DNA of 64,000 bases from Chryseobacterium artocarpi (GTDB lineage Bacteria; Bacteroidota; Bacteroidia; Flavobacteriales; Weeksellaceae). The position numbers and the translations under genes are program-made. Position 1 is the stretch's first letter; every line of letters starts with the position of its first letter. Where the stretch lies: NCBI RefSeq assembly GCF_001684975.1, contig NZ_MAYH01000045.1:558001-622000 (forward strand). The letters run 5' to 3'. Positions 1-64,000 of the stretch are shown one piece after another. The notes beneath the pieces were generated by a model. It saw only the letters and a program-made list of their open reading frames with translations, made no database searches and was not told the DNA's origin.

Positions 1-598
1 ATCCTAACAAACCTGTTATTGCAATTAAAACGGAAGTAATAAGTGCCCAAGCATTCTTTTTGAAGAAATTTTTCTTAGTTGGAATTGTTGAAATTTCAAC
101 TTCATTAGTTGTTGTTGGTTTTTTATTAACGTCTTGGTTTTCAGTGTTTGTTTTTTGTAAATCAACGTTTGTGGGAGTCTGGATTTCAACTTTTTTAGGC
201 TGAATTTCAGTTTTTGGAAGTTCAGGAGTTTCAGAAACTGTTTTTTCCAATTCATTGATCTCTTCTTCTTCCAGATTTTCATTTTCCAATAATAATTCTC
301 CGGCAAAAAGATGCTGCTTCTTGAATTCGTACCATGAGTCGTAACCTGCATAAATACTCAATAAATTAAGCATGTCGATTCTTGGTAATTTGGTAACCGG
401 TGAGTTTTTGAAATACGTGTAAAATGATTTTTCGCTGATGTTACCTTTCGCTTTTTTGCGTAGGTCTTCCTGAAAATATATGATATCTATACCCTTCCAC
501 TTGGATATGTCATCCTGCGAAGGGGTATATTCTTTTAAATATTGACCTTGGACATCCTTTTTTAGCTGTTCAAAGTGTAATAGATCTAAATCTGTCAA
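1..598 (-). CDS. Hypothetical single-pass membrane protein, 3' end outside window
   Basis: Reading frame open from a TTG at 598-596 to the left edge (about 199 codons seen). An in-frame TAA lies three codons upstream, so TTG is the only plausible start; the first ATG comes much later. The first ~100 residues are soluble and rich in charged and aromatic residues (for example SKWKGIDIIYFQEDLRKKAK), with spacing that resembles a helical DNA-binding-like or adaptor fold, but I cannot name a family. An acidic then Pro/Thr/Lys-rich linker follows, then a hydrophobic helix (WALITSVLIAITGLLG) running into the window edge. No signal peptide, so the N-terminal part should be cytoplasmic. It is divergent from the Ala-rich lipoprotein at 782. 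Function not recognised. Confidence 0.6.
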   Translation of the reverse strand, partial: MTDLDLLHFEQLKKDVQGQYLKEYTPSQDDISKWKGIDIIYFQEDLRKKAKGNISEKSFYTYFKNSPVTKLPRIDMLNLLSIYAGYDSWYEFKKQHLFAGELLLENENLEEEEINELEKTVSETPELPKTEIQPKKVEIQTPTNVDLQKTNTENQDVNKKPTTTNEVEISTIPTKKNFFKKNAWALITSVLIAITGLLG

Positions 599-658
599 TT
601 TTTTTTAAAATAATTAAATTGTTGATTATCAGTTATGTTTTTTTGTAAAACTATTTTA

Positions 659-690
659 CAAAGGTATTACAATTATTTTTCATAGACAAA
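659..690 (-). promoter_or_regulatory. Promoter for the leftward gene (TTTG-N20-TACCTTTG)
   Basis: On the minus strand, TTTG at 690-687 is followed after 20 nt by TACCTTTG at 666-659, matching the Bacteroidota sigma-ABfr consensus TTG-N17-23-TAnnTTTG. It lies about 60 nt upstream of the TTG start at 598. Confidence 0.5.
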
Positions 691-704
691 TTTTCTAACT
701 GCTA

Positions 705-712
705 TACCTTTG
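705..712 (+). promoter_or_regulatory. -7 element TACCTTTG upstream of the Ala-rich lipoprotein
   Basis: TACCTTTG matches TAnnTTTG and lies 70 nt upstream of the ATG at 782. It is the same octamer as the -7 box of the divergent gene. No convincing -33 TTG is visible at the right distance. Confidence 0.4.
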
Positions 713-781
713 TCTTGTTCAAATAACAGAACAGAAGAAAATTTTATAAAACAATATTAACAAAATTAAATTTAATTTATT

Positions 782-1111
782 ATGAAAAAGTCATTATTCG
801 TAGCTGCTATCGCTGCAATCTCTCTAGTTGCTTGTAAAAAAACTGACGCTACAGCTACTGAAGGTACAACTGATTCTGCTGCTGCTACTGTAGCTGATTC
901 TGCTGCTACTGTAACTGATTCTGCTGCTAAAGTTGTTGATTCTGCTGCAACTACTGCTGTAGAAGCTACTAAAGATGCTGCTGCTGCTACTACTGCTGCT
1001 GGAGCTGAAGTTGCTAAAGATGCTGCTAAAGGTGCTGCTGACGCTGCTAAAGGTGCTGCTGATGCTGCTAAAGGAGCTGCTGATGCTGCTAAAGATGCTG
1101 CTAAGAAATAA
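782..1111 (+). CDS. Ala-rich repeat lipoprotein
   Basis: 109 residues. The N-terminus is a lipoprotein signal (MKKSLFVAAIAAISLVAC) with a lipobox ending in Cys18, so the product should be secreted and lipidated. The mature part is low-complexity: a DSAAT(V) motif repeated about four times, then KGAADAA repeated three times and ending KDAAKK. Such Ala/Lys/Asp repeats should form one long amphipathic helix or coiled coil, similar in style to LEA-like stress proteins. No enzyme motif. It is monocistronic, with its own promoter element and a strong terminator. Similar small Ala-rich lipoproteins are common in flavobacteria; the role is unknown. Confidence 0.8.
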   Translation: MKKSLFVAAIAAISLVACKKTDATATEGTTDSAAATVADSAATVTDSAAKVVDSAATTAVEATKDAAAATTAAGAEVAKDAAKGAADAAKGAADAAKGAADAAKDAAKK

Positions 1112-1137
1112 TTCTAGCTTAAGCTTAAAAATAAAAG

Positions 1138-1166
1138 AACCGTTTCCCTGTGAAACGGTTTTTTTA
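1138..1166 (+). terminator. Rho-independent terminator of the Ala-rich lipoprotein gene
   Basis: Perfect 9-bp stem AACCGTTTC/GAAACGGTT with a 5-nt loop, followed by TTTTT; 26 nt after the stop codon. Confidence 0.9.
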
Positions 1167-1231
1167 TGCTTTATAGTGAACTCCATTAGATTGTCAATAC
1201 AAATAGGTGATGAAGGAGGCTTAATATAAAT

Positions 1232-1260
1232 AAAGGAATATAACATCGCTATATTCCTTT
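1232..1260 (-). terminator. Terminator at the end of the leftward methyltransferase block
   Basis: 11-bp inverted repeat AAAGGAATATA/TATATTCCTTT with a 7-nt loop, just past the stop of the gene ending at 1266. On the minus strand it runs into an AT-rich tail. Confidence 0.7.
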
Positions 1261-1265
1261 AGTAT

Positions 1266-2033
1266 TTATCCTTTCTTTTGTTTTAAAGATTCATAGCAGG
1301 TTATTGCTACTGCATTGCTTAGATTCAATGAATCTATACTTCCAGCCATCGGAATCAGAGTGTTTTTTCCTTTTCCAATCCAGAAATCACTTAACCCGGA
1401 ATGTTCTGTCCCAAATAAAACAGCAGAACGCTGTGTGAAATCTCTTTTATAAAGGTCTTCAGCGGTTTCATCCATCAATGTTGTATAGATATTGAAACTA
1501 TTTTTCTTAAGAAATTCAAATGTTTCATCATTTTCAGCCTGATAAACTTCCATTCCGAAAAGACAGCCGACGCTGGATCTGATCACATTGGGGTTATAGA
1601 AATCAGTTTTTCCATCAGCAACAATCAAGGCATCAATTCCAAATGCTTCACAGCTTCTCAAAATAGCACCTAAATTTCCTGGTTTTTCTACTCCTTCAAC
1701 GATGATAACAGTAGAATTATCTTTTGGTTTATAGGATGTAAGAGGAGTTTCTTTTGTTTTATATACGCCGATAATCCCTTCAGAACTCCCTCTGTAAGCT
1801 ATTTTTTCGTAAACTTTATCGCTTACATAATGAACTTTTCCTTGAGGAAGTTTTTCCTTAAAGATATTTTCACAGATAAAGAATTCTACAGGTTCAAAAT
1901 CATATTGTATAGCTCTTGCATTTTCCTGCTGTCCCTCTACAACAAATACGTTTGATTTTTTACGAAATCTGTTGTCAGTAAGAAGCTTAGTGACATTTTT
2001 TATTTTTTCGTTTTGAAAACTTTCTATCAACAT
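1266..2033 (-). CDS. TrmH/SpoU-family RNA 2'-O-methyltransferase
   Basis: 255 residues, normal length for the SPOUT class. The N-terminal ~95 residues resemble the substrate-binding domain of RlmB/TrmH-like enzymes (NVFVVEGQQENARAIQ). The C-terminal trefoil-knot domain carries the three family motifs: motif 1 around N120 (NLGAILRSCEAFG), motif 2 at about 206-214 (LFGTEHSGL) and motif 3 at about 227-244 (IPMAGSIDSLNLSNAVAI). It should methylate a ribose 2'-OH in rRNA or tRNA using AdoMet; the exact target cannot be read from sequence. It starts 20 nt after the CPBP protease gene on the same strand, so it may be co-transcribed, although a TAATTTTG element at 2045-2038 could also serve it. Confidence 0.9.
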   Translation of the reverse strand: MLIESFQNEKIKNVTKLLTDNRFRKKSNVFVVEGQQENARAIQYDFEPVEFFICENIFKEKLPQGKVHYVSDKVYEKIAYRGSSEGIIGVYKTKETPLTSYKPKDNSTVIIVEGVEKPGNLGAILRSCEAFGIDALIVADGKTDFYNPNVIRSSVGCLFGMEVYQAENDETFEFLKKNSFNIYTTLMDETAEDLYKRDFTQRSAVLFGTEHSGLSDFWIGKGKNTLIPMAGSIDSLNLSNAVAITCYESLKQKKG

Positions 2034-2053
2034 TTTGCAAAATTATGCAAAAT

Positions 2054-2845
2054 TTATGATTGAACTTCTCTAGTTTTTATAAAAAGGTTTTTCCAAGTAA
2101 CCTGAAACGGCTTTTTCTTCTTCTTTTTATCGTAAACCACGATACCTGTAATAAGAATTATAGATAAAAGTTTATAAAGATTTCCGTAAAAGTTTCCGGA
2201 AACGTTCTCTGATACATTGAATACTTCCCAATATAGGTTCATGAAAAAGTGTAGAAATATAGCAACCCAGATATTGAAATCTTGTTCAAAATATAACCAT
2301 GTGAAAAATACAGAACCCAAAAATGTAATGGCAAATATCTCAATAAGTTCTATTGTGTTCTGACTTTGATATAAGTGAACCTGCGCAAATAATAAAGATC
2401 CGAATAATATAGAAGAAAGAAATCCCAGTTTAGTAAACCTAAATAATATTCCTATAAGAAAGGCTCTGAATATGATTTCCTCAAAAAACGCTGATGAAAT
2501 AGTATTAATGAACAGTGATTCAAAATTAATTGTATGTGCTATTTTAAAATGTATTATATATCCAATTAAAATAGGAAGGGTTCCAGTAAAAGCTAGGGTA
2601 AAGCCTTTAAATATACTTTTATCTACCGAGAGCAGGTTGAAGATTTTCTTCTGGGGAAATAAAACTTTAAGAGTAATGATTATAGGAATTAAAGTGACAG
2701 AGTATGCTAATACATGGGCTAGAGCCTTACTATGAAATAGTTCTTTTATAAAATGTTGTATACTTTTGAAGTAAAACAGATCAAAGAAGTAATAGATTAT
2801 GAAGCCTAAAATGAAGACTAGAAAGAAACGAATGTTTTTACTCAT
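2054..2845 (-). CDS. CPBP (CAAX/Abi) family intramembrane metalloprotease
   Basis: 263 residues from the ATG at 2845 (MSKNIRFFLVFILG). A longer form from 2911 would add 22 residues without family character, and a promoter-like TACACTTTTG lies between the two starts, so the shorter start is preferred. About eight hydrophobic segments. Family motifs are visible: EEIIFR (Glu122-Glu123), a His near 157 in FAQVHLY, and HFFMN near 199. CPBP proteins are glutamic-type membrane proteases related to Rce1; bacterial members process peptides or confer self-immunity to bacteriocins. No substrate is evident here. Located between a LytTR regulator and an RNA methyltransferase on the same strand. Confidence 0.85.
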   Translation of the reverse strand: MSKNIRFFLVFILGFIIYYFFDLFYFKSIQHFIKELFHSKALAHVLAYSVTLIPIIITLKVLFPQKKIFNLLSVDKSIFKGFTLAFTGTLPILIGYIIHFKIAHTINFESLFINTISSAFFEEIIFRAFLIGILFRFTKLGFLSSILFGSLLFAQVHLYQSQNTIELIEIFAITFLGSVFFTWLYFEQDFNIWVAIFLHFFMNLYWEVFNVSENVSGNFYGNLYKLLSIILITGIVVYDKKKKKKPFQVTWKNLFIKTREVQS

Positions 2846-2935
2846 GTTAATTATTTTGAGCAAAAGTGTATCTTTCCAGGATAGAGAACAATTTAATGTG
2901 ATGAACATCAAGAAATAGTGACCAATGGCAAACCT

Positions 2936-3766
2936 TTATGTTCTAAGATGTTGTAATTCGGGAATTATAATTGATATAAAGCTTCTCGATACCGGAATTT
3001 CAAAATCTATTTCCGGAAGAAATAATTTATAACCTTGAGCATTACCTTTAATATTCTTTACTTTTCCGATGTTGATGATATAAGAACGGTGACATCTTTT
3101 GATTTTTTGGGTTTGTATCTGGGTTAATATATTAGATAAACTTATCCTGAGCCATATTTTTTTAACTGTATTGCTTTCCAAATAATATAAAGTACAGTAG
3201 TTTTCCATAGATTGAACACATAGTAAATCATTTTCAGCAATGGTCAGGACTGTATTGTTTGCAGAAATCCTAAGAATAGTATTTATAGAATGTTCTGAAG
3301 TTTCAATCTGCTCTAGAGTATTATTTTGGGGTATATCTTTATGAGAATTCAAATAAATATATCTTGATAAAATATAAATAGCAGAAATAGGAATCCCTAC
3401 AGAAAGGGAATAGAGAAACATATAGCAATAATTTTCGAAACTAAGTGCTACATGACTTATAAATAATGAATTATAGAAATAAGAAAGGGTAGATCCCAGA
3501 AATAAAATCAAAAGTATTTTTAAAAGTTCCGAGATGATATTCCAATTTTTAAATCTGGAAGTGCAAAGATCTGAAGCAAAGAAAGAACTTCCAAAAATAA
3601 TAGTGTAAGGAAAGAGGATAAGGTATTTGTAAGGATGATGAAAACTTTCCGTACCAAATGGCTGGAAAATAATTAAGAAAAGATATACTAAAATTCCTGC
3701 TGCCAGAGAGGAAAATAATATCTCTTTTATAGATTGAGATTTAGGATAGGGTGTAAAAGAAAGCAT
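2936..3766 (-). CDS. Membrane-anchored LytTR-domain transcriptional regulator
   Basis: 276 residues. The N-terminal ~150 residues hold four hydrophobic helices (for example SSLAAGILVYLFLIIFQPFG and LLKILLILFLGSTLSYFY). The C-terminal ~100 residues form a LytTR DNA-binding domain (LCVQSMENYCTLYYLES, IKRCHRSYIINIGKVKNIKG, IPVSRSF). There is no receiver or kinase domain, so this is a one-component membrane-bound regulator, a type frequent in Bacteroidota. It may sense membrane state or a lipophilic ligand and control nearby genes such as the CPBP protease 90 nt downstream; that is inference from position. Confidence 0.88.
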   Translation of the reverse strand: MLSFTPYPKSQSIKEILFSSLAAGILVYLFLIIFQPFGTESFHHPYKYLILFPYTIIFGSSFFASDLCTSRFKNWNIISELLKILLILFLGSTLSYFYNSLFISHVALSFENYCYMFLYSLSVGIPISAIYILSRYIYLNSHKDIPQNNTLEQIETSEHSINTILRISANNTVLTIAENDLLCVQSMENYCTLYYLESNTVKKIWLRISLSNILTQIQTQKIKRCHRSYIINIGKVKNIKGNAQGYKLFLPEIDFEIPVSRSFISIIIPELQHLRT

Positions 3767-3820
3767 ACCTTAGATTTTTACAAATTTTAATTCCTACATT
3801 ATATAGATATAGGTTTTATG

Positions 3821-4225
3821 CTAAACTTTCTTAGAAGTAATCATAAGGATAATACTCCCCAATAATAGAGTGAAGCAGCTTGCCATCCAAAGAAAATATC
3901 CAGGTCCGTATCCTGTAATAGGAAATTTATGCCCAGCTTCGTTCACTGTAATTTCGCCAACGGATAAATAACAGAATGTAAGCCCAAAGGCAATCAGGCT
4001 TATGGCTGCTGATATTTTAGTCTTTTTTAATAAAAGAAAAAAAGCTGCAAAAAAGAGAAGTGGATTTGCCAGCCATGCAATTCCGCCACCATCCATTTCT
4101 GCCCAGCCTAATAATGCGCAGGCTAGTCCGCTCATTTCATGATCTTTTGCATATACTGCTGTGAAGGGGAGGGAAGCAAGATAGAGAAGAAGACATATTA
4201 ATAGGATAAGATTGGATTTTTTCAT
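3821..4225 (-). CDS. Small four-helix membrane protein, unknown function
   Basis: 134 residues with about four transmembrane segments (LILLICLLLYLASLPFTAVYA; LLFFAAFFLLL; AAISLIAFGLTFCYLSVG; FLWMASCFTLLLGSIILMI). A Gly/Trp-rich loop (GLACALLGWAEMDGGGIAWLANP) joins helices 1 and 2. I do not recognise a named family. It starts 13 nt downstream of rmuC on the same strand, so it is probably co-transcribed. Confidence 0.7.
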   Translation of the reverse strand: MKKSNLILLICLLLYLASLPFTAVYAKDHEMSGLACALLGWAEMDGGGIAWLANPLLFFAAFFLLLKKTKISAAISLIAFGLTFCYLSVGEITVNEAGHKFPITGYGPGYFLWMASCFTLLLGSIILMITSKKV

Positions 4226-4238
4226 GGCGTGTTGGTAT

Positions 4239-5732
4239 TTATTCTATTAAATTACTGTTGTCAATGAGGCTTTGAGGGAGATCCTTTTTGTTTTTAATTC
4301 CCAATGATTTTAGTTTTTGAGTCTGGATCACAAGATTATCATTTCCGGTGTAAAGTTGCTTATAGGCATCATTGTAAACATTTTTGGCGAGATCAAGATT
4401 TCTTCCTACTTTTTCAAGATTATCTACGAACCCTACAAACTTGTCATATAGTTTTGCTCCTCTTTCTGCGATTTCAAGGGAATTTCTGTTCTGGTATTCA
4501 CGTTTCCAAAGGTCTGCGATCAGTTTTAGGGAAGTAATCAGGTTACTTGGATTAAGGAGAAGAATTCTTCTTTCGTAGGCGTAGTTCCAAAGGTTTTGGT
4601 CTGCCTGCATTGCGGCAATATAAGCAGGTTCACTTGGGATGAACATCATCACAAAATCTAGGGATTTTCCATAATCGTCATATGCTTTTTGACTAAGTTG
4701 CATGATATGGTTTTTGATGGAACCTAAGTGCTGATTAAGTTTCATCATATAAACATCCTGATCGGTTTCGTCTACCAATTCTGTGAAGGCTGTAAGGGAA
4801 ACTTTGGAATCTATGATGACATTTCTTTCATCCGGATATTTTACAACAGCATCGGGGCGCATTTTTTTACCGGAAAATTCTGAAAATAAAGCTTTGTTGT
4901 CTTCATCACGAAGCTCATGTTCCAGGAAATATTCCCTGCCTTTTACCAATCCTGATTTTTCAAGAATACTTTCCAGAATCATTTCGCCCCAATTTCCCTG
5001 AGTTTTACTTTCTCCTTTTAATGCGCGGGTTAATTTTTTAGCATCTTCCGAAATCTGTTGGTTCAGTTCAGCAAGTTCTTTTACTTTTTCAGCAAGAGAG
5101 AAACGTTCCTTGTTTTCTTTTTCATATGCTTCGTTGACTTTATTTTTGAGGTCAGCGATTTTCTCCTGAAATGGCTCAAGGATGTTTTTTAAGTTATTTT
5201 GATTTAAAGTGGTAAACTTTTCTGTTTTTTCTTCCAGGATTTTATTGGCAAGGTTTTCGAACTGTAGTTTGGATTCGTCCTGAATTTTTGTGATCTCTTC
5301 TTTTTGGGTGGTAAGAGATTTTTGCAGGCTTTCATTTTGTGCAGAAAGCTCAGAGTTTTTAGCAAAGAAATTCTGCTTCTCAGCAATAAGGGTTTCTATT
5401 TGAGAATCCTGTTTGGTAATTATTTGTTTTTGCTCCTGAAATTGGGCATTCAGTGAAGAATGTTGAGCGGAGATTTTTGCAAATTCATTTTTCAGATCAT
5501 TCAGAAGATCTTGTTGTTCTATATTTAATTCCTTTTCTTTAGTAAGGTTTTGTGCCAGTTCCTGGATTTTTATATTTGAATTTTCCAGATCAGATTTGTT
5601 CTTGATATGTAAGAAATTTAATTCATCAAAAGAACTTCTTGAAACCTTAGACGATTTCAGGGCAAAGTATAAAATAATGGCTCCTAATGCTCCACCCACA
5701 ATACATCCGATAAGTAAATATGTCATCTCCAT
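4239..5732 (-). CDS. rmuC: DNA recombination protein RmuC
   Basis: 497 residues. One N-terminal membrane helix (MEMTYLLIGCIVGGALGAIILYF), then a long Glu/Lys/Gln-rich coiled coil (about residues 40-240), then the RmuC nuclease-like domain (about 250-470) with GNWGEMILESILEKSGL, RPDAVVKYPDERNVIIDSKV and FVMMFIPSEPAY. The PD-x(n)-IDSK arrangement fits a PD-(D/E)XK-type endonuclease fold. In E. coli RmuC limits recombination at inverted repeats. Length is typical. Start could be Met1 or Met3. Divergent from the response regulator gene. Confidence 0.93.
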   Translation of the reverse strand: MEMTYLLIGCIVGGALGAIILYFALKSSKVSRSSFDELNFLHIKNKSDLENSNIKIQELAQNLTKEKELNIEQQDLLNDLKNEFAKISAQHSSLNAQFQEQKQIITKQDSQIETLIAEKQNFFAKNSELSAQNESLQKSLTTQKEEITKIQDESKLQFENLANKILEEKTEKFTTLNQNNLKNILEPFQEKIADLKNKVNEAYEKENKERFSLAEKVKELAELNQQISEDAKKLTRALKGESKTQGNWGEMILESILEKSGLVKGREYFLEHELRDEDNKALFSEFSGKKMRPDAVVKYPDERNVIIDSKVSLTAFTELVDETDQDVYMMKLNQHLGSIKNHIMQLSQKAYDDYGKSLDFVMMFIPSEPAYIAAMQADQNLWNYAYERRILLLNPSNLITSLKLIADLWKREYQNRNSLEIAERGAKLYDKFVGFVDNLEKVGRNLDLAKNVYNDAYKQLYTGNDNLVIQTQKLKSLGIKNKKDLPQSLIDNSNLIE

Positions 5733-5862
5733 TCTTCAAAATTATGAAAAAAGGCTGGAAGTTTGTATCCTGTAATTCTATTCTGAAAACTTTGGATGTG
5801 ATTCCTCCAACTTCCTTTCTTCAATCAGAATCCTTATATTTATGGGAAATTTCAGAAATATT

Positions 5863-6537
5863 ATGAATATCTTATTGGTAGAGGATGATCAGAGAATTAG
5901 TAGTTTCCTCTTGAAAGGGCTTTCTGAGGCGGGACACAATATTACGCTTGCAGATTCCGGAGAAAAAGCCCGCGAAATTCTTCATACCTATGATTTTGAT
6001 ATTATTTTAATGGATATAATGCTTCCCGGATTGGATGGAATGCAGCTTACCCAAATTATAAGATTTAAAGGAAATTATACCCCAATTCTGGTTTTAAGTG
6101 CATTGAACAGTCCTGATGATAAAATTAAAATGCTGGATCTGGGAGCAGATGATTATTTGTCTAAACCGTTTCACTTTGAAGAATTGATTTCAAGGATTAA
6201 AGCTTTAACAAGGCGTAATAAATTAAGCTATCAGAAAGAAGATAATCTTCTGTCTTGTGGAACAATTACGATCGATACAGATCTTCATAAAGTGACTCAA
6301 AATGGTAATGAAATTGAATTTTCTCCTACAGAGTACAAACTTTTTACTTTCCTTATGGAGAATAAAAACAAAGTGTTGAGCAGAACTCAGATTTTGCATA
6401 ATGTGTGGGGAATTGATTTTGACAGTTCAACGAATGTGGTAGATGTTTACATTTCCTACGTCCGTAACAAAATTGATGAGACAGAGCAGAAGATTATTCA
6501 TACCGTTAAAGGAACGGGTTATTTAATTAAAGACTAA
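5863..6537 (+). CDS. OmpR/PhoB-family response regulator
   Basis: 224 residues from the ATG at 5863; an upstream ATG at 5842 adds seven residues (MGNFRNI) that lack family character, and the protein then starts MNILLVEDD as expected. Receiver domain: acidic pair Asp8-Asp9, phospho-acceptor Asp51 (LMDIMLPGLDG), Lys101 (LSKPFHFEEL). C-terminal winged helix about 125-224 (EFSPTEYKLFTFLMENKNKV, ending HTVKGTGYLIKD). The stop codon directly abuts the ATG of the partner kinase. The RND efflux operon lies 1.8 kb downstream on the same strand, so metal-responsive control is a reasonable guess but not shown. Confidence 0.92.
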   Translation: MNILLVEDDQRISSFLLKGLSEAGHNITLADSGEKAREILHTYDFDIILMDIMLPGLDGMQLTQIIRFKGNYTPILVLSALNSPDDKIKMLDLGADDYLSKPFHFEELISRIKALTRRNKLSYQKEDNLLSCGTITIDTDLHKVTQNGNEIEFSPTEYKLFTFLMENKNKVLSRTQILHNVWGIDFDSSTNVVDVYISYVRNKIDETEQKIIHTVKGTGYLIKD

Positions 6538-7896
6538 ATGACGCTCAGAAACAGATTTACCCTTATTTCCAGCCTTTCATTTGGAATTGTTTCTATCATT
6601 ACATCTGCGGTGATATTTTTTGCCTATTATGACAGTACGAAGATCTTTTATTTTGAAAAGCTAAGAAATACGGCTCTTATTTCTGCTATTTATTACCTTG
6701 AAAAGGATGAGTTGCCAAAGGATAGACATGCCCAGATCAAAAATGAATATAATCATCTGATCCAGAATAATAGAGTAGCGGTTTATAATCAGAATAATGA
6801 AGTAACGTTCGGACAGAATCTGAATGATAAAAACATAAAACTCTCTCATCTTCAGGCTGCAAGAAACAATAACGGAACGCAGTTTATGTCTGATAATCAG
6901 TTTTACTATGGAATTTTTTATCCGGATAATCAGGGTGATTTTGTTGTGTTCGTAAAGTCACCGAACGATTCTTTTCAATCACAGATATGGCGACTTTCCA
7001 TTATTATGCTTTCTGTGCTTATTATCGGATTGCTGGCGATTTATTTTTTGAGCCGTTATCTTTCAAAGGTTGTTTATAAACCGATTTCAAATGTGGTGGA
7101 ACGTATTAATAAAGTAGATTACAATAATATTTCTACAGCTATTACTTCAACAAATACCAATGACGAGATTGAAGATCTTATCAAATCTTATAATAAACTA
7201 TTAGGTCGTATCTCAGAAAATGTATTGCTCCAACAGAATTTCATCAATTATGTTTCTCATGAATTTAAAACTCCTTTAGCTGCTATTTCCGGTAATCTTG
7301 AAGTTTTTGCTCAAAAAGACAGAACCCCTGAAGAGTATAAAAAGGTAGCCAAAGAATCTTTGGAAAACGTGTATGAAATTGAAAATATACTCAATAATCT
7401 TCTTTTAATGTCAGGAATGACGAAGCTTGAATCCTCACACAAGCAGGTAAGAGTGGATGAACTGATCTGGAAGATTTATGAGAAGCTGGAATCTAAAGCA
7501 AAAGAGAAAAATTCAACTCTCAAAATAGATCTTCAGGTAGCAAAACCAACTTTGCTTGAGTTACCCGGAAATGAAACTCTTTTATATCTTGCTCTTTATA
7601 ATATTGTAGAGAACGCTATTAAATATTCCCAGGATGATCCCGTCGTTATTACATTGTTTGAAAATGATAACAGATTGAATATTGAGGTCAAAGATCAAGG
7701 GAAAGGAATTGATGGTGAAGATCTTTTGAAAATTACTGATACTTTTTACAGAGGGAAGAATGTGGATGATATTAAAGGAAGCGGGATTGGGTTATCATTA
7801 TCGAAAAGCATTTTTGATCATCATCATATTGTAATGAAAATTGATTCTACAATAAATGTGGGAACTCGTGTTTTACTTGTGTTTCCTTCAATCTGA
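6538..7896 (+). CDS. Sensor histidine kinase partner of the OmpR-type regulator
   Basis: 452 residues. Two membrane helices (about 10-30 and 150-172) bracket a ~120-residue periplasmic sensor. A HAMP-like segment follows (VVYKPISNVVERINKVDYNNI), then the HisKA domain with His241 in NYVSHEFKTPLAAI, then the ATPase domain with an N box (NIVENAIKYS, about 355-364), G1 (DQGKGI) and G2 (GSGIGLSLSKSI). Layout is that of CusS/QseC-like kinases paired with OmpR-type regulators. The gene follows the regulator with no spacing (TAA then ATG), so the pair is translationally coupled. Confidence 0.92.
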   Translation: MTLRNRFTLISSLSFGIVSIITSAVIFFAYYDSTKIFYFEKLRNTALISAIYYLEKDELPKDRHAQIKNEYNHLIQNNRVAVYNQNNEVTFGQNLNDKNIKLSHLQAARNNNGTQFMSDNQFYYGIFYPDNQGDFVVFVKSPNDSFQSQIWRLSIIMLSVLIIGLLAIYFLSRYLSKVVYKPISNVVERINKVDYNNISTAITSTNTNDEIEDLIKSYNKLLGRISENVLLQQNFINYVSHEFKTPLAAISGNLEVFAQKDRTPEEYKKVAKESLENVYEIENILNNLLLMSGMTKLESSHKQVRVDELIWKIYEKLESKAKEKNSTLKIDLQVAKPTLLELPGNETLLYLALYNIVENAIKYSQDDPVVITLFENDNRLNIEVKDQGKGIDGEDLLKITDTFYRGKNVDDIKGSGIGLSLSKSIFDHHHIVMKIDSTINVGTRVLLVFPSI

Positions 7897-8384
7897 GTAT
7901 TTTAAGTTTTGGCTGAAGCTAATTAGATTTTAAATAAATAGGTAAACGGACTAAAGTCCGTTTCTATTGATGTTTATAAGGCTCTCGCAGGTTTTGCAGA
8001 TTACGCGGATGTTTGTGGAAAAATATTATTGTGTGAAATGATTTTATTGTGTTATTCGTGTTTAAAAAATCTATTCAGTCTTCTTAATCAGCTAGAACAG
8101 CAAATAATTTTATCATCAGAATTGATCTTCCAGTTTTCCATAAATTCGTGTTATTCGTGAAAGCATTGGTGTTATTTGTGTTTAAAACCTGCTAAATCTC
8201 CTTAATCAGCGAGCGTATTTAAAAATGCTATCATCAACGCTAATCTCCTACTTCTCTCTATATATAAATTCGTGTTTAAAAAACATTCTAATCAAACTCT
8301 AATGTTGAACTAATTGAATTTTAATTTCATTCGAAATTACCTCTAATATTAGACGAATAGCTTTGTAGTCTTAAAATAAAGACC
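7897..8384. repeat. Gene-free stretch with a duplicated degenerate repeat
   Basis: 488 nt without a credible gene. At 7944-7963 there is a 9-bp perfect inverted repeat (AAACGGACT/AGTCCGTTT) that may end the kinase transcript. Further on, two imperfect copies of a unit of roughly 100 nt can be aligned: 8051-8150 and 8171-8273. Each begins GTTATT[C/T]GTGTTTAAAA, passes CTTAATCAGC[T/G]AG and TATCATCA, and ends AAATTCGTG. The left part has a GCAGATTACGCGGATG-like segment. This looks like a decaying non-coding repeat family. The right end holds the promoter of the efflux operon. Confidence 0.55.
8358..8365 (+). promoter_or_regulatory. -7 element of the RND efflux operon
   Basis: TAGCTTTG matches TAnnTTTG, 20 nt upstream of the TTG start of the TolC-like gene. 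The short leader supports that start. No good -33 TTG seen. Confidence 0.45.
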
Positions 8385-9659
8385 TTGAAGAAAATCTTTT
8401 TTACACTATTTTATATTCATTGTTTCAGTTTCTTTTCTGCTCAGATTTCAGACACTTTGAAAATTGACAGAAAGGAAGCTGAAACGATTTTTCTATCCAA
8501 AAATCTGGATCTTATTGCTCAGAAACTTGAAATCTCTCAGGCAGAAGCAAGAGCGGTACAGGCTAAATACTGGCCTAATCCTACCTTAAGTATCAGTGAA
8601 GTAAATCTTTGGAGAACTTATGATATTGAAGAACAACCTGCCCTTATTGGAAACTGGGGGAAGAATACTCAGATCTCTGCGGAAATAGAGCAGGTGATTC
8701 AAACGGCAGGAAAGCGAAGAAAAAATATTGAGCTCCAGAAAATAGAAGTAGAAGGTGAAAAATATGAATTGCAGGAAGTATTACGTGAACTTAAAAAGAC
8801 GCTGAGAAATACGATTACTGAAATTTTATATAATCAGGAACAGCAGAAAATTTATCAGGGACAAATTTCTTCTATCGAAAAACTAACAAAGTCTTACAAT
8901 AATCAATTAAACCTTGGGAATATCAGTAAAGCGGAATATATCCGTCTGAAGGCACAGGAAATTGAGTTTAAGAAAAAACTTGTTTCGCTAAAGCAGGAAA
9001 TTGAAGATCAGCAGGCAGAATTAAAATCTTTGTTGATGATTCCTTCTAATCATTACCTCGTAATTTCAGATGCTTTTACCATGCCGGAGAAGCAGCTTTC
9101 GGAAGTTGAATTGACACAATGGTTGGATAAAGCGAAAGAAAATCGTCCGGACATTCTGATCTCCAAGAATAAAGAAAAACACGCGGCAAAGAATCTTGAA
9201 ATTCAAAATGCAATGAAAACACCTGATGTAGCTGTTTCAATAGGATATGACCGTGGCGGAAATATTATGAAAGATTTTATTGGATTAGGTCTTTCCGTTG
9301 ATCTTCCCATTTTCGATAGAAATAAAGGAAATATTCAGGAAGCGAAACTTGAGATTGAGAAAAGTAAGAATGAAACCCGTAAAAGTATGCTGAAATCTGA
9401 GAATGAAATTGTTTCCGTCTTCAGGAATTATATCCGTACTCAGGAAGTTTCTGAAGAAATAGATGATACTTATGAATCCACACTGGATGGATTGCTGGTA
9501 AGCCATGAAAAGAATTTCAGATTAAGAAATATCAGCATGCTGGAATATATGGACTTTCTGGATACCTACATCGGAAATAAGATGATCATTCTGGATACTA
9601 AAAAAGAACTCAATCAATACTATGAAAACCTGCAATATGTTGTAGGACAAGACTTATAA
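8385..9659 (+). CDS. TolC-family outer-membrane efflux protein (CzcC-like)
   Basis: 424 residues from a TTG start; the signal peptide (KKIFFTLFYIHCFSFFSAQ) begins right there and no ATG is nearby. Two long helical outer-membrane-efflux repeats typical of TolC/CzcC (LSISEVNLW, a predicted coiled-coil near 120-200 rich in Lys/Gln/Glu, then a second repeat with IGYDRGGNI, GLGLSVDLPIFDRNKGNI and a final helix). It should form the outer-membrane channel of a tripartite pump. First gene of an operon with the periplasmic adaptor (62 nt downstream) and the RND pump. Confidence 0.9.
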   Translation: MKKIFFTLFYIHCFSFFSAQISDTLKIDRKEAETIFLSKNLDLIAQKLEISQAEARAVQAKYWPNPTLSISEVNLWRTYDIEEQPALIGNWGKNTQISAEIEQVIQTAGKRRKNIELQKIEVEGEKYELQEVLRELKKTLRNTITEILYNQEQQKIYQGQISSIEKLTKSYNNQLNLGNISKAEYIRLKAQEIEFKKKLVSLKQEIEDQQAELKSLLMIPSNHYLVISDAFTMPEKQLSEVELTQWLDKAKENRPDILISKNKEKHAAKNLEIQNAMKTPDVAVSIGYDRGGNIMKDFIGLGLSVDLPIFDRNKGNIQEAKLEIEKSKNETRKSMLKSENEIVSVFRNYIRTQEVSEEIDDTYESTLDGLLVSHEKNFRLRNISMLEYMDFLDTYIGNKMIILDTKKELNQYYENLQYVVGQDL

Positions 9660-9721
9660 GGCATCGTGGTTTTAAAATAAAATTCCTCATTCCCTTATCA
9701 AAAACATAAACATCTATAATA

Positions 9722-10831
9722 ATGAACACTACCAAATATATTGCAGTAATATACCTGTCTGCCCTGGTTACGCTTGCAGGCTGTAAAGATCAAAAGCAGA
9801 ATGCTGAAGCAGAGAAAAGCTATTGTATCAGTAAAGAACTTAAAAAAGATATTAAGCTTGCCAAAGCAGAAATGCTTCCCATCGAAGAAAGTATAACGCT
9901 TACCGGAGAGGTAGAAAGTAATTCTGATAAAACAGTACCGTTCGTAAGCCTTGTGGATGGAGTTGTTACAGATACTTATTTCTCTCTTGGAGATTATGTG
10001 AAAAAAGGGCAGGTGCTGGCAAGTGTAAAAAGTACAGCGGTGAATGAAATGCAGGACGATACCCAGACATTGCAGGCACAGCTTACAGTTGCGAAAAGAA
10101 AACTTGCGTCTGTAGAAGCCATGTATAAAGATGATATAGCCTCTCAAAAAGATCTTCAGGAAGCAAAAGCTGAAGTTACCATATTACAATCTAATATTTC
10201 CAAGACCCAGAAAAATATGCAGTTGTATTCCGCGGGAGGAAGTACACTTCAGATTAAAGCACCAGCAGACGGTTATGTTATCACTAAAAATATTTCTAAG
10301 GGAATGCCCGTAACGGCTGGCGGAGATCAGCTTTTTACTATTTCCAATTTGGATAAAGTCTGGGTGATGGCGAATGTATATGCTACCAACATGAGACATG
10401 TTTATGTAGATCAGCCGGTTGTTGTAAAGACTTTGGCTTATCCTGATGACAGCTTTTCAGGAAAGATCAATAATATTTCGCAGGTTTTTAATGAAAATGA
10501 AAGAGTATTAAAGGCGAAAATCATTATGGATAATAACGGAATGAAGCTAAGACCGGGAATGTCAGCCGATGTTGTTTTACCAGTTAACTCCCAGAATAAA
10601 AGTGCGCTGGCTATTCCAGCGAAGGCTTTAATCTTTGATAATAACCAAAGCTATGTAGTCGTGTATAAAAAAGATTGTGAATTGGAGATCAGACCAGTGA
10701 CGGAAATAGCTTCCAATAGCCAATACATCTATGTGGAGGGTAACTTAAACCAAGGTGAAAATGTCATTGCATCCAATGGATTACTGATCTACGAAAACCT
10801 GAAAACACAATTAAATAATTCCAAGAAGTAA
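9722..10831 (+). CDS. RND efflux periplasmic adaptor lipoprotein (CzcB-like)
   Basis: 369 residues. The lipoprotein signal ends with LVTLAGC (Cys21), so the adaptor is anchored in the inner membrane by lipid. Order of domains: barrel-sandwich/lipoyl half (SLVDGVVTDTYFSLGDYVKKGQVL), a helical hairpin (about 105-160), second lipoyl half (IKAPADGYVITKNISKGMPV), beta-barrel (VWVMANVYATNMRHV) and membrane-proximal domain (LRPGMSADVVLP, ALIFDNNQSYVVVYK). It links the inner-membrane pump to the TolC-like channel. Its stop overlaps the next ATG (TAATG). Confidence 0.92.
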   Translation: MNTTKYIAVIYLSALVTLAGCKDQKQNAEAEKSYCISKELKKDIKLAKAEMLPIEESITLTGEVESNSDKTVPFVSLVDGVVTDTYFSLGDYVKKGQVLASVKSTAVNEMQDDTQTLQAQLTVAKRKLASVEAMYKDDIASQKDLQEAKAEVTILQSNISKTQKNMQLYSAGGSTLQIKAPADGYVITKNISKGMPVTAGGDQLFTISNLDKVWVMANVYATNMRHVYVDQPVVVKTLAYPDDSFSGKINNISQVFNENERVLKAKIIMDNNGMKLRPGMSADVVLPVNSQNKSALAIPAKALIFDNNQSYVVVYKKDCELEIRPVTEIASNSQYIYVEGNLNQGENVIASNGLLIYENLKTQLNNSKK

Positions 10832-13800
10832 TGCGAAAATTTGTACAGAATATAGTTTCCTTTTCTTTAAAAAACTCATTGATCGTTCTTCTGGGGACTT
10901 TCCTTTTGTTGATTGGAGGAATCTATTCCTATATACATACACCCATTGAGGCATTCCCGGATGTTACCAATACAAGAGTAAGGGTAATTACCCAATGGCC
11001 CGGAAGAAGTGCAGAAGAAATAGAGAAATTTGTTACCCTTCCGATTTCCAAAGAAATGAATGCCATTCCCAATAAAACATCGGTGCGTTCCATTTCTTTA
11101 TTTGGATTGTCGGTGGTTACCGTGATTTTTGATGATCATGTCAATGACTTTTATGCACAGCAATATGCTTCCAATAAACTTGGGAATGTAGATTTGCCCA
11201 ACGGTGCGGAATACAGTATTGAACCTCCATCGGGAGCAACTGGAGAAATTTACAGATACATTATTAAAAGTAAACTTCCGATCAAAGAGGTTACGGCTAT
11301 TCAGGATTGGGTGGTTGAAAGAGAATTGCTTGCCGTTCCCGGAGTTGCTGATGTTGTGAGTTTTGGTGGTGAAGAAAAAACATATGAAATAAAAATTAAT
11401 CCTACAGAATTACACAATTATGACCTTTCCCCCCTGGATGTGTATGAAGCAGTTTCGAGGAGTAATATTAATGTAGGAGGAGATGTTGTTGCAAAAGGAG
11501 ATCAGGCTTATGTAGTGCGGGGGATTGGTCTTTTAGAGAAAAAAGAGGATATTGAAAACATTCAGATTGAAGTAAAAGGTTCTACGCCTATTTTGGTAAA
11601 ACATGTTGCTGAAGTGAAAATTTCTGCAAAACCAAGATTAGGACAGGTAGGTTATAATAAAGAAAACGATGTTGTAGAAGGAATTGTGATCATGCTTCGT
11701 GGTGAAAATCCAAGCGAGGTAATTGCAAGACTTAAAGACAGAATTGAAGAACTGAATGGAGGAGAACTACCCGGTGATGTTCAGATTGTTCCGATTATTG
11801 ATCGTACTGAGCTGGTGAATACAACTGTAAACACAGTTTCCAAAAACCTGATCGAAGGAGTTATTCTGGTTTCCATCATTGTATTTATATTCCTGTACAA
11901 TTGGAGAACTACTTTTATTGTGGCTTCAGTAATTCCGTTAGCATTCCTTTTTGCTATTATTATGCTGAAAATTCAGGGACTTCCGGCTAACCTTATTTCT
12001 ATGGGAGCGCTTGACTTCGGTTTGTTGCTGGAAGGTACGCTTGTCATTGTAGAACATGTATTTGTTGCCCTCGAACTTAAAGCCAAGAAAATAGGACTCA
12101 GAAGGTTTAATAAAATTTCCAAGCTGGGAATCATTAAGAAGAGTGCCGGAAGTGTAGCAAGCTATATTTTCTTTGCCTTATTGATTCTGATTGTTGCATT
12201 GTTACCAATCTTCTCATTCCAGAAAGTGGAAGGTAAAATGTTCTCACCATTGGCATTTACATTAGGATATGCTTTGCTGGGATCGTTGATTTTGAGTTTA
12301 ACATATGTTCCGGCAATGTGTAAGCTTTTATTGACTAAAAATATTGAGGAGAAAGAGAACTTTATTTCAAGATTCTTCAGAGTAAATATCTATAGGATTT
12401 ATGAATTTAGTATTCGTTATAAAAAAGGCTTTGTGATTGGTTTTCTTACTTTATTGGCAATTTGTGGATGGCGATTTTCAAACTATGGATCAGAATTCTT
12501 ACCTAAGCTTAATGAAGGGGCAATCTATGTACGTGCCACACTTCCGAATAGCGTAAACCTTGATGAATCCGTACGTCTTACCAAAGAAATGAAGGAGATT
12601 TTAATGAAATATGATGAAGTGAAATTCGTAATGACCCAAACCGGACGTCCCAATGATGGAACAGACCCTACGGGATTCTTTAATATTGAATTTAATATCC
12701 AGTTGAAACCTGAAAAAGAATGGAAGAAAAAGATCTCCAAAGAAGAACTTCTTGAGGAAATGAGAACTTCCCTTGAAAAATATCCGGGAATCAACTTTGG
12801 TTTCAGTCAGCCGATTCAGGATAATGTGGAAGAATATGTAGCAGGAGTAAAAGCTCCATTGGTAATTAAAATTTTCGGAAACGATTTATTTGAACTCGAA
12901 AATTATGCAAATCAGGTAGCGAACTCCATCAGAACTGTTCCGGGAATTTCAGATGTTAATGTCTTTAAAAATATCGGACTTCCCGAATTGAGAATACAGC
13001 TTCATGATTCAAAAATGGCAAAATACGGAGTTTCCACAGCAGATGCACAGGCAGTTATTGAAATGACGATTGGCGGACAGGCAGCGACCAAGTTTTACGA
13101 ACAGGAAAGAATGTTTGATGTCATGCTGAGATTTGAAAAAGATTATCGTGATACTCCTGAAAAAATGGGAAATATTCTGATCCCGACTCAGGATAATAAA
13201 AAAGTACCATTGAAGGAAATTGCAACCATTGATTATCATACCGGACCATCTTTTATTTACCGTGAAGGAAACAGCCGATACATTGGAGTAGGATTTAATA
13301 TTGAAGGGCGAGATCTGGGAAGTGCTATTAAAGAAGCAAAAGAAAAAGTAGATAAAGATGTGAAACTTCCAAAGAACCATAAAATGACGTGGGCAGGAGA
13401 GTTTGAAAGCAAAGAAAGAGCGGCAAAACAATTGACAATGGTAGTTCCAATATCTCTTGTGTTGATTCTAATGTTGTTGTATTTCAACTTCGGAAATGTA
13501 AAAGATACTTTGATCTCTTCCATTACACTGGCATTTGCATTCATCGGAGGATTCTTATCACTATGGTTTACGGGAACTATTTTCGGAATCTCTGCAGGAA
13601 TTGGTTTTATTATCCTTTTTGGGGTGGCTACCATTGACGGTATCGTCCTCATTGGAGTGATGAAAGAAAACCTTCAGAACAGAATGTCTCTTAAAGAAGC
13701 AATCTCTGAAGGAGTGAAAAGCAGAATACGTCCGGTGGTAATGATTGCCTTGATGGGTTCCATGGGACTTCTTCCGGCAGCAATGTCCAATGGAATGGGT

Positions 13801-13929
13801 TCTGAAATCCAAAAACCTTTAGCAATCATGATCGTAGGAGGATTGATTATCTGTATGCTGTTATCATTTACAGTATTACCGATTGTATTTTACTATGCTT
13901 ATCGAAAAAAGCATAAAGAAGCAATATAG
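10831..13929 (+). CDS. Heavy-metal efflux RND pump (CzcA/CusA family)
   Basis: 1032 residues, usual length for HME-RND pumps. Twelve predicted membrane helices and two large periplasmic loops; start motif SLKNSLIVLLGTFLLLIGGIY, PDVTNTRVRVITQWPG, and a C-terminal half with IGFIILFGVATIDGIVLIGVM. The TM4 segment reads GALDFGLLLEGTLVIVEH: Asp395 and Glu408 match the divalent-metal residues of CzcA (Asp402, Glu415), but the position of CzcA Asp408 is Glu401. This fits proton-driven export of a divalent cation such as Zn, Co or Cd better than the Cu/Ag (CusA) type, although the substitution leaves the substrate open. Overlaps the adaptor by one base. Confidence 0.93.
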   Translation: MRKFVQNIVSFSLKNSLIVLLGTFLLLIGGIYSYIHTPIEAFPDVTNTRVRVITQWPGRSAEEIEKFVTLPISKEMNAIPNKTSVRSISLFGLSVVTVIFDDHVNDFYAQQYASNKLGNVDLPNGAEYSIEPPSGATGEIYRYIIKSKLPIKEVTAIQDWVVERELLAVPGVADVVSFGGEEKTYEIKINPTELHNYDLSPLDVYEAVSRSNINVGGDVVAKGDQAYVVRGIGLLEKKEDIENIQIEVKGSTPILVKHVAEVKISAKPRLGQVGYNKENDVVEGIVIMLRGENPSEVIARLKDRIEELNGGELPGDVQIVPIIDRTELVNTTVNTVSKNLIEGVILVSIIVFIFLYNWRTTFIVASVIPLAFLFAIIMLKIQGLPANLISMGALDFGLLLEGTLVIVEHVFVALELKAKKIGLRRFNKISKLGIIKKSAGSVASYIFFALLILIVALLPIFSFQKVEGKMFSPLAFTLGYALLGSLILSLTYVPAMCKLLLTKNIEEKENFISRFFRVNIYRIYEFSIRYKKGFVIGFLTLLAICGWRFSNYGSEFLPKLNEGAIYVRATLPNSVNLDESVRLTKEMKEILMKYDEVKFVMTQTGRPNDGTDPTGFFNIEFNIQLKPEKEWKKKISKEELLEEMRTSLEKYPGINFGFSQPIQDNVEEYVAGVKAPLVIKIFGNDLFELENYANQVANSIRTVPGISDVNVFKNIGLPELRIQLHDSKMAKYGVSTADAQAVIEMTIGGQAATKFYEQERMFDVMLRFEKDYRDTPEKMGNILIPTQDNKKVPLKEIATIDYHTGPSFIYREGNSRYIGVGFNIEGRDLGSAIKEAKEKVDKDVKLPKNHKMTWAGEFESKERAAKQLTMVVPISLVLILMLLYFNFGNVKDTLISSITLAFAFIGGFLSLWFTGTIFGISAGIGFIILFGVATIDGIVLIGVMKENLQNRMSLKEAISEGVKSRIRPVVMIALMGSMGLLPAAMSNGMGSEIQKPLAIMIVGGLIICMLLSFTVLPIVFYYAYRKKHKEAI

Positions 13930-13953
13930 TTTCTTTTTATTTGTTCATTATTT

Positions 13954-13990
13954 GGTCGGGATCCGTGAGGAAGATCCCGACCTTTTGTTT
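13954..13990 (+). terminator. Terminator of the efflux operon
   Basis: Perfect 10-bp stem GGTCGGGATC (13954-13963) / GATCCCGACC (13973-13982), 9-nt loop, then TTTTGTTTTT. It lies between convergent genes and mainly serves the plus strand. Confidence 0.9.
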
Positions 13991-13995
13991 TTAGA

Positions 13996-14751
13996 TTAAA
14001 TAGTCTTTGTGGATTCCAGAATCTCAATATTTTTTACAACATCATTACTTTCACATTTCTTAAGTTCTTTGAGAAGGGGAGGAGTAAGGATTTTCGGATT
14101 TAAAATCTGTGTGGCTACTTTAGCAGCTGCATAATCTATAATATTGATAACGGATTCTCTCAGGAAATTAGGCGTGTTTGATGCAATGACCGCTGTAGCC
14201 CATGAAGTATCTCTTGCTTTTGAGATGGCAAAATCCAATACTGCATTATCTTTTCCGTTAGAAAGCTGATCTATAAGTTGTACAGGGTAGCATATCTTAT
14301 TCAAAGAATCCTGAACCTTCTGATTAATGGAAGCAATAACATTATTAATATTCTCAAAATCCTTTTTCAGCGGATTGATCTTTCGGTAGGGCATAATGGT
14401 TGCTGCTGAGATTCCAAGATCAAGATTGATGTGAGCATTCATCCCCAGGAAAATATGTTGTAATATCAGAAGGTCCTTATTTTTGGTGGCTTCAAAAGCA
14501 ATATACCATGAATAGGTACATTTCTTTCCTTTGCTGTAGTTTTCCCATGCTTCAAGATATCTTTGGGCAAAAGCAATATCCAGTAGAACCATTCTTGGAT
14601 TATCTTCAAATTTTTTCTGTTGAATTCCCTTTAAAACCTGAGCGGTCATGATTCTGTAAGTACAGGCAAAATATCCGGCTGTACTTTTGTTTTCCTTGCA
14701 CCAGATGATAATTTCATCAAGCTTTTTCAGGACTTCTTCAATAGTTTTCAT
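13996..14751 (-). CDS. DUF5995-like protein
   Basis: 251 residues, largely helical, no signal peptide or membrane helix. The segment FLGMNAHINLDLGISAA (about 101-117) is the hallmark of DUF5995 proteins, a family of unknown function whose conserved His and Asp suggest a hydrolase-like or metal-binding site. The first helix (MKTIEEVLKKLDEIIIWCKE) and a CTYRIMTAQVLKGI segment also fit. It lies downstream of a bacteriocin-like peptide gene on the same strand, but a terminator separates them. Family assignment is from memory of the motif. Confidence 0.65.
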   Translation of the reverse strand: MKTIEEVLKKLDEIIIWCKENKSTAGYFACTYRIMTAQVLKGIQQKKFEDNPRMVLLDIAFAQRYLEAWENYSKGKKCTYSWYIAFEATKNKDLLILQHIFLGMNAHINLDLGISAATIMPYRKINPLKKDFENINNVIASINQKVQDSLNKICYPVQLIDQLSNGKDNAVLDFAISKARDTSWATAVIASNTPNFLRESVINIIDYAAAKVATQILNPKILTPPLLKELKKCESNDVVKNIEILESTKTI

Positions 14752-14775
14752 GGTACATTTATTTATTTAAAGATA

Positions 14776-14801
14776 ATAAAAAAGTGAGCCTGATGGCTCA
14801 C
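14776..14801 (-). terminator. Terminator of the leftward bacteriocin-like peptide gene
   Basis: On the minus strand GTGAGCC-ATCA-GGCTCAC is followed by TTTTTTATT; 20 nt after the stop of the peptide gene. Confidence 0.88.
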
Positions 14802-14820
14802 GTTATATATTGTTTTCAGG

Positions 14821-15057
14821 TTATGGAACGATGATAATCGGATCCGGAAAAGGTTCAAGAATCAACGGTTTGCACATTGCAGCTGGTACACATTGGTTTC
14901 CCATGCATATAAAATTTGTCATTGTGGTAGAACCGTCAGGACATCTGATCATAGCTTCACCAGGGCATCCTCCAGGACATGGTGCGGGATATAAATATCC
15001 ACCAAATACTTCTTTTAGATCTGTTCTCGAAAGCGGAGATAAGTTCAATTTTTTCAT
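14821..15057 (-). CDS. Bacteriocin-like GG-leader peptide, Cys/Pro-rich
   Basis: 78 residues. Residues 1-20 (MKKLNLSPLSRTDLKEVFGG) form a Chryseobacterium-type double-glycine leader: Leu-x-Pro-Leu-Ser-Arg-x-x-Leu-Lys-x-x-x-Gly-Gly. The mature part after Gly20 has 58 residues with six cysteines in short clusters (CPGGCPG, IRCPDG, FICMGNQC, AMCKP) and ends in a Pro/Ile-rich tail. This is typical of the small GG-leader peptides that are abundant in this genus and annotated as bacteriocin-like. No peptidase-containing ABC transporter is adjacent. Divergent from a second such gene at 15320. Activity unproven. Confidence 0.75.
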   Translation of the reverse strand: MKKLNLSPLSRTDLKEVFGGYLYPAPCPGGCPGEAMIRCPDGSTTMTNFICMGNQCVPAAMCKPLILEPFPDPIIIVP

Positions 15058-15319
15058 GTGATTAATTTTTAATATTAGTTTGGTTTTGTAATAGTCTTAT
15101 AATGAATAAACTATATCATTTTTTGATCATGTTAAATTAATAAAAATAAATCATTAAATAAAGAAATACTTAAGTGTTATTTTGTTTTTTATTTAATATA
15201 ATTATTTGAAAGATAGTATTTTGATAATTATATTGTATATTTAATTCAGTTTAAAGAGAAATAAAATAAGAGGTGTCCGAAAATCTTAAAGAGTAGGAAT
15301 GACTATAATTAAAACAACT

Positions 15320-15493
15320 ATGAAAAACGTAAAAGCTTTAAACAGAAAAGAGTTAAAGTCTATCAATGGTGGTGAGTACACCAACTGTGAAGTTCCATTA
15401 GAATATGGAGTTTGCAAGCCAGGGTATACTTTCTGCAGCAATCCATATTGCTGTGTGCAGCCAAGAAGACCTTATATGTGTATTGATTATTAA
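15320..15493 (+). CDS. Bacteriocin-like GG-leader peptide, Cys-rich
   Basis: 57 residues from the ATG at 15320; an upstream ATG at 15299 adds seven residues that break the leader pattern. The leader MKNVKALNRKELKSINGG (1-18) matches the double-glycine consensus, and the core of 39 residues has six cysteines (TNCEV, GVCKPG, TFCSNPYCCVQ, MCIDY) plus many Tyr/Pro. Divergent from the 78-residue peptide gene across 262 nt of AT-rich DNA. Probably exported by a dedicated ABC transporter encoded elsewhere; function as toxin or signal is inferred only. Confidence 0.72.
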   Translation: MKNVKALNRKELKSINGGEYTNCEVPLEYGVCKPGYTFCSNPYCCVQPRRPYMCIDY

Positions 15494-15500
15494 AAAAGAA

Positions 15501-15528
15501 AAGAGGCTTTCATTATTGAAAGCCTCTT
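15501..15528. terminator. Bidirectional terminator between peptide gene and YciI-like gene
   Basis: Perfect 12-bp stem AAGAGGCTTTCA/TGAAAGCCTCTT with a TTAT loop between convergent genes. The minus strand has the better T-rich tail (TTCTTTTTT). Confidence 0.9.
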
Positions 15529-15547
15529 GTTATTATTGGATGAAGTA

Positions 15548-16015
15548 TTAAGGGTTCTCCTGTGTTACTTCATCATGATGTTTAAGATATAAAGGTAATG
15601 CCGCTGAACCATACCATGGGAAGATTTCATAACTGAAAACTCCAGCCTGAACAGCAGGATCTGTTTTTACCCATTGCTCAGCCTCTTCCTTGGATTTTGT
15701 ATTGAAAATAAACATTCCACGGTAGTTTTCCTTATTCTTTTCCAGAAAAGGTCCTGCCACTACTATTTTACCTTCGTCTGCAAGCTTTTGAATATTCCCC
15801 ATATGCCCTTTCATCAGTTCTCCCATCTTGGTTTTGTCTTCAATCTTTGCTGTGCCTGTAGTAAGCATCACAATCGTGTAAGCTTTCATGCCATATTTGT
15901 CGGCACCTAATGAGGTTGCCAACTCCTGATTAAATTTTGGTTTCTCCTTTTTCTGCTGCGCAAAAGAAATTCCTATAGCAAAAAAGAAAAGAGCAAGGGA
16001 TATTCTCAGTCTCAT
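15548..16015 (-). CDS. Secreted YciI-like (YCII-related) domain protein
   Basis: 155 residues. Signal peptide MRLRISLALFFFAIGISFAQ, then a dimeric alpha/beta-barrel-type YCII domain (YTIVMLTTGTA, GHMGNIQKLADEGKIVVAGP, RGMFIFNTKSKEEAEQWVK, DPAVQAGVFSYEIFPWYGS). The conserved His of the family is present in KGHMGNI and the Asp in KTDPAV. Cytoplasmic YciI relatives are small enzymes or accessory proteins; secreted versions are common in Bacteroidota, role unknown. It lies 4 nt downstream of pncB on the same strand. Confidence 0.82.
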   Translation of the reverse strand: MRLRISLALFFFAIGISFAQQKKEKPKFNQELATSLGADKYGMKAYTIVMLTTGTAKIEDKTKMGELMKGHMGNIQKLADEGKIVVAGPFLEKNKENYRGMFIFNTKSKEEAEQWVKTDPAVQAGVFSYEIFPWYGSAALPLYLKHHDEVTQENP

Positions 16016-16019
16016 ACTT

Positions 16020-17198
16020 TTAGTTTTTTATTCTTAAAAATTCTTTGGCAAGTTCTATCATTTTAGGATCACCAGTATATTTACCATGTTCATCAGAAAG
16101 TTTTACCGTAGGAATCCATTCTTTATTGGGAGCCTGTACACCGATAAGTTTCATCACGATGTTCATTGGTTTTAATCCTACATCGTTCGTAAGATTGGTT
16201 CCTATTCCGAAAGAAATACCTATTTTTCCTCTGCAGTAATTTGTAATTTCTTCTACTTTTTCAAGATTTAAAGCATCTGAGAAAATAATATACTTAAACA
16301 TTGGATTAATGCCGTTTTTCTGATAATGAGCAATTGTTTTATCTGCAAATTCTAAAGCATCACCACTGTCATGACGCACACCATCAAAAAGTTTTGCGAA
16401 TTTTTTATCAAACTGCTGGAAAAATACATCCGTCGTATATGTATCGGAAAGTGCCACTCCAAGATCTCCTCTGTATACATCTACCCAATGTTCAAGGGCT
16501 AATTCATTTGCCATTTTAAAACCATATTCCGCAGCATGGAACATAAACCATTCATGAGCATGCGTTCCGATTGGTTTTACACCATACTTCATCGCAAAAT
16601 GTACATTGGAGCTTCCGATGAAAGTAGACTCTTTTTTCTGAGTTAAAGCTTCCATAACAAGGTTTTGTACCTTATAAGAATGTCTTCTTCTGGTTCCAAA
16701 CTCTGCAAAAGTAACGCCTAATCTTGCCAGTGAATCTGCTTTTTCAATCGTTTTGCTCATCACTACTTCATTAGAATCTCTTTCCATGTGATTCATCTCG
16801 TAATGAAGCTCACTGATTAAAGCCAATAAAGGTACCTCCCAAAGAATAGTTCTGTACCAAAGTCCTTCAACGCTCACGGAAAGATCTCCGCCTTCCTGAT
16901 GAATTTTTACTTCAGACGGATCATAATGATAGCCTTCAAGGAAATCAAGATACGGAAGATCAATATAAGGACAGGTTCTTGCCATGAATTTCTTTTCATC
17001 CTTGGTAAGTTTCAGTTCAGCCATTTTGTTTACAGCTTCTCTTAGAGCTGCAGCAAAGCCTTCCGGAAAGTGATGTTTCCCTCTGTTGATAAATTCATAT
17101 TTTACAATAGAACCAGGAAATAGTTTTACCACTGCATTCTGCATGGTTATCTTATAGAAATCATTATCTAGGATGGAGTTCAGTCTTACGTCGTTCAT
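16020..17198 (-). CDS. pncB: Nicotinate phosphoribosyltransferase
   Basis: 392 residues, normal for bacterial PncB. Converts nicotinate, PRPP and ATP to nicotinate mononucleotide in the NAD salvage (Preiss-Handler) pathway. Seen motifs: start LNSILDNDFYKITMQNAV, FAEFGTRRRHSYKVQ with the phosphorylatable His, GTHAHEWFMFH, GVRHDSGDALEF and IGISFGIGTNLTND. A TATATTTG -7 element lies at 17225-17218, 19 nt upstream of the ATG. The YciI-like gene follows after 4 nt and is likely co-transcribed. Confidence 0.95.
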   Translation of the reverse strand: MNDVRLNSILDNDFYKITMQNAVVKLFPGSIVKYEFINRGKHHFPEGFAAALREAVNKMAELKLTKDEKKFMARTCPYIDLPYLDFLEGYHYDPSEVKIHQEGGDLSVSVEGLWYRTILWEVPLLALISELHYEMNHMERDSNEVVMSKTIEKADSLARLGVTFAEFGTRRRHSYKVQNLVMEALTQKKESTFIGSSNVHFAMKYGVKPIGTHAHEWFMFHAAEYGFKMANELALEHWVDVYRGDLGVALSDTYTTDVFFQQFDKKFAKLFDGVRHDSGDALEFADKTIAHYQKNGINPMFKYIIFSDALNLEKVEEITNYCRGKIGISFGIGTNLTNDVGLKPMNIVMKLIGVQAPNKEWIPTVKLSDEHGKYTGDPKMIELAKEFLRIKN

Positions 17199-17217
17199 AA
17201 TATGTGTAATTTTAACG

Positions 17218-17225
17218 CAAATATA
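17218..17225 (-). promoter_or_regulatory. -7 element of pncB
   Basis: TATATTTG on the minus strand (TAnnTTTG), 19 nt upstream of the pncB ATG; no clear -33. Confidence 0.45.
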
Positions 17226-17238
17226 AAAAATTAAAATA

Positions 17239-17265
17239 AAAATCGCCTAAATGTAAGGCGATTTT
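17239..17265 (-). terminator. Terminator of dps
   Basis: 10-bp stem AAAATCGCCT/AGGCGATTTT with a 7-nt loop, 28 nt past the dps stop. The minus-strand tail is TTTATTTTAATTTTT. Confidence 0.85.
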
Positions 17266-17293
17266 TTGAAATATTTTGATGATCTTCATTAGC

Positions 17294-17770
17294 TTATTTC
17301 CCCAGATAGGAATTGTACATCCAAACTTCTTTCTCCTGCTCCGTAATATAGTCGCTCATCTGAGAATTGGTTCCCTCATCTCCTGCCTTGTCTGTAATGT
17401 CCAAAAGTTCTCTTTGAAGATCAATCACTACTTTGAAAGAGCTTAAGATCTGTTCAACACTTTTCGTACCATCCGTTACCTCTTTACTTTCTTTGATGGT
17501 TGCTACTTTTAAATAATCTGAATAGTTGTGAGCTGGGGTAGCACCCAACGTCAGGATTCTTTCAGCAATTTCATCAATCTTTAAAACAAGACTGTTGTAA
17601 AGTTCCTCGAACTTTGGGTGAAGAGTGAAAAACTGATCACCTTTGATATTCCAGTGAGAACCTCTTGTATTCTGATAGAACACAGAATAGTTAGCTAAAA
17701 GAATATTTAATTTTTCTGAAATGTTTTTGCAGTCGGTTTCTTTAAGTCCGATAATACTAGCGTTTTTCAT
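17294..17770 (-). CDS. dps: Dps-family ferritin-like DNA-protection protein
   Basis: 158 residues. Four-helix ferritin-like fold with the intersubunit ferroxidase signature: His in GSHWNIKGDQFFTLH, then FEELYNSLVLKIDEIAERI (Asp and Glu ligands). Dps dodecamers oxidise and store Fe(II) and shield DNA during starvation and peroxide stress. Length is typical; no N-terminal Lys-rich tail, so DNA binding may be weak. Single gene with its own terminator; a TAAATTTG element lies at 17880-17873, about 100 nt upstream. Confidence 0.94.
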   Translation of the reverse strand: MKNASIIGLKETDCKNISEKLNILLANYSVFYQNTRGSHWNIKGDQFFTLHPKFEELYNSLVLKIDEIAERILTLGATPAHNYSDYLKVATIKESKEVTDGTKSVEQILSSFKVVIDLQRELLDITDKAGDEGTNSQMSDYITEQEKEVWMYNSYLGK

Positions 17771-18074
17771 ATGTATATATTTATTTTTTAAAGTTGTGTC
17801 TCATCACCGTATTTTAGATTTTTAAAAGAAGATCAGTGCGGTGATTGAATCATTATACCTTCTTATCTATCTCAAATTTACGAAATATTGTGCCGAACTA
17901 CCCGGTTTGTTAATAGAAGATAACTATGAGAAAGTTTTTTAAAATAGTTTAGATGTATTGGGATGTGTACCTTAAAAATAATAATAGAAATGTCGCTTTG
18001 AGGAATAATTATTTTGGATATGCAGGTTTACCAGAGATGATGCTTATCTTTGAAACTTATATCTATCATTAATC
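17771..18074. other. Intergenic region between divergent dps and the GT-C-like gene
   Basis: 304 nt without a gene. It holds a -7 candidate for dps (TAAATTTG, minus strand, 17880-17873) and one for the rightward gene (TATCTTTG, 18045-18052). No palindrome stands out. Confidence 0.4.
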
Positions 18075-19667
18075 ATGAAAGCACTCCAAAATATAAGATT
18101 ACGAAGTTTTTTATGGTCTTTTATTGTTTTTTTCTCTGTTTGTCTGTTTTACTATATCAGTTCATCGATGAAAACAGAAGGACATTATACTTATCTTTTG
18201 GACGATGCGTACATTCATCTTGCTATCGCGAAGAATTTTGCGTTGTATGATGTCTGGGGAATGACGAAATATCAGTTTTCCTCTACTTCGTCGTCACCAT
18301 TATTCACCTATATTCTTAGTTTACTGATTACTCTTTTTGGGAATAATGATCAGATCCCTTTGTATTTCAATATTATTTTCAGTGTTGGAATTTTATATTT
18401 CCTGTCCACCTATTATGCTGAAGTTCTAAAAGGAGTAAAGGAAACTGTTCTGGCTGTTCTTTTTACTACATTTTTTATTGTGCTTCAGATTAATCTTCTT
18501 TCAGGAATGGAGCATGTATTTCAGGTATTTCTGTTTGTTGTGAATATCTTTTGCTTTTCCCATAAAGATCAGAATAAAGCAGCAATGTATGGCTTCTATC
18601 TAAGTATTTTATTGATGGGGCTTGTCCGTTTTGAGAGTATGTTTTATTTCGTGATTCTGTCATTTATGTTTGCTTTAATAAGGAAATGGAAAGATGCAAT
18701 ACTCATTTTATTATTAGGATTTATACCGATTATGGCTTTCTGTGCTTACAATTATCAGCAAGACGGATACTTTTTTCCTAACTCTGTAGTTGTGAAGGGA
18801 ACAAAGCTGAGTCTTGATTCAAATATCGTACAGCAGTTGAAAGTAATCTTACTGGATAACTTTCTGTTGAATGTGAGTTTTTATAAAGTAGGTGTTTTTC
18901 CTGTTTTACTTTGCTTTATTGTGGTGTATAGAGATTTCAGAGTAAAGAAAGTACATGATGTATTAAAAGGTAACTTTTTATTGATTGTGTTTTCCTTACT
19001 TATGATATGTCATTGCATGTTTGCCGATCTGAAAGGGCATTTGCGTTATGAGGCTTATATCCTTACAGGATTCTGTATGGCTTTGATTCCAAAGCTTAAA
19101 GAGCTGTTTACTGATTTCAGAAACTATATTAAAAAAGAAAAATTAATTACCATACTAATTGCTGCCAATGTTTTCCTTCTTATATATAAAGGAGGAGTTG
19201 CTCACAAAATAATGATGGGTGGAGGGAAAAACATCTATGAGCAGCAGGTGCAGTCGGCAAAATTCCTGCATCAGTTTTATAATAATTCTAAAGTTGTAGC
19301 TAATGATATCGGAGCAATATGTTATTATACCAATATTCATTTGCTTGATATTGCCGGTCTGGGTTCTGTGGAAACGATTCGTTTTAATGAAGGTAAAAAG
19401 AAGTTTGACGGAAAGTTTGGAAGTTTTCTTACCCAATATAGTACAGATAATAAATATGATATTGCTGTTGTATATGAAGGTTGGCTTCAGGGATATGTTC
19501 CTGCAGGCTGGAAAAAAGCAGCTGTTCTGAAAATTGAAGAAAAAGTAACGGTGGCAAGACTTGAAGTTTCCATCTACGCTATAGATACAAGGAATCTGGA
19601 GCAGCTTAAACAAAATATTAAAAAATTTAATTGGAATAAAAACGTTACCGTCACAATCGTTGATTAA
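18075..19667 (+). CDS. Polytopic membrane protein, GT-C glycosyltransferase-like
   Basis: 530 residues with about ten predicted membrane helices in the first 390 residues and a soluble C-terminal part. The first periplasmic loop contains YTYLLDDAYIHLAIAKNFA with Asp43-Asp44, the acidic pair expected of GT-C enzymes that use polyprenyl-phosphate sugars. A SSTSSSPLFTYILSLL segment follows, also usual in that class. The C-terminal domain (VVANDIGAICYYTNIHLLDIAGLG) resembles that of related bacterial membrane proteins of unknown specificity. I infer sugar transfer at the membrane; there are no glycan genes beside it to confirm this. Confidence 0.65.
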   Translation: MKALQNIRLRSFLWSFIVFFSVCLFYYISSSMKTEGHYTYLLDDAYIHLAIAKNFALYDVWGMTKYQFSSTSSSPLFTYILSLLITLFGNNDQIPLYFNIIFSVGILYFLSTYYAEVLKGVKETVLAVLFTTFFIVLQINLLSGMEHVFQVFLFVVNIFCFSHKDQNKAAMYGFYLSILLMGLVRFESMFYFVILSFMFALIRKWKDAILILLLGFIPIMAFCAYNYQQDGYFFPNSVVVKGTKLSLDSNIVQQLKVILLDNFLLNVSFYKVGVFPVLLCFIVVYRDFRVKKVHDVLKGNFLLIVFSLLMICHCMFADLKGHLRYEAYILTGFCMALIPKLKELFTDFRNYIKKEKLITILIAANVFLLIYKGGVAHKIMMGGGKNIYEQQVQSAKFLHQFYNNSKVVANDIGAICYYTNIHLLDIAGLGSVETIRFNEGKKKFDGKFGSFLTQYSTDNKYDIAVVYEGWLQGYVPAGWKKAAVLKIEEKVTVARLEVSIYAIDTRNLEQLKQNIKKFNWNKNVTVTIVD

Positions 19668-19722
19668 ATGTAAGTGTCTGTTAATTAATTTTTAATAAAA
19701 AAGATTATTTATATACAACTGC

Positions 19723-19752
19723 TTGTTAATTAAAAAAAAATTACTATTTTTG
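19723..19752 (+). promoter_or_regulatory. Promoter of the str operon (TTG-N19-TATTTTTG)
   Basis: TTG at 19723-19725, 19-nt spacer, TATTTTTG at 19745-19752 followed by CACC. Full match to TTG-N19-TAnnTTTG; 24 nt upstream of the rpsL ATG. Confidence 0.85.
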
Positions 19753-19776
19753 CACCCTAAAATAAAAAGCAATTAA

Positions 19777-20190
19777 ATGCCTACTATTCAACAATTAGTA
19801 AGAAAAGGAAGAGCCACGCTTGCCAAGAAGAGCAAATCGGCTGCCCTTGATTCTTGTCCACAAAGACGTGGTGTATGTACGAGAGTATATACTACTACAC
19901 CTAAGAAACCTAACTCTGCACTTAGAAAAGTAGCAAGGGTAAGACTTTCAAACGGTAAAGAAGTTAACGCCTATATCCCGGGCGAAGGACACAATCTTCA
20001 AGAGCACTCGATAGTATTGGTTAGAGGCGGAAGGGTGAAAGACCTACCGGGAGTACGTTACCACATCGTAAGAGGTGCATTAGACACAGCTGGTGTAAAT
20101 GGAAGAACTCAGAGAAGATCTAAGTACGGAGCTAAGAGACCTAAACCAGGACAAGCTGCTGCAGCTCCTGCAAAAGGTAAGAAAAAATAA
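19777..20190 (+). CDS. rpsL: 30S ribosomal protein S12
   Basis: 137 residues. S12 of the decoding centre. Streptomycin-relevant residues are wild type: Lys in [11 protein letters not shown] (E. coli K42/K43 region) and Lys in [13 protein letters not shown] (K87/K88 region). A short Ala/Lys tail (about 15 residues) follows the conserved core, usual for flavobacteria. First gene of the str operon, 23 nt before rpsG. Confidence 0.98.
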
Positions 20191-20213
20191 TCATTAAATA
20201 AGGTACAGAAGCA

Positions 20214-20690
20214 ATGAGAAAGACAAAAGCGAAAAAAAGACCGTTGTTACCAGATCCGAAGTTTAATGATCAATTGGTAACGAGATTCGTAAACAACTTA
20301 ATGCTAGACGGTAAGAAGTCTATCGCATTCAAAATTTTTTATGATGCATTAGACATCGTAGAAACTAAAAAAGGAGAAACTGAGAAAACAGCCCTTGAAA
20401 TCTGGAAAGACGCATTAACAAACGTTATGCCTCACGTAGAAGTACGTTCTAGAAGAGTAGGTGGAGCTAACTTCCAGATTCCTATGCCAATCAGAGCTGA
20501 TAGAAAAATTTCTATGGCAATGAAATGGTTAATTAGCTACTCTAAAAAGAGAAATGATAAGTCTATGGCTTTGAAATTAGCTAATGAAGTTGTAGCTGCT
20601 TCAAGAGAAGAAGGTGCAGCTTTCAAAAAGAAAACTGATACTCACAAAATGGCGGAAGCTAACAAAGCGTTTTCACACTTTAAATTCTAA
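20214..20690 (+). CDS. rpsG: 30S ribosomal protein S7
   Basis: 158 residues, standard length. Binds the 3' major domain of 16S rRNA and nucleates the 30S head. Conserved features: [40 protein letters not shown] and [20 protein letters not shown]. Six nt before fusA. Confidence 0.98.
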
Positions 20691-20696
20691 TCTGAA

Positions 20697-22814
20697 ATGG
20701 GTAGAGATCTTAAATTTACAAGAAATATTGGTATTGCTGCTCACATTGATGCGGGTAAAACTACCACTACAGAAAGGATTTTATTCTATACAGGTGTAAA
20801 CCACAAAATTGGAGAAGTTCACGACGGTGCTTCTACAATGGACTGGATGGAGCAAGAAGCAGAAAGAGGTATTACTATTACTTCTGCTGCAACTACTTGT
20901 TCTTGGAACTTTCCAACAGACCAAGGAAAACCTTTAGCTGATACTAAAGCTTATCACTTCAACATCATCGATACACCGGGACACGTTGACTTCACTGTAG
21001 AAGTAAACAGATCTTTAAGAGTATTAGATGGATTGGTATTCTTATTCTCTGCAGTAGATGGAGTAGAGCCTCAGTCTGAAACAAACTGGAGACTTGCTGA
21101 CAACTACAAAGTTGCGAGAATGGGATTCGTAAACAAAATGGACAGACAAGGTGCTGACTTCCTTAACGTGGTAAACCAGGTTAAAGAAATGTTAGGATCT
21201 AACGCAGTTCCAATCGTTTTACCAATCGGTGCTGAAGAAGATTTCAAAGGTGTAGTTGACTTAATTAAAAACAGAGCGATCATCTGGGATGAAGCTGGAC
21301 AAGGTGCTACTTTCGAGGTAGTTCCAATTCCTGAAGACATGAAAGATGAAGTTCTTGAATATAGAGAGAAATTAGTAGAAGCTGTTTCTGAATATGACGA
21401 GACTTTGATGGAGAAATTCTTCGAAGATCCGGATTCAATTACAGAAGAAGAAATCAATGCTGCATTGAGAGCTGCTACTATCGATTTATCTATTATCCCA
21501 ATGACTTGTGGTTCTTCGTTCAAGAACAAAGGAGTACAGTTTATGTTGGATGCAGTATGTAAATACTTGCCTTCTCCATTGGATAAAGATGATATCAAAG
21601 GTACTGACCCAAGAACAGACGCTGAAATTACAAGAAAGCCGTCTGTAGACGAGCCTTTCTCTGCATTAGCATTTAAGATTGCTACTGACCCATTCGTGGG
21701 AAGATTAGCATTCTTCAGAGCATATTCTGGAAGACTAGATGCTGGTTCTTATATCTTGAACACTCGTTCAGGAGATAAAGAAAGAATCTCTAGAATCTAT
21801 CAGATGCACGCTAACAAGCAAAACCCAGTAGAATATATTGAAGCTGGTGATATTGGTGCAGCTGTAGGATTCAAGTCTATCAAAACTGGTGATACAATGT
21901 GTGACGAGAAAAACCCAATCGTTCTTGAATCGATGGTTTTCCCTGATCCGGTAATTGGTATCGCTGTTGAGCCTAAAACTAAAGCTGACCAGGATAAAAT
22001 GGGTAACGCTTTAGCTAAATTGGCTGAAGAAGATCCAACGTTTACGGTAAGAACTGACGAGGCTTCTGGACAAACGATCATCTCTGGTATGGGTGAGCTT
22101 CACTTAGATATCATTGTAGACCGTATGAAGAGAGAGTTCAAAGTTGAAGTAAACCAAGGACAACCTCAGGTAGAGTACAAAGAAAACTTAACAAGAGTTG
22201 CCAACCACAGAGAGGTTTACAAAAAGCAATCTGGAGGTAAAGGTAAATTTGCTGACATTGTATTTGAACTAGGACCTGCAGACGAAGGTAAAGTTGGTTT
22301 AGAATTCATCAATGAGATCAAAGGTGGTAACGTTCCTAGAGAATTCGTTCCTGCAATTGAAAAAGGATTTAAAGCTGCAATGAAGAACGGTCCATTGGCT
22401 GGTTTCGAAGTTGAAGGTATTAAAGTTACTCTTAAAGATGGATCTTTCCACGCAGTGGATTCTGATGCACTTTCTTTCGAAATGGCTGCTAAGCTAGGAT
22501 TTAAAGAAGCTGGTAAAGCTGCTAAACCAGTAATTATGGAGCCTATTATGAAACTGGAAGTTGTAACTCCGGAAGAGTATATGGGTAACATCATTGGTGA
22601 CCTTAACAAGAGAAGAGGTACAATCAGTGGTCAGGAAGAGAAAAATGGAGCTGTTGTAATCAAAGGTTCTGTTCCACTTTCTGAAATGTTTGGATACGTA
22701 ACTACTCTAAGAACACTTTCATCAGGAAGAGCTACTTCTTCTATGGAATTAGAGAAGTACCAAGCTACTCCACAAAACGTTGCTGAAGAAATCATAGCTA
22801 AAGCAAAAGGTTAA
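20697..22814 (+). CDS. fusA: Elongation factor G
   Basis: 705 residues. Translocation GTPase. G motifs visible: [14 protein letters not shown] (P loop), DTPGHVDF (G3), NKMDRQGAD (G4) and [10 protein letters not shown] (G5 region). Domains II-V follow ([19 protein letters not shown] in domain III; C-terminal [15 protein letters not shown]). It sits in the classical str order after rpsL-rpsG; rpsJ follows after 16 nt and no tuf is present. Confidence 0.98.
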
Positions 22815-22830
22815 TTTTTAAATTAAAGAA

Positions 22831-23136
22831 ATGTCACAAAGAATCAGAATAAAACTAAAATCTTACGATTACAACTTGGTAGACAAGTCTGCTGAGAAAA
22901 TCGTAAAAACGGTAAAGGCTACTGGTGCTGTTGTAAACGGTCCTATTCCATTACCTACGAATAAGAGAATCTTCACAGTGTTGAGATCTCCGCACGTAAA
23001 CAAGAAAGCAAGAGAGCAGTTCCAATTATCAGCTCACAAGAGACTAATGGATATCTACTCTTCTTCTTCTAAAACTGTTGATGCTCTAATGAAATTAGAA
23101 CTTCCTTCAGGTGTAGACGTTGAAATTAAAGTGTGA
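22831..23136 (+). CDS. rpsJ: 30S ribosomal protein S10
   Basis: 101 residues. Conserved core [47 protein letters not shown] and HKRLMDIY. S10 also acts in Nus-dependent antitermination. Here it is the last gene of the str operon and is followed by a terminator; its usual next neighbour rplC lies 18.7 kb away. Confidence 0.98.
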
Positions 23137-23163
23137 TAACTGCATACTTTGCAATGATTATAG

Positions 23164-23195
23164 AATCCGTTCCTTTTTAGGGACGGATTTTTTGT
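23164..23195 (+). terminator. Terminator after rpsJ
   Basis: Hairpin AATCCGTTCC-TTTTTAG-GGACGGATT (one bulged T) followed by TTTTTTG; 27 nt after the rpsJ stop. It closes the str operon. Confidence 0.85.
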
Positions 23196-23258
23196 TTTAA
23201 AGCTAATTGTATTTTAGTATTTCAAACATTCTTGATACTTTTGAATTAAATTAATACC

Positions 23259-24086
23259 ATGAAAAAACTAATACTGATGCTATTCCCCTTATTGTTTAGT
23301 GCACAGACCCATCGTTTTATTTACCAGTTTCAGTATAAAACAGATTCATTGGCAAAGGAATTGAGTAAAGACAATATGATTTTGGATATCAATCCTGATG
23401 ATGTCAAATTTTATCCTTATTCCTACGCCGAAACAGACTCTTTAAATATTATTCGCGGTCAGAGAAGATCGAGATGGGATGATCATCTGCCTGCTCTTAT
23501 CAGAAAAAAAGATTCTTTTGAAAATACTTCATTGATTTTACTGAATGATCTTTACTCTTTAAAATCAATAGACAAAATGAACTGGAAACTTCTGAATGAT
23601 ACTAAAGTTGACGGACAGTATACACTACAAAAAGCAACGACAACTTTTGGAGGCAGAAAATGGGAGGCATGGTTTTGTAAAGATATCAGTTTAAGTGAAG
23701 GACCTTATAAGTTCCGTGGACTTCCGGGGCTGATCTTTGAAGTAGAAGACACTCATAAGAATTATATTTTCAAACTGGCTAAAAGCATGAAACTTCCCAA
23801 AACCTATGAAACCCCTTTTCTAGAAAGTTTTATGGGAAAGAAACCTATTCCTGTGAATGATAAGATCATTGCAAAAAAGCAATTGGAACTTTATAATGAT
23901 CCGTTGCGTGATGTTGCAGAAGCATTTAAATCCAATACCAATCCAGACAATACATTTTATGTTTTAGGAGTACAGATCAAAAGCATAGACCAGCTAAAAG
24001 GAATGTCTGATGAACGAAGAAAAATGATTTTAAAAGAAAATAACCCTATCGAGATTGATAAAGCGGTGAAGTATCCTTCGAATTGA
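23259..24086 (+). CDS. GLPGLI-family secreted protein
   Basis: 275 residues. Signal peptide MKKLILMLFPLLFSAQ. The name-giving motif lies in GPYKFRGLPGLIFEVED (about 149-165), preceded by the usual KWEAWFCKDISLSEGPYKF. GLPGLI proteins are Bacteroidota-specific, exported, of unknown function, and occur in many copies in Chryseobacterium. A paralogue lies at 40523. Single gene after the str terminator. Confidence 0.9.
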   Translation: MKKLILMLFPLLFSAQTHRFIYQFQYKTDSLAKELSKDNMILDINPDDVKFYPYSYAETDSLNIIRGQRRSRWDDHLPALIRKKDSFENTSLILLNDLYSLKSIDKMNWKLLNDTKVDGQYTLQKATTTFGGRKWEAWFCKDISLSEGPYKFRGLPGLIFEVEDTHKNYIFKLAKSMKLPKTYETPFLESFMGKKPIPVNDKIIAKKQLELYNDPLRDVAEAFKSNTNPDNTFYVLGVQIKSIDQLKGMSDERRKMILKENNPIEIDKAVKYPSN

Positions 24087-24159
24087 TTAAAAGAGTACTA
24101 TTTATCCCTTCATCATTTATCTCTTTTAAATTCAATAACATAAAATAAAGACGATATAT

Positions 24160-25554
24160 ATGAGCAGAGAAGTTGAGAGAATTGCAGAATCATATGGTAT
24201 CAACAAAGACAGTTATTACTGCGAAACCAATAGCTCAGGAGAAGTTATTTCCTTAGAATTATATGAGCCGGAATATGATGAGCTTAGCGATGCTGACAGA
24301 GAAAGTCATTTACAATTTGCAGGAACATTAAATAAACTTGAGAGACTTGAAATTTCATTCTATGACTATGAACTTTCCGATCTGAGTTTTCTTTCCAATT
24401 TAATAAACCTGAAAGAATTGTCATTAGATTGTAATTCACAATTCTCAAGCCTTGGAGGATTCCTTCATTTAACAGAACTTGAAGCCCTTTACATTCAAGG
24501 ATCAATAATTGAATCGATTGATGAAATATATACCTTTCACAAACTTGAATATTTAAATATCGGATACAGTAAAATTAAAGATATAAGTTCACTCGAAAAG
24601 CTTTCCGGTACTTTGAAAGGTCTTTATTTAAGCGATAACCAGATTGAAGATATATCATGTCTTACCTCATTATATCAACTGGAATATTTTCATGCATCCA
24701 AGAATAAGATTACCAATATTCCTGATTTAACAGCTCTAAAAAACCTGAAAGAAATAACATTAAATGATAATAAGATTAAATCTTTTGATGGCTTAAGCAA
24801 CCTGAAAAACCTAAAGAAAATCGAAGCAAGTGATAACCAGGTTGAGAATATTGACCTGCTTAGCAATCTTAACGGAATAGAAGAACTTTATGTAAGGAAT
24901 AATCTGATCTCAGATATTTCGTCAGTCCAAAACTTAACCTGTCTTCTCAATCTCGATATTTCAGATAATAAAATTGTCTCTTTATCACCTTTAAATCATC
25001 TGAAAAAGTTATCTTTTTTAAGTTGTAATAATAGTAAGATTAAAGATTTCGATCAGCTGAAACTGAGTTCTCAGTTGAAGTTTCTCTATCTGAATAATTG
25101 TGGAATTAAAGTCCTACACTTTTTAAATAATCAGACTCAATTAAGTATTTTGTATCTGAATGATAATCATATTTCAGAATTCAATTCATTTAAAAATACG
25201 AAAGAACTAAGGCATTTATCTTTGATAAATAATGATATTGAAAAGCCATTTTCCATTGAGTCATATCCTAGTATTCATGTTGTAGATCTTTCCGGAAATA
25301 AATTTGGTAATAAGAAGTTCATTCAAGCTTCCGAAGTCAGTGCTGGAGGTACTATTAAAGAACTTTCCGATTTGTATAGAAAACTTACTTTTGGAGAGCT
25401 AAAATCCGAGCCTCATAACACGGAACCTGATTTTGTGTATAGAAAATTAGGAAAAGACCATCATCCTTTAGTGTCTGGTATTAGAATAATATTACTTGTC
25501 GTTCTCCTGATCATTGTATTGCTAATGATTAAAATGCTGCTTAATCGAATTTAA
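24160..25554 (+). CDS. Leucine-rich-repeat protein with C-terminal membrane tail
   Basis: 464 residues. No signal peptide. After ~50 acidic N-terminal residues there are about 15 leucine-rich repeats (roughly 54-385), nearly all 22 residues long, of the SDS22/internalin type (for example LKGLYLSDNQIEDISCLTS). A ~50-residue Lys/Glu/Pro-containing linker follows, then one hydrophobic helix (IILLVVLLIIVLLMIKMLL, about 441-459) with only three residues after it. This is a tail-anchored topology with the LRR arc in the cytoplasm, unlike secreted LRR proteins. Probably a protein-interaction scaffold at the inner membrane; partner unknown. Neighbouring genes give no hint. Confidence 0.8.
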   Translation: MSREVERIAESYGINKDSYYCETNSSGEVISLELYEPEYDELSDADRESHLQFAGTLNKLERLEISFYDYELSDLSFLSNLINLKELSLDCNSQFSSLGGFLHLTELEALYIQGSIIESIDEIYTFHKLEYLNIGYSKIKDISSLEKLSGTLKGLYLSDNQIEDISCLTSLYQLEYFHASKNKITNIPDLTALKNLKEITLNDNKIKSFDGLSNLKNLKKIEASDNQVENIDLLSNLNGIEELYVRNNLISDISSVQNLTCLLNLDISDNKIVSLSPLNHLKKLSFLSCNNSKIKDFDQLKLSSQLKFLYLNNCGIKVLHFLNNQTQLSILYLNDNHISEFNSFKNTKELRHLSLINNDIEKPFSIESYPSIHVVDLSGNKFGNKKFIQASEVSAGGTIKELSDLYRKLTFGELKSEPHNTEPDFVYRKLGKDHHPLVSGIRIILLVVLLIIVLLMIKMLLNRI

Positions 25555-25570
25555 TAATCCCCATCAATAG

Positions 25571-25608
25571 AAAATCAAATTTACAAGGTGTGAATTTGAT
25601 TTTTTGTT
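25571..25608 (+). terminator. Terminator of the LRR gene
   Basis: 11-bp stem AAAATCAAATT/AATTTGATTTT, 11-nt loop, then TTGTTTTT; just after the stop at 25554. Confidence 0.8.
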
Positions 25609-25723
25609 TTTAATACCCATTCTTTAATACAAAATGGTAATGCTTAAAATTAATATGAATATTTAGTAATGTTTTAATGATAATTGTATTCATATTGTTG
25701 ATTTTGCATTTCATACAAGGGCT

Positions 25724-25743
25724 AAGGTGACATATGTCACCTT
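25724..25743. promoter_or_regulatory. 20-bp perfect palindrome, Crp/Fnr-like site
   Basis: AAGGTGACATATGTCACCTT is a perfect 20-bp palindrome containing GTGA-N6-TCAC, the core of Crp/Fnr-family operators. It lies 30 nt upstream of the -7 box of the TonB-receptor gene, so a bound regulator would touch the -33 region. No T-run follows, which argues against a terminator. Confidence 0.6.
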
Positions 25744-25773
25744 GTTTTATTTATTTAGAATTATTAAAAATAA

Positions 25774-25781
25774 TAGTTTTG
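25774..25781 (+). promoter_or_regulatory. -7 element of the TonB-receptor gene
   Basis: TAGTTTTG (TAnnTTTG) 14 nt upstream of the ATG at 25796. It lies downstream of the alternative start at 25727, so it supports the shorter protein. Confidence 0.55.
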
Positions 25782-25795
25782 CAAAAAAAATATTG

Positions 25796-27802
25796 ATGAT
25801 AAGAATAGTATCTTTTTCTTTACTGGTTTTAGGGACAGCTTTCGTAAGCGCTCAAAAAAAGAAAGACTCTTTGAAGAGTAGTAATATTGATGAAGTGGTA
25901 ATCACAGGATCAGGATATGCTCAAAAAGTAAAAGATGCTCCGGCTACGATTTCTGTAATCAGCCAGGCAGACATTAAAAAAAGAGCTTATAGAGATATTA
26001 CAGATGCATTGCAGGATATTCCGGGTGTATTTATTACTGGAGGAGGAAGTACCAGTGACTTCTCAATAAGAGGAGCTGAATCTGGGCAAACCCTTGTTTT
26101 GATCGATGGTAAAAGAATCAACACCAGAGAAACAAGACCAAATTCTGATGGTCCAGGTATTGAACAGGGATGGATGCCACCATTAGAAACCATTGAAAGA
26201 ATTGAAGTTGTAAAAGGACCTATGTCTTCTTTATACGGATCGGATGCAATGGGGGGTGTTATCAATATCATCACTAAAAAATTAACAAACAACTGGAGAG
26301 GATCTGTTGCAACCAGCTTAATTCAGCAGGTACACAAAGAATCAGGGAACACTTACCAGATCGATGGATATACTGCCGGTTCTTTAATAAAAGACCTTCT
26401 TCAGATGAAAATCACTGGAAGCTATTCTGACAGAAATGAAGATAAATTCGTAGGCGGATTTACTGAAAGAGTGATTAAAGCTTTCGGGACAGAATTCAGC
26501 CTTACTCCCAATGAAAAGAATGTATTTAAATTAAACTACGACTATAACCGTCAGGAGAGAAACCAGAATCCAGGATATTCATTGGCTCCTAATGCAAAAA
26601 GCTCTCGTAACAATTACGAAAGAAACGTTTTGTCGTTAAGCCATAAAGGAGATTATACAAACTTCCATACGAATTCTTATATTCAATATGATAATACCAA
26701 TAACCCAAACAGGGATATGCGGTATGAAACTTTTCTTGCATACAGCTTGAATAACTTCAATATTAAAAAACACGTTATCAGCTTCGGTGGTGAGTACAGA
26801 TATGAAAGACTGAATGATTTAGGAAACAAAATTAAATCAGAAGGGGAGATTGTTACCAAACTTACCCGTTGGAACTGGTCTGCTTTTGCAGAAGGAAACT
26901 GGAACCTTGTTGATAAACTTCACTTAGTAACAGGTGCCCGTTTAGACAATGATGAAAACTATGGTTCCAACTTTACGCCAAGAGGATATTTAGTATGGAA
27001 TGTTAATAATAATTTTACCGTAAAAGGAGGTACTTCATGGGGATATAAAGCTCCCGGATTAAGAGCTGTAAACCCAGGTTGGGGACAGGTAACCGGAGGT
27101 GGAACTCAGGATGGAGTAATCATCGGTAATAAAGACCTTAAGCCAGAGAAAAGCTTTAACCAGGAAGTTACTGTGATGTTTGAAGACAATAAAAAGGTTA
27201 TTAATTTAAGCGTAACCGGATTCAATACAGACTTCAAAAATAAGCTGGTAGAAGTAAGGAAATGCAACAATAGTGAAGAATGTAAACAATTTGAAAACAT
27301 TTACAATCATATCTATGATTTCATTTCAACAAGAGAAAACTTAGGGAAAGCAAACAGCATGGGATTAGAAGCTAACCTTGGAGTAAATGTTAGCAAAAGC
27401 ATTGTATTAAAAGCCAACTATACCTATACAGATACAAAGATCAAGTCTGATGAGATTCCTGCACTTTACAACAAACCTTATGCAAGAATTCCTAAGCACA
27501 TGATGAATGCCAATGTTTCATGGAAAGCAAACGACAGCTTTGAATTCTGGACAAGAGGAAACTACAGAAGCGAAAGCCAGCCTGGTGTAAGCAGAGGTAG
27601 AGCACAGGAGTTCCCGATTCCTGCATACTTCCTATGGGATCTTGGAACGGTCTACAGATTGAATAAACATGTACGTTTCACTTTTGGAGTTTACAATTTA
27701 TTAGATAAGAATATACGTAATGATGCATCTGATCCTGCCAACAACTTTGGTTTCAGAATCGATGGTATCAGATATCAGTTCGGAGCGAACTATTTCTTCT
27801 AA
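25796..27802 (+). CDS. TonB-dependent receptor, CirA/FepA (catecholate siderophore) type
   Basis: 668 residues from the ATG at 25796, where the signal peptide IRIVSFSLLVLGTAFVSAQ begins. A TonB-box-like stretch (IDEVVITGSG) is followed by the plug (ATISVISQADIKKRAYRDI, GSTSDFSIRGAESGQTLVLI) with a segment characteristic of CirA/FepA receptors: GPGIEQGWMPPLETIERIEV and GPMSSLYGSDAMGGVINIIT. The 22-strand barrel ends in an aromatic residue (GANYFF). It should import a ferric catecholate siderophore across the outer membrane with TonB energy. Co-transcribed with the lipoprotein 30 nt downstream; a Crp/Fnr-like palindrome precedes it. I see no convincing Fur box. Confidence 0.9.
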   Translation: MIRIVSFSLLVLGTAFVSAQKKKDSLKSSNIDEVVITGSGYAQKVKDAPATISVISQADIKKRAYRDITDALQDIPGVFITGGGSTSDFSIRGAESGQTLVLIDGKRINTRETRPNSDGPGIEQGWMPPLETIERIEVVKGPMSSLYGSDAMGGVINIITKKLTNNWRGSVATSLIQQVHKESGNTYQIDGYTAGSLIKDLLQMKITGSYSDRNEDKFVGGFTERVIKAFGTEFSLTPNEKNVFKLNYDYNRQERNQNPGYSLAPNAKSSRNNYERNVLSLSHKGDYTNFHTNSYIQYDNTNNPNRDMRYETFLAYSLNNFNIKKHVISFGGEYRYERLNDLGNKIKSEGEIVTKLTRWNWSAFAEGNWNLVDKLHLVTGARLDNDENYGSNFTPRGYLVWNVNNNFTVKGGTSWGYKAPGLRAVNPGWGQVTGGGTQDGVIIGNKDLKPEKSFNQEVTVMFEDNKKVINLSVTGFNTDFKNKLVEVRKCNNSEECKQFENIYNHIYDFISTRENLGKANSMGLEANLGVNVSKSIVLKANYTYTDTKIKSDEIPALYNKPYARIPKHMMNANVSWKANDSFEFWTRGNYRSESQPGVSRGRAQEFPIPAYFLWDLGTVYRLNKHVRFTFGVYNLLDKNIRNDASDPANNFGFRIDGIRYQFGANYFF

Positions 27803-27832
27803 CAATTTTTAAAACCTTAAAATAAAGTATAA

Positions 27833-28453
27833 ATGAAAAGCGCTTACATCAAAACTATCGCAGTAGCATTTGCAACATTTTTCGTTGTTTCATGTTCAGG
27901 AGACAAAAAGAAAGGAGTAGATTACAACCAGTTTAAGACGGAGGTAAAACTTACTCCTGAGCAGGAAAAAAGCTTCGATGAGATTACTGCAAAATATCAG
28001 CAGTTACAGGAGCAAAACTATCAGGCTGCAAAAGCTCAAGGTGGAAATATGGACCGTGTGGCATTAGGGATCAAAGGTGAAGAACTGAGAGCACAACAGG
28101 CTCTTGATATGGCTAAAGTTCTTGATGTTCCGCAAATGGAAAAATTCAACAAATTTGTTGATGAAAATTCAAGAAAAAGACCAAGATATAACAACGAACT
28201 ATTAGAAAGAATCAAAGGAGAAGCTCAGCTTTCTGAAGACGAATTCAAAGTGGTAAATGCAGCAAATAATGCCTTCGAAAAAGCATTCAGTGATGCTCAC
28301 GATGTATATCACGGAAATAATGATCTTGCAAAAGAATATTGGGAGAAATTTGATGCCCAAAGAAAAGCAGCTATTCAAAAAGCGTTAACACCTGAGCATT
28401 ATACAAAGTTCGAAGAAATTGTAAAAGATGTTCAGTTTAAAGGGCGTAAATAA
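27833..28453 (+). CDS. Lipoprotein of unknown function in the iron-uptake operon
   Basis: 206 residues. Lipoprotein signal ending in FVVSCSGD (lipobox Cys about 21). The mature part is helical and charged (LTPEQEKSFDEITAKYQQLQ; LSEDEFKVVNAANNAFEKAF; LTPEHYTKFEEIVKDV), with a periodicity like periplasmic Spy/LTXXQ-type helical proteins. I do not recognise a specific family. It directly follows the TonB receptor and is closed by a terminator, so a role in iron or siderophore handling is likely from context only. Confidence 0.75.
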   Translation: MKSAYIKTIAVAFATFFVVSCSGDKKKGVDYNQFKTEVKLTPEQEKSFDEITAKYQQLQEQNYQAAKAQGGNMDRVALGIKGEELRAQQALDMAKVLDVPQMEKFNKFVDENSRKRPRYNNELLERIKGEAQLSEDEFKVVNAANNAFEKAFSDAHDVYHGNNDLAKEYWEKFDAQRKAAIQKALTPEHYTKFEEIVKDVQFKGRK

Positions 28454-28557
28454 TCGATATTAATACCGGTGAAGGCAGAGAAGTACACGGCATAATCGCT
28501 CTTGCTTTTTACCTAAATTCGTATTGACTTTTTTAAATTTATTCATATCAATTTAAA

Positions 28558-28592
28558 AACATTAAGATGGCAAAACTGTCTTAATGTTTTTT
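28558..28592 (+). terminator. Terminator of the TonB-receptor/lipoprotein operon
   Basis: 10-bp stem AACATTAAGA/TCTTAATGTT, 11-nt loop, then TTTTG; located 17 nt before the PepSY ATG. Confidence 0.85.
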
Positions 28593-28608
28593 GCTGTTAA
28601 TACCAAAA

Positions 28609-29805
28609 ATGAAAACATTGTTTAAAAGCCTTTACAGGAAAAGACGAAAGAATGAATCAGTCATTAAATATATAATGTGGATTATTCATCTTTGGCTGGG
28701 GCTTTTATCAAGTATCGTCGTTTTTGTGATGTGTCTTTCGGGTTGCCTTTATTCATTTAAAAATCAGATTATTGATTTTAGCAACAGAGATAAGGTTTAT
28801 ATCAGTTCAACATCCAGGCAGGTCAGAACTCCTGATCAGATTCAGACAGAATTTTTTAAGCAGGGGAAAGTTGTAACCTCCTTATTAATTCCAGATGATA
28901 CGGGAAGAAGTTATGTGATCGGTTACAAAGAAAATAATGTAGATAAGAGTACATATTATAATCAATATACGGGGCAGGCTCTTGGGCAGGCAGATGTAGG
29001 ATCTGGTAAATTTTTTGATGTTGTTCTTGATATTCACAGAAATCTGATGATGGGAAATGTGGGACGCCAGATTTTGGGAGCCGGAGTACTTATGTTTTGT
29101 GTATTGCTTATTTCCGGATTGATTCTTTGGTTACCTAAAAAGCTGAAGTTCCTGAAACAGGGATTAACAGTAATGTTCAAGGCGAAATTTCAACGGGTGA
29201 ATTATGATCTTCATAATACCCTCGGTTTTTACACATTCCTGATGTTGTTTTTCATTGCAGTTACCGGATTGTATGTAACATATCCTTGGGTAAAGAATGG
29301 TTTAATCGTCAGTCTGGGAGGAACATCGATTGATAATATTTCAAAAGATACGGATAGTGGAGATGATGCATTCGGTGGGCTTTTGGAAGATATGCTGGAG
29401 AAGCAGAATGAAAAGAAAAACCTTAAGGATTCGGAATCTGCTTCCATTGATAAGATTTTGAAACTGGCAGATCAACATCTTCCTTATCGAGCCGTTACAA
29501 GCATTGAGTTACCTAATAAGGATAATCCAAGATATGTCGTTATTAAAACCAATACACAAAACCTTTTGGGAATGATGCTCCCGGATGAAGTAACATTTGA
29601 TAAAACCGGAGTATTTAAAACTAAAGAGCTATTTTCAAATAAACCTTTGAACAAACAATTTACCTCATTAGCAAAACCTCTGCATACGGGAGAGATCATG
29701 GGATTACCAAGTATAATTCTCTATTTTATTGTTTCACTTATTGGCTGTTCTTTACCTATTACCGGTTTTCTGATCTGGTGGCACAGGTTTAGAAAAATGA
29801 AATAA
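28609..29805 (+). CDS. PepSY-associated TM protein (ferric-siderophore reductase-like)
   Basis: 398 residues from the ATG at 28609; the TTG at 28591 lies in the upstream terminator's tail and is less likely. Four membrane helices: HLWLGLLSSIVVFVMCLSGC, LGAGVLMFCVLLISGLILWL, LGFYTFLMLFFIAVTGLYVT and IILYFIVSLIGCSLPITGFL, with conserved His in IMWIIHLWLG, VLDIHRNLMMG, NYDLHNTLGFY and KPLHTGEIMG that could bind haem. Such PepSY_TM proteins accompany TonB receptors in Bacteroidota and are thought to reduce or release siderophore iron at the inner membrane. Substrate inferred from context. Confidence 0.87.
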   Translation: MKTLFKSLYRKRRKNESVIKYIMWIIHLWLGLLSSIVVFVMCLSGCLYSFKNQIIDFSNRDKVYISSTSRQVRTPDQIQTEFFKQGKVVTSLLIPDDTGRSYVIGYKENNVDKSTYYNQYTGQALGQADVGSGKFFDVVLDIHRNLMMGNVGRQILGAGVLMFCVLLISGLILWLPKKLKFLKQGLTVMFKAKFQRVNYDLHNTLGFYTFLMLFFIAVTGLYVTYPWVKNGLIVSLGGTSIDNISKDTDSGDDAFGGLLEDMLEKQNEKKNLKDSESASIDKILKLADQHLPYRAVTSIELPNKDNPRYVVIKTNTQNLLGMMLPDEVTFDKTGVFKTKELFSNKPLNKQFTSLAKPLHTGEIMGLPSIILYFIVSLIGCSLPITGFLIWWHRFRKMK

Positions 29806-29982
29806 TAGATAATAAGCTAATTACTTTTTTGAGTGAAAAAATAATATCTCTTCAGGAATACTGTTCTTGAAAAATTTACTTGCAGAACTTCTATCCTCAA
29901 TCTTCCGGATTTTATCTTAATCAATATTATTCCTCTTTGTTCAAGTTAATTTTATACATTTATTATGTAAAACAATTTGATC

Positions 29983-30486
29983 ATGGAGCATAAAAGTAAA
30001 AATCTGTTTGAAAAATTTTCTAATTGGGCGGTAAAGTTTACAGGAAGTCCACATGCTTTTCTTGGAGCAATGGCAGTGGTGGTCATCTGGGCGATATCAG
30101 GACCATTCTTTGATTACTCCGAAACATGGCAGCTCGTTATCAATACCGGAACTACTATTATTACTTTTTTAATGGTTTTCCTTATTCAAAAAGCGCAGAA
30201 TAAAGATTCAAAAGCCATCCAGATCAAGCTGAACGAACTCATTGCAGCCCACGAAAAAGCAAGCAACAGAATTGTCGATATTGAAGATCTTACAGAAGCA
30301 GAACTGGATCAGCTTCATTATTATTATGAAAATCTGGCTCAATTTGCCAAAAAAGATGCCGATATACATACTTCCCACTCCATAGATGCAGCACAGAGAA
30401 ATCAGGACTATAAATACGAATTCTTCAAAAGAAAACATGAAGAATGGCTACAGAAAAAAGAACAACAAAAAAAGGAATCACAATGA
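29983..30486 (+). CDS. Low-affinity iron permease family (Fet4-like) protein
   Basis: 167 residues from the ATG at 29983. Two membrane helices (AFLGAMAVVVIWAISGPFF and LVINTGTTIITFLMVFLIQ) followed by QNKDSKAIQIKLNELIAAHEKA and an acidic segment DIEDLTEAELDQL. This matches the bacterial family named after yeast Fet4, although transport has rarely been shown for the short bacterial forms. Completes a run of iron-related genes with the TonB receptor and PepSY protein. Its stop codon lies inside a terminator stem. Confidence 0.8.
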   Translation: MEHKSKNLFEKFSNWAVKFTGSPHAFLGAMAVVVIWAISGPFFDYSETWQLVINTGTTIITFLMVFLIQKAQNKDSKAIQIKLNELIAAHEKASNRIVDIEDLTEAELDQLHYYYENLAQFAKKDADIHTSHSIDAAQRNQDYKYEFFKRKHEEWLQKKEQQKKESQ

Positions 30487-30498
30487 TTCCTTTTTATT
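30471..30498. terminator. Terminator between convergent genes
   Basis: 10-bp stem AAAGGAATCA (30471-30480) / TGATTCCTTT (30484-30493) with a CAA loop, then TTATTG. It overlaps the stop codon of the Fet4-like gene and faces the 3' end of the large secreted protein gene. Confidence 0.75.
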
Positions 30499-30515
30499 GT
30501 ATATAATATCATTTA

Positions 30516-33260
30516 TTATCTCTTCATGAAATAGCTAAAGTAGCTACAGCTTCCCATCAGGCTTTTCGTTGTCTCAGCATCTGAATACTGGTTTTTCAAC
30601 TGAGCAAAATAAGTTCTGTACTTTTGGTTTTTAAGATCATCCATCTGTTTTTGGCGGGCATCTTCTTTTTCAGACCATTTAGGATCAGAGTAGTCAATAT
30701 CTCTTGGAGCTTTTGCTTCATATTGATAATACTTTCCTTGCTCGGCACTTGCCATCTGGAACAAAATTCTTGCTTTTTCCTCCTTGTTGGTTGAAAGTTT
30801 AAGAGCCTTCTGATAATAGTTGATAGCAAGGTCAAAATTATCGGGTTCAATATAAGACGTATCAAGGAAGTTCTTGTAGTAATATTTGTAAGGATTACCC
30901 TTGTCATTATTCCAGAAGTAGTATTTCCCTCCGTTACTGTTGTCAATATCCATCACAAAAACATGTCGGTAATACCCTAAAATAGAAGTATTGTATAGTA
31001 AATTTCCGATAAGCTGGTTGGCTCTCGCAGCTTTCTCATCATTACCATTTCCAATTTTTTTAAGCTGAATCAGAATGTTGGTCAGTTCCAGTTTATTCAT
31101 ATTATCCTTGATGAAAGGGAATTCTGTATAGCCTTCAGACTTCATCGATTCTGCATCAGGGCTTTGATAGCTTTCCCATACATTATGTCCGAAGATCAGA
31201 CCTGGAATATTATTAAATCCATTGTATTCGGTAGAAGTGTATTTCTTTGGAGTTACTACTTGCCCTTCTTTTTCTGTCCAGTCGTAATTTTCTCTTGGAA
31301 CCCCGCCAAATTGCTGAGCCTTTTCGTAATATGATTTAGCTTTTTCAAAATCTGCAAGTCTCATCGCTCTGTCTCCGTAAATAGTATTGAAGAAAGCTTC
31401 AATATTAGTTACGCTCTTCATGTTTTTAGCAATGATCTGCTGCTCAAACTGAGTCTTATTCGGTTTTATGTAGAAGTCTTCAACACTTTTTACAAGAGTC
31501 GAATTAGGATTGTATTGCAGATCCGAAAGCTCATTGTTCATCAGGAAAGATTTTCCGTCCTCACCCTGAAGGAGATAACGGTTTGCCATAACGTCCTTAA
31601 GGAAATCTGCTGTAGAAGGAGCATCTCCATAATAATCGTATTCACTATTAACGTTTGCTGTATCCTTTTTCACTTCTTTTTCCACAAAGTATTCGGCATA
31701 ATCTTTCATCAGGTGATCTTCAAATGCAGCATCAACTTTAGGCTGAGAAACAATATCATTCAGAACTTTCATTCTTTTGATTTCTTCCAGATATTCAGGA
31801 TTGGTTGTCTTGATTTCGTTCAGGATTTCAGTACTTTCTTTATAGTCTTTCTTTAAAAACTTAAGATAAGCATCTGCAATTTGCCAATACTCATCTTTGG
31901 ATTTTTCCTTAGTTTTCGAAGTGAATTTTTCAAGAGCATCAAGATAATCTTTAGTATTATCATCATATCCGCCATATCCCGTCGTGTAGAAAGGAATTCT
32001 GTTTGGGTTATTTAATAATTCATCATCGCTCTGATCTGCTTTATTTCCGTTTCCGGATGCATCAGATTTAGAACCGCCGAAAAGATTTTTGAAGAACCTT
32101 ACAATTTTCTGCCAGAAAGAAACCTTTTCCTCCTTTACCTCTTTTGTTTCTGGGGTTGTTTTATCCGTAGCAGTGTCTTTTGAATCTTTAGTCTCAGTAT
32201 TTCCTCTGTAAACAGATACTCTTCCATACGCATCGGAAGTATAATAATAAGTCGGAAGATAACTTCTTTCCAATTCATTGATACTTCTTACAGCCATTAC
32301 TTTTAGAATTTCAGAATCAGGGTTGATGTCAAACATCTTTTCCATAATAGGAATAGGATTATTAAAATCTTCATACCCTAAAAGGAAATATGCCATATTC
32401 TTTTCCTCATTCGTGTTTGCTCTTTTCATGATATTGCTGAAAGAAGCTGTATCCGAAAGCTTCATGGAGACAAAAGCGGATTCTTTTTTGTCCTTTCTGT
32501 TCATGAATACCTGAAAGAAGTTCCAGTTGGCATCACCGTTCATTTCAAGCCCTCTCTGAGCACCGGCTAGCTGATCCAATGCCATATAATAAACCGTACC
32601 TTTTAGTTTAACAGGTTCAATATAAGTCTTGAAAGCCTGTAATGCCGCATCATAATTTCTTGTGTAGTGGTTTAGACGTACCAGCTGATATCCGTAACGT
32701 TGCTTGATCTCTGGATTTCTGGCTGCATTATATAAAGACGTAAGAGCAGCGATGTTTTTATTATAATCAAGAGAAGTAGCATTTTCTTTGTTCTCATCTC
32801 TTCCATAAGAATAAAATGAGTTCTCGGTTTCTACGTAATTGATGCTCATATAAGGCTCTAGATACTTAGCCTCAATTAAATAATCAATTCCTTCTTTGTA
32901 TTTTTGGTAAAATCCCGTTCCTAGCTTTTGTAAAAGAGGATTTGTCGGAGTTCCGTTTTTAAGAGCATTCAGATCATTCATGCTTATTTTATACACAAGA
33001 TTCTGAGCCTCTGCATAACTAAGCTGATTGTTAAAATACTTTTTCCATGCCTCGATATTATCATCAGGGATCAATGACGGATTATAATTGCCATAGAACC
33101 TGGTGGAGTAAGTATGTAAAAAAGGAAGGTAAGATTTATCCTTAATGATACTTTGTGTAAAAAGATTGAAGTATTCATAATCCGGATCTGACCACGAACA
33201 GGCGTCAGATTTTGTATAGAAAAGAGATACAACCGCAAGTGAAAGAATATACTTTTTCAT
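30516..33260 (-). CDS. Large secreted protein of unknown function
   Basis: 914 residues with a signal peptide (MKKYILSLAVVSLFYTKSDAC). The mature chain is helical with tandem TPR-like stretches (for example DAALQAFKTYIEPVKLKGTVYYMAL, FEKAKSYYEKAQQFGG, LAINYYQKALKLSTNKEEKARI), suggesting a long superhelix. Around residues 350-415 a Thr/Asp/Lys linker surrounds an amphipathic helix (VSFWQKIVRFFKNLFGG) and a Gly/Asn/Asp-rich region. I do not recognise a named family; homologues in Chryseobacterium are hypothetical. The gene downstream of the adjacent TIM-barrel-like lipoprotein gene on the same strand, 111 nt apart, suggests a shared role at the cell surface. Confidence 0.8.
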   Translation of the reverse strand: MKKYILSLAVVSLFYTKSDACSWSDPDYEYFNLFTQSIIKDKSYLPFLHTYSTRFYGNYNPSLIPDDNIEAWKKYFNNQLSYAEAQNLVYKISMNDLNALKNGTPTNPLLQKLGTGFYQKYKEGIDYLIEAKYLEPYMSINYVETENSFYSYGRDENKENATSLDYNKNIAALTSLYNAARNPEIKQRYGYQLVRLNHYTRNYDAALQAFKTYIEPVKLKGTVYYMALDQLAGAQRGLEMNGDANWNFFQVFMNRKDKKESAFVSMKLSDTASFSNIMKRANTNEEKNMAYFLLGYEDFNNPIPIMEKMFDINPDSEILKVMAVRSINELERSYLPTYYYTSDAYGRVSVYRGNTETKDSKDTATDKTTPETKEVKEEKVSFWQKIVRFFKNLFGGSKSDASGNGNKADQSDDELLNNPNRIPFYTTGYGGYDDNTKDYLDALEKFTSKTKEKSKDEYWQIADAYLKFLKKDYKESTEILNEIKTTNPEYLEEIKRMKVLNDIVSQPKVDAAFEDHLMKDYAEYFVEKEVKKDTANVNSEYDYYGDAPSTADFLKDVMANRYLLQGEDGKSFLMNNELSDLQYNPNSTLVKSVEDFYIKPNKTQFEQQIIAKNMKSVTNIEAFFNTIYGDRAMRLADFEKAKSYYEKAQQFGGVPRENYDWTEKEGQVVTPKKYTSTEYNGFNNIPGLIFGHNVWESYQSPDAESMKSEGYTEFPFIKDNMNKLELTNILIQLKKIGNGNDEKAARANQLIGNLLYNTSILGYYRHVFVMDIDNSNGGKYYFWNNDKGNPYKYYYKNFLDTSYIEPDNFDLAINYYQKALKLSTNKEEKARILFQMASAEQGKYYQYEAKAPRDIDYSDPKWSEKEDARQKQMDDLKNQKYRTYFAQLKNQYSDAETTKSLMGSCSYFSYFMKR

Positions 33261-33371
33261 AGGGTTTGTAGTGTTTTTTTAATTTTTTTATATAATAGCT
33301 TGTAATTCGGGTGCGGACAGAAATATTTCAGTATATCAATACTTTATCATCTGCCTTTATCTTTAAAAGAT

Positions 33372-34343
33372 TTAAAATTTTCGATCTAACACAAATTTAC
33401 TATCTAATTGATAATAAATAATATTAAAATGCTGGATTTTTTTCTCCAGAAAGTTGGTCACATCTTCCAATTGTTCATCAGTGATTTCTTCTATCTTTAT
33501 TTTGAACCCTTTATTCAGGTAGTTTCTAAAATAAAATCCATCCTTCATGATCTCTGCTTCATGATCAGATATCTTTTTGAAATTCGGATTTTCAAGGTCC
33601 TTTTTTGATAATGCATTGATCAGTTTATGCTTACCAAGATGATTGGTAATAATTCCCCAGGAATAAATGGGTAAAGCAACCTCTATCTTTTTGATCGGGT
33701 AATCTTCCATTTTGGATAGGTAGCTTTTCAAGGTATTTACATCCAGAATAGAATTCTTTTCTGACTTTTCCAGAGGCGAAGAAGTGGAGTAGCACATTAG
33801 ATAAACCTTGTCCACAGGAGGAATTCCTGTTTGTTTTTTGTCTTTTACCTGATGAAGACGCAAGGTGCAGGTGATGCTTTTTCCTGAAACCTTCTTGAGC
33901 TCTTTTAAAAACTTGAAATAATCATCTCGCGTACCGGCTGTCCAGTCACAATCAATCTGAATTTCATTATTGACTTTTAAATGATATTCTTCTGCTTTCT
34001 TTTGTACCAGATGATGGATGCTTTCCGCAAGAAATCTAATTTCATCCTGCGAAATGGCTAGCATTGTTTGATTGGTAATAAAAACTGTTGGTACAATCTG
34101 TTTATCCGTTTGAAAGCTTTTGTCTTTTGTAATAACAGCAACGGGCTGAAATTTTCCACCGGCTTTGTCTACATCAAAAAACCTTGTGTATAGATAAGGA
34201 ACAGAAGCTTGGTCTAAAACTTTTTTTTCATCCTGATCCAGCTTAAGATGTGTTTTCCAGTAGTAAAATGTATAAGGATGATTCTCTTTTTTATTGCAGG
34301 AAACAATAAAAAATAAAACCCATAAAATCTTTAATACTTTCAT
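33372..34343 (-). CDS. Lipoprotein, possible TIM-barrel glycosidase-like domain
   Basis: 323 residues. Lipobox FFIVSCNKK (Cys about 16). The mature part alternates strand-like and helical segments: VAVITKDKSF, EIQIDCDWTAGTRDDYFKFL, TCTLRLHQV, KVYLMCYSTSSP, KIEVALPIYSWGI. Pattern IQIDCDWT / TLRLHQV / VYLMCY recalls the successive beta strands of a glycosyl-hydrolase-like TIM barrel, as in DUF3142-type proteins, with Asp residues at strand ends. I infer a carbohydrate-related surface lipoprotein with low certainty. Upstream of the 914-residue secreted protein. Confidence 0.65.
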   Translation of the reverse strand: MKVLKILWVLFFIVSCNKKENHPYTFYYWKTHLKLDQDEKKVLDQASVPYLYTRFFDVDKAGGKFQPVAVITKDKSFQTDKQIVPTVFITNQTMLAISQDEIRFLAESIHHLVQKKAEEYHLKVNNEIQIDCDWTAGTRDDYFKFLKELKKVSGKSITCTLRLHQVKDKKQTGIPPVDKVYLMCYSTSSPLEKSEKNSILDVNTLKSYLSKMEDYPIKKIEVALPIYSWGIITNHLGKHKLINALSKKDLENPNFKKISDHEAEIMKDGFYFRNYLNKGFKIKIEEITDEQLEDVTNFLEKKIQHFNIIYYQLDSKFVLDRKF

Positions 34344-34431
34344 CCTGTGTGACGCATGTTTGATTCTTCAAAGGTAAAGATATCTGTTGAACCTATAAAT
34401 AGTGGAATCCCGGTAATTTTAGGCAAACAAA

Positions 34432-34456
34432 AAACCACTCCAAAGAGAAGTGGTTT
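34432..34456 (-). terminator. Terminator of the glycerol operon
   Basis: Stem AAACCACT/AGTGGTTT with a 9-nt loop; on the minus strand followed by TTTGTTTG. It lies 26 nt after the last gene of the glp operon. Confidence 0.82.
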
Positions 34457-34482
34457 ATCTATAATTTAGTTTAAAATCTGAA

Positions 34483-35292
34483 TTAAAAGACTGTTGCAGC
34501 CAATTGAATTCTTGCATACTTATTTGAAGGATTCCACATTGCCATCATAGAAACCGGAAGACTGTAATGTTCCGTGATCTTGATAACCTTTCCTGCCTTT
34601 ACTCCTACATTCACAATATCAAAATTGTTTTTTCCATTTCCATACAGAAAGGTATCTCCGTTCAATGAAAATCCTGCACCTACAAACGCATCCAGATTTA
34701 CTTTCTGTCCACTGATAACAGGATAGCTCGCCTGAACGTAGGTGGAATATCTATTTTTCTTATAGCTTCCATCCGGCTCCAGAATAACTTCTCCGGCATT
34801 CGCTCCTCCATAAAGCATGATGTCTGCTTCAATGTTAATAGGGAATGAAGGTCCGAAAGTATAATTCGTTCTTAAATCAATAATATGAGCTGTTCTTCTC
34901 TGTGAATAACTGAAAATATCATCCGCAGCCACCGCCGTATTGATATTCCTGGAATTATAAAGGTCCCACAATCCGATGTAAAAACGTCCGTCAGAATATT
35001 GAATATAATAATTGATCTCTTTATAATGAGTGTTGTCCTTGTCATCTGCTAGGGCAGAAGCTCCCCAAATACCTACCTTCCATTTCTTTTCCGCATCCAG
35101 AGCATAAGAAAGATTTCCCATGACAACAGGTTTATCTGTAATGATCAAACCTCTCCATAAATGGTTGTTCTGAATATTAGCTGTAAAGTCCAAACGACTT
35201 TCTTTGGCTTCTTTTACTTCTCCGTTTTCCTGAGAAAATAATCTTCCTGTGCCTAAAGCAAGCAGGAAGATTCCTTTTAGTATTTTCATCAT
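34483..35292 (-). CDS. Outer-membrane beta-barrel protein in the glycerol operon
   Basis: 269 residues from the ATG at 35292 (or 35289; two adjacent ATG codons). The longer reading from 35370 would overlap glpF by 70 nt and lacks a signal at its start. Signal peptide MKILKGIFLLALGTGRLFSQ. The rest is made of alternating amphipathic strands (LDFTANIQNNHLWRGLIIT, INYYIQYSDGRFYIGLWDL) and ends with Phe (LAATVF), as in outer-membrane barrels, resembling TorF-type putative porins. As last gene after glpD-glpK-glpF it may be a glycerol or glycerol-3-phosphate porin; this is inference. Confidence 0.72.
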   Translation of the reverse strand: MMKILKGIFLLALGTGRLFSQENGEVKEAKESRLDFTANIQNNHLWRGLIITDKPVVMGNLSYALDAEKKWKVGIWGASALADDKDNTHYKEINYYIQYSDGRFYIGLWDLYNSRNINTAVAADDIFSYSQRRTAHIIDLRTNYTFGPSFPINIEADIMLYGGANAGEVILEPDGSYKKNRYSTYVQASYPVISGQKVNLDAFVGAGFSLNGDTFLYGNGKNNFDIVNVGVKAGKVIKITEHYSLPVSMMAMWNPSNKYARIQLAATVF

Positions 35293-35300
35293 TTGTGTTT

Positions 35301-36032
35301 CTATTTTAATATCATGAATAGTAATGCCGCAAGTACAGCTCCTGTAACAGGTCCTACCACAGGAATCCACGCATAACTCCAGTCGCTGCTCCCTTTTACC
35401 GGAAGAATGGCATGCATAATTCTTGGAGCAAGATCTCTCGCAGGATTAATAGCATAACCGGTAGTTCCGCCTAAAGAAAGTCCTATTACCCAAACCAGAA
35501 AGGCAACGGGTATAGCTCCTACAGTACCCAATCCTACTTTTGCATTAGGATCAGCTTGTAAAGTGATACTTGGATCTGAAATATAAAAAATAACGAATAC
35601 CAGAACGAATGTTCCAATAATCTCACTGATAAGATTGGATGAAACTTTTCTGATCGCGGGACCTGTACTGAAACAGGCAAGCTTGGCTCCTTCATCTTCC
35701 GTTATGGCGAAATGATCTTTATGGAATAGCCACACAAGAAAAGCACCAAGCATTCCTCCAATCATTTGAGCGGCAATATAGGAAGGTACCAAATCCCAGG
35801 AAAACTTTCCGGCAGTGGCTAGACCTATAGTTACAGCAGGATTGAGGTGTGCTCCACTTATTGGTCCTGCAACGGTTACTCCAACAAATACGGCTAATGC
35901 CCAAGCGGTAGTAATAACGATCCATCCGGAATTGTTTCCTTTGGTATCCTTTAAGACAACATTGGCTACAACACCGTTGCCTAGTAAAATAAGAAGCATC
36001 GTCCCGATCACTTCTGCGATAAATGGAGTCAT
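35301..36032 (-). CDS. glpF: Glycerol facilitator, aquaglyceroporin (MIP family)
   Basis: 243 residues, six membrane helices. Two NPA motifs: AHLNPAVTIGLA (about 62-73) and YAINPARDLAPR, the second followed by the Asp-Leu-Ala-Pro-Arg typical of glycerol facilitators rather than water channels. Lets glycerol diffuse into the cell, where GlpK traps it. Lies 24 nt after glpK and ahead of the putative porin. Confidence 0.95.
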   Translation of the reverse strand: MTPFIAEVIGTMLLILLGNGVVANVVLKDTKGNNSGWIVITTAWALAVFVGVTVAGPISGAHLNPAVTIGLATAGKFSWDLVPSYIAAQMIGGMLGAFLVWLFHKDHFAITEDEGAKLACFSTGPAIRKVSSNLISEIIGTFVLVFVIFYISDPSITLQADPNAKVGLGTVGAIPVAFLVWVIGLSLGGTTGYAINPARDLAPRIMHAILPVKGSSDWSYAWIPVVGPVTGAVLAALLFMILK

Positions 36033-36056
36033 ATGTGTATTTTTAAGGTAAGGAAA

Positions 36057-37553
36057 TTAATCTTCTATCCAGCATTGTGCACGAGATACGGCTTTATTCC
36101 AGAAATGAACCATGGAAGCTGCTTTTTCTTTCTCCAATTTTGGATGAAAATCTTTATCTACAATCCACTGTGCCTGTATTTCATCAATACTTTTCCAGTA
36201 GCCTACTGCAAGCCCGGCAAGGTACGCCGCTCCTAATGCAGTTGTTTCAAGAGTCTTTGGTCTGGTAATTTTAAATCCGAAAAGATCAGACTGTATTTGC
36301 ATCAGCAGATCGCTGGCAGAAGCACCACCATCTACTCTTAGTTCAAGACTTGCTCTTCCGGAATCTGCCTCCATAGATTTTACAATATCATAAACTTGGA
36401 ATGCAATTCCTTCCAAAGTAGCTCTTGCAATATGTCCGTCAGTAGTTCCTCTTGTAATACCTACAATCGTTCCACGTGCATACTGATCCCAGTGAGGAGC
36501 TCCTAGACCTGTAAGTGCTGGTACAAAGTAAACTCCGCCGTTATCTTCAACGGATGCGGCAAGATCATTCACCTGATTAGAAGAGTGAATCAATTTAAGA
36601 CCATCTCTCAACCATTGAATCGCAGCACCGCCTACAAATACACTTCCTTCCAAGGCATAATTAACCTCTCCGTTAATCTTCCATGCAACTGTAGTTAAAA
36701 GATTGTTTTTTGACGAAACAGCTTCTTTTCCTGTATTCATAAGTAGGAAGCATCCTGTTCCATAAGTATTTTTCACCATTCCTGGCTCTATGCACATCTG
36801 CCCAAAAAGAGCTGCCTGTTGGTCGCCTGCAATTCCTGCAATAGGAATCTTGGTAGAGAATAGGGTAGTGGCAGTTTCCCCATATATTTCACTGCTTTGT
36901 TTTACTTCAGGGAGAATAGCTTTTGGAATATTAAATAATTCCAATAACTCTTGATCCCATTCCAAAGAATGGATGTTAAGAAGCATTGTTCTGCTGGCAT
37001 TAGAAACATCCGTGATAAACATTTTTCCGCGGGTAAGTTTCCATACAAGCCATGTATCTACGGTTCCGAAACAAAGTTTTCCAGCTTCAGCTTTCTCTCT
37101 TGCTCCTTCTACATTATCAAGAATCCATTTTAGTTTGGTAGCAGAAAAATAAGCGTCCAGAATAAGCCCTGTTTTCTCCTTTATCATTTCTCCATGCCCT
37201 TGTTCTTTCAGTTCATCGCAATATTTAGATGTTCTGCGGTCCTGCCAAACGATAGCGTTGTAAATAGGTTCTCCCGTTTCTTTATCCCAAACAATAGTCG
37301 TTTCACGCTGATTGGTAATTCCGATTGCTGCAACTTCCAGCCCGGAAATGCCTGCTTTGGCAATAATTTCTGCTGCTACGGATATCTGTGATGACCATAT
37401 TTCATTCGGGTCATGTTCTACCCATCCCGGAGTTGGGAATATTTGTCTGAAATCTTTTTGAGAGATATATCTTATTTCTCCGCTATGATTGAATAGAATC
37501 GCTCTCGAGGAAGTTGTCCCCTGATCTAAAGCGAGTATTAATTTTTCATTCAT
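36057..37553 (-). CDS. glpK: Glycerol kinase
   Basis: 498 residues. FGGY kinase phosphorylating glycerol to sn-glycerol-3-phosphate. Seen: [15 protein letters not shown] (phosphate 1), [13 protein letters not shown]-like segment reading [46 protein letters not shown] with the catalytic Asp, and [15 protein letters not shown] (adenosine site). Length and motifs are complete. Lies 10 nt after glpD, so the genes are co-transcribed. Confidence 0.97.
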
Positions 37554-37563
37554 ATATCGTGTA

Positions 37564-39162
37564 TTAATTTAGGTTAATAACTTTAGGTGAATAAGGGATT
37601 AATAAATACCCTTTTGCTAATTCAATGAATTCATTTTCTTGTTGCTGTGCCCATTCTTCAGACTTTCCTTTTTCTTCCGCAATGATTCTTGCCACATTAT
37701 GTGCGCTGTCTATAGCTGCTCTTGCATCTAAGAATAACAAACGAGCTCTTCTGGCAAGAACATCCTCAATAGTCTCTGCCATTTCATTTCTTACAGCCCA
37801 TACCACTTCTGCTACAGTGAACGGATGATCCGGATGTATTTTCTGTGAAAATCTTGGGTTGCTTTGTTGTAATGCTTTTATGGCAGGAATGTCAGATCCG
37901 TATACATATAAATGATTTGTTCTGTCTACTTGTTCAGGCTTTATATTACCATGAATAGAAAGATGTTCAGTTTTGGATGTTGTATTTCCTAATTGATGAA
38001 CCTGCATGGCTTTGTCAATAGTATCTTCTGCCATCTTTCTGTAGGTAGTCCATTTTCCACCAATAATGGAAATCAATCCTGTATCGGAAGCAATTACTTT
38101 ATGACTTCTGGAAACCTCTTTTGTACTTTTGCTTCCGTCTTTTGGAGCAGCAAGAGGACGAAGTCCGGCAAATACAGATTTTACATCTTCACGAGTTGGC
38201 TTTTTAGATAAATATTGTCTTGCGGTATTTAAAACAAAGCTGATTTCTTCTTCCAACGCACGAGGCTCAAAACTTTCGTCTTTTAAAAGCGTATCTGTGG
38301 TTCCTACCAATGCTCTGTCATGCCAAGGTACTACGAATAAAACCCTTCCATCTGAAGTTTTTGGAATCATGATAGCGTCATCACTTTTCAGGAATGATTT
38401 GTCCAGTACAAGATGTATACCCTGACTTGGAACCACAAGCTTACCATGCTTAGGATTATTCATATTAAGAATGTCATTCGTGAAAACCCCTGTCGCATTA
38501 ATAACAACTTTTGCGTAAAGCTGATATTGCTGTTTCGAAAACTGATCTTCTGCAACTACTCCGATGATTTTGTCATGGTCATCTTTCAAAAGGTTAATCA
38601 CTTTCACATAATTGACAGCACTTCCTCCTTTCTCAATAATCGTTTGTGTTAAATTAATCGCAAGTCTTGAATCATCAAACTGTCCGTCCTGGTAAACAAC
38701 ACCACTTGCTAAATGATTCTGTTCAATAGTGGGTAGCTTTTCAATCGTTTTTGATTTGCTGATGTATTTTGTTTTACCCAAACTTAACTTTCCGGCAAGG
38801 AAATCATAAACAGAAAGACCTATTTTATAATAGATTCCGCCCCACCAAGTATAATTAGGAATAATGAAAGACTGGTTTTTTACAATATGCGCTGCATTTT
38901 TTGCTAATAAACCTCTTTCCTTTAACGCTTCTTTTACTAATCCTACATCTCCCTGTGCTAAATATCTTACACCACCATGTACAAGTTTAGTACTTCTACT
39001 GGATGTCGCTTTTGCAAAGTCATGAGATTCAATTAATAATGTTTTGAATCCTCTGCTTACTGCGTCTAATGCTGAACCTAAACCACTGGCTCCTCCTCCT
39101 ATGACTATAAAGTCCCATTCTTTTACATTGGTTAATTTACTGAGTTCTTCGTTTCGTTTCAT
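37564..39162 (-). CDS. glpD: Glycerol-3-phosphate dehydrogenase (FAD, respiratory)
   Basis: 532 residues. N-terminal FAD dinucleotide-binding motif [20 protein letters not shown] (about 19-38), then [27 protein letters not shown], and the C-terminal DAO_C domain ([38 protein letters not shown]). Oxidises glycerol-3-phosphate to DHAP and passes electrons to menaquinone at the inner membrane. First gene of the glp operon, with a clear promoter and candidate operator just upstream. Confidence 0.97.
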
Positions 39163-39164
39163 AA

Positions 39165-39186
39165 ATGTTTCGTTTATGTTTCGTTT
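39165..39186. promoter_or_regulatory. Candidate GlpR operator: 11-bp tandem repeat
   Basis: ATGTTTCGTTT occurs twice head to tail with no gap. It starts 2 nt downstream of the glpD -7 box on the leftward strand, so a bound repressor would block initiation. Related GAAACGAA copies lie in the first codons of glpD (39148-39160) and before glpR (39267-39273). GlpR/DeoR proteins often bind such short repeats containing TTCG. Confidence 0.55.
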
Positions 39187-39187
39187 T

Positions 39188-39215
39188 CAAATATATAAAT
39201 TAAAAATGAAAGCAA
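39188..39215 (-). promoter_or_regulatory. Promoter of the glpD operon (TTG-N17-TATATTTG)
   Basis: Minus strand: TTG at 39215-39213, 17-nt spacer, TATATTTG at 39195-39188; 26 nt upstream of the glpD ATG. Confidence 0.75.
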
Positions 39216-39256
39216 AAAGAAAATAAATGAAATTTAAATGTTTGAAAAAAAAACGT

Positions 39257-39264
39257 TAATTTTG
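39257..39264 (+). promoter_or_regulatory. -7 element of glpR
   Basis: TAATTTTG (TAnnTTTG) 14 nt upstream of the glpR ATG, followed by GAGGAAACGAA, which shares the AAACGAA core of the candidate operator and hints at autoregulation. Confidence 0.5.
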
Positions 39265-39278
39265 AGGAAACGAATAAA

Positions 39279-40040
39279 ATGGAGAAGCTAATTCCAAGGC
39301 ATGATGAAATATTAAAAGAGCTTGATGAAAAAGGACATATTCTCGTTCAGGATTTGTGTGAAAAGCTGAATGTTTCTTCAGTTACAATTCGAAAGGATCT
39401 GAACTATCTCGAAAGTCTGGGGCTTCTTTTTAGAAATCATGGAGGCGCAAGTAAGCAGGTGAGATATGCTTATGAAAAGAATGTTGTTGAAAAAGAAAGT
39501 ATTAATGTAGAAGCAAAACAAGCGATCGCTAAAGCTGCTTTGCCTTTGATTCAGGAAAATGATAGTATTATCCTGGCTTCAGGAACTACAATGCACTATC
39601 TAGCAAGAATGTTGATGGGGTTTGGTCCGCTTACTGTTCTTACATCTTCTTTAAGAGTGGCAATTGAACTTTGTAACAATCCTAATATTAATGTTATTCA
39701 ATTAGGAGGAGAAGTGAGAAAGAGCTCTACTTCAATTGTAGGTTCCATTTCAGAGGGAATCCTTAAACAATTTTCATGTAACAAACTATTCCTTGGGGTA
39801 GACGGGATAGATCTTGAATTTGGGATCAGTACATCCAATGCTGCCGAAGCTCACCTTAATCAGGTAATGATGGAGTGTGCTGATCAGACAGTAGTTCTTG
39901 CAGATTCTTCAAAATTAAATAAGAAAGGTTTTGGTAAAATTGCTTCTTTAGATCGGGTGGATTATCTGATTACAGATAATGGTATTTCCTTAGAAGACCA
40001 GATCGGATTAGAAGAAGTTGGAGTTAATGTTATAAAATAA
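39279..40040 (+). CDS. glpR: DeoR/GlpR-family transcriptional repressor
   Basis: 253 residues. N-terminal helix-turn-helix (RHDEILKELDEKGHILVQDL, EKLNVSSVTIRKDLNYLESL) and C-terminal DeoR sugar-phosphate sensor (SIILASGTTMHYLARML; KLFLGVDGIDLEFGISTSN; VVLADSSKLNKKGFGKIA). Divergent from glpD with 116 nt between, the usual arrangement for a local repressor; glycerol-3-phosphate is the expected inducer. Target assignment is by position. Confidence 0.85.
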   Translation: MEKLIPRHDEILKELDEKGHILVQDLCEKLNVSSVTIRKDLNYLESLGLLFRNHGGASKQVRYAYEKNVVEKESINVEAKQAIAKAALPLIQENDSIILASGTTMHYLARMLMGFGPLTVLTSSLRVAIELCNNPNINVIQLGGEVRKSSTSIVGSISEGILKQFSCNKLFLGVDGIDLEFGISTSNAAEAHLNQVMMECADQTVVLADSSKLNKKGFGKIASLDRVDYLITDNGISLEDQIGLEEVGVNVIK

Positions 40041-40071
40041 CCGTAAATACAGATCTTTGGCTAATGTCTTG

Positions 40072-40104
40072 TTTTGTAAATATTTATGTATTTACAAAAT
40101 CTTT
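40072..40104 (+). terminator. Terminator of glpR
   Basis: 11-bp AT-rich stem TTTTGTAAATA/TATTTACAAAA with a 6-nt loop, then TCTTTT; 31 nt after the stop. Confidence 0.75.
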
Positions 40105-40204
40105 TAATTATTTTATCATTAAATGGTGATTTTTTTGTTGAAAAATTTGCTTGTTTGCTTTTTTTTTAATTATTTAGTGAAACTAAAACAAAAAAATTAT
40201 TACC

Positions 40205-40447
40205 ATGAAAAAATTATTCTTAGTGGCAACATTAATGGTTGCTGGTCTGATGAGTGCAAACACAATCACTCCTGAAGTTGAAATTACACAAGAAAATACA
40301 CTTGCTGTAGAAGCTGTGGAAGCGGAATCTGCTTTTGCATGTGTTTCTGCAACACTTTCCTGTGGAATTGAGGGAGTAGCTTGTGGAGATACAACCGGAG
40401 ATATTGTAGAAGTTGTTCTTATAGCTGATGCAATATTGTGCCCTTAA
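40205..40447 (+). CDS. Small secreted acidic peptide with four cysteines
   Basis: 80 residues. Signal peptide MKKLFLVATLMVAGLMSA, then a strongly acidic spacer (PEVEITQENTLAVEAVEAES), then a core with four Cys in the patterns FACVSATLSCG, VACGD and ILCP. No GG leader, so export should use Sec. Short secreted peptides with this kind of start are frequent in Chryseobacterium; function unknown. It has its own terminator and is followed by a GLPGLI gene 75 nt downstream. Confidence 0.65.
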   Translation: MKKLFLVATLMVAGLMSANTITPEVEITQENTLAVEAVEAESAFACVSATLSCGIEGVACGDTTGDIVEVVLIADAILCP

Positions 40448-40473
40448 TTATTAATACGATAATCTATATTATG

Positions 40474-40498
40474 AAGAGGATTTTAAATCCTCTTTTTT
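40474..40498 (+). terminator. Terminator after the small secreted peptide gene
   Basis: Stem AAGAGGAT/ATCCTCTT with a 5-nt loop, then TTTT; it lies 26 nt past the stop codon. Confidence 0.82.
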
Positions 40499-40522
40499 AT
40501 TAATTAAAAACTGAATTTTTTT

Positions 40523-41338
40523 ATGCAGAAACTTGGAATGGTGTTGTTGTGTTTTTTTCTTACCATTTACGTGAAAAGCCAAAAAGCAGTTAATTTGGAT
40601 GTGGTGAACTCTCAATATATTTATTTATTGACAAGTCAGAGAGATTCATTGGATGTTGAAAATAGAGGAGAAGAATATTTTGTATTACAAATAGGGAAGG
40701 AAAAGTCACAGTTTATGAGTCTGAATTCTTATAAGAGAGATTCTATAACAGCTGCTCTTATTGCTAATAAGTCGTCTGTTTCTAATTTGAATCTGGGGAA
40801 TATTCCAAAAACTGATTTTGCATTCAGGATAATTAAAGACAGGGGACGCAATAAGATTGATTTTTATGATAAAATAATCAGAGCGGATTTTTCATATGAA
40901 GAAACCCCTGCGTTTAAATGGATGATTACTGATGAAAAAAAGAAAATTGGTGATCTGAAATGTCAGGCTGCGCAGCTTGATTATGCCGGACGTCATTATA
41001 AAGCTTGGTTTACAAATGATATTCCGGTTTCGGATGGACCATATAAATTTTATGGCTTACCTGGGTTAATTGTGGAGATGGAAGACAGTAAAAATCATTA
41101 TAAATTTGAATTGTTAAGTTATAAGAATCTTGCAGATGAAAAGCCGCTGTGGATTTCTGAAGGAAAGCTTAATGGAAAAAAAGTTTCTAAAGCCGATTTT
41201 TATAGGGCATTAAAAAACAGCCAGGATAATATTATTCAGGAAATTTCGAAAAGTGGGTTCAGTCTTAATCCGAATGCGGAAAGTTTGGTGAGAGAAAAAC
41301 TGAAGAAACGTAACAATCCTATAGAATTAATACCATAA
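40523..41338 (+). CDS. GLPGLI-family secreted protein
   Basis: 271 residues. Signal peptide MQKLGMVLLCFFLTIYVKSQ. The family motif is in GPYKFYGLPGLIVEMEDSKN, preceded by KAWFTNDIPVSDGPYKF. Similar in layout to the paralogue at 23259, including a C-terminus ending in KRNNPIELIP versus KENNPIEIDK. Function unknown. Last gene before the ribosomal S10 block, ended by a terminator. Confidence 0.9.
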   Translation: MQKLGMVLLCFFLTIYVKSQKAVNLDVVNSQYIYLLTSQRDSLDVENRGEEYFVLQIGKEKSQFMSLNSYKRDSITAALIANKSSVSNLNLGNIPKTDFAFRIIKDRGRNKIDFYDKIIRADFSYEETPAFKWMITDEKKKIGDLKCQAAQLDYAGRHYKAWFTNDIPVSDGPYKFYGLPGLIVEMEDSKNHYKFELLSYKNLADEKPLWISEGKLNGKKVSKADFYRALKNSQDNIIQEISKSGFSLNPNAESLVREKLKKRNNPIELIP

Positions 41339-41811
41339 CTTGTGTGGATTATTGATAAATTAAAGCCTGTGAGTGATCATTAGGCTTTGTTTGTTTAGAG
41401 ATATTTCGTCTTTGCGATTTTTGTTTTTATGAAAGGTGTCAAAAATATTTAGTGGCGCGTCTGAACGATGGTATTTTTGTTGCTGAAAGTTCGAAATGTT
41501 TCATTATCGTATAGTTATGGCATTTATTTTGCTTCTTGCTGTAGGCTCTGAATTATTAAAATTAATGTTTGGAGAAAAAAGTGTAATTTTTATGATTGCT
41601 TCATTTTGACAAAACTCAATTTGTTTCCGAAAATGCTCTAAATGATTAAAAATCAAAATATTTTAGTTGAAATATTTGTCAGTTACAAAAATATTCATAA
41701 ATTTGCACACTCATTTTAGGAGCGTAGTGTGCCTATATCAAAAGTAGAAATCACTTCAGACTTCCGAAAAATGGTAGAAAATAAAGGATAAATTTTATTA
41801 TAATATAAACA
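41339..41811. other. Intergenic region upstream of the S10 block
   Basis: 473 nt without a gene. A terminator for the GLPGLI gene lies at 41362-41388 (AAAGCCT/AGGCTTT, then GTTTGTTT). The middle 300 nt show nothing I can name. The right end has the S10 promoter and a ~100-nt leader before rplC. An inverted repeat GCACACT/AGTGTGC (41705-41711 and 41726-41732) starts at the last base of the -7 box, so it is probably only partly transcribed. Confidence 0.6.
41676..41705 (+). promoter_or_regulatory. Promoter of the S10-spc-alpha operon (TTG-N19-TAAATTTG)
   Basis: TTG at 41676-41678, 19-nt spacer, TAAATTTG at 41698-41705, followed by CACAC. Same spacing and flank as the rpsL promoter. About 100 nt upstream of rplC. 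Confidence 0.85.
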
Positions 41812-42438
41812 ATGTCAGGTATTATTGGTAAAAAAATCGGTATGACATCTTTGTTTAACGAAGAAGGAAAAAACATTCCTTGTACAGTTATCCAAGCTGG
41901 TCCATGCTCGGTTTTACAGGTCAGAACCTTAGAAAAAGACGGTTATAAAGCTGTTCAGTTAGGTTTCGATGACAAGAGTGAGAAGAACGTTGGTAAAGCG
42001 TTAGCTGGTCATTTTAAAAAGGCTGGTTCTGCTCCTAAAGCTAAATTAGTAGAATTCTACAGAGAATTCGTTGATGAAGTGAAAGTAGGAGAAGAAGTAA
42101 AAGTTGATTTATTCACTGAAGGTGAATATGTTGACGTAACAGGAACTTCAAAAGGTAAAGGTTTCCAGGGTGTTGTTAAGAGACATGGATTTGGAGGTGT
42201 AATGCAGGCAACTCATGGTCAGCACAACAGACTTAGAGCTCCAGGTTCTATCGGTGCTGGTTCAGACCCTTCAAGAGTATTCAAAGGGATGAGAATGGCT
42301 GGAAGAATGGGAGGTAAGCAGGTAACTGTTCAAAACCTTCAAGTGTTAAAAGTTGATCAAGAACAAAATCTTTTAGTAGTAAAAGGTGCTGTTCCGGGAG
42401 CTAAAAATTCTTATGTAATTATCAGAAAATGGAACTAG
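41812..42438 (+). CDS. rplC: 50S ribosomal protein L3
   Basis: 208 residues. Starts [19 protein letters not shown]; the peptidyl-transferase-proximal loop is visible as [20 protein letters not shown] and [20 protein letters not shown]. First gene of the operon, because rpsJ is elsewhere. Its last 10 nt overlap the start of rplD. Confidence 0.98.
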
Positions 42439-43058
42439 TAGTATTAAATACATCAGGAAAAGAGACCGGAAGAAAAGTAACTCTAGACGAAACAGTATTC
42501 GGAATTGAGCCAAATCAGCACGCGGTTTACTTAGAAGTTAAACAGTACCTTGCTGCACAAAGACAAGGGACTCATAAAGCTAAAGAAAGAAGCGAAATTA
42601 CTGCTTCTACTAAGAAGCTTAAGAAGCAAAAAGGATCAGGATCTGCTAGATATGGTGATATTAAATCTCCAACTTTCAGAGGTGGAGGTAGAGTATTCGG
42701 ACCAAAACCAAGAGACTACAGATTCAAATTGAACAAAGCTCTTAAGAGATTAGCTAAAAAATCTGTTTTATCTCAAAAAATGAGAGACAACAGTATTAAA
42801 GTTTTAGAAGATATGAGCTTTGACGCTCCTAAGACTAAAGATTTCATCAATGTATTAAACGCATTGGAACTTAACGGTAAAAAATCTTTATTCGTTCTTC
42901 CTGAAGCTAACAAGAATGTGTATTTATCTTCAAGAAACTTACCTAAAGCTAAAGTAATGAACTTCAACGAAATTAGTTCTTACGATTTAGTAAACGCTGG
43001 TGAGATCATTTTCTTCGAAGGTGCAGTTGAAAAATTCCAGGAAAATTTAAAGAAATAA
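42429..43058 (+). CDS. rplD: 50S ribosomal protein L4
   Basis: 209 residues. Conserved exit-tunnel loop region with [19 protein letters not shown] and [13 protein letters not shown], and C-terminal [17 protein letters not shown]. In E. coli L4 represses its own operon; no equivalent site was found here. Starts inside the end of rplC. Confidence 0.98.
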
Positions 43059-43061
43059 GTC

Positions 43062-43352
43062 ATGTCAGTTATTATTAAACCAGTTATTTCAGAAAAGGCT
43101 AACTACCTTACAGATTTAAGAGGTACTTATTCTTTCTTAGTTAACCCTAAGGCGAATAAGATCGAGATCAAAAAGGCTGTTGAAGCAGCTTACGGTGTAA
43201 AAGTAGCAGACGTTAACACAATGATTTATGCTCCGAAGGTTTCTTCAAAATACACTAAAAAAGGTCTTCAAGTAGGAAAGACAAATAAATTGAAAAAAGC
43301 GGTAATCAAACTTGCTGAAGGTGAGGTTATCGATATTTTTGCTGTAAATTAA
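43062..43352 (+). CDS. rplW: 50S ribosomal protein L23
   Basis: 96 residues. IIKPVISEKANYLTDLRGTYSFLVNPKANKIEI with the tunnel-exit residues that dock trigger factor and SRP. Three nt after rplD. Confidence 0.98.
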   Translation: MSVIIKPVISEKANYLTDLRGTYSFLVNPKANKIEIKKAVEAAYGVKVADVNTMIYAPKVSSKYTKKGLQVGKTNKLKKAVIKLAEGEVIDIFAVN

Positions 43353-43374
43353 TTATTAATTATAAATAATAGTA

Positions 43375-44196
43375 ATGTCTGTTAGAAAATTAAAACCTAT
43401 CACCCCGGGACAGAGATTCAGAATTGTAAACAATTTTGAGGAAATTACTACCAACAAACCAGAGAAATCTCTAACAGTTGGTATTAAAAAGTCAGGTGGA
43501 CGTAACCAAACAGGTAAAATGACCATGCGTTACACCGGAGGTGGACACAAAAAGAAATACAGAATTATTGACTTCAAAAGAAACAAAGCAAACGTTGAAG
43601 CAACTGTAAAATCTGTAGAATACGATCCAAACAGAACTGCATTTATCGCTTTATTAGAGTACGCAGACGGAGAGAAGAGATATATCATCGCTCCAAACGG
43701 TATCAAAGTTGATCAGAAAGTAGTTTCAGGTGAAAGCGTTGAACCAAATGTAGGTAACGCAATGAAGTTGAAAAACATTCCTTTAGGTACTGTTATTTCT
43801 TGTGTTGAAATGAAGCCTGGACAAGGTGCAATTTTAGCAAGAAGTGCTGGTTCTTCAGCTCAATTAACTTCTAGAGATGGTAAATATGCAATCATCAAAT
43901 TACCTTCAGGAGAATCAAGAATGATCCTTACTGAATGTATGGCAATGATTGGATCAGTTTCCAACTCAGATCACCAATTAACTGTATCAGGTAAGGCTGG
44001 TAGAAGCAGATGGTTAGGTAGAAGACCAAGAACAAGAGCGGTTGTAATGAACCCAGTTGATCACCCAATGGGAGGTGGTGAAGGACGTTCTTCAGGAGGT
44101 CACCCAAGATCTAGAAACGGTAAACCAGCTAAAGGTTACAAAACTAGAAAGAAAAACAAAGTGTCTAACCGTTACATCGTATCTAAAAGAAAATAA
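43375..44196 (+). CDS. rplB: 50S ribosomal protein L2
   Basis: 273 residues. Core 23S rRNA binder near the peptidyl transferase centre. Motifs [20 protein letters not shown] and [20 protein letters not shown] (the conserved His-rich loop). Standard length. Confidence 0.98.
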
Positions 44197-44198
44197 TT

Positions 44199-44477
44199 AT
44201 GGCAAGATCACTTAAGAAAGGACCGTTCATTCATCATACTTTAGATAAGAAGGTTCAGGCAAATATAGAGTCTGGTAAGAAGACAGTTATCAAAACTTGG
44301 TCTAGAGCATCTATGATCTCTCCGGACTTCGTAGGACAAACTATTGCTGTACACAACGGGAAATCTTTTATCCCAGTTTACGTTACAGAAAACATGGTTG
44401 GTCACAAGTTAGGCGAATTTTCTCCAACAAGATCTTTCAGAGGTCATGGTGGTAACAAAAACAAAGGAAGCAGATAA
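44199..44477 (+). CDS. rpsS: 30S ribosomal protein S19
   Basis: 92 residues. [17 protein letters not shown] start and [19 protein letters not shown]. Sits in the 30S head with S13. Two nt after rplB. Confidence 0.98.
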
Positions 44478-44479
44478 TC

Positions 44480-44878
44480 ATGGGATCAAGAAAACAAGAT
44501 AGTTCAATCGCAAGAAAAGAAGCTAACAAAGACGTTGTAAAAGCTTCATTAAATAATTGCCCGTCTTCTCCAAGAAAAATGAGATTAGTTGCTGATATCA
44601 TTAGAGGAGAGCAGGTAGACAAAGCACTTTACATCCTTAAATATTCTAAGAAAGAAGCTTCTAACAAGTTAGAGAAATTACTTCTTTCAGCTATTGCTAA
44701 CTGGCAAGTGAAAAACGAAGGAGCTGACATCGAGGAAGCAAACCTTATCGTTAAAGAAATATTCGTGGATAGTGCAAGACAATTGAAGAGACTAAGACCA
44801 GCTCCACAAGGTAGAGGGTATAGAATCAGAAAAAGATCTAACCACGTTACATTAATCTTAGGTAATAAAGAAAATTAA
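44480..44878 (+). CDS. rplV: 50S ribosomal protein L22
   Basis: 132 residues. [20 protein letters not shown] and the tunnel loop with [20 protein letters not shown] (macrolide-relevant region, intact). An N-terminal extension of about 20 residues precedes the core. Confidence 0.97.
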
Positions 44879-44885
44879 TCAAGGT

Positions 44886-45635
44886 ATGGGACAGAAGACA
44901 AATCCAATTGGTAATAGATTAGGTATCATCAGAGGATGGGATTCTAACTGGTTTGGTGGAAACGATTATGGAGACAGAATCGCTGAAGACTACAAAATCA
45001 GAAGATACCTTGAGGCTAGATTATCTAAAGGTGGTATTTCAAAAATCTATATTGAAAGAACACTTAAATTAGTAACAGTTACAATCACTACTGCTAGACC
45101 GGGACTTATCATCGGTAAAGGAGGACAGGAAGTTGATAAATTGAAAGAAGAGTTGAAGAAACTTACAGGTAAGGATATTCAAATCAATATTTTCGAAATC
45201 AAAAGACCTGAATTAGATGCTGTACTAGTTGCTGATAGTATTTCTAAGCAAATTGAAAACAGAATTTCTTACAGAAGAGCTGTTAAAATGGCAATGGCAA
45301 GTACTATGAGAATGGGTGCTGAAGGTATCAAAGTTCAGATCTCTGGTAGATTAAACGGAGCTGAAATGGCAAGATCAGAATCTTTCAAAGAAGGAAGAAT
45401 TCCATTGTCAACTTTCAGAGCTGATATCGATTACCACTGGGCAGAAGCTCACACTACTTACGGTAGACTAGGTGTAAAAGTTTGGATCATGAAAGGTGAA
45501 GTTTACGGTAAAAGAGAACTTTCTCCACTAGTGGGACAACAGAAAAAAGGAGGTCAGTCAGACAGAGGAAATAGAGGAGGAGACAGAGACAACAGAAGAC
45601 CTAGAAAAAACAACAACAATAACAATAATAATTAA
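44886..45635 (+). CDS. rpsC: 30S ribosomal protein S3, with Asn-rich tail
   Basis: 249 residues. KH domain with [20 protein letters not shown] and C-terminal domain [20 protein letters not shown]. The conserved protein ends near residue 220; about 30 further residues form an Arg/Gly/Asp-rich tail ending in eight Asn, encoded by an AAC/AAT triplet run (45609-45632). The run is prone to slippage. An unusual AT-rich spacer of 98 nt follows. Confidence 0.97.
45609..45632 (+). repeat. AAC/AAT triplet run encoding the poly-Asn end of S3
   Basis: Eight consecutive Asn codons (AAC/AAT mixed) directly before the rpsC stop. Confidence 0.8.
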
Positions 45636-45733
45636 AATTTTAGATTAGAAATTTTGAATTTTAAATTACCGTTACTTTTTTAAAATTAAAAAAAATCTAA
45701 AATCTAAAATCTAAAATCTAAAATTTAGAAATT
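45636..45733 (+). repeat. AT-rich spacer with 7-bp tandem repeats between rpsC and rplP
   Basis: 98-nt spacer in an operon where most gaps are 2-30 nt. It contains four perfect copies of TCTAAAA at 45696-45723. An inverted relative (AAATTTTAGATTAGAAATTT-like) lies at its left side, so the whole could fold into a long weak AU hairpin. No promoter or gene seen. Confidence 0.7.
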
Positions 45734-46159
45734 ATGTTACAACCAAAAAGAACCAAATTCCGTAGAGTTCACAAGATGAAGATGAAGGGGAATGCCCAAA
45801 GAGGTAGTCAACTTGCTTACGGAACTTTTGGGATCAAAGCAACTGAAGGGGCTTGGATCACTGCAAGACAAATTGAAGCGGCTCGTATCGCTGCGACAAG
45901 ATATATGAAGAGAGAAGGTCAACTATGGATCAAAATCTTCCCAGATAAGCCAATTACTAAAAAACCAGCGGAAGTACGTATGGGTAAAGGTAAAGGTGCT
46001 GTTGAATACTGGGTAGCTGTAGTAAAGCCAGGTAAAATTATGTTCGAAGTAGGTGGAGTTCCTTACGAAGTAGCGAAAGAAGCTCTTAGACTTGCTGCAC
46101 AGAAATTACCAGTAGTTACTAAATTCGTAGTTGCTAACGATTTTGTTAAACCTCTATAA
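45734..46159 (+). CDS. rplP: 50S ribosomal protein L16
   Basis: 141 residues. [20 protein letters not shown] start and the A-site region [19 protein letters not shown]. Standard length. Confidence 0.98.
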
Positions 46160-46171
46160 TCTTTGAATACA

Positions 46172-46357
46172 ATGAAAAAAGCTGATATTAAAAATCTAAG
46201 CGCGGGTGATATTCAAGCTCAATTAACTGAAGCTAAAGCTCAATATTCTAAATTGAAATTGGCTCATGCAATCAGCCCAATTGAAAACCCTATTCAAATC
46301 AGAGATTTGAGAAAAACAATCGCAAGACTAAACACTGAGTTAACTAACAAACAATAA
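46172..46357 (+). CDS. rpmC: 50S ribosomal protein L29
   Basis: 61 residues from the ATG at 46172 (MKKADIKNLSAGDI); an in-frame TTG at 46163 would add three residues. Typical two-helix hairpin ending RDLRKTIARLNTELTNKQ. Confidence 0.95.
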   Translation: MKKADIKNLSAGDIQAQLTEAKAQYSKLKLAHAISPIENPIQIRDLRKTIARLNTELTNKQ

Positions 46358-46369
46358 TTTCATTTTACA

Positions 46370-46624
46370 ATGGATAGAAATTTAAGAAAAGAAAGAATCG
46401 GAGTGGTTTCCAGCAATAAAATGGAAAAAACTATTGTTGTTAGTGAAACTACAAGAGTAAAGCACCCGATGTACGGTAAATTCGTTTTGAAAACGAAAAA
46501 ATATACTGCACACGACGAAAACAACGAATGCACAGAAGGTGATACAGTTCTTATCCAAGAAACTAGACCTATGAGCAAGAGCAAGAGATGGAGATTAGTA
46601 AGAATCATTGAAAAAGCTAAGTAA
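46370..46624 (+). CDS. rpsQ: 30S ribosomal protein S17
   Basis: 84 residues. [40 protein letters not shown] and the OB-fold end [16 protein letters not shown]. Complete. Confidence 0.98.
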
Positions 46625-46626
46625 TA

Positions 46627-46995
46627 ATGTTACAAACAGAATCAAGATTAAAAGTTGCTGATAATACAGGTGCAAAAGAAGTACTAGTTATCAGAGTTCT
46701 GGGAGGAACCAGAAGAAGATATGCTTCAGTTGGTGATAAAATCGTTGTTACGATCAAAGATTCTACACCATCTGGAAACGCTAAAAAAGGTCAGGTATCT
46801 AAAGCTGTAGTAGTAAGAACTAAAAAAGCAGTAAGAAGAAAAGATGGTTCATACATCAAGTTCGACGACAATGCTTGTGTATTACTAAACGCAGCGGGAG
46901 AAATGAGAGGAACTCGTGTTTTCGGACCAGTTGCTCGTGAGTTGAGAGACAAAGAATATATGAAAATCATTTCATTAGCTCCTGAAGTACTTTAA
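46627..46995 (+). CDS. rplN: 50S ribosomal protein L14
   Basis: 122 residues. [19 protein letters not shown] and [20 protein letters not shown]. Standard length; 2 nt after rpsQ. Confidence 0.98.
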
Positions 46996-47016
46996 TTTTT
47001 AAAATTTTTTAAAGAA

Positions 47017-47343
47017 ATGTCAAAGTTAAAAATAAAAAGAGGAGATAACGTAATCATTACTACTGGTAAGAAAGATATCAAAGGTAAGACTGGTGAAGTT
47101 ATTGAAGTGATCAAGAAAGAAGGAAGAGACCCTAGAGTAATTGTTGCGGGACTTAACATCATCAAAAAGCACGTTAAGCCTTCAGCTTCTAACCCTCAAG
47201 GAGGAATCGTTGAAAAAGAAGCTTCAATTCATATCTCAAACGTAGCTTTAGTTGGTAAAGACGGAAAAGCTATCAAAATCGGTTACAAAATCGAAGGAGA
47301 TAAGAAAGTAAGAATCAACAAAAAAACGGGTGAAACTTTATAA
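47017..47343 (+). CDS. rplX: 50S ribosomal protein L24
   Basis: 108 residues. KOW motif in KIKRGDNVIITTGKKDIKGK; GLNIIKKHVKPSASNPQGGI. Assembly initiator of the 50S subunit. Confidence 0.98.
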   Translation: MSKLKIKRGDNVIITTGKKDIKGKTGEVIEVIKKEGRDPRVIVAGLNIIKKHVKPSASNPQGGIVEKEASIHISNVALVGKDGKAIKIGYKIEGDKKVRINKKTGETL

Positions 47344-47356
47344 TTTTAAATAACAC

Positions 47357-47908
47357 ATGGAATATATAGCAAGACCCAAAAAAGCATATAAAGAGACAAT
47401 TGTTCCTGCAATGATGGAAGAATTCGGGTATAAGTCAGTAATGCAAGTACCTAAATTAGAGAAAATCGTTGTATCACAAGGTTTAGGTGATGCTACTGCA
47501 GACAAAAAAATCATTGATTATGCTGTAGAAGAGCTTACGAATATCACTGGTCAAAAGGCTGTTGGTACGATCTCTAAGAAAGACGAAGCTGCTTTCAAAT
47601 TGAGAAAAGGGATGCCTGTAGGAGCTAAAGTTACTTTAAGAGGAAATCAAATGTATGAATTCTTAGACAGACTTACTGCTTCAGCTTTACCACGTATTAG
47701 AGATTTCTCTGGAATCAAAGCTGATGGTTTCGATGGTAGAGGTAACTATAACTTAGGTATTACTGAGCAAATTATCTTCCCTGAAATCGTAATCGACAAA
47801 GTGAAAAAAATCCAAGGGATGGACATCACTTTCGTTACAACTGCGAAGACAGATAAAGAAGCTAAAGCATTATTAACTCACTTCGGTTTACCATTTAAAA
47901 AGAACTAA
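47357..47908 (+). CDS. rplE: 50S ribosomal protein L5
   Basis: 183 residues. Binds 5S rRNA in the central protuberance. [40 protein letters not shown] and [12 protein letters not shown]. Standard length. Confidence 0.98.
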
Positions 47909-47911
47909 GAA

Positions 47912-48181
47912 ATGGCTAAAGAATCAATGAAAGCGCGTGAGCGCAAAAGAGAAGCACTAGTTGCTAAATACGCTGCTAAAAGACAAGCTCTTAAAGAAGC
48001 AGGTGATTACGAAGGTCTTCAAAAATTACCTAAAAATGCTTCTCCTGTAAGATTACACAACAGATGTAAACTAACAGGTAGACCAAGAGGATATATGAGA
48101 ACGTTTGGTATTTCCAGAGTAACTTTCAGAGAAATGGCTAACAACGGTCTTATCCCAGGTGTAAGAAAAGCTAGTTGGTAA
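47912..48181 (+). CDS. rpsN: 30S ribosomal protein S14, long zinc-free form
   Basis: 89 residues. This is the long type without the CxxC zinc motifs: only one Cys ([20 protein letters not shown]). C-terminus [18 protein letters not shown]. It is followed by the second unusual spacer in the operon. Confidence 0.97.
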
Positions 48182-48326
48182 TAATTACTAATTAAAAATC
48201 GGGACAATTAAGTTGTCAAGATACTAAAGAATAAATATCAGACCGAAGATTTCTGACGTCTGATATTTTAATCTTCAAGTCTTTTCAAAACTGATTGTTC
48301 TTTAACCAATAATTTATAAAAGAAAA
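48182..48326 (+). other. 145-nt spacer with hairpins between rpsN and rpsH
   Basis: The longest gap inside the ribosomal operon. It contains an 11-bp perfect inverted repeat AAATATCAGAC (48233-48243) / GTCTGATATTT (48258-48268) with a 14-nt loop, and a smaller one GACAA/TTGTC (48203-48217). There is no T-run and no TAnnTTTG promoter. It could be a regulatory RNA structure or a small repeat insertion. Confidence 0.6.
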
Positions 48327-48725
48327 ATGGTAACAGATCCAATTTCAGATTTCCTAACAAGAGTAAGGAACGCACAAAGCGCAGGCCACAAAGTGGTGGA
48401 AATTCCTGCATCGAAAATCAAGAAGGAGATTACTAAGATCCTATTTGATCAAGGGTATATCTTAAACTACAAGTTCGAAGATAACGCTGTTCAAGGAGTG
48501 ATCAAAATCGCTTTAAAGTACGATAAGCAAACTAACAAACCTGCTATTAAGTCTATCCAAAGAGCTTCAAGACCAGGTTTAAGACAGTACAAAGGTTCTA
48601 CTGAACTTCCAAGAGTACTAAACGGTTTGGGTATTTCTATCATCTCTACTTCTAAAGGAGTAATGACTGACAAGAAAGCTAGAGAAGAGAAAGTAGGCGG
48701 TGAAGTAATCTGCTATGTTTATTAA
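48327..48725 (+). CDS. rpsH: 30S ribosomal protein S8
   Basis: 132 residues. TDPISDFLTRVRNAQSAGHK start and C-terminal ISIISTSKGVMTDKKAREEK, GGEVICYVY. In E. coli S8 represses the spc operon; the structured spacer just upstream is worth comparing with its rRNA target. Confidence 0.98.
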   Translation: MVTDPISDFLTRVRNAQSAGHKVVEIPASKIKKEITKILFDQGYILNYKFEDNAVQGVIKIALKYDKQTNKPAIKSIQRASRPGLRQYKGSTELPRVLNGLGISIISTSKGVMTDKKAREEKVGGEVICYVY

Positions 48726-48742
48726 TTTTTAATCAGAGGAAA

Positions 48743-49288
48743 ATGTCAAGAATTGGTAAAGCAATTATAACAATTCCAGCTGGAGTTACAATCACTGAAA
48801 ACAACGGTGTAGTAACTGTAAAAGGAGCAAAAGGAGAACTTTCTCAAGAGCTTACAGCAGGAATTACTATAGAACAAAAAGATGGTGAACTTAACGTAAA
48901 CAGACCATCTGATTCTAAACAACACAAAGCGCTTCACGGTTTATACAGAGCGTTAATCAACAATATGATTGTTGGTGTAAGTGCAGGTTTCGAAAAGAAA
49001 CTTGAACTAGTAGGGGTAGGATATAGAGCTTCACACGCAGGTCAAAAACTTGAGTTAGCTTTAGGATTCTCTCACGGTATCGTACTAGAACTTCCAAACG
49101 AAGTAAAAGTTGATACATTGACTGAAAAAGGTAAAAACCCAATTATTACTTTAACGTCTCACGACAACCAACTTCTAGGAATGGTAGCTGCAAAGATCCG
49201 TTCTTTCAGAAAGCCTGAGCCATACAAAGGAAAAGGTGTAAGATTCGTAGGAGAAATTGTTAGACGTAAAGCTGGTAAATCTGCTTAA
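48743..49288 (+). CDS. rplF: 50S ribosomal protein L6
   Basis: 181 residues. SRIGKAIITIPAGVTITENN and the C-terminal signature KPEPYKGKGVRFVGEIVRRK. Standard length. Confidence 0.98.
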   Translation: MSRIGKAIITIPAGVTITENNGVVTVKGAKGELSQELTAGITIEQKDGELNVNRPSDSKQHKALHGLYRALINNMIVGVSAGFEKKLELVGVGYRASHAGQKLELALGFSHGIVLELPNEVKVDTLTEKGKNPIITLTSHDNQLLGMVAAKIRSFRKPEPYKGKGVRFVGEIVRRKAGKSA

Positions 49289-49303
49289 TAAATTATAAGT
49301 ATT

Positions 49304-49657
49304 ATGGCATTAAGTAAATTAGAAAAAAGAATAAGAATCAAAAGAAGAGTAAGAGGGAAAATCTCTGGATCTTCTGAATTGCCAAGATTATCTGTATACA
49401 AAAGTAATAAGGAAATTTACGCTCAGTTAATCGACGATAAAAGTGGTAAAACTTTAGCATCAGCTTCTTCTAGAGAGAAAGGTGTAGATGCTAAAGGTAC
49501 TAAGACAGAAGTTTCTGCTGCTGTTGGTAAAGCAATCGCTGCTAAAGCAATCGCTGCAGGAATCGAAAATATTGTATTTGACAGAAACGGATTCGTATAC
49601 CACGGTAGAGTAAAAGCTCTAGCTGATGGTGCGAGAGAAGCTGGACTTAAATTCTAA
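49304..49657 (+). CDS. rplR: 50S ribosomal protein L18
   Basis: 117 residues. [38 protein letters not shown] and C-terminal [17 protein letters not shown]. Binds 5S rRNA with L5. Confidence 0.98.
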
Positions 49658-49676
49658 TCATTAAATTTCGGAAAAT

Positions 49677-50198
49677 ATGTTAGGACTAGATAATATAGAA
49701 AGAGTAAAACCGGGAGGATTAGAATTAAAAGATCGTCTCGTAGCTGTTAATAGAGTAACAAAAGTAACTAAAGGAGGTAGAGCTTTCGGATTTTCTGCTA
49801 TTGTTGTAGTAGGAAATGAAGATGGTGTTATCGGTTTTGGTTTAGGAAAATCTAAAGAGGTTGCTTCTGCAATTGCTAAAGCTGTTGAAGACGCTAAGAA
49901 AAACCTTGTGAAAGTTCCTGTAATGAACCATACTATTCCTCACCAAACTACTGCTAGATACGGTGGTGCAGATATCTTCTTAAGACCTGCTTCTCACGGT
50001 ACAGGACTTATCGCCGGAGGTGCGGTAAGAGCGGTATTGGAATCAGCTGGTATTCACGATATCCTTTCAAAATCTAAGGGATCTTCTAACCCTCACAACG
50101 TGGTGAAAGCTACTTTCAAAGCGTTATTAGATATCAGAAGACCTGAAGAGATCGCTAGAATGAGAGGAGTTTCTCTAAGTAAAGTGTTTAACGGTTAA
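49677..50198 (+). CDS. rpsE: 30S ribosomal protein S5
   Basis: 173 residues. [20 protein letters not shown] (dsRBD-like core), [20 protein letters not shown] and the spectinomycin-loop region KVTKGGRAF, apparently wild type. Standard length. Confidence 0.98.
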
Positions 50199-50209
50199 TA
50201 ATTAAAACA

Positions 50210-50386
50210 ATGGCAACAATTAAAGTAAAGCAAGTAAGAAGCGCTATTGGTAGAACAAAAACCCAAAAGAGAACGCTTGAAGCATTAGGATTAAAAAAAC
50301 TTCACCAAGTTGTAGAGCACGAAGCGACTCCTTCTATCTTAGGAATGATCGCTGCTGTAGGTCACTTACTTGAAGTTCAAAAATAA
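50210..50386 (+). CDS. rpmD: 50S ribosomal protein L30
   Basis: 58 residues, too short for a default ORF cutoff. Translation begins MATIKVKQVRSAIGRTKTQK and ends GHLLEVQK, with the family core LEALGLKKLHQVVEH. It sits exactly in its expected place between rpsE and rplO, 11 nt after rpsE. Confidence 0.97.
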   Translation: MATIKVKQVRSAIGRTKTQKRTLEALGLKKLHQVVEHEATPSILGMIAAVGHLLEVQK

Positions 50387-50407
50387 TTTTATAAAAGAGA
50401 AATTAAA

Positions 50408-50857
50408 ATGAATTTAAATAACATAAAACCAGCTGCAGGATCTACTTTCAACTCAAAAAGAATTGGTAGAGGTCAAGGTACTGGAAAAGGAGGTACTTCA
50501 ACAAAAGGGCACAAAGGTCAGAAAGCTAGAGCTGGTTATTCTCAGAAAATCGGTTTCGAAGGTGGACAGATGCCTTTACAAAGAAGATTACCTAAATTCG
50601 GTTTCAAAAACGTAAACAGAAAAGAGTTTAGAGGAGTTAACCTTGATACTATCCAAACTTTAATCGAGAACAAATCCATCACTGGAGATATCACGAAAGA
50701 AGTTTTAGTAGAAAACGGGATAATTTCTAAAAACGAATTAGTGAAAATTATGGGTAGAGGAGAATTGAAATCTGCGGTTTCAATCTCTGCTGACAAATTC
50801 ACTAAATCTGCTGAAGAGCTTATTGCTAAGGCAGGTGGAAAAGCAATTACCTTATAA
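50408..50857 (+). CDS. rplO: 50S ribosomal protein L15
   Basis: 149 residues. Gly/Lys-rich N-terminus SKRIGRGQGTGKGGTSTKGH followed by GYSQKIGFEGGQMPLQRRLP and the C-terminal domain. Nine nt before secY. Confidence 0.98.
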   Translation: MNLNNIKPAAGSTFNSKRIGRGQGTGKGGTSTKGHKGQKARAGYSQKIGFEGGQMPLQRRLPKFGFKNVNRKEFRGVNLDTIQTLIENKSITGDITKEVLVENGIISKNELVKIMGRGELKSAVSISADKFTKSAEELIAKAGGKAITL

Positions 50858-50866
50858 TACTTACTA

Positions 50867-52246
50867 ATGAAAGAATTTATACAAACACTTAAAAATATTT
50901 GGAGTCTTAAAGAATTGAGAGATAAAATTCTCTTCACTTTAGGTATTATCCTTGTGTATAGATTCGCATCTTATATCTCACTTCCCGCAATTAACCTTGC
51001 AGAGGTGGGAGATCTCTTAGAGCATTATAAAAATCAAGGCGGTAACAAGCAAGGAGCAGGTCTCCTTGGCTTGCTTTCGTCGTTTACGGGGGGAGCTTTC
51101 AGCCACGCTTCCGTAATGGCGTTAGGTATCATGCCTTATATTTCTGCTTCTATTATTGTTCAGTTGATGGGGATGGCTATTCCTTATCTTCAGAAGCTTC
51201 AGAAAGATGGAGAGTCAGGTAGAAATACATTGAACCAAATTACAAGATGGTTAACGATCGGAGTTTGTCTAGTACAGGCACCTTCTTACTTAACTTCTAT
51301 TACTCAATTATTCTTACCATATGCTCAGTTCCAGTCTGCATACTATGTAGAGCCAAATTCAATTATGTTCTGGTTACCAAGTATTGTTATTTTGGTTGCC
51401 GGTTCAGTATTTGCAATGTGGTTAGGTGAAAAGATTACCGATAAAGGAATCGGAAATGGTATCTCTATCCTTATTATGGTGGGGATCCTTTCAAGATTAC
51501 CTGAGGCATTCGTTCAGGAGATGGCCGTGCAGAACGGAAAAGGAGGAATGGGATCTATCATGATCCTTATTGAAGTATTATTCTGGATGTTGGTAGTTCT
51601 TTTAGCTGTGATTTTATCAGTAGCTGTAAGAAAAATTCCAATTCAGTATGTAAGCAGAGCTCAAGCAAGAGGAGGTGTAAACAAAAATCTTATGCAGGGA
51701 GCAAGACAATGGATTCCATTGAAAGTAAATGCTGCTGGTGTAATGCCAATTATCTTTGCTCAGGCATTGATGTTCGTACCAGGACTATTAACAAAATTCG
51801 ATGAGTCTAACACTTTTCTTGCAGGTTTCAAGAATGTTTTTAGCTGGCAGTACAATGTATTGTTTGCGCTATTAATTATTATCTTCTCGTTTTTCTATAC
51901 TGCAATTACAATTCCGGTGAACCAGATGGCTGATGATTTGAAGAGGAATGGTGGTTTAGTACCGAAAGTAAGACCCGGAAAAGAGACAGCAGATTACTTA
52001 GATGATATTTTATCAAAAATTACCTTGCCAGGTGCAATTTTTTTATCTATCTTTGCAGTCCTTCCAGCAATTGTGCATGGAAGCTTTGTTCAGACAGATG
52101 CGTTTGCCCTATTTTTCGGGGGAACGTCACTATTGATTATGGTAGGTGTAATTTTAGATACAGTTCAACAGATTAATACATATCTGCTGAACCATCATTA
52201 CGATGGCTTAATGCAATCTAAACTGTCTAGAACGACTGGATATTAA
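50867..52246 (+). CDS. secY: Protein translocase subunit SecY
   Basis: 459 residues with ten membrane helices. Pore of the Sec translocon. Seen: plug region GLLGLLSSFTGGAFSHASVM, ALGIMPYISASIIVQLMGMA (TM2), KITDKGIGNGISILIMVGIL (TM4-5) and the cytosolic loop YVSRAQARGGVNKNLMQGAR. Embedded in the spc operon as in most bacteria. Confidence 0.98.
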   Translation: MKEFIQTLKNIWSLKELRDKILFTLGIILVYRFASYISLPAINLAEVGDLLEHYKNQGGNKQGAGLLGLLSSFTGGAFSHASVMALGIMPYISASIIVQLMGMAIPYLQKLQKDGESGRNTLNQITRWLTIGVCLVQAPSYLTSITQLFLPYAQFQSAYYVEPNSIMFWLPSIVILVAGSVFAMWLGEKITDKGIGNGISILIMVGILSRLPEAFVQEMAVQNGKGGMGSIMILIEVLFWMLVVLLAVILSVAVRKIPIQYVSRAQARGGVNKNLMQGARQWIPLKVNAAGVMPIIFAQALMFVPGLLTKFDESNTFLAGFKNVFSWQYNVLFALLIIIFSFFYTAITIPVNQMADDLKRNGGLVPKVRPGKETADYLDDILSKITLPGAIFLSIFAVLPAIVHGSFVQTDAFALFFGGTSLLIMVGVILDTVQQINTYLLNHHYDGLMQSKLSRTTGY

Positions 52247-52249
52247 TTT

Positions 52250-52465
52250 ATGGCAAAACAAAAACATATTGAACAAGACGGCGTTATAACGGAAGCACTT
52301 TCGAACGCTCAGTTCCGTGTAGAACTAGAGAATGGGCATATACTTATCGCTCATATTTCTGGTAAAATGCGAATGCACTATATTAAACTTTTACCTGGTG
52401 ATAAGGTGAAACTAGAAATGTCTCCTTATGATTTAACAAAAGGGAGGATCACATTTAGATACTAA
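52250..52465 (+). CDS. infA: Translation initiation factor IF-1
   Basis: 71 residues. OB-fold: [40 protein letters not shown] and [11 protein letters not shown]. Follows secY after 3 nt; a stable hairpin separates it from rpmJ. Confidence 0.97.
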
Positions 52466-52475
52466 AAAACATTTA

Positions 52476-52503
52476 GCCAAATGGAATACTCATTCCATTT
52501 GGC
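52476..52503 (+). promoter_or_regulatory. Perfect 12-bp hairpin between infA and rpmJ
   Basis: GCCAAATGGAAT-ACTC-ATTCCATTTGGC, followed by ATTTGTAAAAAAT rather than a T-run. It looks like a weak terminator, attenuator or RNA-processing site inside the operon. Confidence 0.65.
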
Positions 52504-52529
52504 ATTTGTAAAAAATAAATACTATCAAA

Positions 52530-52646
52530 ATGAAAGTAAGAGCATCAATTAAAAAAAGAAGTGCTGATTGCAAAATTGTACGCAGAAAAGGTGTACTGTT
52601 CGTAATCAACAAGAAGAACCCAAAATTTAAACAAAGACAAGGTTAA
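52530..52646 (+). CDS. rpmJ: 50S ribosomal protein L36, zinc-free variant
   Basis: 38 residues, below usual ORF cutoffs. [37 protein letters not shown]. The zinc form of L36 has three Cys and one His; here only one Cys remains (SADCK) and the other ligand positions are Ser/Asn/Phe-like, so it should not bind zinc. Located between infA and rpsM as usual. Confidence 0.96.
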
Positions 52647-52653
52647 TTAAATT

Positions 52654-53031
52654 ATGGCGAGAATTGCAGGTATTGATTTACCAAAAAACAAAAGAGGAGT
52701 TATCGGTTTAACTTACATTTATGGTGTTGGAAGAAGTACTTCTTCTGAAATCCTTAAAGCTGCCGGTATCAGCGAAGACAAAAAAGTCAACGAATGGAAT
52801 GACGATGAATTGGCTGCAATCAGAACTTACATCCTAGAAAACGTAAAAGTAGAAGGAGAATTAAGATCTGAAGTGCAATTGAACATCAAGAGATTGATGG
52901 ACATAGGATGCCAACGAGGAATACGTCACAGACTTGGATTACCTTTAAGAGGCCAGAGAACGAAAAACAACTCTAGAACTAGAAAAGGAAAGAGAAAAAC
53001 TGTTGCTAACAAGAAAAAAGCTAGTAAATAA
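52654..53031 (+). CDS. rpsM: 30S ribosomal protein S13
   Basis: 125 residues. [30 protein letters not shown]-type segment read as [16 protein letters not shown], and [20 protein letters not shown]. Standard length. Confidence 0.98.
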
Positions 53032-53043
53032 TCGTTAGGAATT

Positions 53044-53433
53044 ATGGCAAAACAAACTAAAGTAGTTAAGAAGAGAAAAGTAAAAGTTGAAGCTATTGGT
53101 GAAGCACATATTCAAGCTTCTTTCAATAACATCATCATTTCTTTAACAAATAAAAACGGAGAGGTTATCTCTTGGGCTTCTGCCGGTAAAATGGGATTCA
53201 GAGGTTCTAAAAAGAATACTCCATTTGCTGCTCAGATGGCAGCTGAAAATTGCTCTGCTGTAGCTCACGAAGCTGGTTTAAGAAGAGTAAAGGTGTTTGT
53301 GAAAGGTCCAGGTGCAGGTAGAGAATCTGCAATCAGATCTATTCACAATTCAGGAATTGAAGTTAGCGAGATCGTTGATGTGACTCCAATGCCACACAAC
53401 GGATGTAGACCACCAAAAAGAAGAAGAGTTTAA
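53044..53433 (+). CDS. rpsK: 30S ribosomal protein S11
   Basis: 129 residues. [33 protein letters not shown] and C-terminal [18 protein letters not shown]. Standard length. Confidence 0.98.
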
Positions 53434-53452
53434 TTTTTAGAATTTACCCATT

Positions 53453-54061
53453 ATGGCAAGATATATTGGACCTAAAACTAAGATTGCTAGAAAGTTTGGT
53501 GCTGCAATCTACGGAGATGATAAAAACTTCGAAAAGAGAAAAAACCAACCGCCAGGACAACACGGTCCTAACAAAAGAAGAGGTGCTAAAAAATCAGAAT
53601 ATGCAGTTCAGTTAGCTGAAAAACAAAAAGCTAAATATACTTACGGTATTTTAGAAAGACAGTTTGCTAACTTATTTGAAAAAGCACACAGAAGTAAAGG
53701 TGTAACAGGTGAAGTTCTATTACAACTTTGTGAGTCAAGATTGGATAACGTTGTATACAGATTTGGGTTTGCTAAAACTAGATCTGGTGCAAGACAATTA
53801 GTTTCTCACAGACATATTACTGTAAACGGAGAGATTCTTAATATCCCTTCTTACATAGTAAAAGCTGGTGATGTAATCGCTGTAAGAGAAAAGTCTAAGT
53901 CTCTTGAAGTTGTTACCAATGCATTGGCTTCTAAGTCAAACTATGAGTGGTTACAATTCAACGATGAGAAGAAAGAAGGTACCTTCATTTCTGCTCCTGA
54001 AAGAATCCAAATTCCGGAAGACATCAAGGAGAACCTTATCGTCGAACTTTACTCTAAATAA
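53453..54061 (+). CDS. rpsD: 30S ribosomal protein S4
   Basis: 202 residues. [40 protein letters not shown] and the S4 RNA-binding domain [34 protein letters not shown]. Standard length. Confidence 0.98.
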
Positions 54062-54094
54062 TTTTTTAATCAAATTTTTGCTCAACCCAATAAT

Positions 54095-55090
54095 ATGGCA
54101 ATTTTACAATTCATAAAACCCGATAAAGTAATTTTACTTAACTCTGATGAATTTAAAGGTCAATTCGAATTCAGACCTTTAGAACCAGGTTTCGGGCTTA
54201 CAATCGGTAATGCTTTGAGAAGAGTGTTGCTTTCTTCTCTGGAAGGATACGCTATTTCATCTATCAAAATAGAAGGTGTAGAGCACGAATTTTCAACTAT
54301 TCCAGGAGTAATCGAAGACGTTACCGAAATTATTCTTAACCTAAAGCAGGTAAGATTAAAAGCTGCAGCAGAAGGACAGGCTAATGAGCAGGTTGTTGCT
54401 AAAGTTTCAGGTCAAACGATTATTACTGCTGGAGATTTAGGAAAGTCGATCAACGGATTTGAGGTGTTAAACCCGGATTTAGTGATTTGTAACCTAAACA
54501 GTGATGTAACTTTCGAGATTACTTTCAATATTGAAAAAGGTAGAGGATATGTTCCTTCAGAACAGAATAAGTCAAACAATGCACCTGTAGGTACTATTGC
54601 TATTGACTCCATTTTCACACCGATCAAGAAAGTACAATACAGCATTGAAAATTATCGTGTAGAGCAAAAAACAGACTACGAAAAACTTGTATTAGATATA
54701 GAAACTGATGGGTCTATTAGCCCTCAGAACGCTTTAACAGAAGCTTCTAAGATATTAATTTATCACTTCATGTTGTTCTCTGATGAGAGAATCACTCTTG
54801 AAACTGAAGCTGTAAAAGCATCTATCCAATATGATGAAGAAACTCTTCATACAAGACAATTACTTAAGTCTAAATTAGCAGATATGGATCTTTCTGTAAG
54901 AGCCCTTAACTGTCTAAAAGCAGCTGAAGTAGAAACTCTTGGAGAATTAGTTTCTTACAGTAAGTCTGATTTGATGAAATTCAGAAATTTTGGTAAAAAA
55001 TCTTTGACAGAACTAGAAGAATTAGTGCATTCAAAAGGTCTTAACTTCGGTTTCGACGTTGCAAAATATAAGTTAGACGCTGATAAATAA
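54095..55090 (+). CDS. rpoA: RNA polymerase subunit alpha
   Basis: 331 residues. N-terminal dimerisation domain ([40 protein letters not shown]) and C-terminal domain ([39 protein letters not shown]) that contacts UP elements and regulators. Placed between rpsD and rplQ as usual. Confidence 0.98.
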
Positions 55091-55096
55091 TTAATA

Positions 55097-55618
55097 ATGA
55101 GACACGGTAAAAAATTCAATCACTTAGGAAGAACAGCTTCTCACAGAAGTGCTTTACTTTCTAATATGGCTTGTTCTCTAATTGAGCATAAAAGAATCAA
55201 CACTACTGTAGCTAAAGCTAAAGCTTTAAGAGTATATGTTGAGCCTCTATTAACAAAAGCAAAAGAAGATACTACACACAACAGAAGAGTAGTATTCTCT
55301 TACCTTCAAAATAAATTTGCGGTTGCTGAATTATTCAGAACTGTAGCTCCTAAAATCGCTGAAAGAAACGGTGGTTATACAAGAATCATTAAGACAGGTT
55401 TCAGACCAGGTGATGCTGCTGATACTGCTCTTATCGAATTAGTAGATTTCAACGAGCTTTACAACCCTAATGCTGAAGAGAAAAAGACTACAAGAAGAAG
55501 CAGAAGATCAACTGCTGCACCTAAAAAAGCTGAAGCAGTAGTTGCTGATGCTCCTGCAGTAGAAGAGAAAGTAGAAGAAGCTAAAGCTGACTCTACTGAA
55601 GAAAAAACTGAAGAATAA
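55097..55618 (+). CDS. rplQ: 50S ribosomal protein L17 with acidic C-terminal extension
   Basis: 173 residues. Core L17 ([58 protein letters not shown]) ends near residue 120. It is followed by about 50 residues of Lys/Arg then Ala/Glu-rich sequence ([20 protein letters not shown]), an extension often seen in Bacteroidota. Last gene of the operon. Confidence 0.97.
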
Positions 55619-55639
55619 TATTCATTCAGATATAAATTG

Positions 55640-55672
55640 AAACCCATCCGGATTCCGGATGGGTTTTGTTTT
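55640..55672 (+). terminator. Terminator of the S10-spc-alpha operon
   Basis: 11-bp stem AACCCATCCGG/CCGGATGGGTT with an ATT loop, then TTGTTTTG; 22 nt after rplQ. Confidence 0.92.
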
Positions 55673-55722
55673 GTATAATATTTTGGTGATGCTTATGCTT
55701 TACCATCTATTATATAATTTTG

Positions 55723-56157
55723 TTAAATTTTTGTTCTTTTAAGCTCAATAATATTATTACCCTGCTCCAGATGTAAGCTATCTCCTTTTACTCTTGCCGT
55801 CATATCATCTTTCTTATAGATGGTTTCTTCGCCTTTAGTTTCAGTTTTAGGAAGAGTAAATGTTTTTTTGTTGCTGGTAATAGCTACGGTACTTTCTTTT
55901 GGATCATTCTTGAATATCACTTTTACCAATGTTCCGTCAGTTGCTTTGTATACAAAATCAGTTTTCTCAGTTTTTTGCCCGTTTACATCTATTGTGGACG
56001 AACTTTGAGTGACAGAATCAATTTTTCCATTGTTGTCAGTAACTACCGTTTCAGTGCTGTCTGTCTTGATTACACTTTTGTTTCCGCTTTCACTTTTCTT
56101 GCAGCTTGTAAGAAGTAATGCAGAAGCTGAGACTGCTATTAAAAGTCCTTTTTTCAT
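55723..56157 (-). CDS. Lipoprotein with possible MliC-like domain
   Basis: 144 residues. Lipoprotein signal MKKGLLIAVSASALLLTSC with Cys19. A Ser/Thr/Asp-rich spacer is followed by about 75 residues of beta-strand pattern: FVYKATDGTLVKVIFKN, STVAITSNKKTFTLPKTETK, IYKKDDMTARVKGDSLHLEQ. This layout resembles the MliC C-type-lysozyme-inhibitor fold, but the usual Cys pair is missing. Single leftward gene between rplQ and eno. Function uncertain. Confidence 0.62.
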   Translation of the reverse strand: MKKGLLIAVSASALLLTSCKKSESGNKSVIKTDSTETVVTDNNGKIDSVTQSSSTIDVNGQKTEKTDFVYKATDGTLVKVIFKNDPKESTVAITSNKKTFTLPKTETKGEETIYKKDDMTARVKGDSLHLEQGNNIIELKRTKI

Positions 56158-56407
56158 AATGGTTATTTTTTATGTATCAAATATAAGTTTTTCTTCCATT
56201 AGGGAAGATTTTAATTATTTTAATGAAATCAAAAAGCAAACCAATAGCTTTGATTTTAACTGTAAAAATTATATAAAAGTAATCGAACTTTGTATTTTTT
56301 TATACTGGATTTAAAAGCAATTGGAATTTATAAATTTAACTAAAATTTAACTGATGATTTGTGGTAAAAGATCCCCTATAAATGCTCCCCAAAAGTTTAT
56401 TTTTGAT

Positions 56408-56415
56408 TAAATTTG
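56408..56415 (+). promoter_or_regulatory. -7 element of eno
   Basis: TAAATTTG (TAnnTTTG) 22 nt upstream of the eno ATG; no good -33 TTG at the expected distance. Confidence 0.5.
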
Positions 56416-56434
56416 TATAAACTAAAAAAAATAA

Positions 56435-57730
<1,296 letters not shown>

Positions 57731-57745
57731 TCGAATTTATAAATA

Positions 57746-57780
57746 ACGGCAAGCGATAATTTTTGTTTGCCGTATTTTAT
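57746..57780 (+). terminator. Weak terminator-like hairpin between eno and gltA
   Basis: ACGGCAA (57746-57752) / TTGCCGT (57767-57773) with a 14-nt loop, then ATTTTAT. Probably allows partial read-through to gltA. Confidence 0.5.
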
Positions 57781-57811
57781 GGAAAGTAGTATATTTAAAA
57801 AAAAATAAATA

Positions 57812-59098
57812 ATGTCAGACAACAAAGTAATATTGAATTACGACGGTAATTCATATGAATATCCAATCGTGGATAGTACTATCGGAGACAGAGGGATTGA
57901 TATTTCAAAATTAAGAGACCAGACAGGTTTAATCACTCTGGATTTAGGTTACAAAAATACTGGAGCTACTATTAGCGACATCACTTACTTAGACGGAGAT
58001 AAAGGAGAATTATTCTACAGAGGTTATCCTATCGAGCAAATTGCTGAGAAGTCTAACTTCACTGAAGTAATGTATCTTTTATTACATGGAGAATTACCTA
58101 CTCAGGATCAATTTACTTCTTTCGACAACAACATTAAAAAATATAACTTCATCGCAGACGAAATGAAAAAGATCATTGATGTTTTCCCTCGTTCTGCTCA
58201 CCCTATGGGAGTTCTTTCTTCTATGACTTCTGCTTTGACAGCTTTCAACCCGAAGGCAGTTAACGTAAACTCTAAAGAAGAAATGGATCATGCTGCTGAG
58301 CTTATGATCGCTAAATTCTCTCACCTTTGTGCTTGGACTTATAGAAAAACTCAAGGTTTACCATTAAACCACGGTGATAATAACCTAAGCTACGTAGAAA
58401 ACTTCTACAAAATGGCATTCAGATTACCAAACGCAGATTTCGAAATCGATCCGGTAGTTGTAAATGCATTAGATAAATTATTAATTCTTCACGCTGACCA
58501 CGAACAAAACTGTTCTACTTCTACAGTAAGAATGGTAGGTTCTGCTCACACAGGTCTTTTCGCTTCTATCTCTGCAGGGGTATCAGCTCTTTGGGGACCA
58601 CTTCACGGTGGTGCTAACCAGGCTGTAATCGAAATGCTTGAACTTATCGAGAAAGATGGTGGTGACGTATCTAAATATGTTGCTAAAGCTAAAGATAAAG
58701 GTGATAGCTTCCGTCTAATGGGATTCGGACACAGAGTTTACAAAAACTTCGACCCAAGAGCGAAAATCATCAAGAAAGCTGCTGACGATATCCTTAAAGC
58801 ATTAGGTATCCAGGATAAAGCTCTTGACATTGCAATGCAGTTAGAAAGAGTAGCACTTGAAGATGAGTACTTCGTAGAAAGAAAACTATATCCAAACGTA
58901 GACTTCTATTCAGGTATCATCTACAGAGCATTAGGAATTCCTACAGAAATGTTTACTGTAATGTTTGCATTAGGAAGACTTCCAGGATGGATTTCTCAGT
59001 GGAAAGAAATGAGATTGAAAGGAGACCCAATCGGAAGACCAAGACAGGTTTACCAAGGTGCTCAGGAAAGAAACTATATCGATATCGCAAGCAGATAA
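57812..59098 (+). CDS. gltA: Citrate synthase
   Basis: 428 residues, type II (Gram-negative, long N-terminal domain) length. Catalytic residues in context: His in GPLHGGANQAVIEML, His in MGFGHRVYKNFDPRAK and Asp in NVDFYSGIIYRALGIP. Also the N-terminal LDLGYKNTGATISDITYLDG. Condenses acetyl-CoA and oxaloacetate. Ended by a strong terminator. Confidence 0.97.
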   Translation: MSDNKVILNYDGNSYEYPIVDSTIGDRGIDISKLRDQTGLITLDLGYKNTGATISDITYLDGDKGELFYRGYPIEQIAEKSNFTEVMYLLLHGELPTQDQFTSFDNNIKKYNFIADEMKKIIDVFPRSAHPMGVLSSMTSALTAFNPKAVNVNSKEEMDHAAELMIAKFSHLCAWTYRKTQGLPLNHGDNNLSYVENFYKMAFRLPNADFEIDPVVVNALDKLLILHADHEQNCSTSTVRMVGSAHTGLFASISAGVSALWGPLHGGANQAVIEMLELIEKDGGDVSKYVAKAKDKGDSFRLMGFGHRVYKNFDPRAKIIKKAADDILKALGIQDKALDIAMQLERVALEDEYFVERKLYPNVDFYSGIIYRALGIPTEMFTVMFALGRLPGWISQWKEMRLKGDPIGRPRQVYQGAQERNYIDIASR

Positions 59099-59118
59099 TA
59101 TTTGCTTTTACCATATCA

Positions 59119-59148
59119 AAATCCCAAAGCTTGCTTTGGGATTTTTTT
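59119..59148 (+). terminator. Terminator of gltA
   Basis: 12-bp inverted repeat AAATCCCAAAGC/GCTTTGGGATTT around TT, then TTTT; 20 nt after the stop. Confidence 0.9.
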
Positions 59149-59150
59149 AT

Positions 59151-59180
59151 TATAAAAAAACCTGCTTGAAAAAGCAGGTT
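59151..59180 (-). terminator. Terminator of the 54-residue peptide gene
   Basis: Minus strand: AACCTGCTT-TTTC-AAGCAGGTT followed by TTTTTATA; begins 8 nt after the peptide gene's stop. Its presence supports the reality of that small gene. Confidence 0.88.
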
Positions 59181-59187
59181 CTTATAT

Positions 59188-59352
59188 TTATGGACACTGG
59201 CATCTGTCACATGTCCAGATATAACACTTACCGTTTTGATCCCATTCGCAACATCTTCTTCCTGTTGAAATAGGAGCACCTCCCATTACAGACTTCTGTT
59301 GATCTCTTCCTAGCTTTTGTGCGTTTCTCAGCACTGAATTGTTTTTAGTCAT
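59188..59352 (-). CDS. Bacteriocin-like GG-leader peptide, six cysteines
   Basis: 54 codons from the ATG at 59352, shorter than usual ORF cutoffs. Translation starts MTKNNSVLRNAQKLGRDQQK, then SVMGG at 21-25, a double-glycine cleavage site. The 29-residue core (APISTGRRCCEWDQNGKC, then YIWTCDRCQCP) has six Cys in the spacing CC-x7-C-x4-C-x2-C-x-C. This is the third GG-leader peptide in the window. It has its own terminator. The core could form three disulfides or bind metal. No transporter gene nearby. Product class by leader similarity; activity unknown. Confidence 0.68.
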   Translation of the reverse strand: MTKNNSVLRNAQKLGRDQQKSVMGGAPISTGRRCCEWDQNGKCYIWTCDRCQCP

Positions 59353-59615
59353 GATTTTGATTTTTGATGTTAATAGTTAAGTTTTAAAAGATATAATCTC
59401 GCGAAAATTATATCACTAATATAGGAATTTAAATTATAAAAATATCTGTTTTGTTGTACTTATGTAGATGAAATATAGTAGGTTGTAGATATTTGTATGT
59501 GCTGAGTACTGTAGATTGCGTGATAGAAGGGAAAATTTACTAGAGGTCTTCAATTAAAGCATTTAAAATTAATATATAAAATAAACCAAAAGTTTTATAG
59601 GTAGAGACCTTTACT

Positions 59616-59623
59616 TATATTTG
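59616..59623 (+). promoter_or_regulatory. -7 element upstream of the amidinotransferase-family gene
   Basis: TATATTTG (TAnnTTTG) 19 nt upstream of the ATG at 59643; no clear -33. Confidence 0.5.
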
Positions 59624-59642
59624 TAGTATTGCATAAATCTTT

Positions 59643-60557
59643 ATGAGACTAAACATTAAAAACGAAACGGGTAGGCTGAAGTCTGTAGTACTAGGTCAGC
59701 CTAATTCATTGGGACCGGTTCCCACACTAGAGGAAAGTTATGACGCTAAGTCATATTACTCAATCGAGCATAATATTTATCCTAAAGAAGAGGATATCAT
59801 TAATGAAATGAACGCTTTTGAAGCTGTTCTAAAAAAGTATGACGTAGAAGTATTACGTCCTAGCATCATTGAAGATTACAATCAGGTTTTTTCAAGAGAT
59901 GTGGCATTTGTAATTGATGATAAGATGATCATTTCAAACGTGATTGCAGACAGAGCAGATGAACAGGAAGCATATAAAAGCGTTTTTGAAAAAGTAGCAT
60001 GGAGAAAAATTATCAACCTTCCGGAAACAGCACATATTGAAGGTGGAGATGTTATCGTATGGAATGACTTTATTTTCATCGGAACATGCTTCAGCGAAGA
60101 TTACAGAAACTATAAGACGGCAAGAACCAACGAATATGCCATCGAAATCTTAAAAGAATATTTTCCAAAGAAAAGAATTATCGATCTTGAACTGAAAAAG
60201 AATGATAAAGTTCCGTTTGAAGGAATTCTTCACTTAGATTGTACTTTCAATCCAGTAGGGGAAGATAAATGTATTATCTACAAAAATGGATTCGTAGACG
60301 AGAGCGATTACCGTTTAATCATTGATATTTTCGGAGAAGAAAACTGTTTCCACATCAATGATGAAGAAATGTTTGAAATGTTCCCAAATATCTTCTCTAT
60401 CTCTCCTGAAATAGTAGTTTCGGACAAAGCATTCACAAGAATGAACGATCACTTAAGAAACGAATGGGGAATGACTGTTGAAGAAATTCCTTACAGAGAG
60501 ATCTCTAAAATGGGGGGCTTACTGAGATGTTCTACGATGCCTCTTGTAAGAGAGTAA
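59643..60557 (+). CDS. Guanidino-group-modifying enzyme (arginine deiminase/DDAH-like)
   Basis: 304 residues, pentein fold. Catalytic features: Glu133-Gly-Gly-Asp136 (HIEGGDVIVW), His197 in GILHLDCTFNPVG and the nucleophile Cys296 in GGLLRCSTMPLVRE. Asp86 in FSRDVAFVI also fits substrate binding. Members of this superfamily hydrolyse or transfer the amidino group of arginine, methylarginines or related compounds; the length and end motif fit a hydrolase rather than an arginine deiminase of the ADI operon. A second pentein-family enzyme follows after 44 nt. Confidence 0.82.
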   Translation: MRLNIKNETGRLKSVVLGQPNSLGPVPTLEESYDAKSYYSIEHNIYPKEEDIINEMNAFEAVLKKYDVEVLRPSIIEDYNQVFSRDVAFVIDDKMIISNVIADRADEQEAYKSVFEKVAWRKIINLPETAHIEGGDVIVWNDFIFIGTCFSEDYRNYKTARTNEYAIEILKEYFPKKRIIDLELKKNDKVPFEGILHLDCTFNPVGEDKCIIYKNGFVDESDYRLIIDIFGEENCFHINDEEMFEMFPNIFSISPEIVVSDKAFTRMNDHLRNEWGMTVEEIPYREISKMGGLLRCSTMPLVRE

Positions 60558-60601
60558 TAATGTAGTAGAGTTTTAAATCCTTTAATTTTTAATTCAAAAA
60601 A

Positions 60602-61525
60602 ATGCAAACAACAGATACCGTATTAATGATAGAACCGATTGCATTCGGTTATAATGCAGAGACTGCGAAAAATAATTACTTTCAGGTAGAACAGACAGGT
60701 TCCGATATTCAGTCAAAAGCTTTGGCTGAGTTCAATACTTTTGTTGGAATACTGAGAGGAAAAGGAATCAATGTAATCACAATTAAAGATACATTAGATC
60801 CTCATACTCCGGATTCTATTTTCCCTAATAACTGGGTAAGCTTCCATAAAGATGGGAAAGTGGTTTTATATCCCATGTTCGCATCCAACAGAAGAGTAGA
60901 AAGAAGAGATGATATTCTTGAAAGCATCAAAGCTAAGGGATTTGATATTACTGAAATAGACGACTGGTCTTTTCCGGAAACACAGGGACATTTTCTTGAA
61001 GGAACAGGAAGTATGATTTTTGATCACGATAATAAGATTGCTTACGGTTCCGTTTCTTTGAGACTGGATGAGAACTTATTCAGAGAGTTCTGTGAGAAAT
61101 ATGGGTTTACACCAATCGTTTTCCATTCTTATCAGACAGTAGGTACAGAAAGACTTCCAATTTACCATACCAACGTAATGATGTGTGTGGCTGATAAATT
61201 TGTCGTTATTTGTCTTGACTGTATCGATGATGAACTGGAAAGAGAAAAAGTAATTGAAACGATTAAAAACTCAGGAAAAGAAATCGTTGAAATCTCTGAA
61301 GAACAAATGCAGCAGTTTGCAGGAAATATGCTTCAGGTTCAAAATAAAGCAGGTGAAAAGTTCTTGGTAATGAGCCAAACTGCTTATCAGTCTTTAACAC
61401 CGGAACAGGTTTCAGCTATTGAAAAATACTGTGAAATCATTTATTCAGACCTTAATACCATTGAAGTAAACGGAGGCGGAAGTGCAAGATGTATGCTTGC
61501 AGAAGTATTTCTTCCAAAAAAATAA
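60602..61525 (+). CDS. ctlX: Amidinotransferase-family hydrolase, probably CtlX type
   Basis: 307 residues, pentein fold. FPNNWVSFH (74-82), LEGTGSMIFD (132-141), His189 in IYHTNVMMCVAD and Cys297 in GGGSARCMLAEVF form the active site. This architecture matches proteins now called citrulline utilization hydrolase CtlX in Bacteroidota and other phyla, which would hydrolyse citrulline to ornithine; older annotations say arginine deiminase-related. Name given from recollection of the family. It precedes speD by 20 nt, which suggests an arginine/ornithine-to-polyamine link. Confidence 0.75.
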   Translation: MQTTDTVLMIEPIAFGYNAETAKNNYFQVEQTGSDIQSKALAEFNTFVGILRGKGINVITIKDTLDPHTPDSIFPNNWVSFHKDGKVVLYPMFASNRRVERRDDILESIKAKGFDITEIDDWSFPETQGHFLEGTGSMIFDHDNKIAYGSVSLRLDENLFREFCEKYGFTPIVFHSYQTVGTERLPIYHTNVMMCVADKFVVICLDCIDDELEREKVIETIKNSGKEIVEISEEQMQQFAGNMLQVQNKAGEKFLVMSQTAYQSLTPEQVSAIEKYCEIIYSDLNTIEVNGGGSARCMLAEVFLPKK

Positions 61526-61545
61526 TATATTTACGAAAAAATTAA

Positions 61546-61905
61546 TTGAACCCATTATCAAATAAAGGTTTACATATTCTTCTGACTTTGGAAACAGAGT
61601 CAGAAGATTTGTTAATAGACAGCAACAGTTTCCTTGCATTCACAGAGAAGATGTTGGAAACGAAAGAAGTGGAAATCGTAGGGATTACCAATCATATTTT
61701 TGAGAATCAAAGTTTTACTTCGGCGGTTTGCCTTAAAGAATCACATCTTTGCATCCATACATGGCCGGAGTTTAAACAGCTTACCTTTGATGTATTTCTT
61801 TGTAATTATACTCAGGACAACACGGAAAAGGTAGAGCAGATTGCTGATGAAGTGGTTCAATATTTTAAAGCTAATACCATTCAGAAACACAAAATTTACA
61901 GATAA
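61546..61905 (+). CDS. speD: S-adenosylmethionine decarboxylase proenzyme
   Basis: 119 residues from a TTG start (no ATG at the N-terminus; the family core GLHILLTLE begins at residue 8). Prokaryotic class 1B. The self-cleavage site is Glu65-Ser66 in LKESHLCIHTWPE: Ser66 becomes the pyruvoyl cofactor. His71 and Cys86 (FLCNYT) match the processing and catalytic residues His68 and Cys83 of the Thermotoga enzyme, with constant offset. Supplies decarboxylated AdoMet, the aminopropyl donor. The next gene starts 1 nt after its stop, so it belongs tightly to the DUF4178/DUF350/SpeE-like cluster. Confidence 0.9.
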   Translation: MNPLSNKGLHILLTLETESEDLLIDSNSFLAFTEKMLETKEVEIVGITNHIFENQSFTSAVCLKESHLCIHTWPEFKQLTFDVFLCNYTQDNTEKVEQIADEVVQYFKANTIQKHKIYR

Positions 61906-61906
61906 G

Positions 61907-63373
61907 ATGGATCATATTTGTCCCATTTGTAAAACCAATAACAACCAGATGGCAATTGATTTTGTCATTGAAGAATTTATCTGCAGTCATTGTAAAAATC
62001 TCATTTCATCAGAAGGAATCTCTGTTAAGAAAAAGAAGGTCAAAGAACCTGTAGAAAATGTTGTATTGGAAGTAGGGCGTAAAGGCATACTTTACGGTAC
62101 AGAATATTGGGTGATCAATATTGTCATCAAAAAATACGGCTCAGATACCTTTTGGCGGGAATATACCTTGAAAGACCGTGCCGGGAATAACATTTATCTC
62201 AGCGAAAGTGATGGACACTGGGTTTTTCTTCGTCAGGGAAATTTTAAATTGACAGAATATCAATATTATGTTGAAGTTGACGGAAAAAACTACAGATGGT
62301 ATGAAACCACTCCATGCACAGTTCATGCTGCATCCGGCTTTTTTGAAGATAAGCTTCCATTTGGGTTAACTACCTATAAAGAATATGTAAACGGGACGGA
62401 AATGGTTTCCTGTGAGCAATACGGAAATGAATTTCAGTTTTTCAAAGGAAATCATATTTCAAAATCTGTAATAAAAAAAGCTTTTGGAATTACAGGAATG
62501 CCGTTTTATGCGGGAATAGGGATTGTACAGCCTTTTTATTATAACGTTAAGCAATGTATCAATATCATGGCTATTACAGCTTTATTGATATGTTTACTTC
62601 AGCTTTATACTGTTACATCCAGAACTAATCAGACTGTATTTGAACAGACAATCGCTTTTGAGGATGTAAATGACAAAGAACTGGTGAGTAAAAGCTTTAC
62701 TCTCTCAGGAGGTTCTGCTCCGCTAAAAGTAAATCTTTTCTCTGATGTGGATAACTCCTGGGCAAATGTAGGGCTTGGACTGGTGAATGAAAAGACCAAT
62801 GAAGTGATTTATGCTACAAAAGATATTGAACGCTATTCAGGTTTTGAAGACGGAGAAAGCTGGAGCGAGGGAAGCCAGAACGAAAATTTCAATATGTGTG
62901 GTATTCCTCAGGGAACCTATCATTTTATTGTTTCAGCAGAAAAAGAAGGCGGAGGCAAAAATCCGTTTCAGTCGGGATACAGACCTGAAAATGGAGATTT
63001 CTCGGTTATTCAAAATACAACAGGAACTTTCTTTCTTAAAAATGATAAGGATAAAAGTGTCGAAACTTTTACAGATAAAGAGTCCTTGAAAAATGAAATC
63101 ATATCGAGAACAGGGCTTCAGAATACTGTAAAAGAAATGAATAAAATGGATTCCATACTTGTGAATATGCCTCCTAATTATGATTACACAGCCAATGGTG
63201 AGAAAAACCTAAGTGTTAATATAAAAGCAACATGGTTACCGGTTTCATTTTGGAATTTTGGAATTGTGATCTTCATTATGGCTTTGTTTACCGTAGCAAG
63301 TTATATCGCTAAACGTATTTTTGAAGGCAGTAAATGGTATAACAGTTCAAATTCACCTTATTCTACTAATTAA
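61907..63373 (+). CDS. DUF4178-domain membrane protein with zinc ribbon
   Basis: 488 residues from the ATG at 61907; a longer frame to 61841 overlaps speD and lacks support. A zinc ribbon is at the start (Cys5-Pro-Ile-Cys8 and Cys26-Ser-His-Cys29). DUF4178-like beta-rich domain follows (GRKGILYGTEYWVINIVIKK, WREYTLKD, YYVEVDGKNYRWYETTPCTV), then a helix (IMAITALLICLLQLYTV, about 222-238), a ~200-residue extracytoplasmic beta domain (SFTLSGGSAPLKVNLFSDVD) and a final helix (FGIVIFIMALFTVASYIAKR). DUF4178 proteins recur beside speD, DUF350 and membrane aminopropyltransferase genes; their role is unknown. Confidence 0.82.
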   Translation: MDHICPICKTNNNQMAIDFVIEEFICSHCKNLISSEGISVKKKKVKEPVENVVLEVGRKGILYGTEYWVINIVIKKYGSDTFWREYTLKDRAGNNIYLSESDGHWVFLRQGNFKLTEYQYYVEVDGKNYRWYETTPCTVHAASGFFEDKLPFGLTTYKEYVNGTEMVSCEQYGNEFQFFKGNHISKSVIKKAFGITGMPFYAGIGIVQPFYYNVKQCINIMAITALLICLLQLYTVTSRTNQTVFEQTIAFEDVNDKELVSKSFTLSGGSAPLKVNLFSDVDNSWANVGLGLVNEKTNEVIYATKDIERYSGFEDGESWSEGSQNENFNMCGIPQGTYHFIVSAEKEGGGKNPFQSGYRPENGDFSVIQNTTGTFFLKNDKDKSVETFTDKESLKNEIISRTGLQNTVKEMNKMDSILVNMPPNYDYTANGEKNLSVNIKATWLPVSFWNFGIVIFIMALFTVASYIAKRIFEGSKWYNSSNSPYSTN

Positions 63374-63376
63374 GAG

Positions 63377-63568
63377 ATGGAAAGATTAATTAATTATATC
63401 AGAGACAACTGGATGCTCTTTGCCATCGGAGGATTTTTCTTAGGATGGTTCGTTTATCTGACATTTACAGGAAATCAATTCTGTGATTGTGCAAAAACGG
63501 AAAACTATCGGGACGGAACCACAAGGAGTCATTCCAGAGCAGGATTTTACAGATACTATCACAAATAA
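63377..63568 (+). CDS. Small single-helix membrane protein in the speD cluster
   Basis: 63 residues. One membrane helix (MLFAIGGFFLGWFVYLTFTG, about 13-32), then a short polar tail with CDCAK and many Arg/Tyr/Ser. Located 3 nt after the DUF4178 gene and 13 nt before the DUF350 gene. No family recognised; likely an accessory subunit. Confidence 0.7.
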   Translation: MERLINYIRDNWMLFAIGGFFLGWFVYLTFTGNQFCDCAKTENYRDGTTRSHSRAGFYRYYHK

Positions 63569-63581
63569 AAAAATTAAAACT

Positions 63582-63797
63582 ATGGACAATATTAATCTAA
63601 TACCTATATTCAATTCAGTTCTATATTCATTCCTGGGAATTGCTATTTTACTGATCTGTTATTTCATCATTGAAAAATTAACGCCGGAAAAAACATGGCA
63701 TGAGATCGCTCAGAATAAAAATATAGCTCTGGCTATCGTCTTTGGAGCATTTATCATCGGAATTTCAATGATTATAAGCGCTGCAATTCATGGATAA
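63582..63797 (+). CDS. DUF350 (YjfL-like) membrane protein
   Basis: 71 residues from the ATG at 63582. Two membrane helices: [21 protein letters not shown] and [23 protein letters not shown], separated by the DUF350-typical [14 protein letters not shown]. YjfL/DUF350 proteins are small inner-membrane proteins found in stress or envelope-associated operons, often with DUF4178 and polyamine-type enzymes. Its end overlaps the next gene by 8 nt. Confidence 0.85.
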
Positions 63798-64000
63798 GAA
63801 GAGGATTCCTCTTGAACTGCTTTTATTGTTTTCTGTTTTTGTCATTGCGACATGTGGATTGATCTATGAACTGGTGGCTGGTGCATTGGCAAGTTATCTT
63901 TTGGGAGACTCTGTCAAACAGTTTTCCTTTATCATTGGCGTCTACCTGTTTTCTATGGGAGTAGGTTCCTACCTGGCAAAATTCATCAAGGGAAACCTTA
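63790..64000 (+). CDS. Membrane-embedded spermidine-synthase-like protein, cut by window edge
   Basis: First 70 codons only. [20 protein letters not shown] is followed by [20 protein letters not shown] and [20 protein letters not shown], the start of the multi-helix N-terminal domain of membrane polyamine aminopropyltransferases. The catalytic domain lies outside the window, so activity cannot be checked. It would use the decarboxylated AdoMet produced by SpeD. Confidence 0.8.

Follow-up and report, generated by a model that had tools for sequence, protein, structure and literature searches.

A conserved seven-gene operon of Chryseobacterium artocarpi encoding a membrane-fused aminopropyltransferase and a candidate lysine-tailed acceptor protein

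Organization and conservation of the operon

The analysed window, a stretch of 64,000 nucleotides of the Chryseobacterium artocarpi genome, ends within an operon of seven genes located on the same strand, which is thus truncated inside the SpeE gene. The genes are arranged in the order SpeD, DUF4178, small transmembrane (TM) protein, DUF350, 7TM-SpeE, FAD oxidoreductase, and TM9. All of them lie on the plus strand. The speD gene (61546..61905), whose first start codon is TTG, encodes a soluble protein of 119 aa and is separated by 1 nt from the gene of the DUF4178 protein (61907..63373; 488 aa, Pfam DUF4178, 37.7 bits). The small single-TM protein of 63 aa, with the C-terminus ...YRYYHK-COOH, is encoded 3 nt downstream (63377..63568), followed after 13 nt by the DUF350 gene (63582..63797; 71 aa, two hydrophobic segments, Pfam 52.4 bits); both Pfam scores exceed the curated cut-off. 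The latter overlaps by 8 nt with the 7TM-SpeE gene, which occupies positions 63790..64000 in the window and in full extends to window-equivalent position 65304 (C45:621790-623304; 504 aa). Outside the window, genes for a FAD oxidoreductase with a Tat-like signal (window-equivalent 65279-66868, C45:623279-624868; 529 aa) and for the multi-pass protein TM9 (window-equivalent 66870-67901, C45:624870-625901; 343 aa) complete the operon. Membrane proteins account for five of the seven products. The sequence-only reading had described a cluster of five genes on one strand, with spacings that the DNA confirmed exactly; the extension past position 64000 that it proposed yielded the complete SpeE and the two further same-strand genes, so that the five-gene cluster stands as part of a larger unit.

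The complete seven-gene set in the same order was found in 79 of the 80 loci scoring best among 529 related loci, a sample that favours close relatives, and the remaining locus was on a short contig. A class-level sample included 26 genomes above the cut-off (25 further genomes and that of C. artocarpi itself). The equivalent site was read in 16 of the 81 genomes of the genus that lack the cluster; the block was missing without trace in 15 of them, and one retained a 74-aa remnant of TM9. Since the gene order is kept in these best loci and the block is missing at the same site in the 16 cluster-negative genomes, the seven-gene block is not a chance arrangement.

Another plus-strand gene is located 20 nt upstream of speD (60602..61525), and we take it to encode a CtlX-like hydrolase. 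Of the 114 speD loci, 59 have such a gene upstream in the same orientation (57 by the gap rule, plus L097 and L124 with a 53-nt overlap each), none of which were Flavobacterium loci. CtlX was rejected as a core operon member: it was not found beside the Flavobacterium loci and is present in all 16 cluster-negative genomes tested.

SpeD and polyamine supply in the genus

SpeD is a homologue of class 1b AdoMet decarboxylases (Pfam AdoMet_dc, 70.8 bits against a cut-off of 25). The residues Ser66, His71, and Cys86, reported as intact in the sequence-only reading, are indeed present; all 114 aligned copies share Ser66 and His71, and 103 of the 114 have Cys86. Alternatively, SpeD could have been neofunctionalised to decarboxylate arginine or ornithine, in which case no aminopropyl donor would be made. 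Such SpeD homologues are described as widespread (PMC10407285), and the SpeD score is below the NCBIfam TIGR03330 equivalog cut-off (65.7 vs 75.65 bits). However, this is the only AdoMet_dc match in the genome, and it lies close to the only Spermine_synth match. A Pro residue is described as conserved in true AdoMetDC and not in the ADC group (PMC10407285); a Pro in the central region of SpeD, presumed to correspond to the published position, is conserved in 113 of 114 copies. A change of decarboxylase function is therefore considered extremely improbable.

Of 148 genomes of the genus, 67 carry SpeD and the identical 67 carry SpeE; a DHS-like (homospermidine-type) gene is found in all 148. The P-values for this co-occurrence ignore relatedness and serve as description. 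In the genome of C. artocarpi, no NspC above the cut-off was found. Homospermidine is reported as the major polyamine of the family (PMC3072086). Judging by gene content, triamines in the genus appear to come from a different route. Because SpeD and SpeE are so much less widespread than the DHS-like gene, the cluster probably does not have ordinary spermidine supply as its main role, and the earlier proposal that its product is not ordinary cytoplasmic spermidine is probably right. The proximity of SpeD to an intact SpeE domain would fit an ordinary spermidine pathway with a synthase that is merely membrane-anchored. Against such a pathway, besides the genus-wide distribution, stand the five additional genes accompanying SpeD and SpeE in nearly all of the best loci, and fusions of this type reportedly fail to complement a spermidine synthase mutant (Li 2019), which makes it very improbable.

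The membrane-fused aminopropyltransferase and its partners

SpeE consists of seven hydrophobic segments followed by an aminopropyltransferase domain. It matched Pfam Spermine_synth with 133.9 bits, above the curated cut-off, and NF002956 (PRK03612, 7TM-fused aminopropyltransferase) with 639 bits against a cut-off of 472. The alignments were limited by length (450-620 aa for SpeE, 480-600 aa for the FAD protein, and 320-400 aa for TM9), and broken or fused copies were not counted. Residues Q241, Y270, H271, E272, D349, D367, D370, and W439 were each conserved in 119 of 119 SpeE sequences, and the donor-binding acid of the GGG(D/E)G motif was D in 117 and E in two. This acid is required by enzymes using decarboxylated AdoMet (dcAdoMet), as stated in PMC10349129. 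With all checked catalytic and donor-binding positions conserved, SpeE looks catalytically active; a catalytically dead domain, which would have spoken against the sequence-only reading, is rejected. A single open reading frame joining SpeE and the FAD oxidoreductase in L101 was discarded as fusion evidence, since it results from a run-length difference at the junction.

The topology of SpeE can be predicted from its sequence. Seven hydrophobic peaks were found, with lowest values of 1.16 to 1.73 and at least 1.67 for TM7, after which a hydrophilic stretch follows. Consistent with the positive-inside rule, the number of K+R in the inside segments exceeded that in the outside segments by at least 6 in all 119 sequences. 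By this rule, the catalytic domain of SpeE and the tail of the small protein are predicted to be outside the cytoplasmic membrane. Such an extracytoplasmic domain would need dcAdoMet on the outside, a supply that is presumed.

The DUF4178 protein comprises an N-terminal Zn ribbon with C5, C8, C26, and C29 invariant in 39 aligned sequences, the DUF4178 domain, a TM segment (218-236), a jelly-roll ectodomain (about 240-446), and a second TM segment (446-464). In the AF2 model (pLDDT 85.5) the ectodomain is a generic jelly-roll (Z up to 8.6), a fold common to many unrelated proteins. Seven Foldseek matches of the protein (E <= 0.001) had TM-scores of 0.06 to 0.12 and were dismissed as meaningless.

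The product of the FAD oxidoreductase gene matched Pfam NAD_binding_8 (45.6 bits) and Amino_oxidase (24.3 bits vs a cut-off of 19.8), and G71 and G73 of its GxGxxG motif were conserved in 110 of 110 copies, placing it in the flavin amine oxidase superfamily. R9 and F12 were likewise invariant (110/110), and C29 was found in 109 of 110. The twin-position residue of the Tat-like signal was K in 55, R in 54, and S in one sequence, so that about half have RK, not RR. A single-sequence search of the PDB with the FAD protein gave no match at E 0.01; profile similarity to solved members was mostly N-terminal, mainly in the nucleotide-binding segment.

TM9 has four invariant histidines, His59, His114, His243, and His328 (109 of 109 sequences). 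It had no match in the Pfam search, none in the PDB by Foldseek with E <= 0.001, and a best E of only 0.84 in the PDB sequence search; no TM9 match was found on the plasmids searched. As regards a rhodopsin-like or UbiA-like fold, the best structural comparison by VIA gave Z 6.3 (rmsd 4.5 A over 160 aligned residues, model pLDDT 79.5), which is in the helical-bundle range. Assignment to the Brp/Blh carotenoid dioxygenases (PF15461, 12 sequences) was rejected, with hhalign probabilities of 1.2% and 0.5% vs 100% for the BCD self-control.

The C-terminal His-Lys of the small membrane protein

Copies of the small TM protein from different families have a mean identity of only 25% (11 class-level sequences, last three columns excluded), yet all 109 copies end with His-Lys. 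These copies are not independent, since two related genera dominate and some species are counted twice, under a name and as unnamed entries. The His codon of the tail varies (CAC in 76 and CAT in 33 of the 109). In 99 of 109 copies the N-terminal flank is more positive than the C-terminal one, as in N-in/C-out proteins. Outside this set, the genome of L074, which is frame-broken, has the tail NHK, and in L078 the HK tail is retained in a fusion with DUF4178. In a scan of 41 loci for small TM reading frames ending with HK, 28 loci had a single such frame and 13 had none. Four of these 13 do carry the tail and miss the hydrophobicity or start rule (L068 and L074, and, detected by HMM, L089 and L090), while the other nine (L079-L087) are other operon types. 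A C-terminal Lys alone is common, being found in 277 of 1216 open reading frames in these loci, a background that applies to these loci, distinct from the proteobacterial and Gemmatimonadota set used for the comparison with other phyla; the GK tails seen in other types of operon are therefore weaker evidence than HK.

That a neighbouring small or tail protein would end with Lys in other phyla was predicted before those loci were read, and it did so in all eight loci with a complete SpeE, three of the eight tails being found from reading frames at the expected place. Rhodovulum (L236) was left out of the eight, having a SpeE fragment without the TM part or DUF350. Nine of 13 plasmid matches were covered; the other four were H6 and H7 from Burkholderia and H10 and H12, second records of included species. 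The Tritonibacter tail ends with NRVK. Operons with a GSP_synth-type ligase have Gly-Gly tails, as in L087, L083, and E. coli YjfM and YgiB. L087 combines the ligase, 7TM-SpeE, and a GG tail, and SpeE may therefore act on a different amine there. No tail protein was seen in L079 and L080, which encode 7TM-SpeE without DUF350. The tail proteins of other operon types look like lipoproteins. On the broadest reading proposed here, DUF350 operons would generally be polyamine-tail systems, in which Lys tails go with aminopropyltransferases and Gly-Gly tails with ATP-grasp ligases.

The invariant C-terminal His-Lys, in a protein that the sequence-only reading had noted just as membrane-borne, is the most informative feature of the cluster and points to a protein acceptor; the new proposal made here is that the lysine ending the small TM protein is the candidate acceptor. 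The conserved C-terminus could instead serve in docking or sorting without itself being modified.

Proposed function

We propose, at a probability that we judge evenly balanced, that the operon encodes a membrane-bound protein-modification system that aminopropylates a C-terminal lysine in a hypusine-like manner, with subsequent processing by the FAD oxidoreductase and TM9. SpeD, as its family and residues suggest, would make dcAdoMet in the cytosol, and the 7TM part of SpeE, perhaps together with DUF350, could present or move it to the outside of the cytoplasmic membrane. On that side the SpeE domain, given its predicted topology, may aminopropylate the terminal lysine of the small TM protein. 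Like putrescine, a lysine side chain offers an aminobutyl amine, so that transfer to it would yield N-epsilon-(3-aminopropyl)lysine, with a side chain that resembles spermidine and is comparable to hypusine. Finishing of the aminopropyl group, by oxidation or otherwise, might fall to the exported FAD enzyme and His-rich TM9, and the DUF4178 protein, with its zinc ribbon inside and jelly-roll outside, might sense or hold the assembly. That aminopropyl chemistry takes place at the membrane, as the sequence-only reading suggested, agrees with the intact SpeE and the predominance of membrane products; the lipid or free compound that it envisaged would give way to a protein acceptor, to which the invariant HK points.

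Aminopropylation of a membrane lipid or small amine by SpeE, with the HK/GK tail protein as a docking subunit and the FAD oxidoreductase and TM9 processing the lipid, would suit the five products with membrane segments, and PMC11237479 proposes aminopropylation of other substrates and speaks of membrane structure. However, no lipid-handling family was recognised among the seven products, and neither the Lys ends of unrelated proteins in different operon types nor the Gly-Gly ends beside a peptide-spermidine-type ligase would be explained, so this possibility is regarded as unlikely. Less probable still is a cytosolic catalytic domain of SpeE, with binding or modification of the tail on the cytosolic face, perhaps within a stress sensor. 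The production of dcAdoMet in the cytosol and the four conserved cysteines of the DUF4178 Zn ribbon, suggestive of a cytosolic domain, are in line with it, whereas the hydrophobic peaks, the hydrophilic stretch after TM7, and the charge bias of SpeE all predict a C-out orientation. The lipoprotein-like tails of other operon types, the N-in/C-out character of the small protein, and the Tat-like signal of the FAD partner also argue against an inner-side location.

Relation to known systems

Hypusine is a lysine modification of eIF5A, in which DHS transfers a butyl group from spermidine to an internal lysine in the cytosol. The modification proposed here resembles it in placing an aminoalkyl chain on a lysine side chain, but the chain would be an aminopropyl group from dcAdoMet and the acceptor a C-terminal lysine. 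Li et al. 2019 (Biochem J) reportedly described an AdoMetDC together with an MFS-SpdSyn fusion, with DUF350 as a neighbour, for which spermidine was not the product; for some years, these AdoMet decarboxylases have reportedly been placed outside polyamine synthesis, with the acceptor left open. The proposal made here differs in naming a candidate acceptor, in treating seven genes as a unit, and in predicting a side of the membrane.

Ravi et al. 2024 described, as a second group, an operon of SpeE-7TM, DUF350, DUF4178, a lipoprotein, and PspA, and this cluster type has already been proposed to be polyamine-independent, with the acceptor left open (PMC11237479). An inference close to that of the sequence-only reading is already in print. 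The locus of C. artocarpi also combines 7TM-SpeE, DUF350, and DUF4178. In contrast to the published group, no CesT/Tir-PspA dyad or lipoprotein is encoded among the seven genes; the small HK-ended TM protein stands in place of the lipoprotein, and the FAD oxidoreductase and TM9 are added. No mention of a tail motif, lysine, or C-terminus was found in the available portions of PMC11237479.

The E. coli YjfM-YjfC and YgiB-YgiC pairs are peptide-spermidine ligase systems (Pederick et al. 2023). Here too, a polyamine enzyme is encoded next to a protein whose C-terminal tail is flexible and S/R/G-rich, with a DUF350 neighbour in the yjf operon, but these systems use an ATP-grasp ligase and GG tails, whereas the C. 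artocarpi tail ends with YHK and no GSP_synth is present among the seven genes. The fungal NHMT, with seven TM helices and a spermidine-synthase-like domain, is located in the ER and acts on secreted proteins (PMC10349129). Its likeness to 7TM-SpeE is one of architecture: NHMT is eukaryotic, uses a methyl donor, and has Ile in place of the dcAdoMet-binding acid (PMC10349129).

With slightly less assurance than the proposed function itself, we suggest that 7TM-SpeE, a dedicated anchored tail, an exported flavoenzyme, a new His-rich membrane enzyme, and the DUF350 polyamine-tail logic define a new class of extracytoplasmic protein modification. Should the C-terminal lysine prove to be the acceptor, the acceptor question reduces to one mass-spectrometry experiment. 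If this is true, DUF350, DUF4178, and PspA-linked polyamine genes would share one logic, dcAdoMet chemistry would have an instance beyond the cytosol, and the outer side of a bacterial membrane would carry a hypusine-like modification.

Gene content and distribution of the operon

The genes, spacings and SpeD residues described in the sequence-only reading proved correct when the DNA was read again. The window corresponds to positions 558001-622000 of contig C45 (670,500 bases of the 4.9-Mb, 51-contig genome of Chryseobacterium artocarpi). Past position 64000, where that reading had advised looking, the contig completes the SpeE gene and continues on the same strand with genes for an FAD oxidoreductase of 529 amino acids and a multi-pass membrane protein of 343 amino acids, here called TM9, followed by a gene on the opposite strand. 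TM9 matched no Pfam or NCBIfam family, and a scan of 14 of its relatives gave chance-level matches only.

A TM9 profile search of named bacterial genomes recovered at least 529 confirmed relatives. In 79 of the 80 best-scoring loci, which belong to Chryseobacterium, Epilithonimonas, Elizabethkingia, Flavobacterium and a few Flavobacteriales bins, the genes for SpeD, DUF4178, a small transmembrane (TM) protein, DUF350, SpeE, the FAD enzyme and TM9 follow one another in this sequence on a single strand; the remaining locus is a short contig (4.4 kb) with the last three operon genes. Across a class-wide sample of 247 genomes, 7TM-SpeE scored above the family cut-off in 26, and TM9 was present in 17, all of them among these 26. 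SpeE and SpeD occurred in the identical 67 genomes of the 148 in a genus sample, one of which (G298) has a SpeE that is 41% identical, from another operon type. Another of the 67, G308, rated 75% complete, contains the whole operon in many pieces (locus L088, positions 5494-12151), reflecting either decay or poor sequence.

The empty site was read in 16 of the 81 genus genomes lacking the cluster. All 16 carried the two arginine-deiminase-superfamily genes located directly upstream of the operon in C. artocarpi (window positions 59643-61525), which we take to be DDAH-like and CtlX-like, the latter 20 nt before speD. A secreted glycoside-hydrolase-like gene (about 590 amino acids, start placed by reading), found 3' of TM9 in many relatives, came after the pair in 15 of the 16 (exception, L217). 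Searches of these sites with the seven operon proteins gave no match except for 74 residues of TM9 in G249 (locus L218, positions 5027-5248), a remnant that marks an earlier deletion of the cluster. Because the order is intact in 79 of 80 loci and the empty sites are near-traceless, the seven-gene block is gained or lost as a whole; the seven genes are one unit. Of 114 speD loci compared, 59 have the CtlX-like gene upstream in the same orientation; it was not found beside those of Flavobacterium. In the C. artocarpi locus (L002), the glycoside-hydrolase-like gene is absent after TM9 (after position 7901), and two tandem genes read as outer-membrane-receptor-like lie downstream on the other strand (positions 8844-13426); the same pair is also present at most empty sites.

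Polyamine supply

In the C. artocarpi genome, Spermine_synth and AdoMet_dc each match a single gene, and both genes belong to this operon; NspC reached 43 bits against a cut-off of 409. It also has one DHS-like gene. SpeY, a DHS homologue, is reported to make homospermidine in bacteria (PMC10407285), and a genome paper names homospermidine as the main polyamine in all members of the Flavobacteriaceae (PMC3072086). Judging from gene distribution, the operon is probably not for polyamine supply, and the DHS-like gene is a putative homospermidine route: SpeD and SpeE occur in the same 67 of the 148 genus genomes versus all 148 for the DHS-like gene, in line with the earlier suggestion that the product is not ordinary spermidine.

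Likely activity and predicted sidedness of SpeE and the FAD enzyme

In an alignment of 119 7TM-SpeE sequences, no variation occurs at the Tyr, Gln, His, acid and Trp positions that we take to serve catalysis or substrate binding in spermidine synthases, so the catalytically dead domain that would have spoken against the sequence-only reading is not what these genes encode, and the enzyme looks active. The donor-binding acid is Asp in 117 and Glu in 2; according to work on a 7TM methyltransferase of fungi from the same superfamily, users of decarboxylated AdoMet need it (PMC10349129).

Along SpeE, hydrophobicity peaks seven times, with family means from 1.58 to 2.36 and individual minima between 1.16 and 1.73; the next 23 residues contain no further peak (mean best-window value, -0.26). 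Lys plus Arg averaged 2.8, 2.6, 3.0 and 4.5 in the segments predicted to be inside, against 0.8, 0.1 and 0.7 in those predicted to be outside, with a summed difference of at least 6 in 119 of 119 sequences. Since the N-terminus would be inside and the chain crosses seven times, the catalytic domain is predicted to be outside. A precedent in kind is the fungal 7TM methyltransferase, described as residing in the ER and acting on secreted proteins (PMC10349129).

R9 and F12 are invariant among 110 sequences of the FAD enzyme; position 10 is K (55), R (54) or S (1), and position 29 is Cys in 109. This pattern resembles a Tat signal, so the cofactor-bearing enzyme is probably exported. At locus L101 (positions 8467-11547), the SpeE and FAD genes are joined into one 1026-aa frame by a run-length difference at the overlap, from either sequencing error or slippage.

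The C-terminus of the small TM protein

A profile matches 100 copies of the 63-aa small TM protein, of which 98 end YHK and 2 end HHK. The class-level set adds 12 loci that carry the FAD gene (L067-L078). The profile detects the small protein in one of these, L070; in nine others (L067, L068, L069, L071, L072, L073, L075, L076 and L077), DUF4178 and DUF350 are separated by about 170-245 nt, and this interval contains a small single-TM ORF ending HK. Including these nine, HK ends 109 of 109 copies, which are not independent, some species being counted twice. Immediately before HK, 104 copies have Tyr, 4 have His and 1 has Asn. The count excludes L074 (a frame-broken genome, NHK) and L078 (a tail ending SHK fused to the DUF4178 protein), both of which fit the pattern. 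Mean identity among 11 class-level small proteins, last three columns excluded, is 25% (range, 15-66%). The His codon varies (CAC 76, CAT 33), and from this codon usage we conclude that selection acts at the protein level. As background, 1216 ORFs of 150 aa or longer were taken from these loci, with the seven families excluded; their C-termini were K in 277, HK in 4, GK in 16 and GG in 3; this set may still hold GK/GG tail proteins. The N-flank is more positively charged than the C-flank in 99 of the 109 copies (equal in 8, reversed in 2), which is why the tail is predicted to be outside, on the same side as the SpeE domain.

Tail proteins in other operon types

Other loci with 7TM-SpeE and DUF350 encode tail proteins of a different kind that also end in Lys. 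Two are small TM proteins ending RGK (L081) or GGK (L082, seen by reading frames). Lipoprotein-like or DUF4178-fused tails end GK in L084, L085, L086, L219, L220, L221, L223 and L225 (a partial ORF). L085, L219, L220 and L221 have adjacent SpeE, TM9 and FAD genes and no HK protein, but their gene group includes a GK lipoprotein. In L085 and L221, two 7TM-SpeE genes lie near each other in opposite orientations; TM9 and FAD accompany one, and DUF350, a lipoprotein and SpeD the other. In L083 and L087 the tails end GG; the neighbor is a GSP_synth ligase in L087 (233 bits) and, judged by place and start, also in L083 (388 aa). E. coli YjfM and YgiB likewise end GG and adjoin genes that RefSeq names peptide-spermidine ligase. 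Scanning L079 and L080, where 7TM-SpeE occurs without DUF350, revealed no tail protein.

The tail hypothesis was fixed beforehand and then checked on plasmids. Two 7TM-SpeE queries returned the same 13 records; nine were read, and Rhodovulum, a fragment, was dropped. A Lys-ended protein lay beside the DUF4178, DUF350 or SpeE gene in 8 of the 8 remaining loci, from Alpha-, Beta- and Gammaproteobacteria and Gemmatimonadota: Novosphingobium (SHK, SHK, THK), Burkholderia stagnalis (SHK), Ensifer (SGK), Alteromonas (SGK, a 510-aa candidate anchored protein), Gemmatirosa (HGK) and Tritonibacter (VK). The Gemmatirosa, Tritonibacter and Burkholderia tails were picked by reading frames at or close to the expected place, which leaves some latitude. 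By profile, DUF350 was not found in the Burkholderia locus, where DUF4178 and SpeD flank the tail gene, nor FAD in those of Ensifer, Tritonibacter and Alteromonas; TM9 was detected in none of the nine loci read.

Proposed chemistry

The gene association and the idea of other acceptors are reportedly already in print in Li 2019. PMC11237479 likewise describes the association and raises the idea that other substrates are aminopropylated; in its text, as far as it was available, the words lysine and C-terminus are absent. Literature listings revealed no paper on the tail motif; priority on ligase-side tails may lie in subscription papers such as Pederick 2023 or Li 2019.

Gene content, linkage, residues and tail conservation are direct observations, and sidedness is a prediction; we infer the acceptor, the product, the order of steps and the roles of the FAD enzyme, TM9, DUF350 and DUF4178. 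Most spermine synthases tested are reported to be strict for aminobutyl groups (PMC11107197). Because these enzymes have such strictness and the Lys side chain has the four-carbon amine of putrescine, we propose that the C-terminal Lys of the tail protein would be the aminopropyl acceptor and that a protein would thus be aminopropylated.
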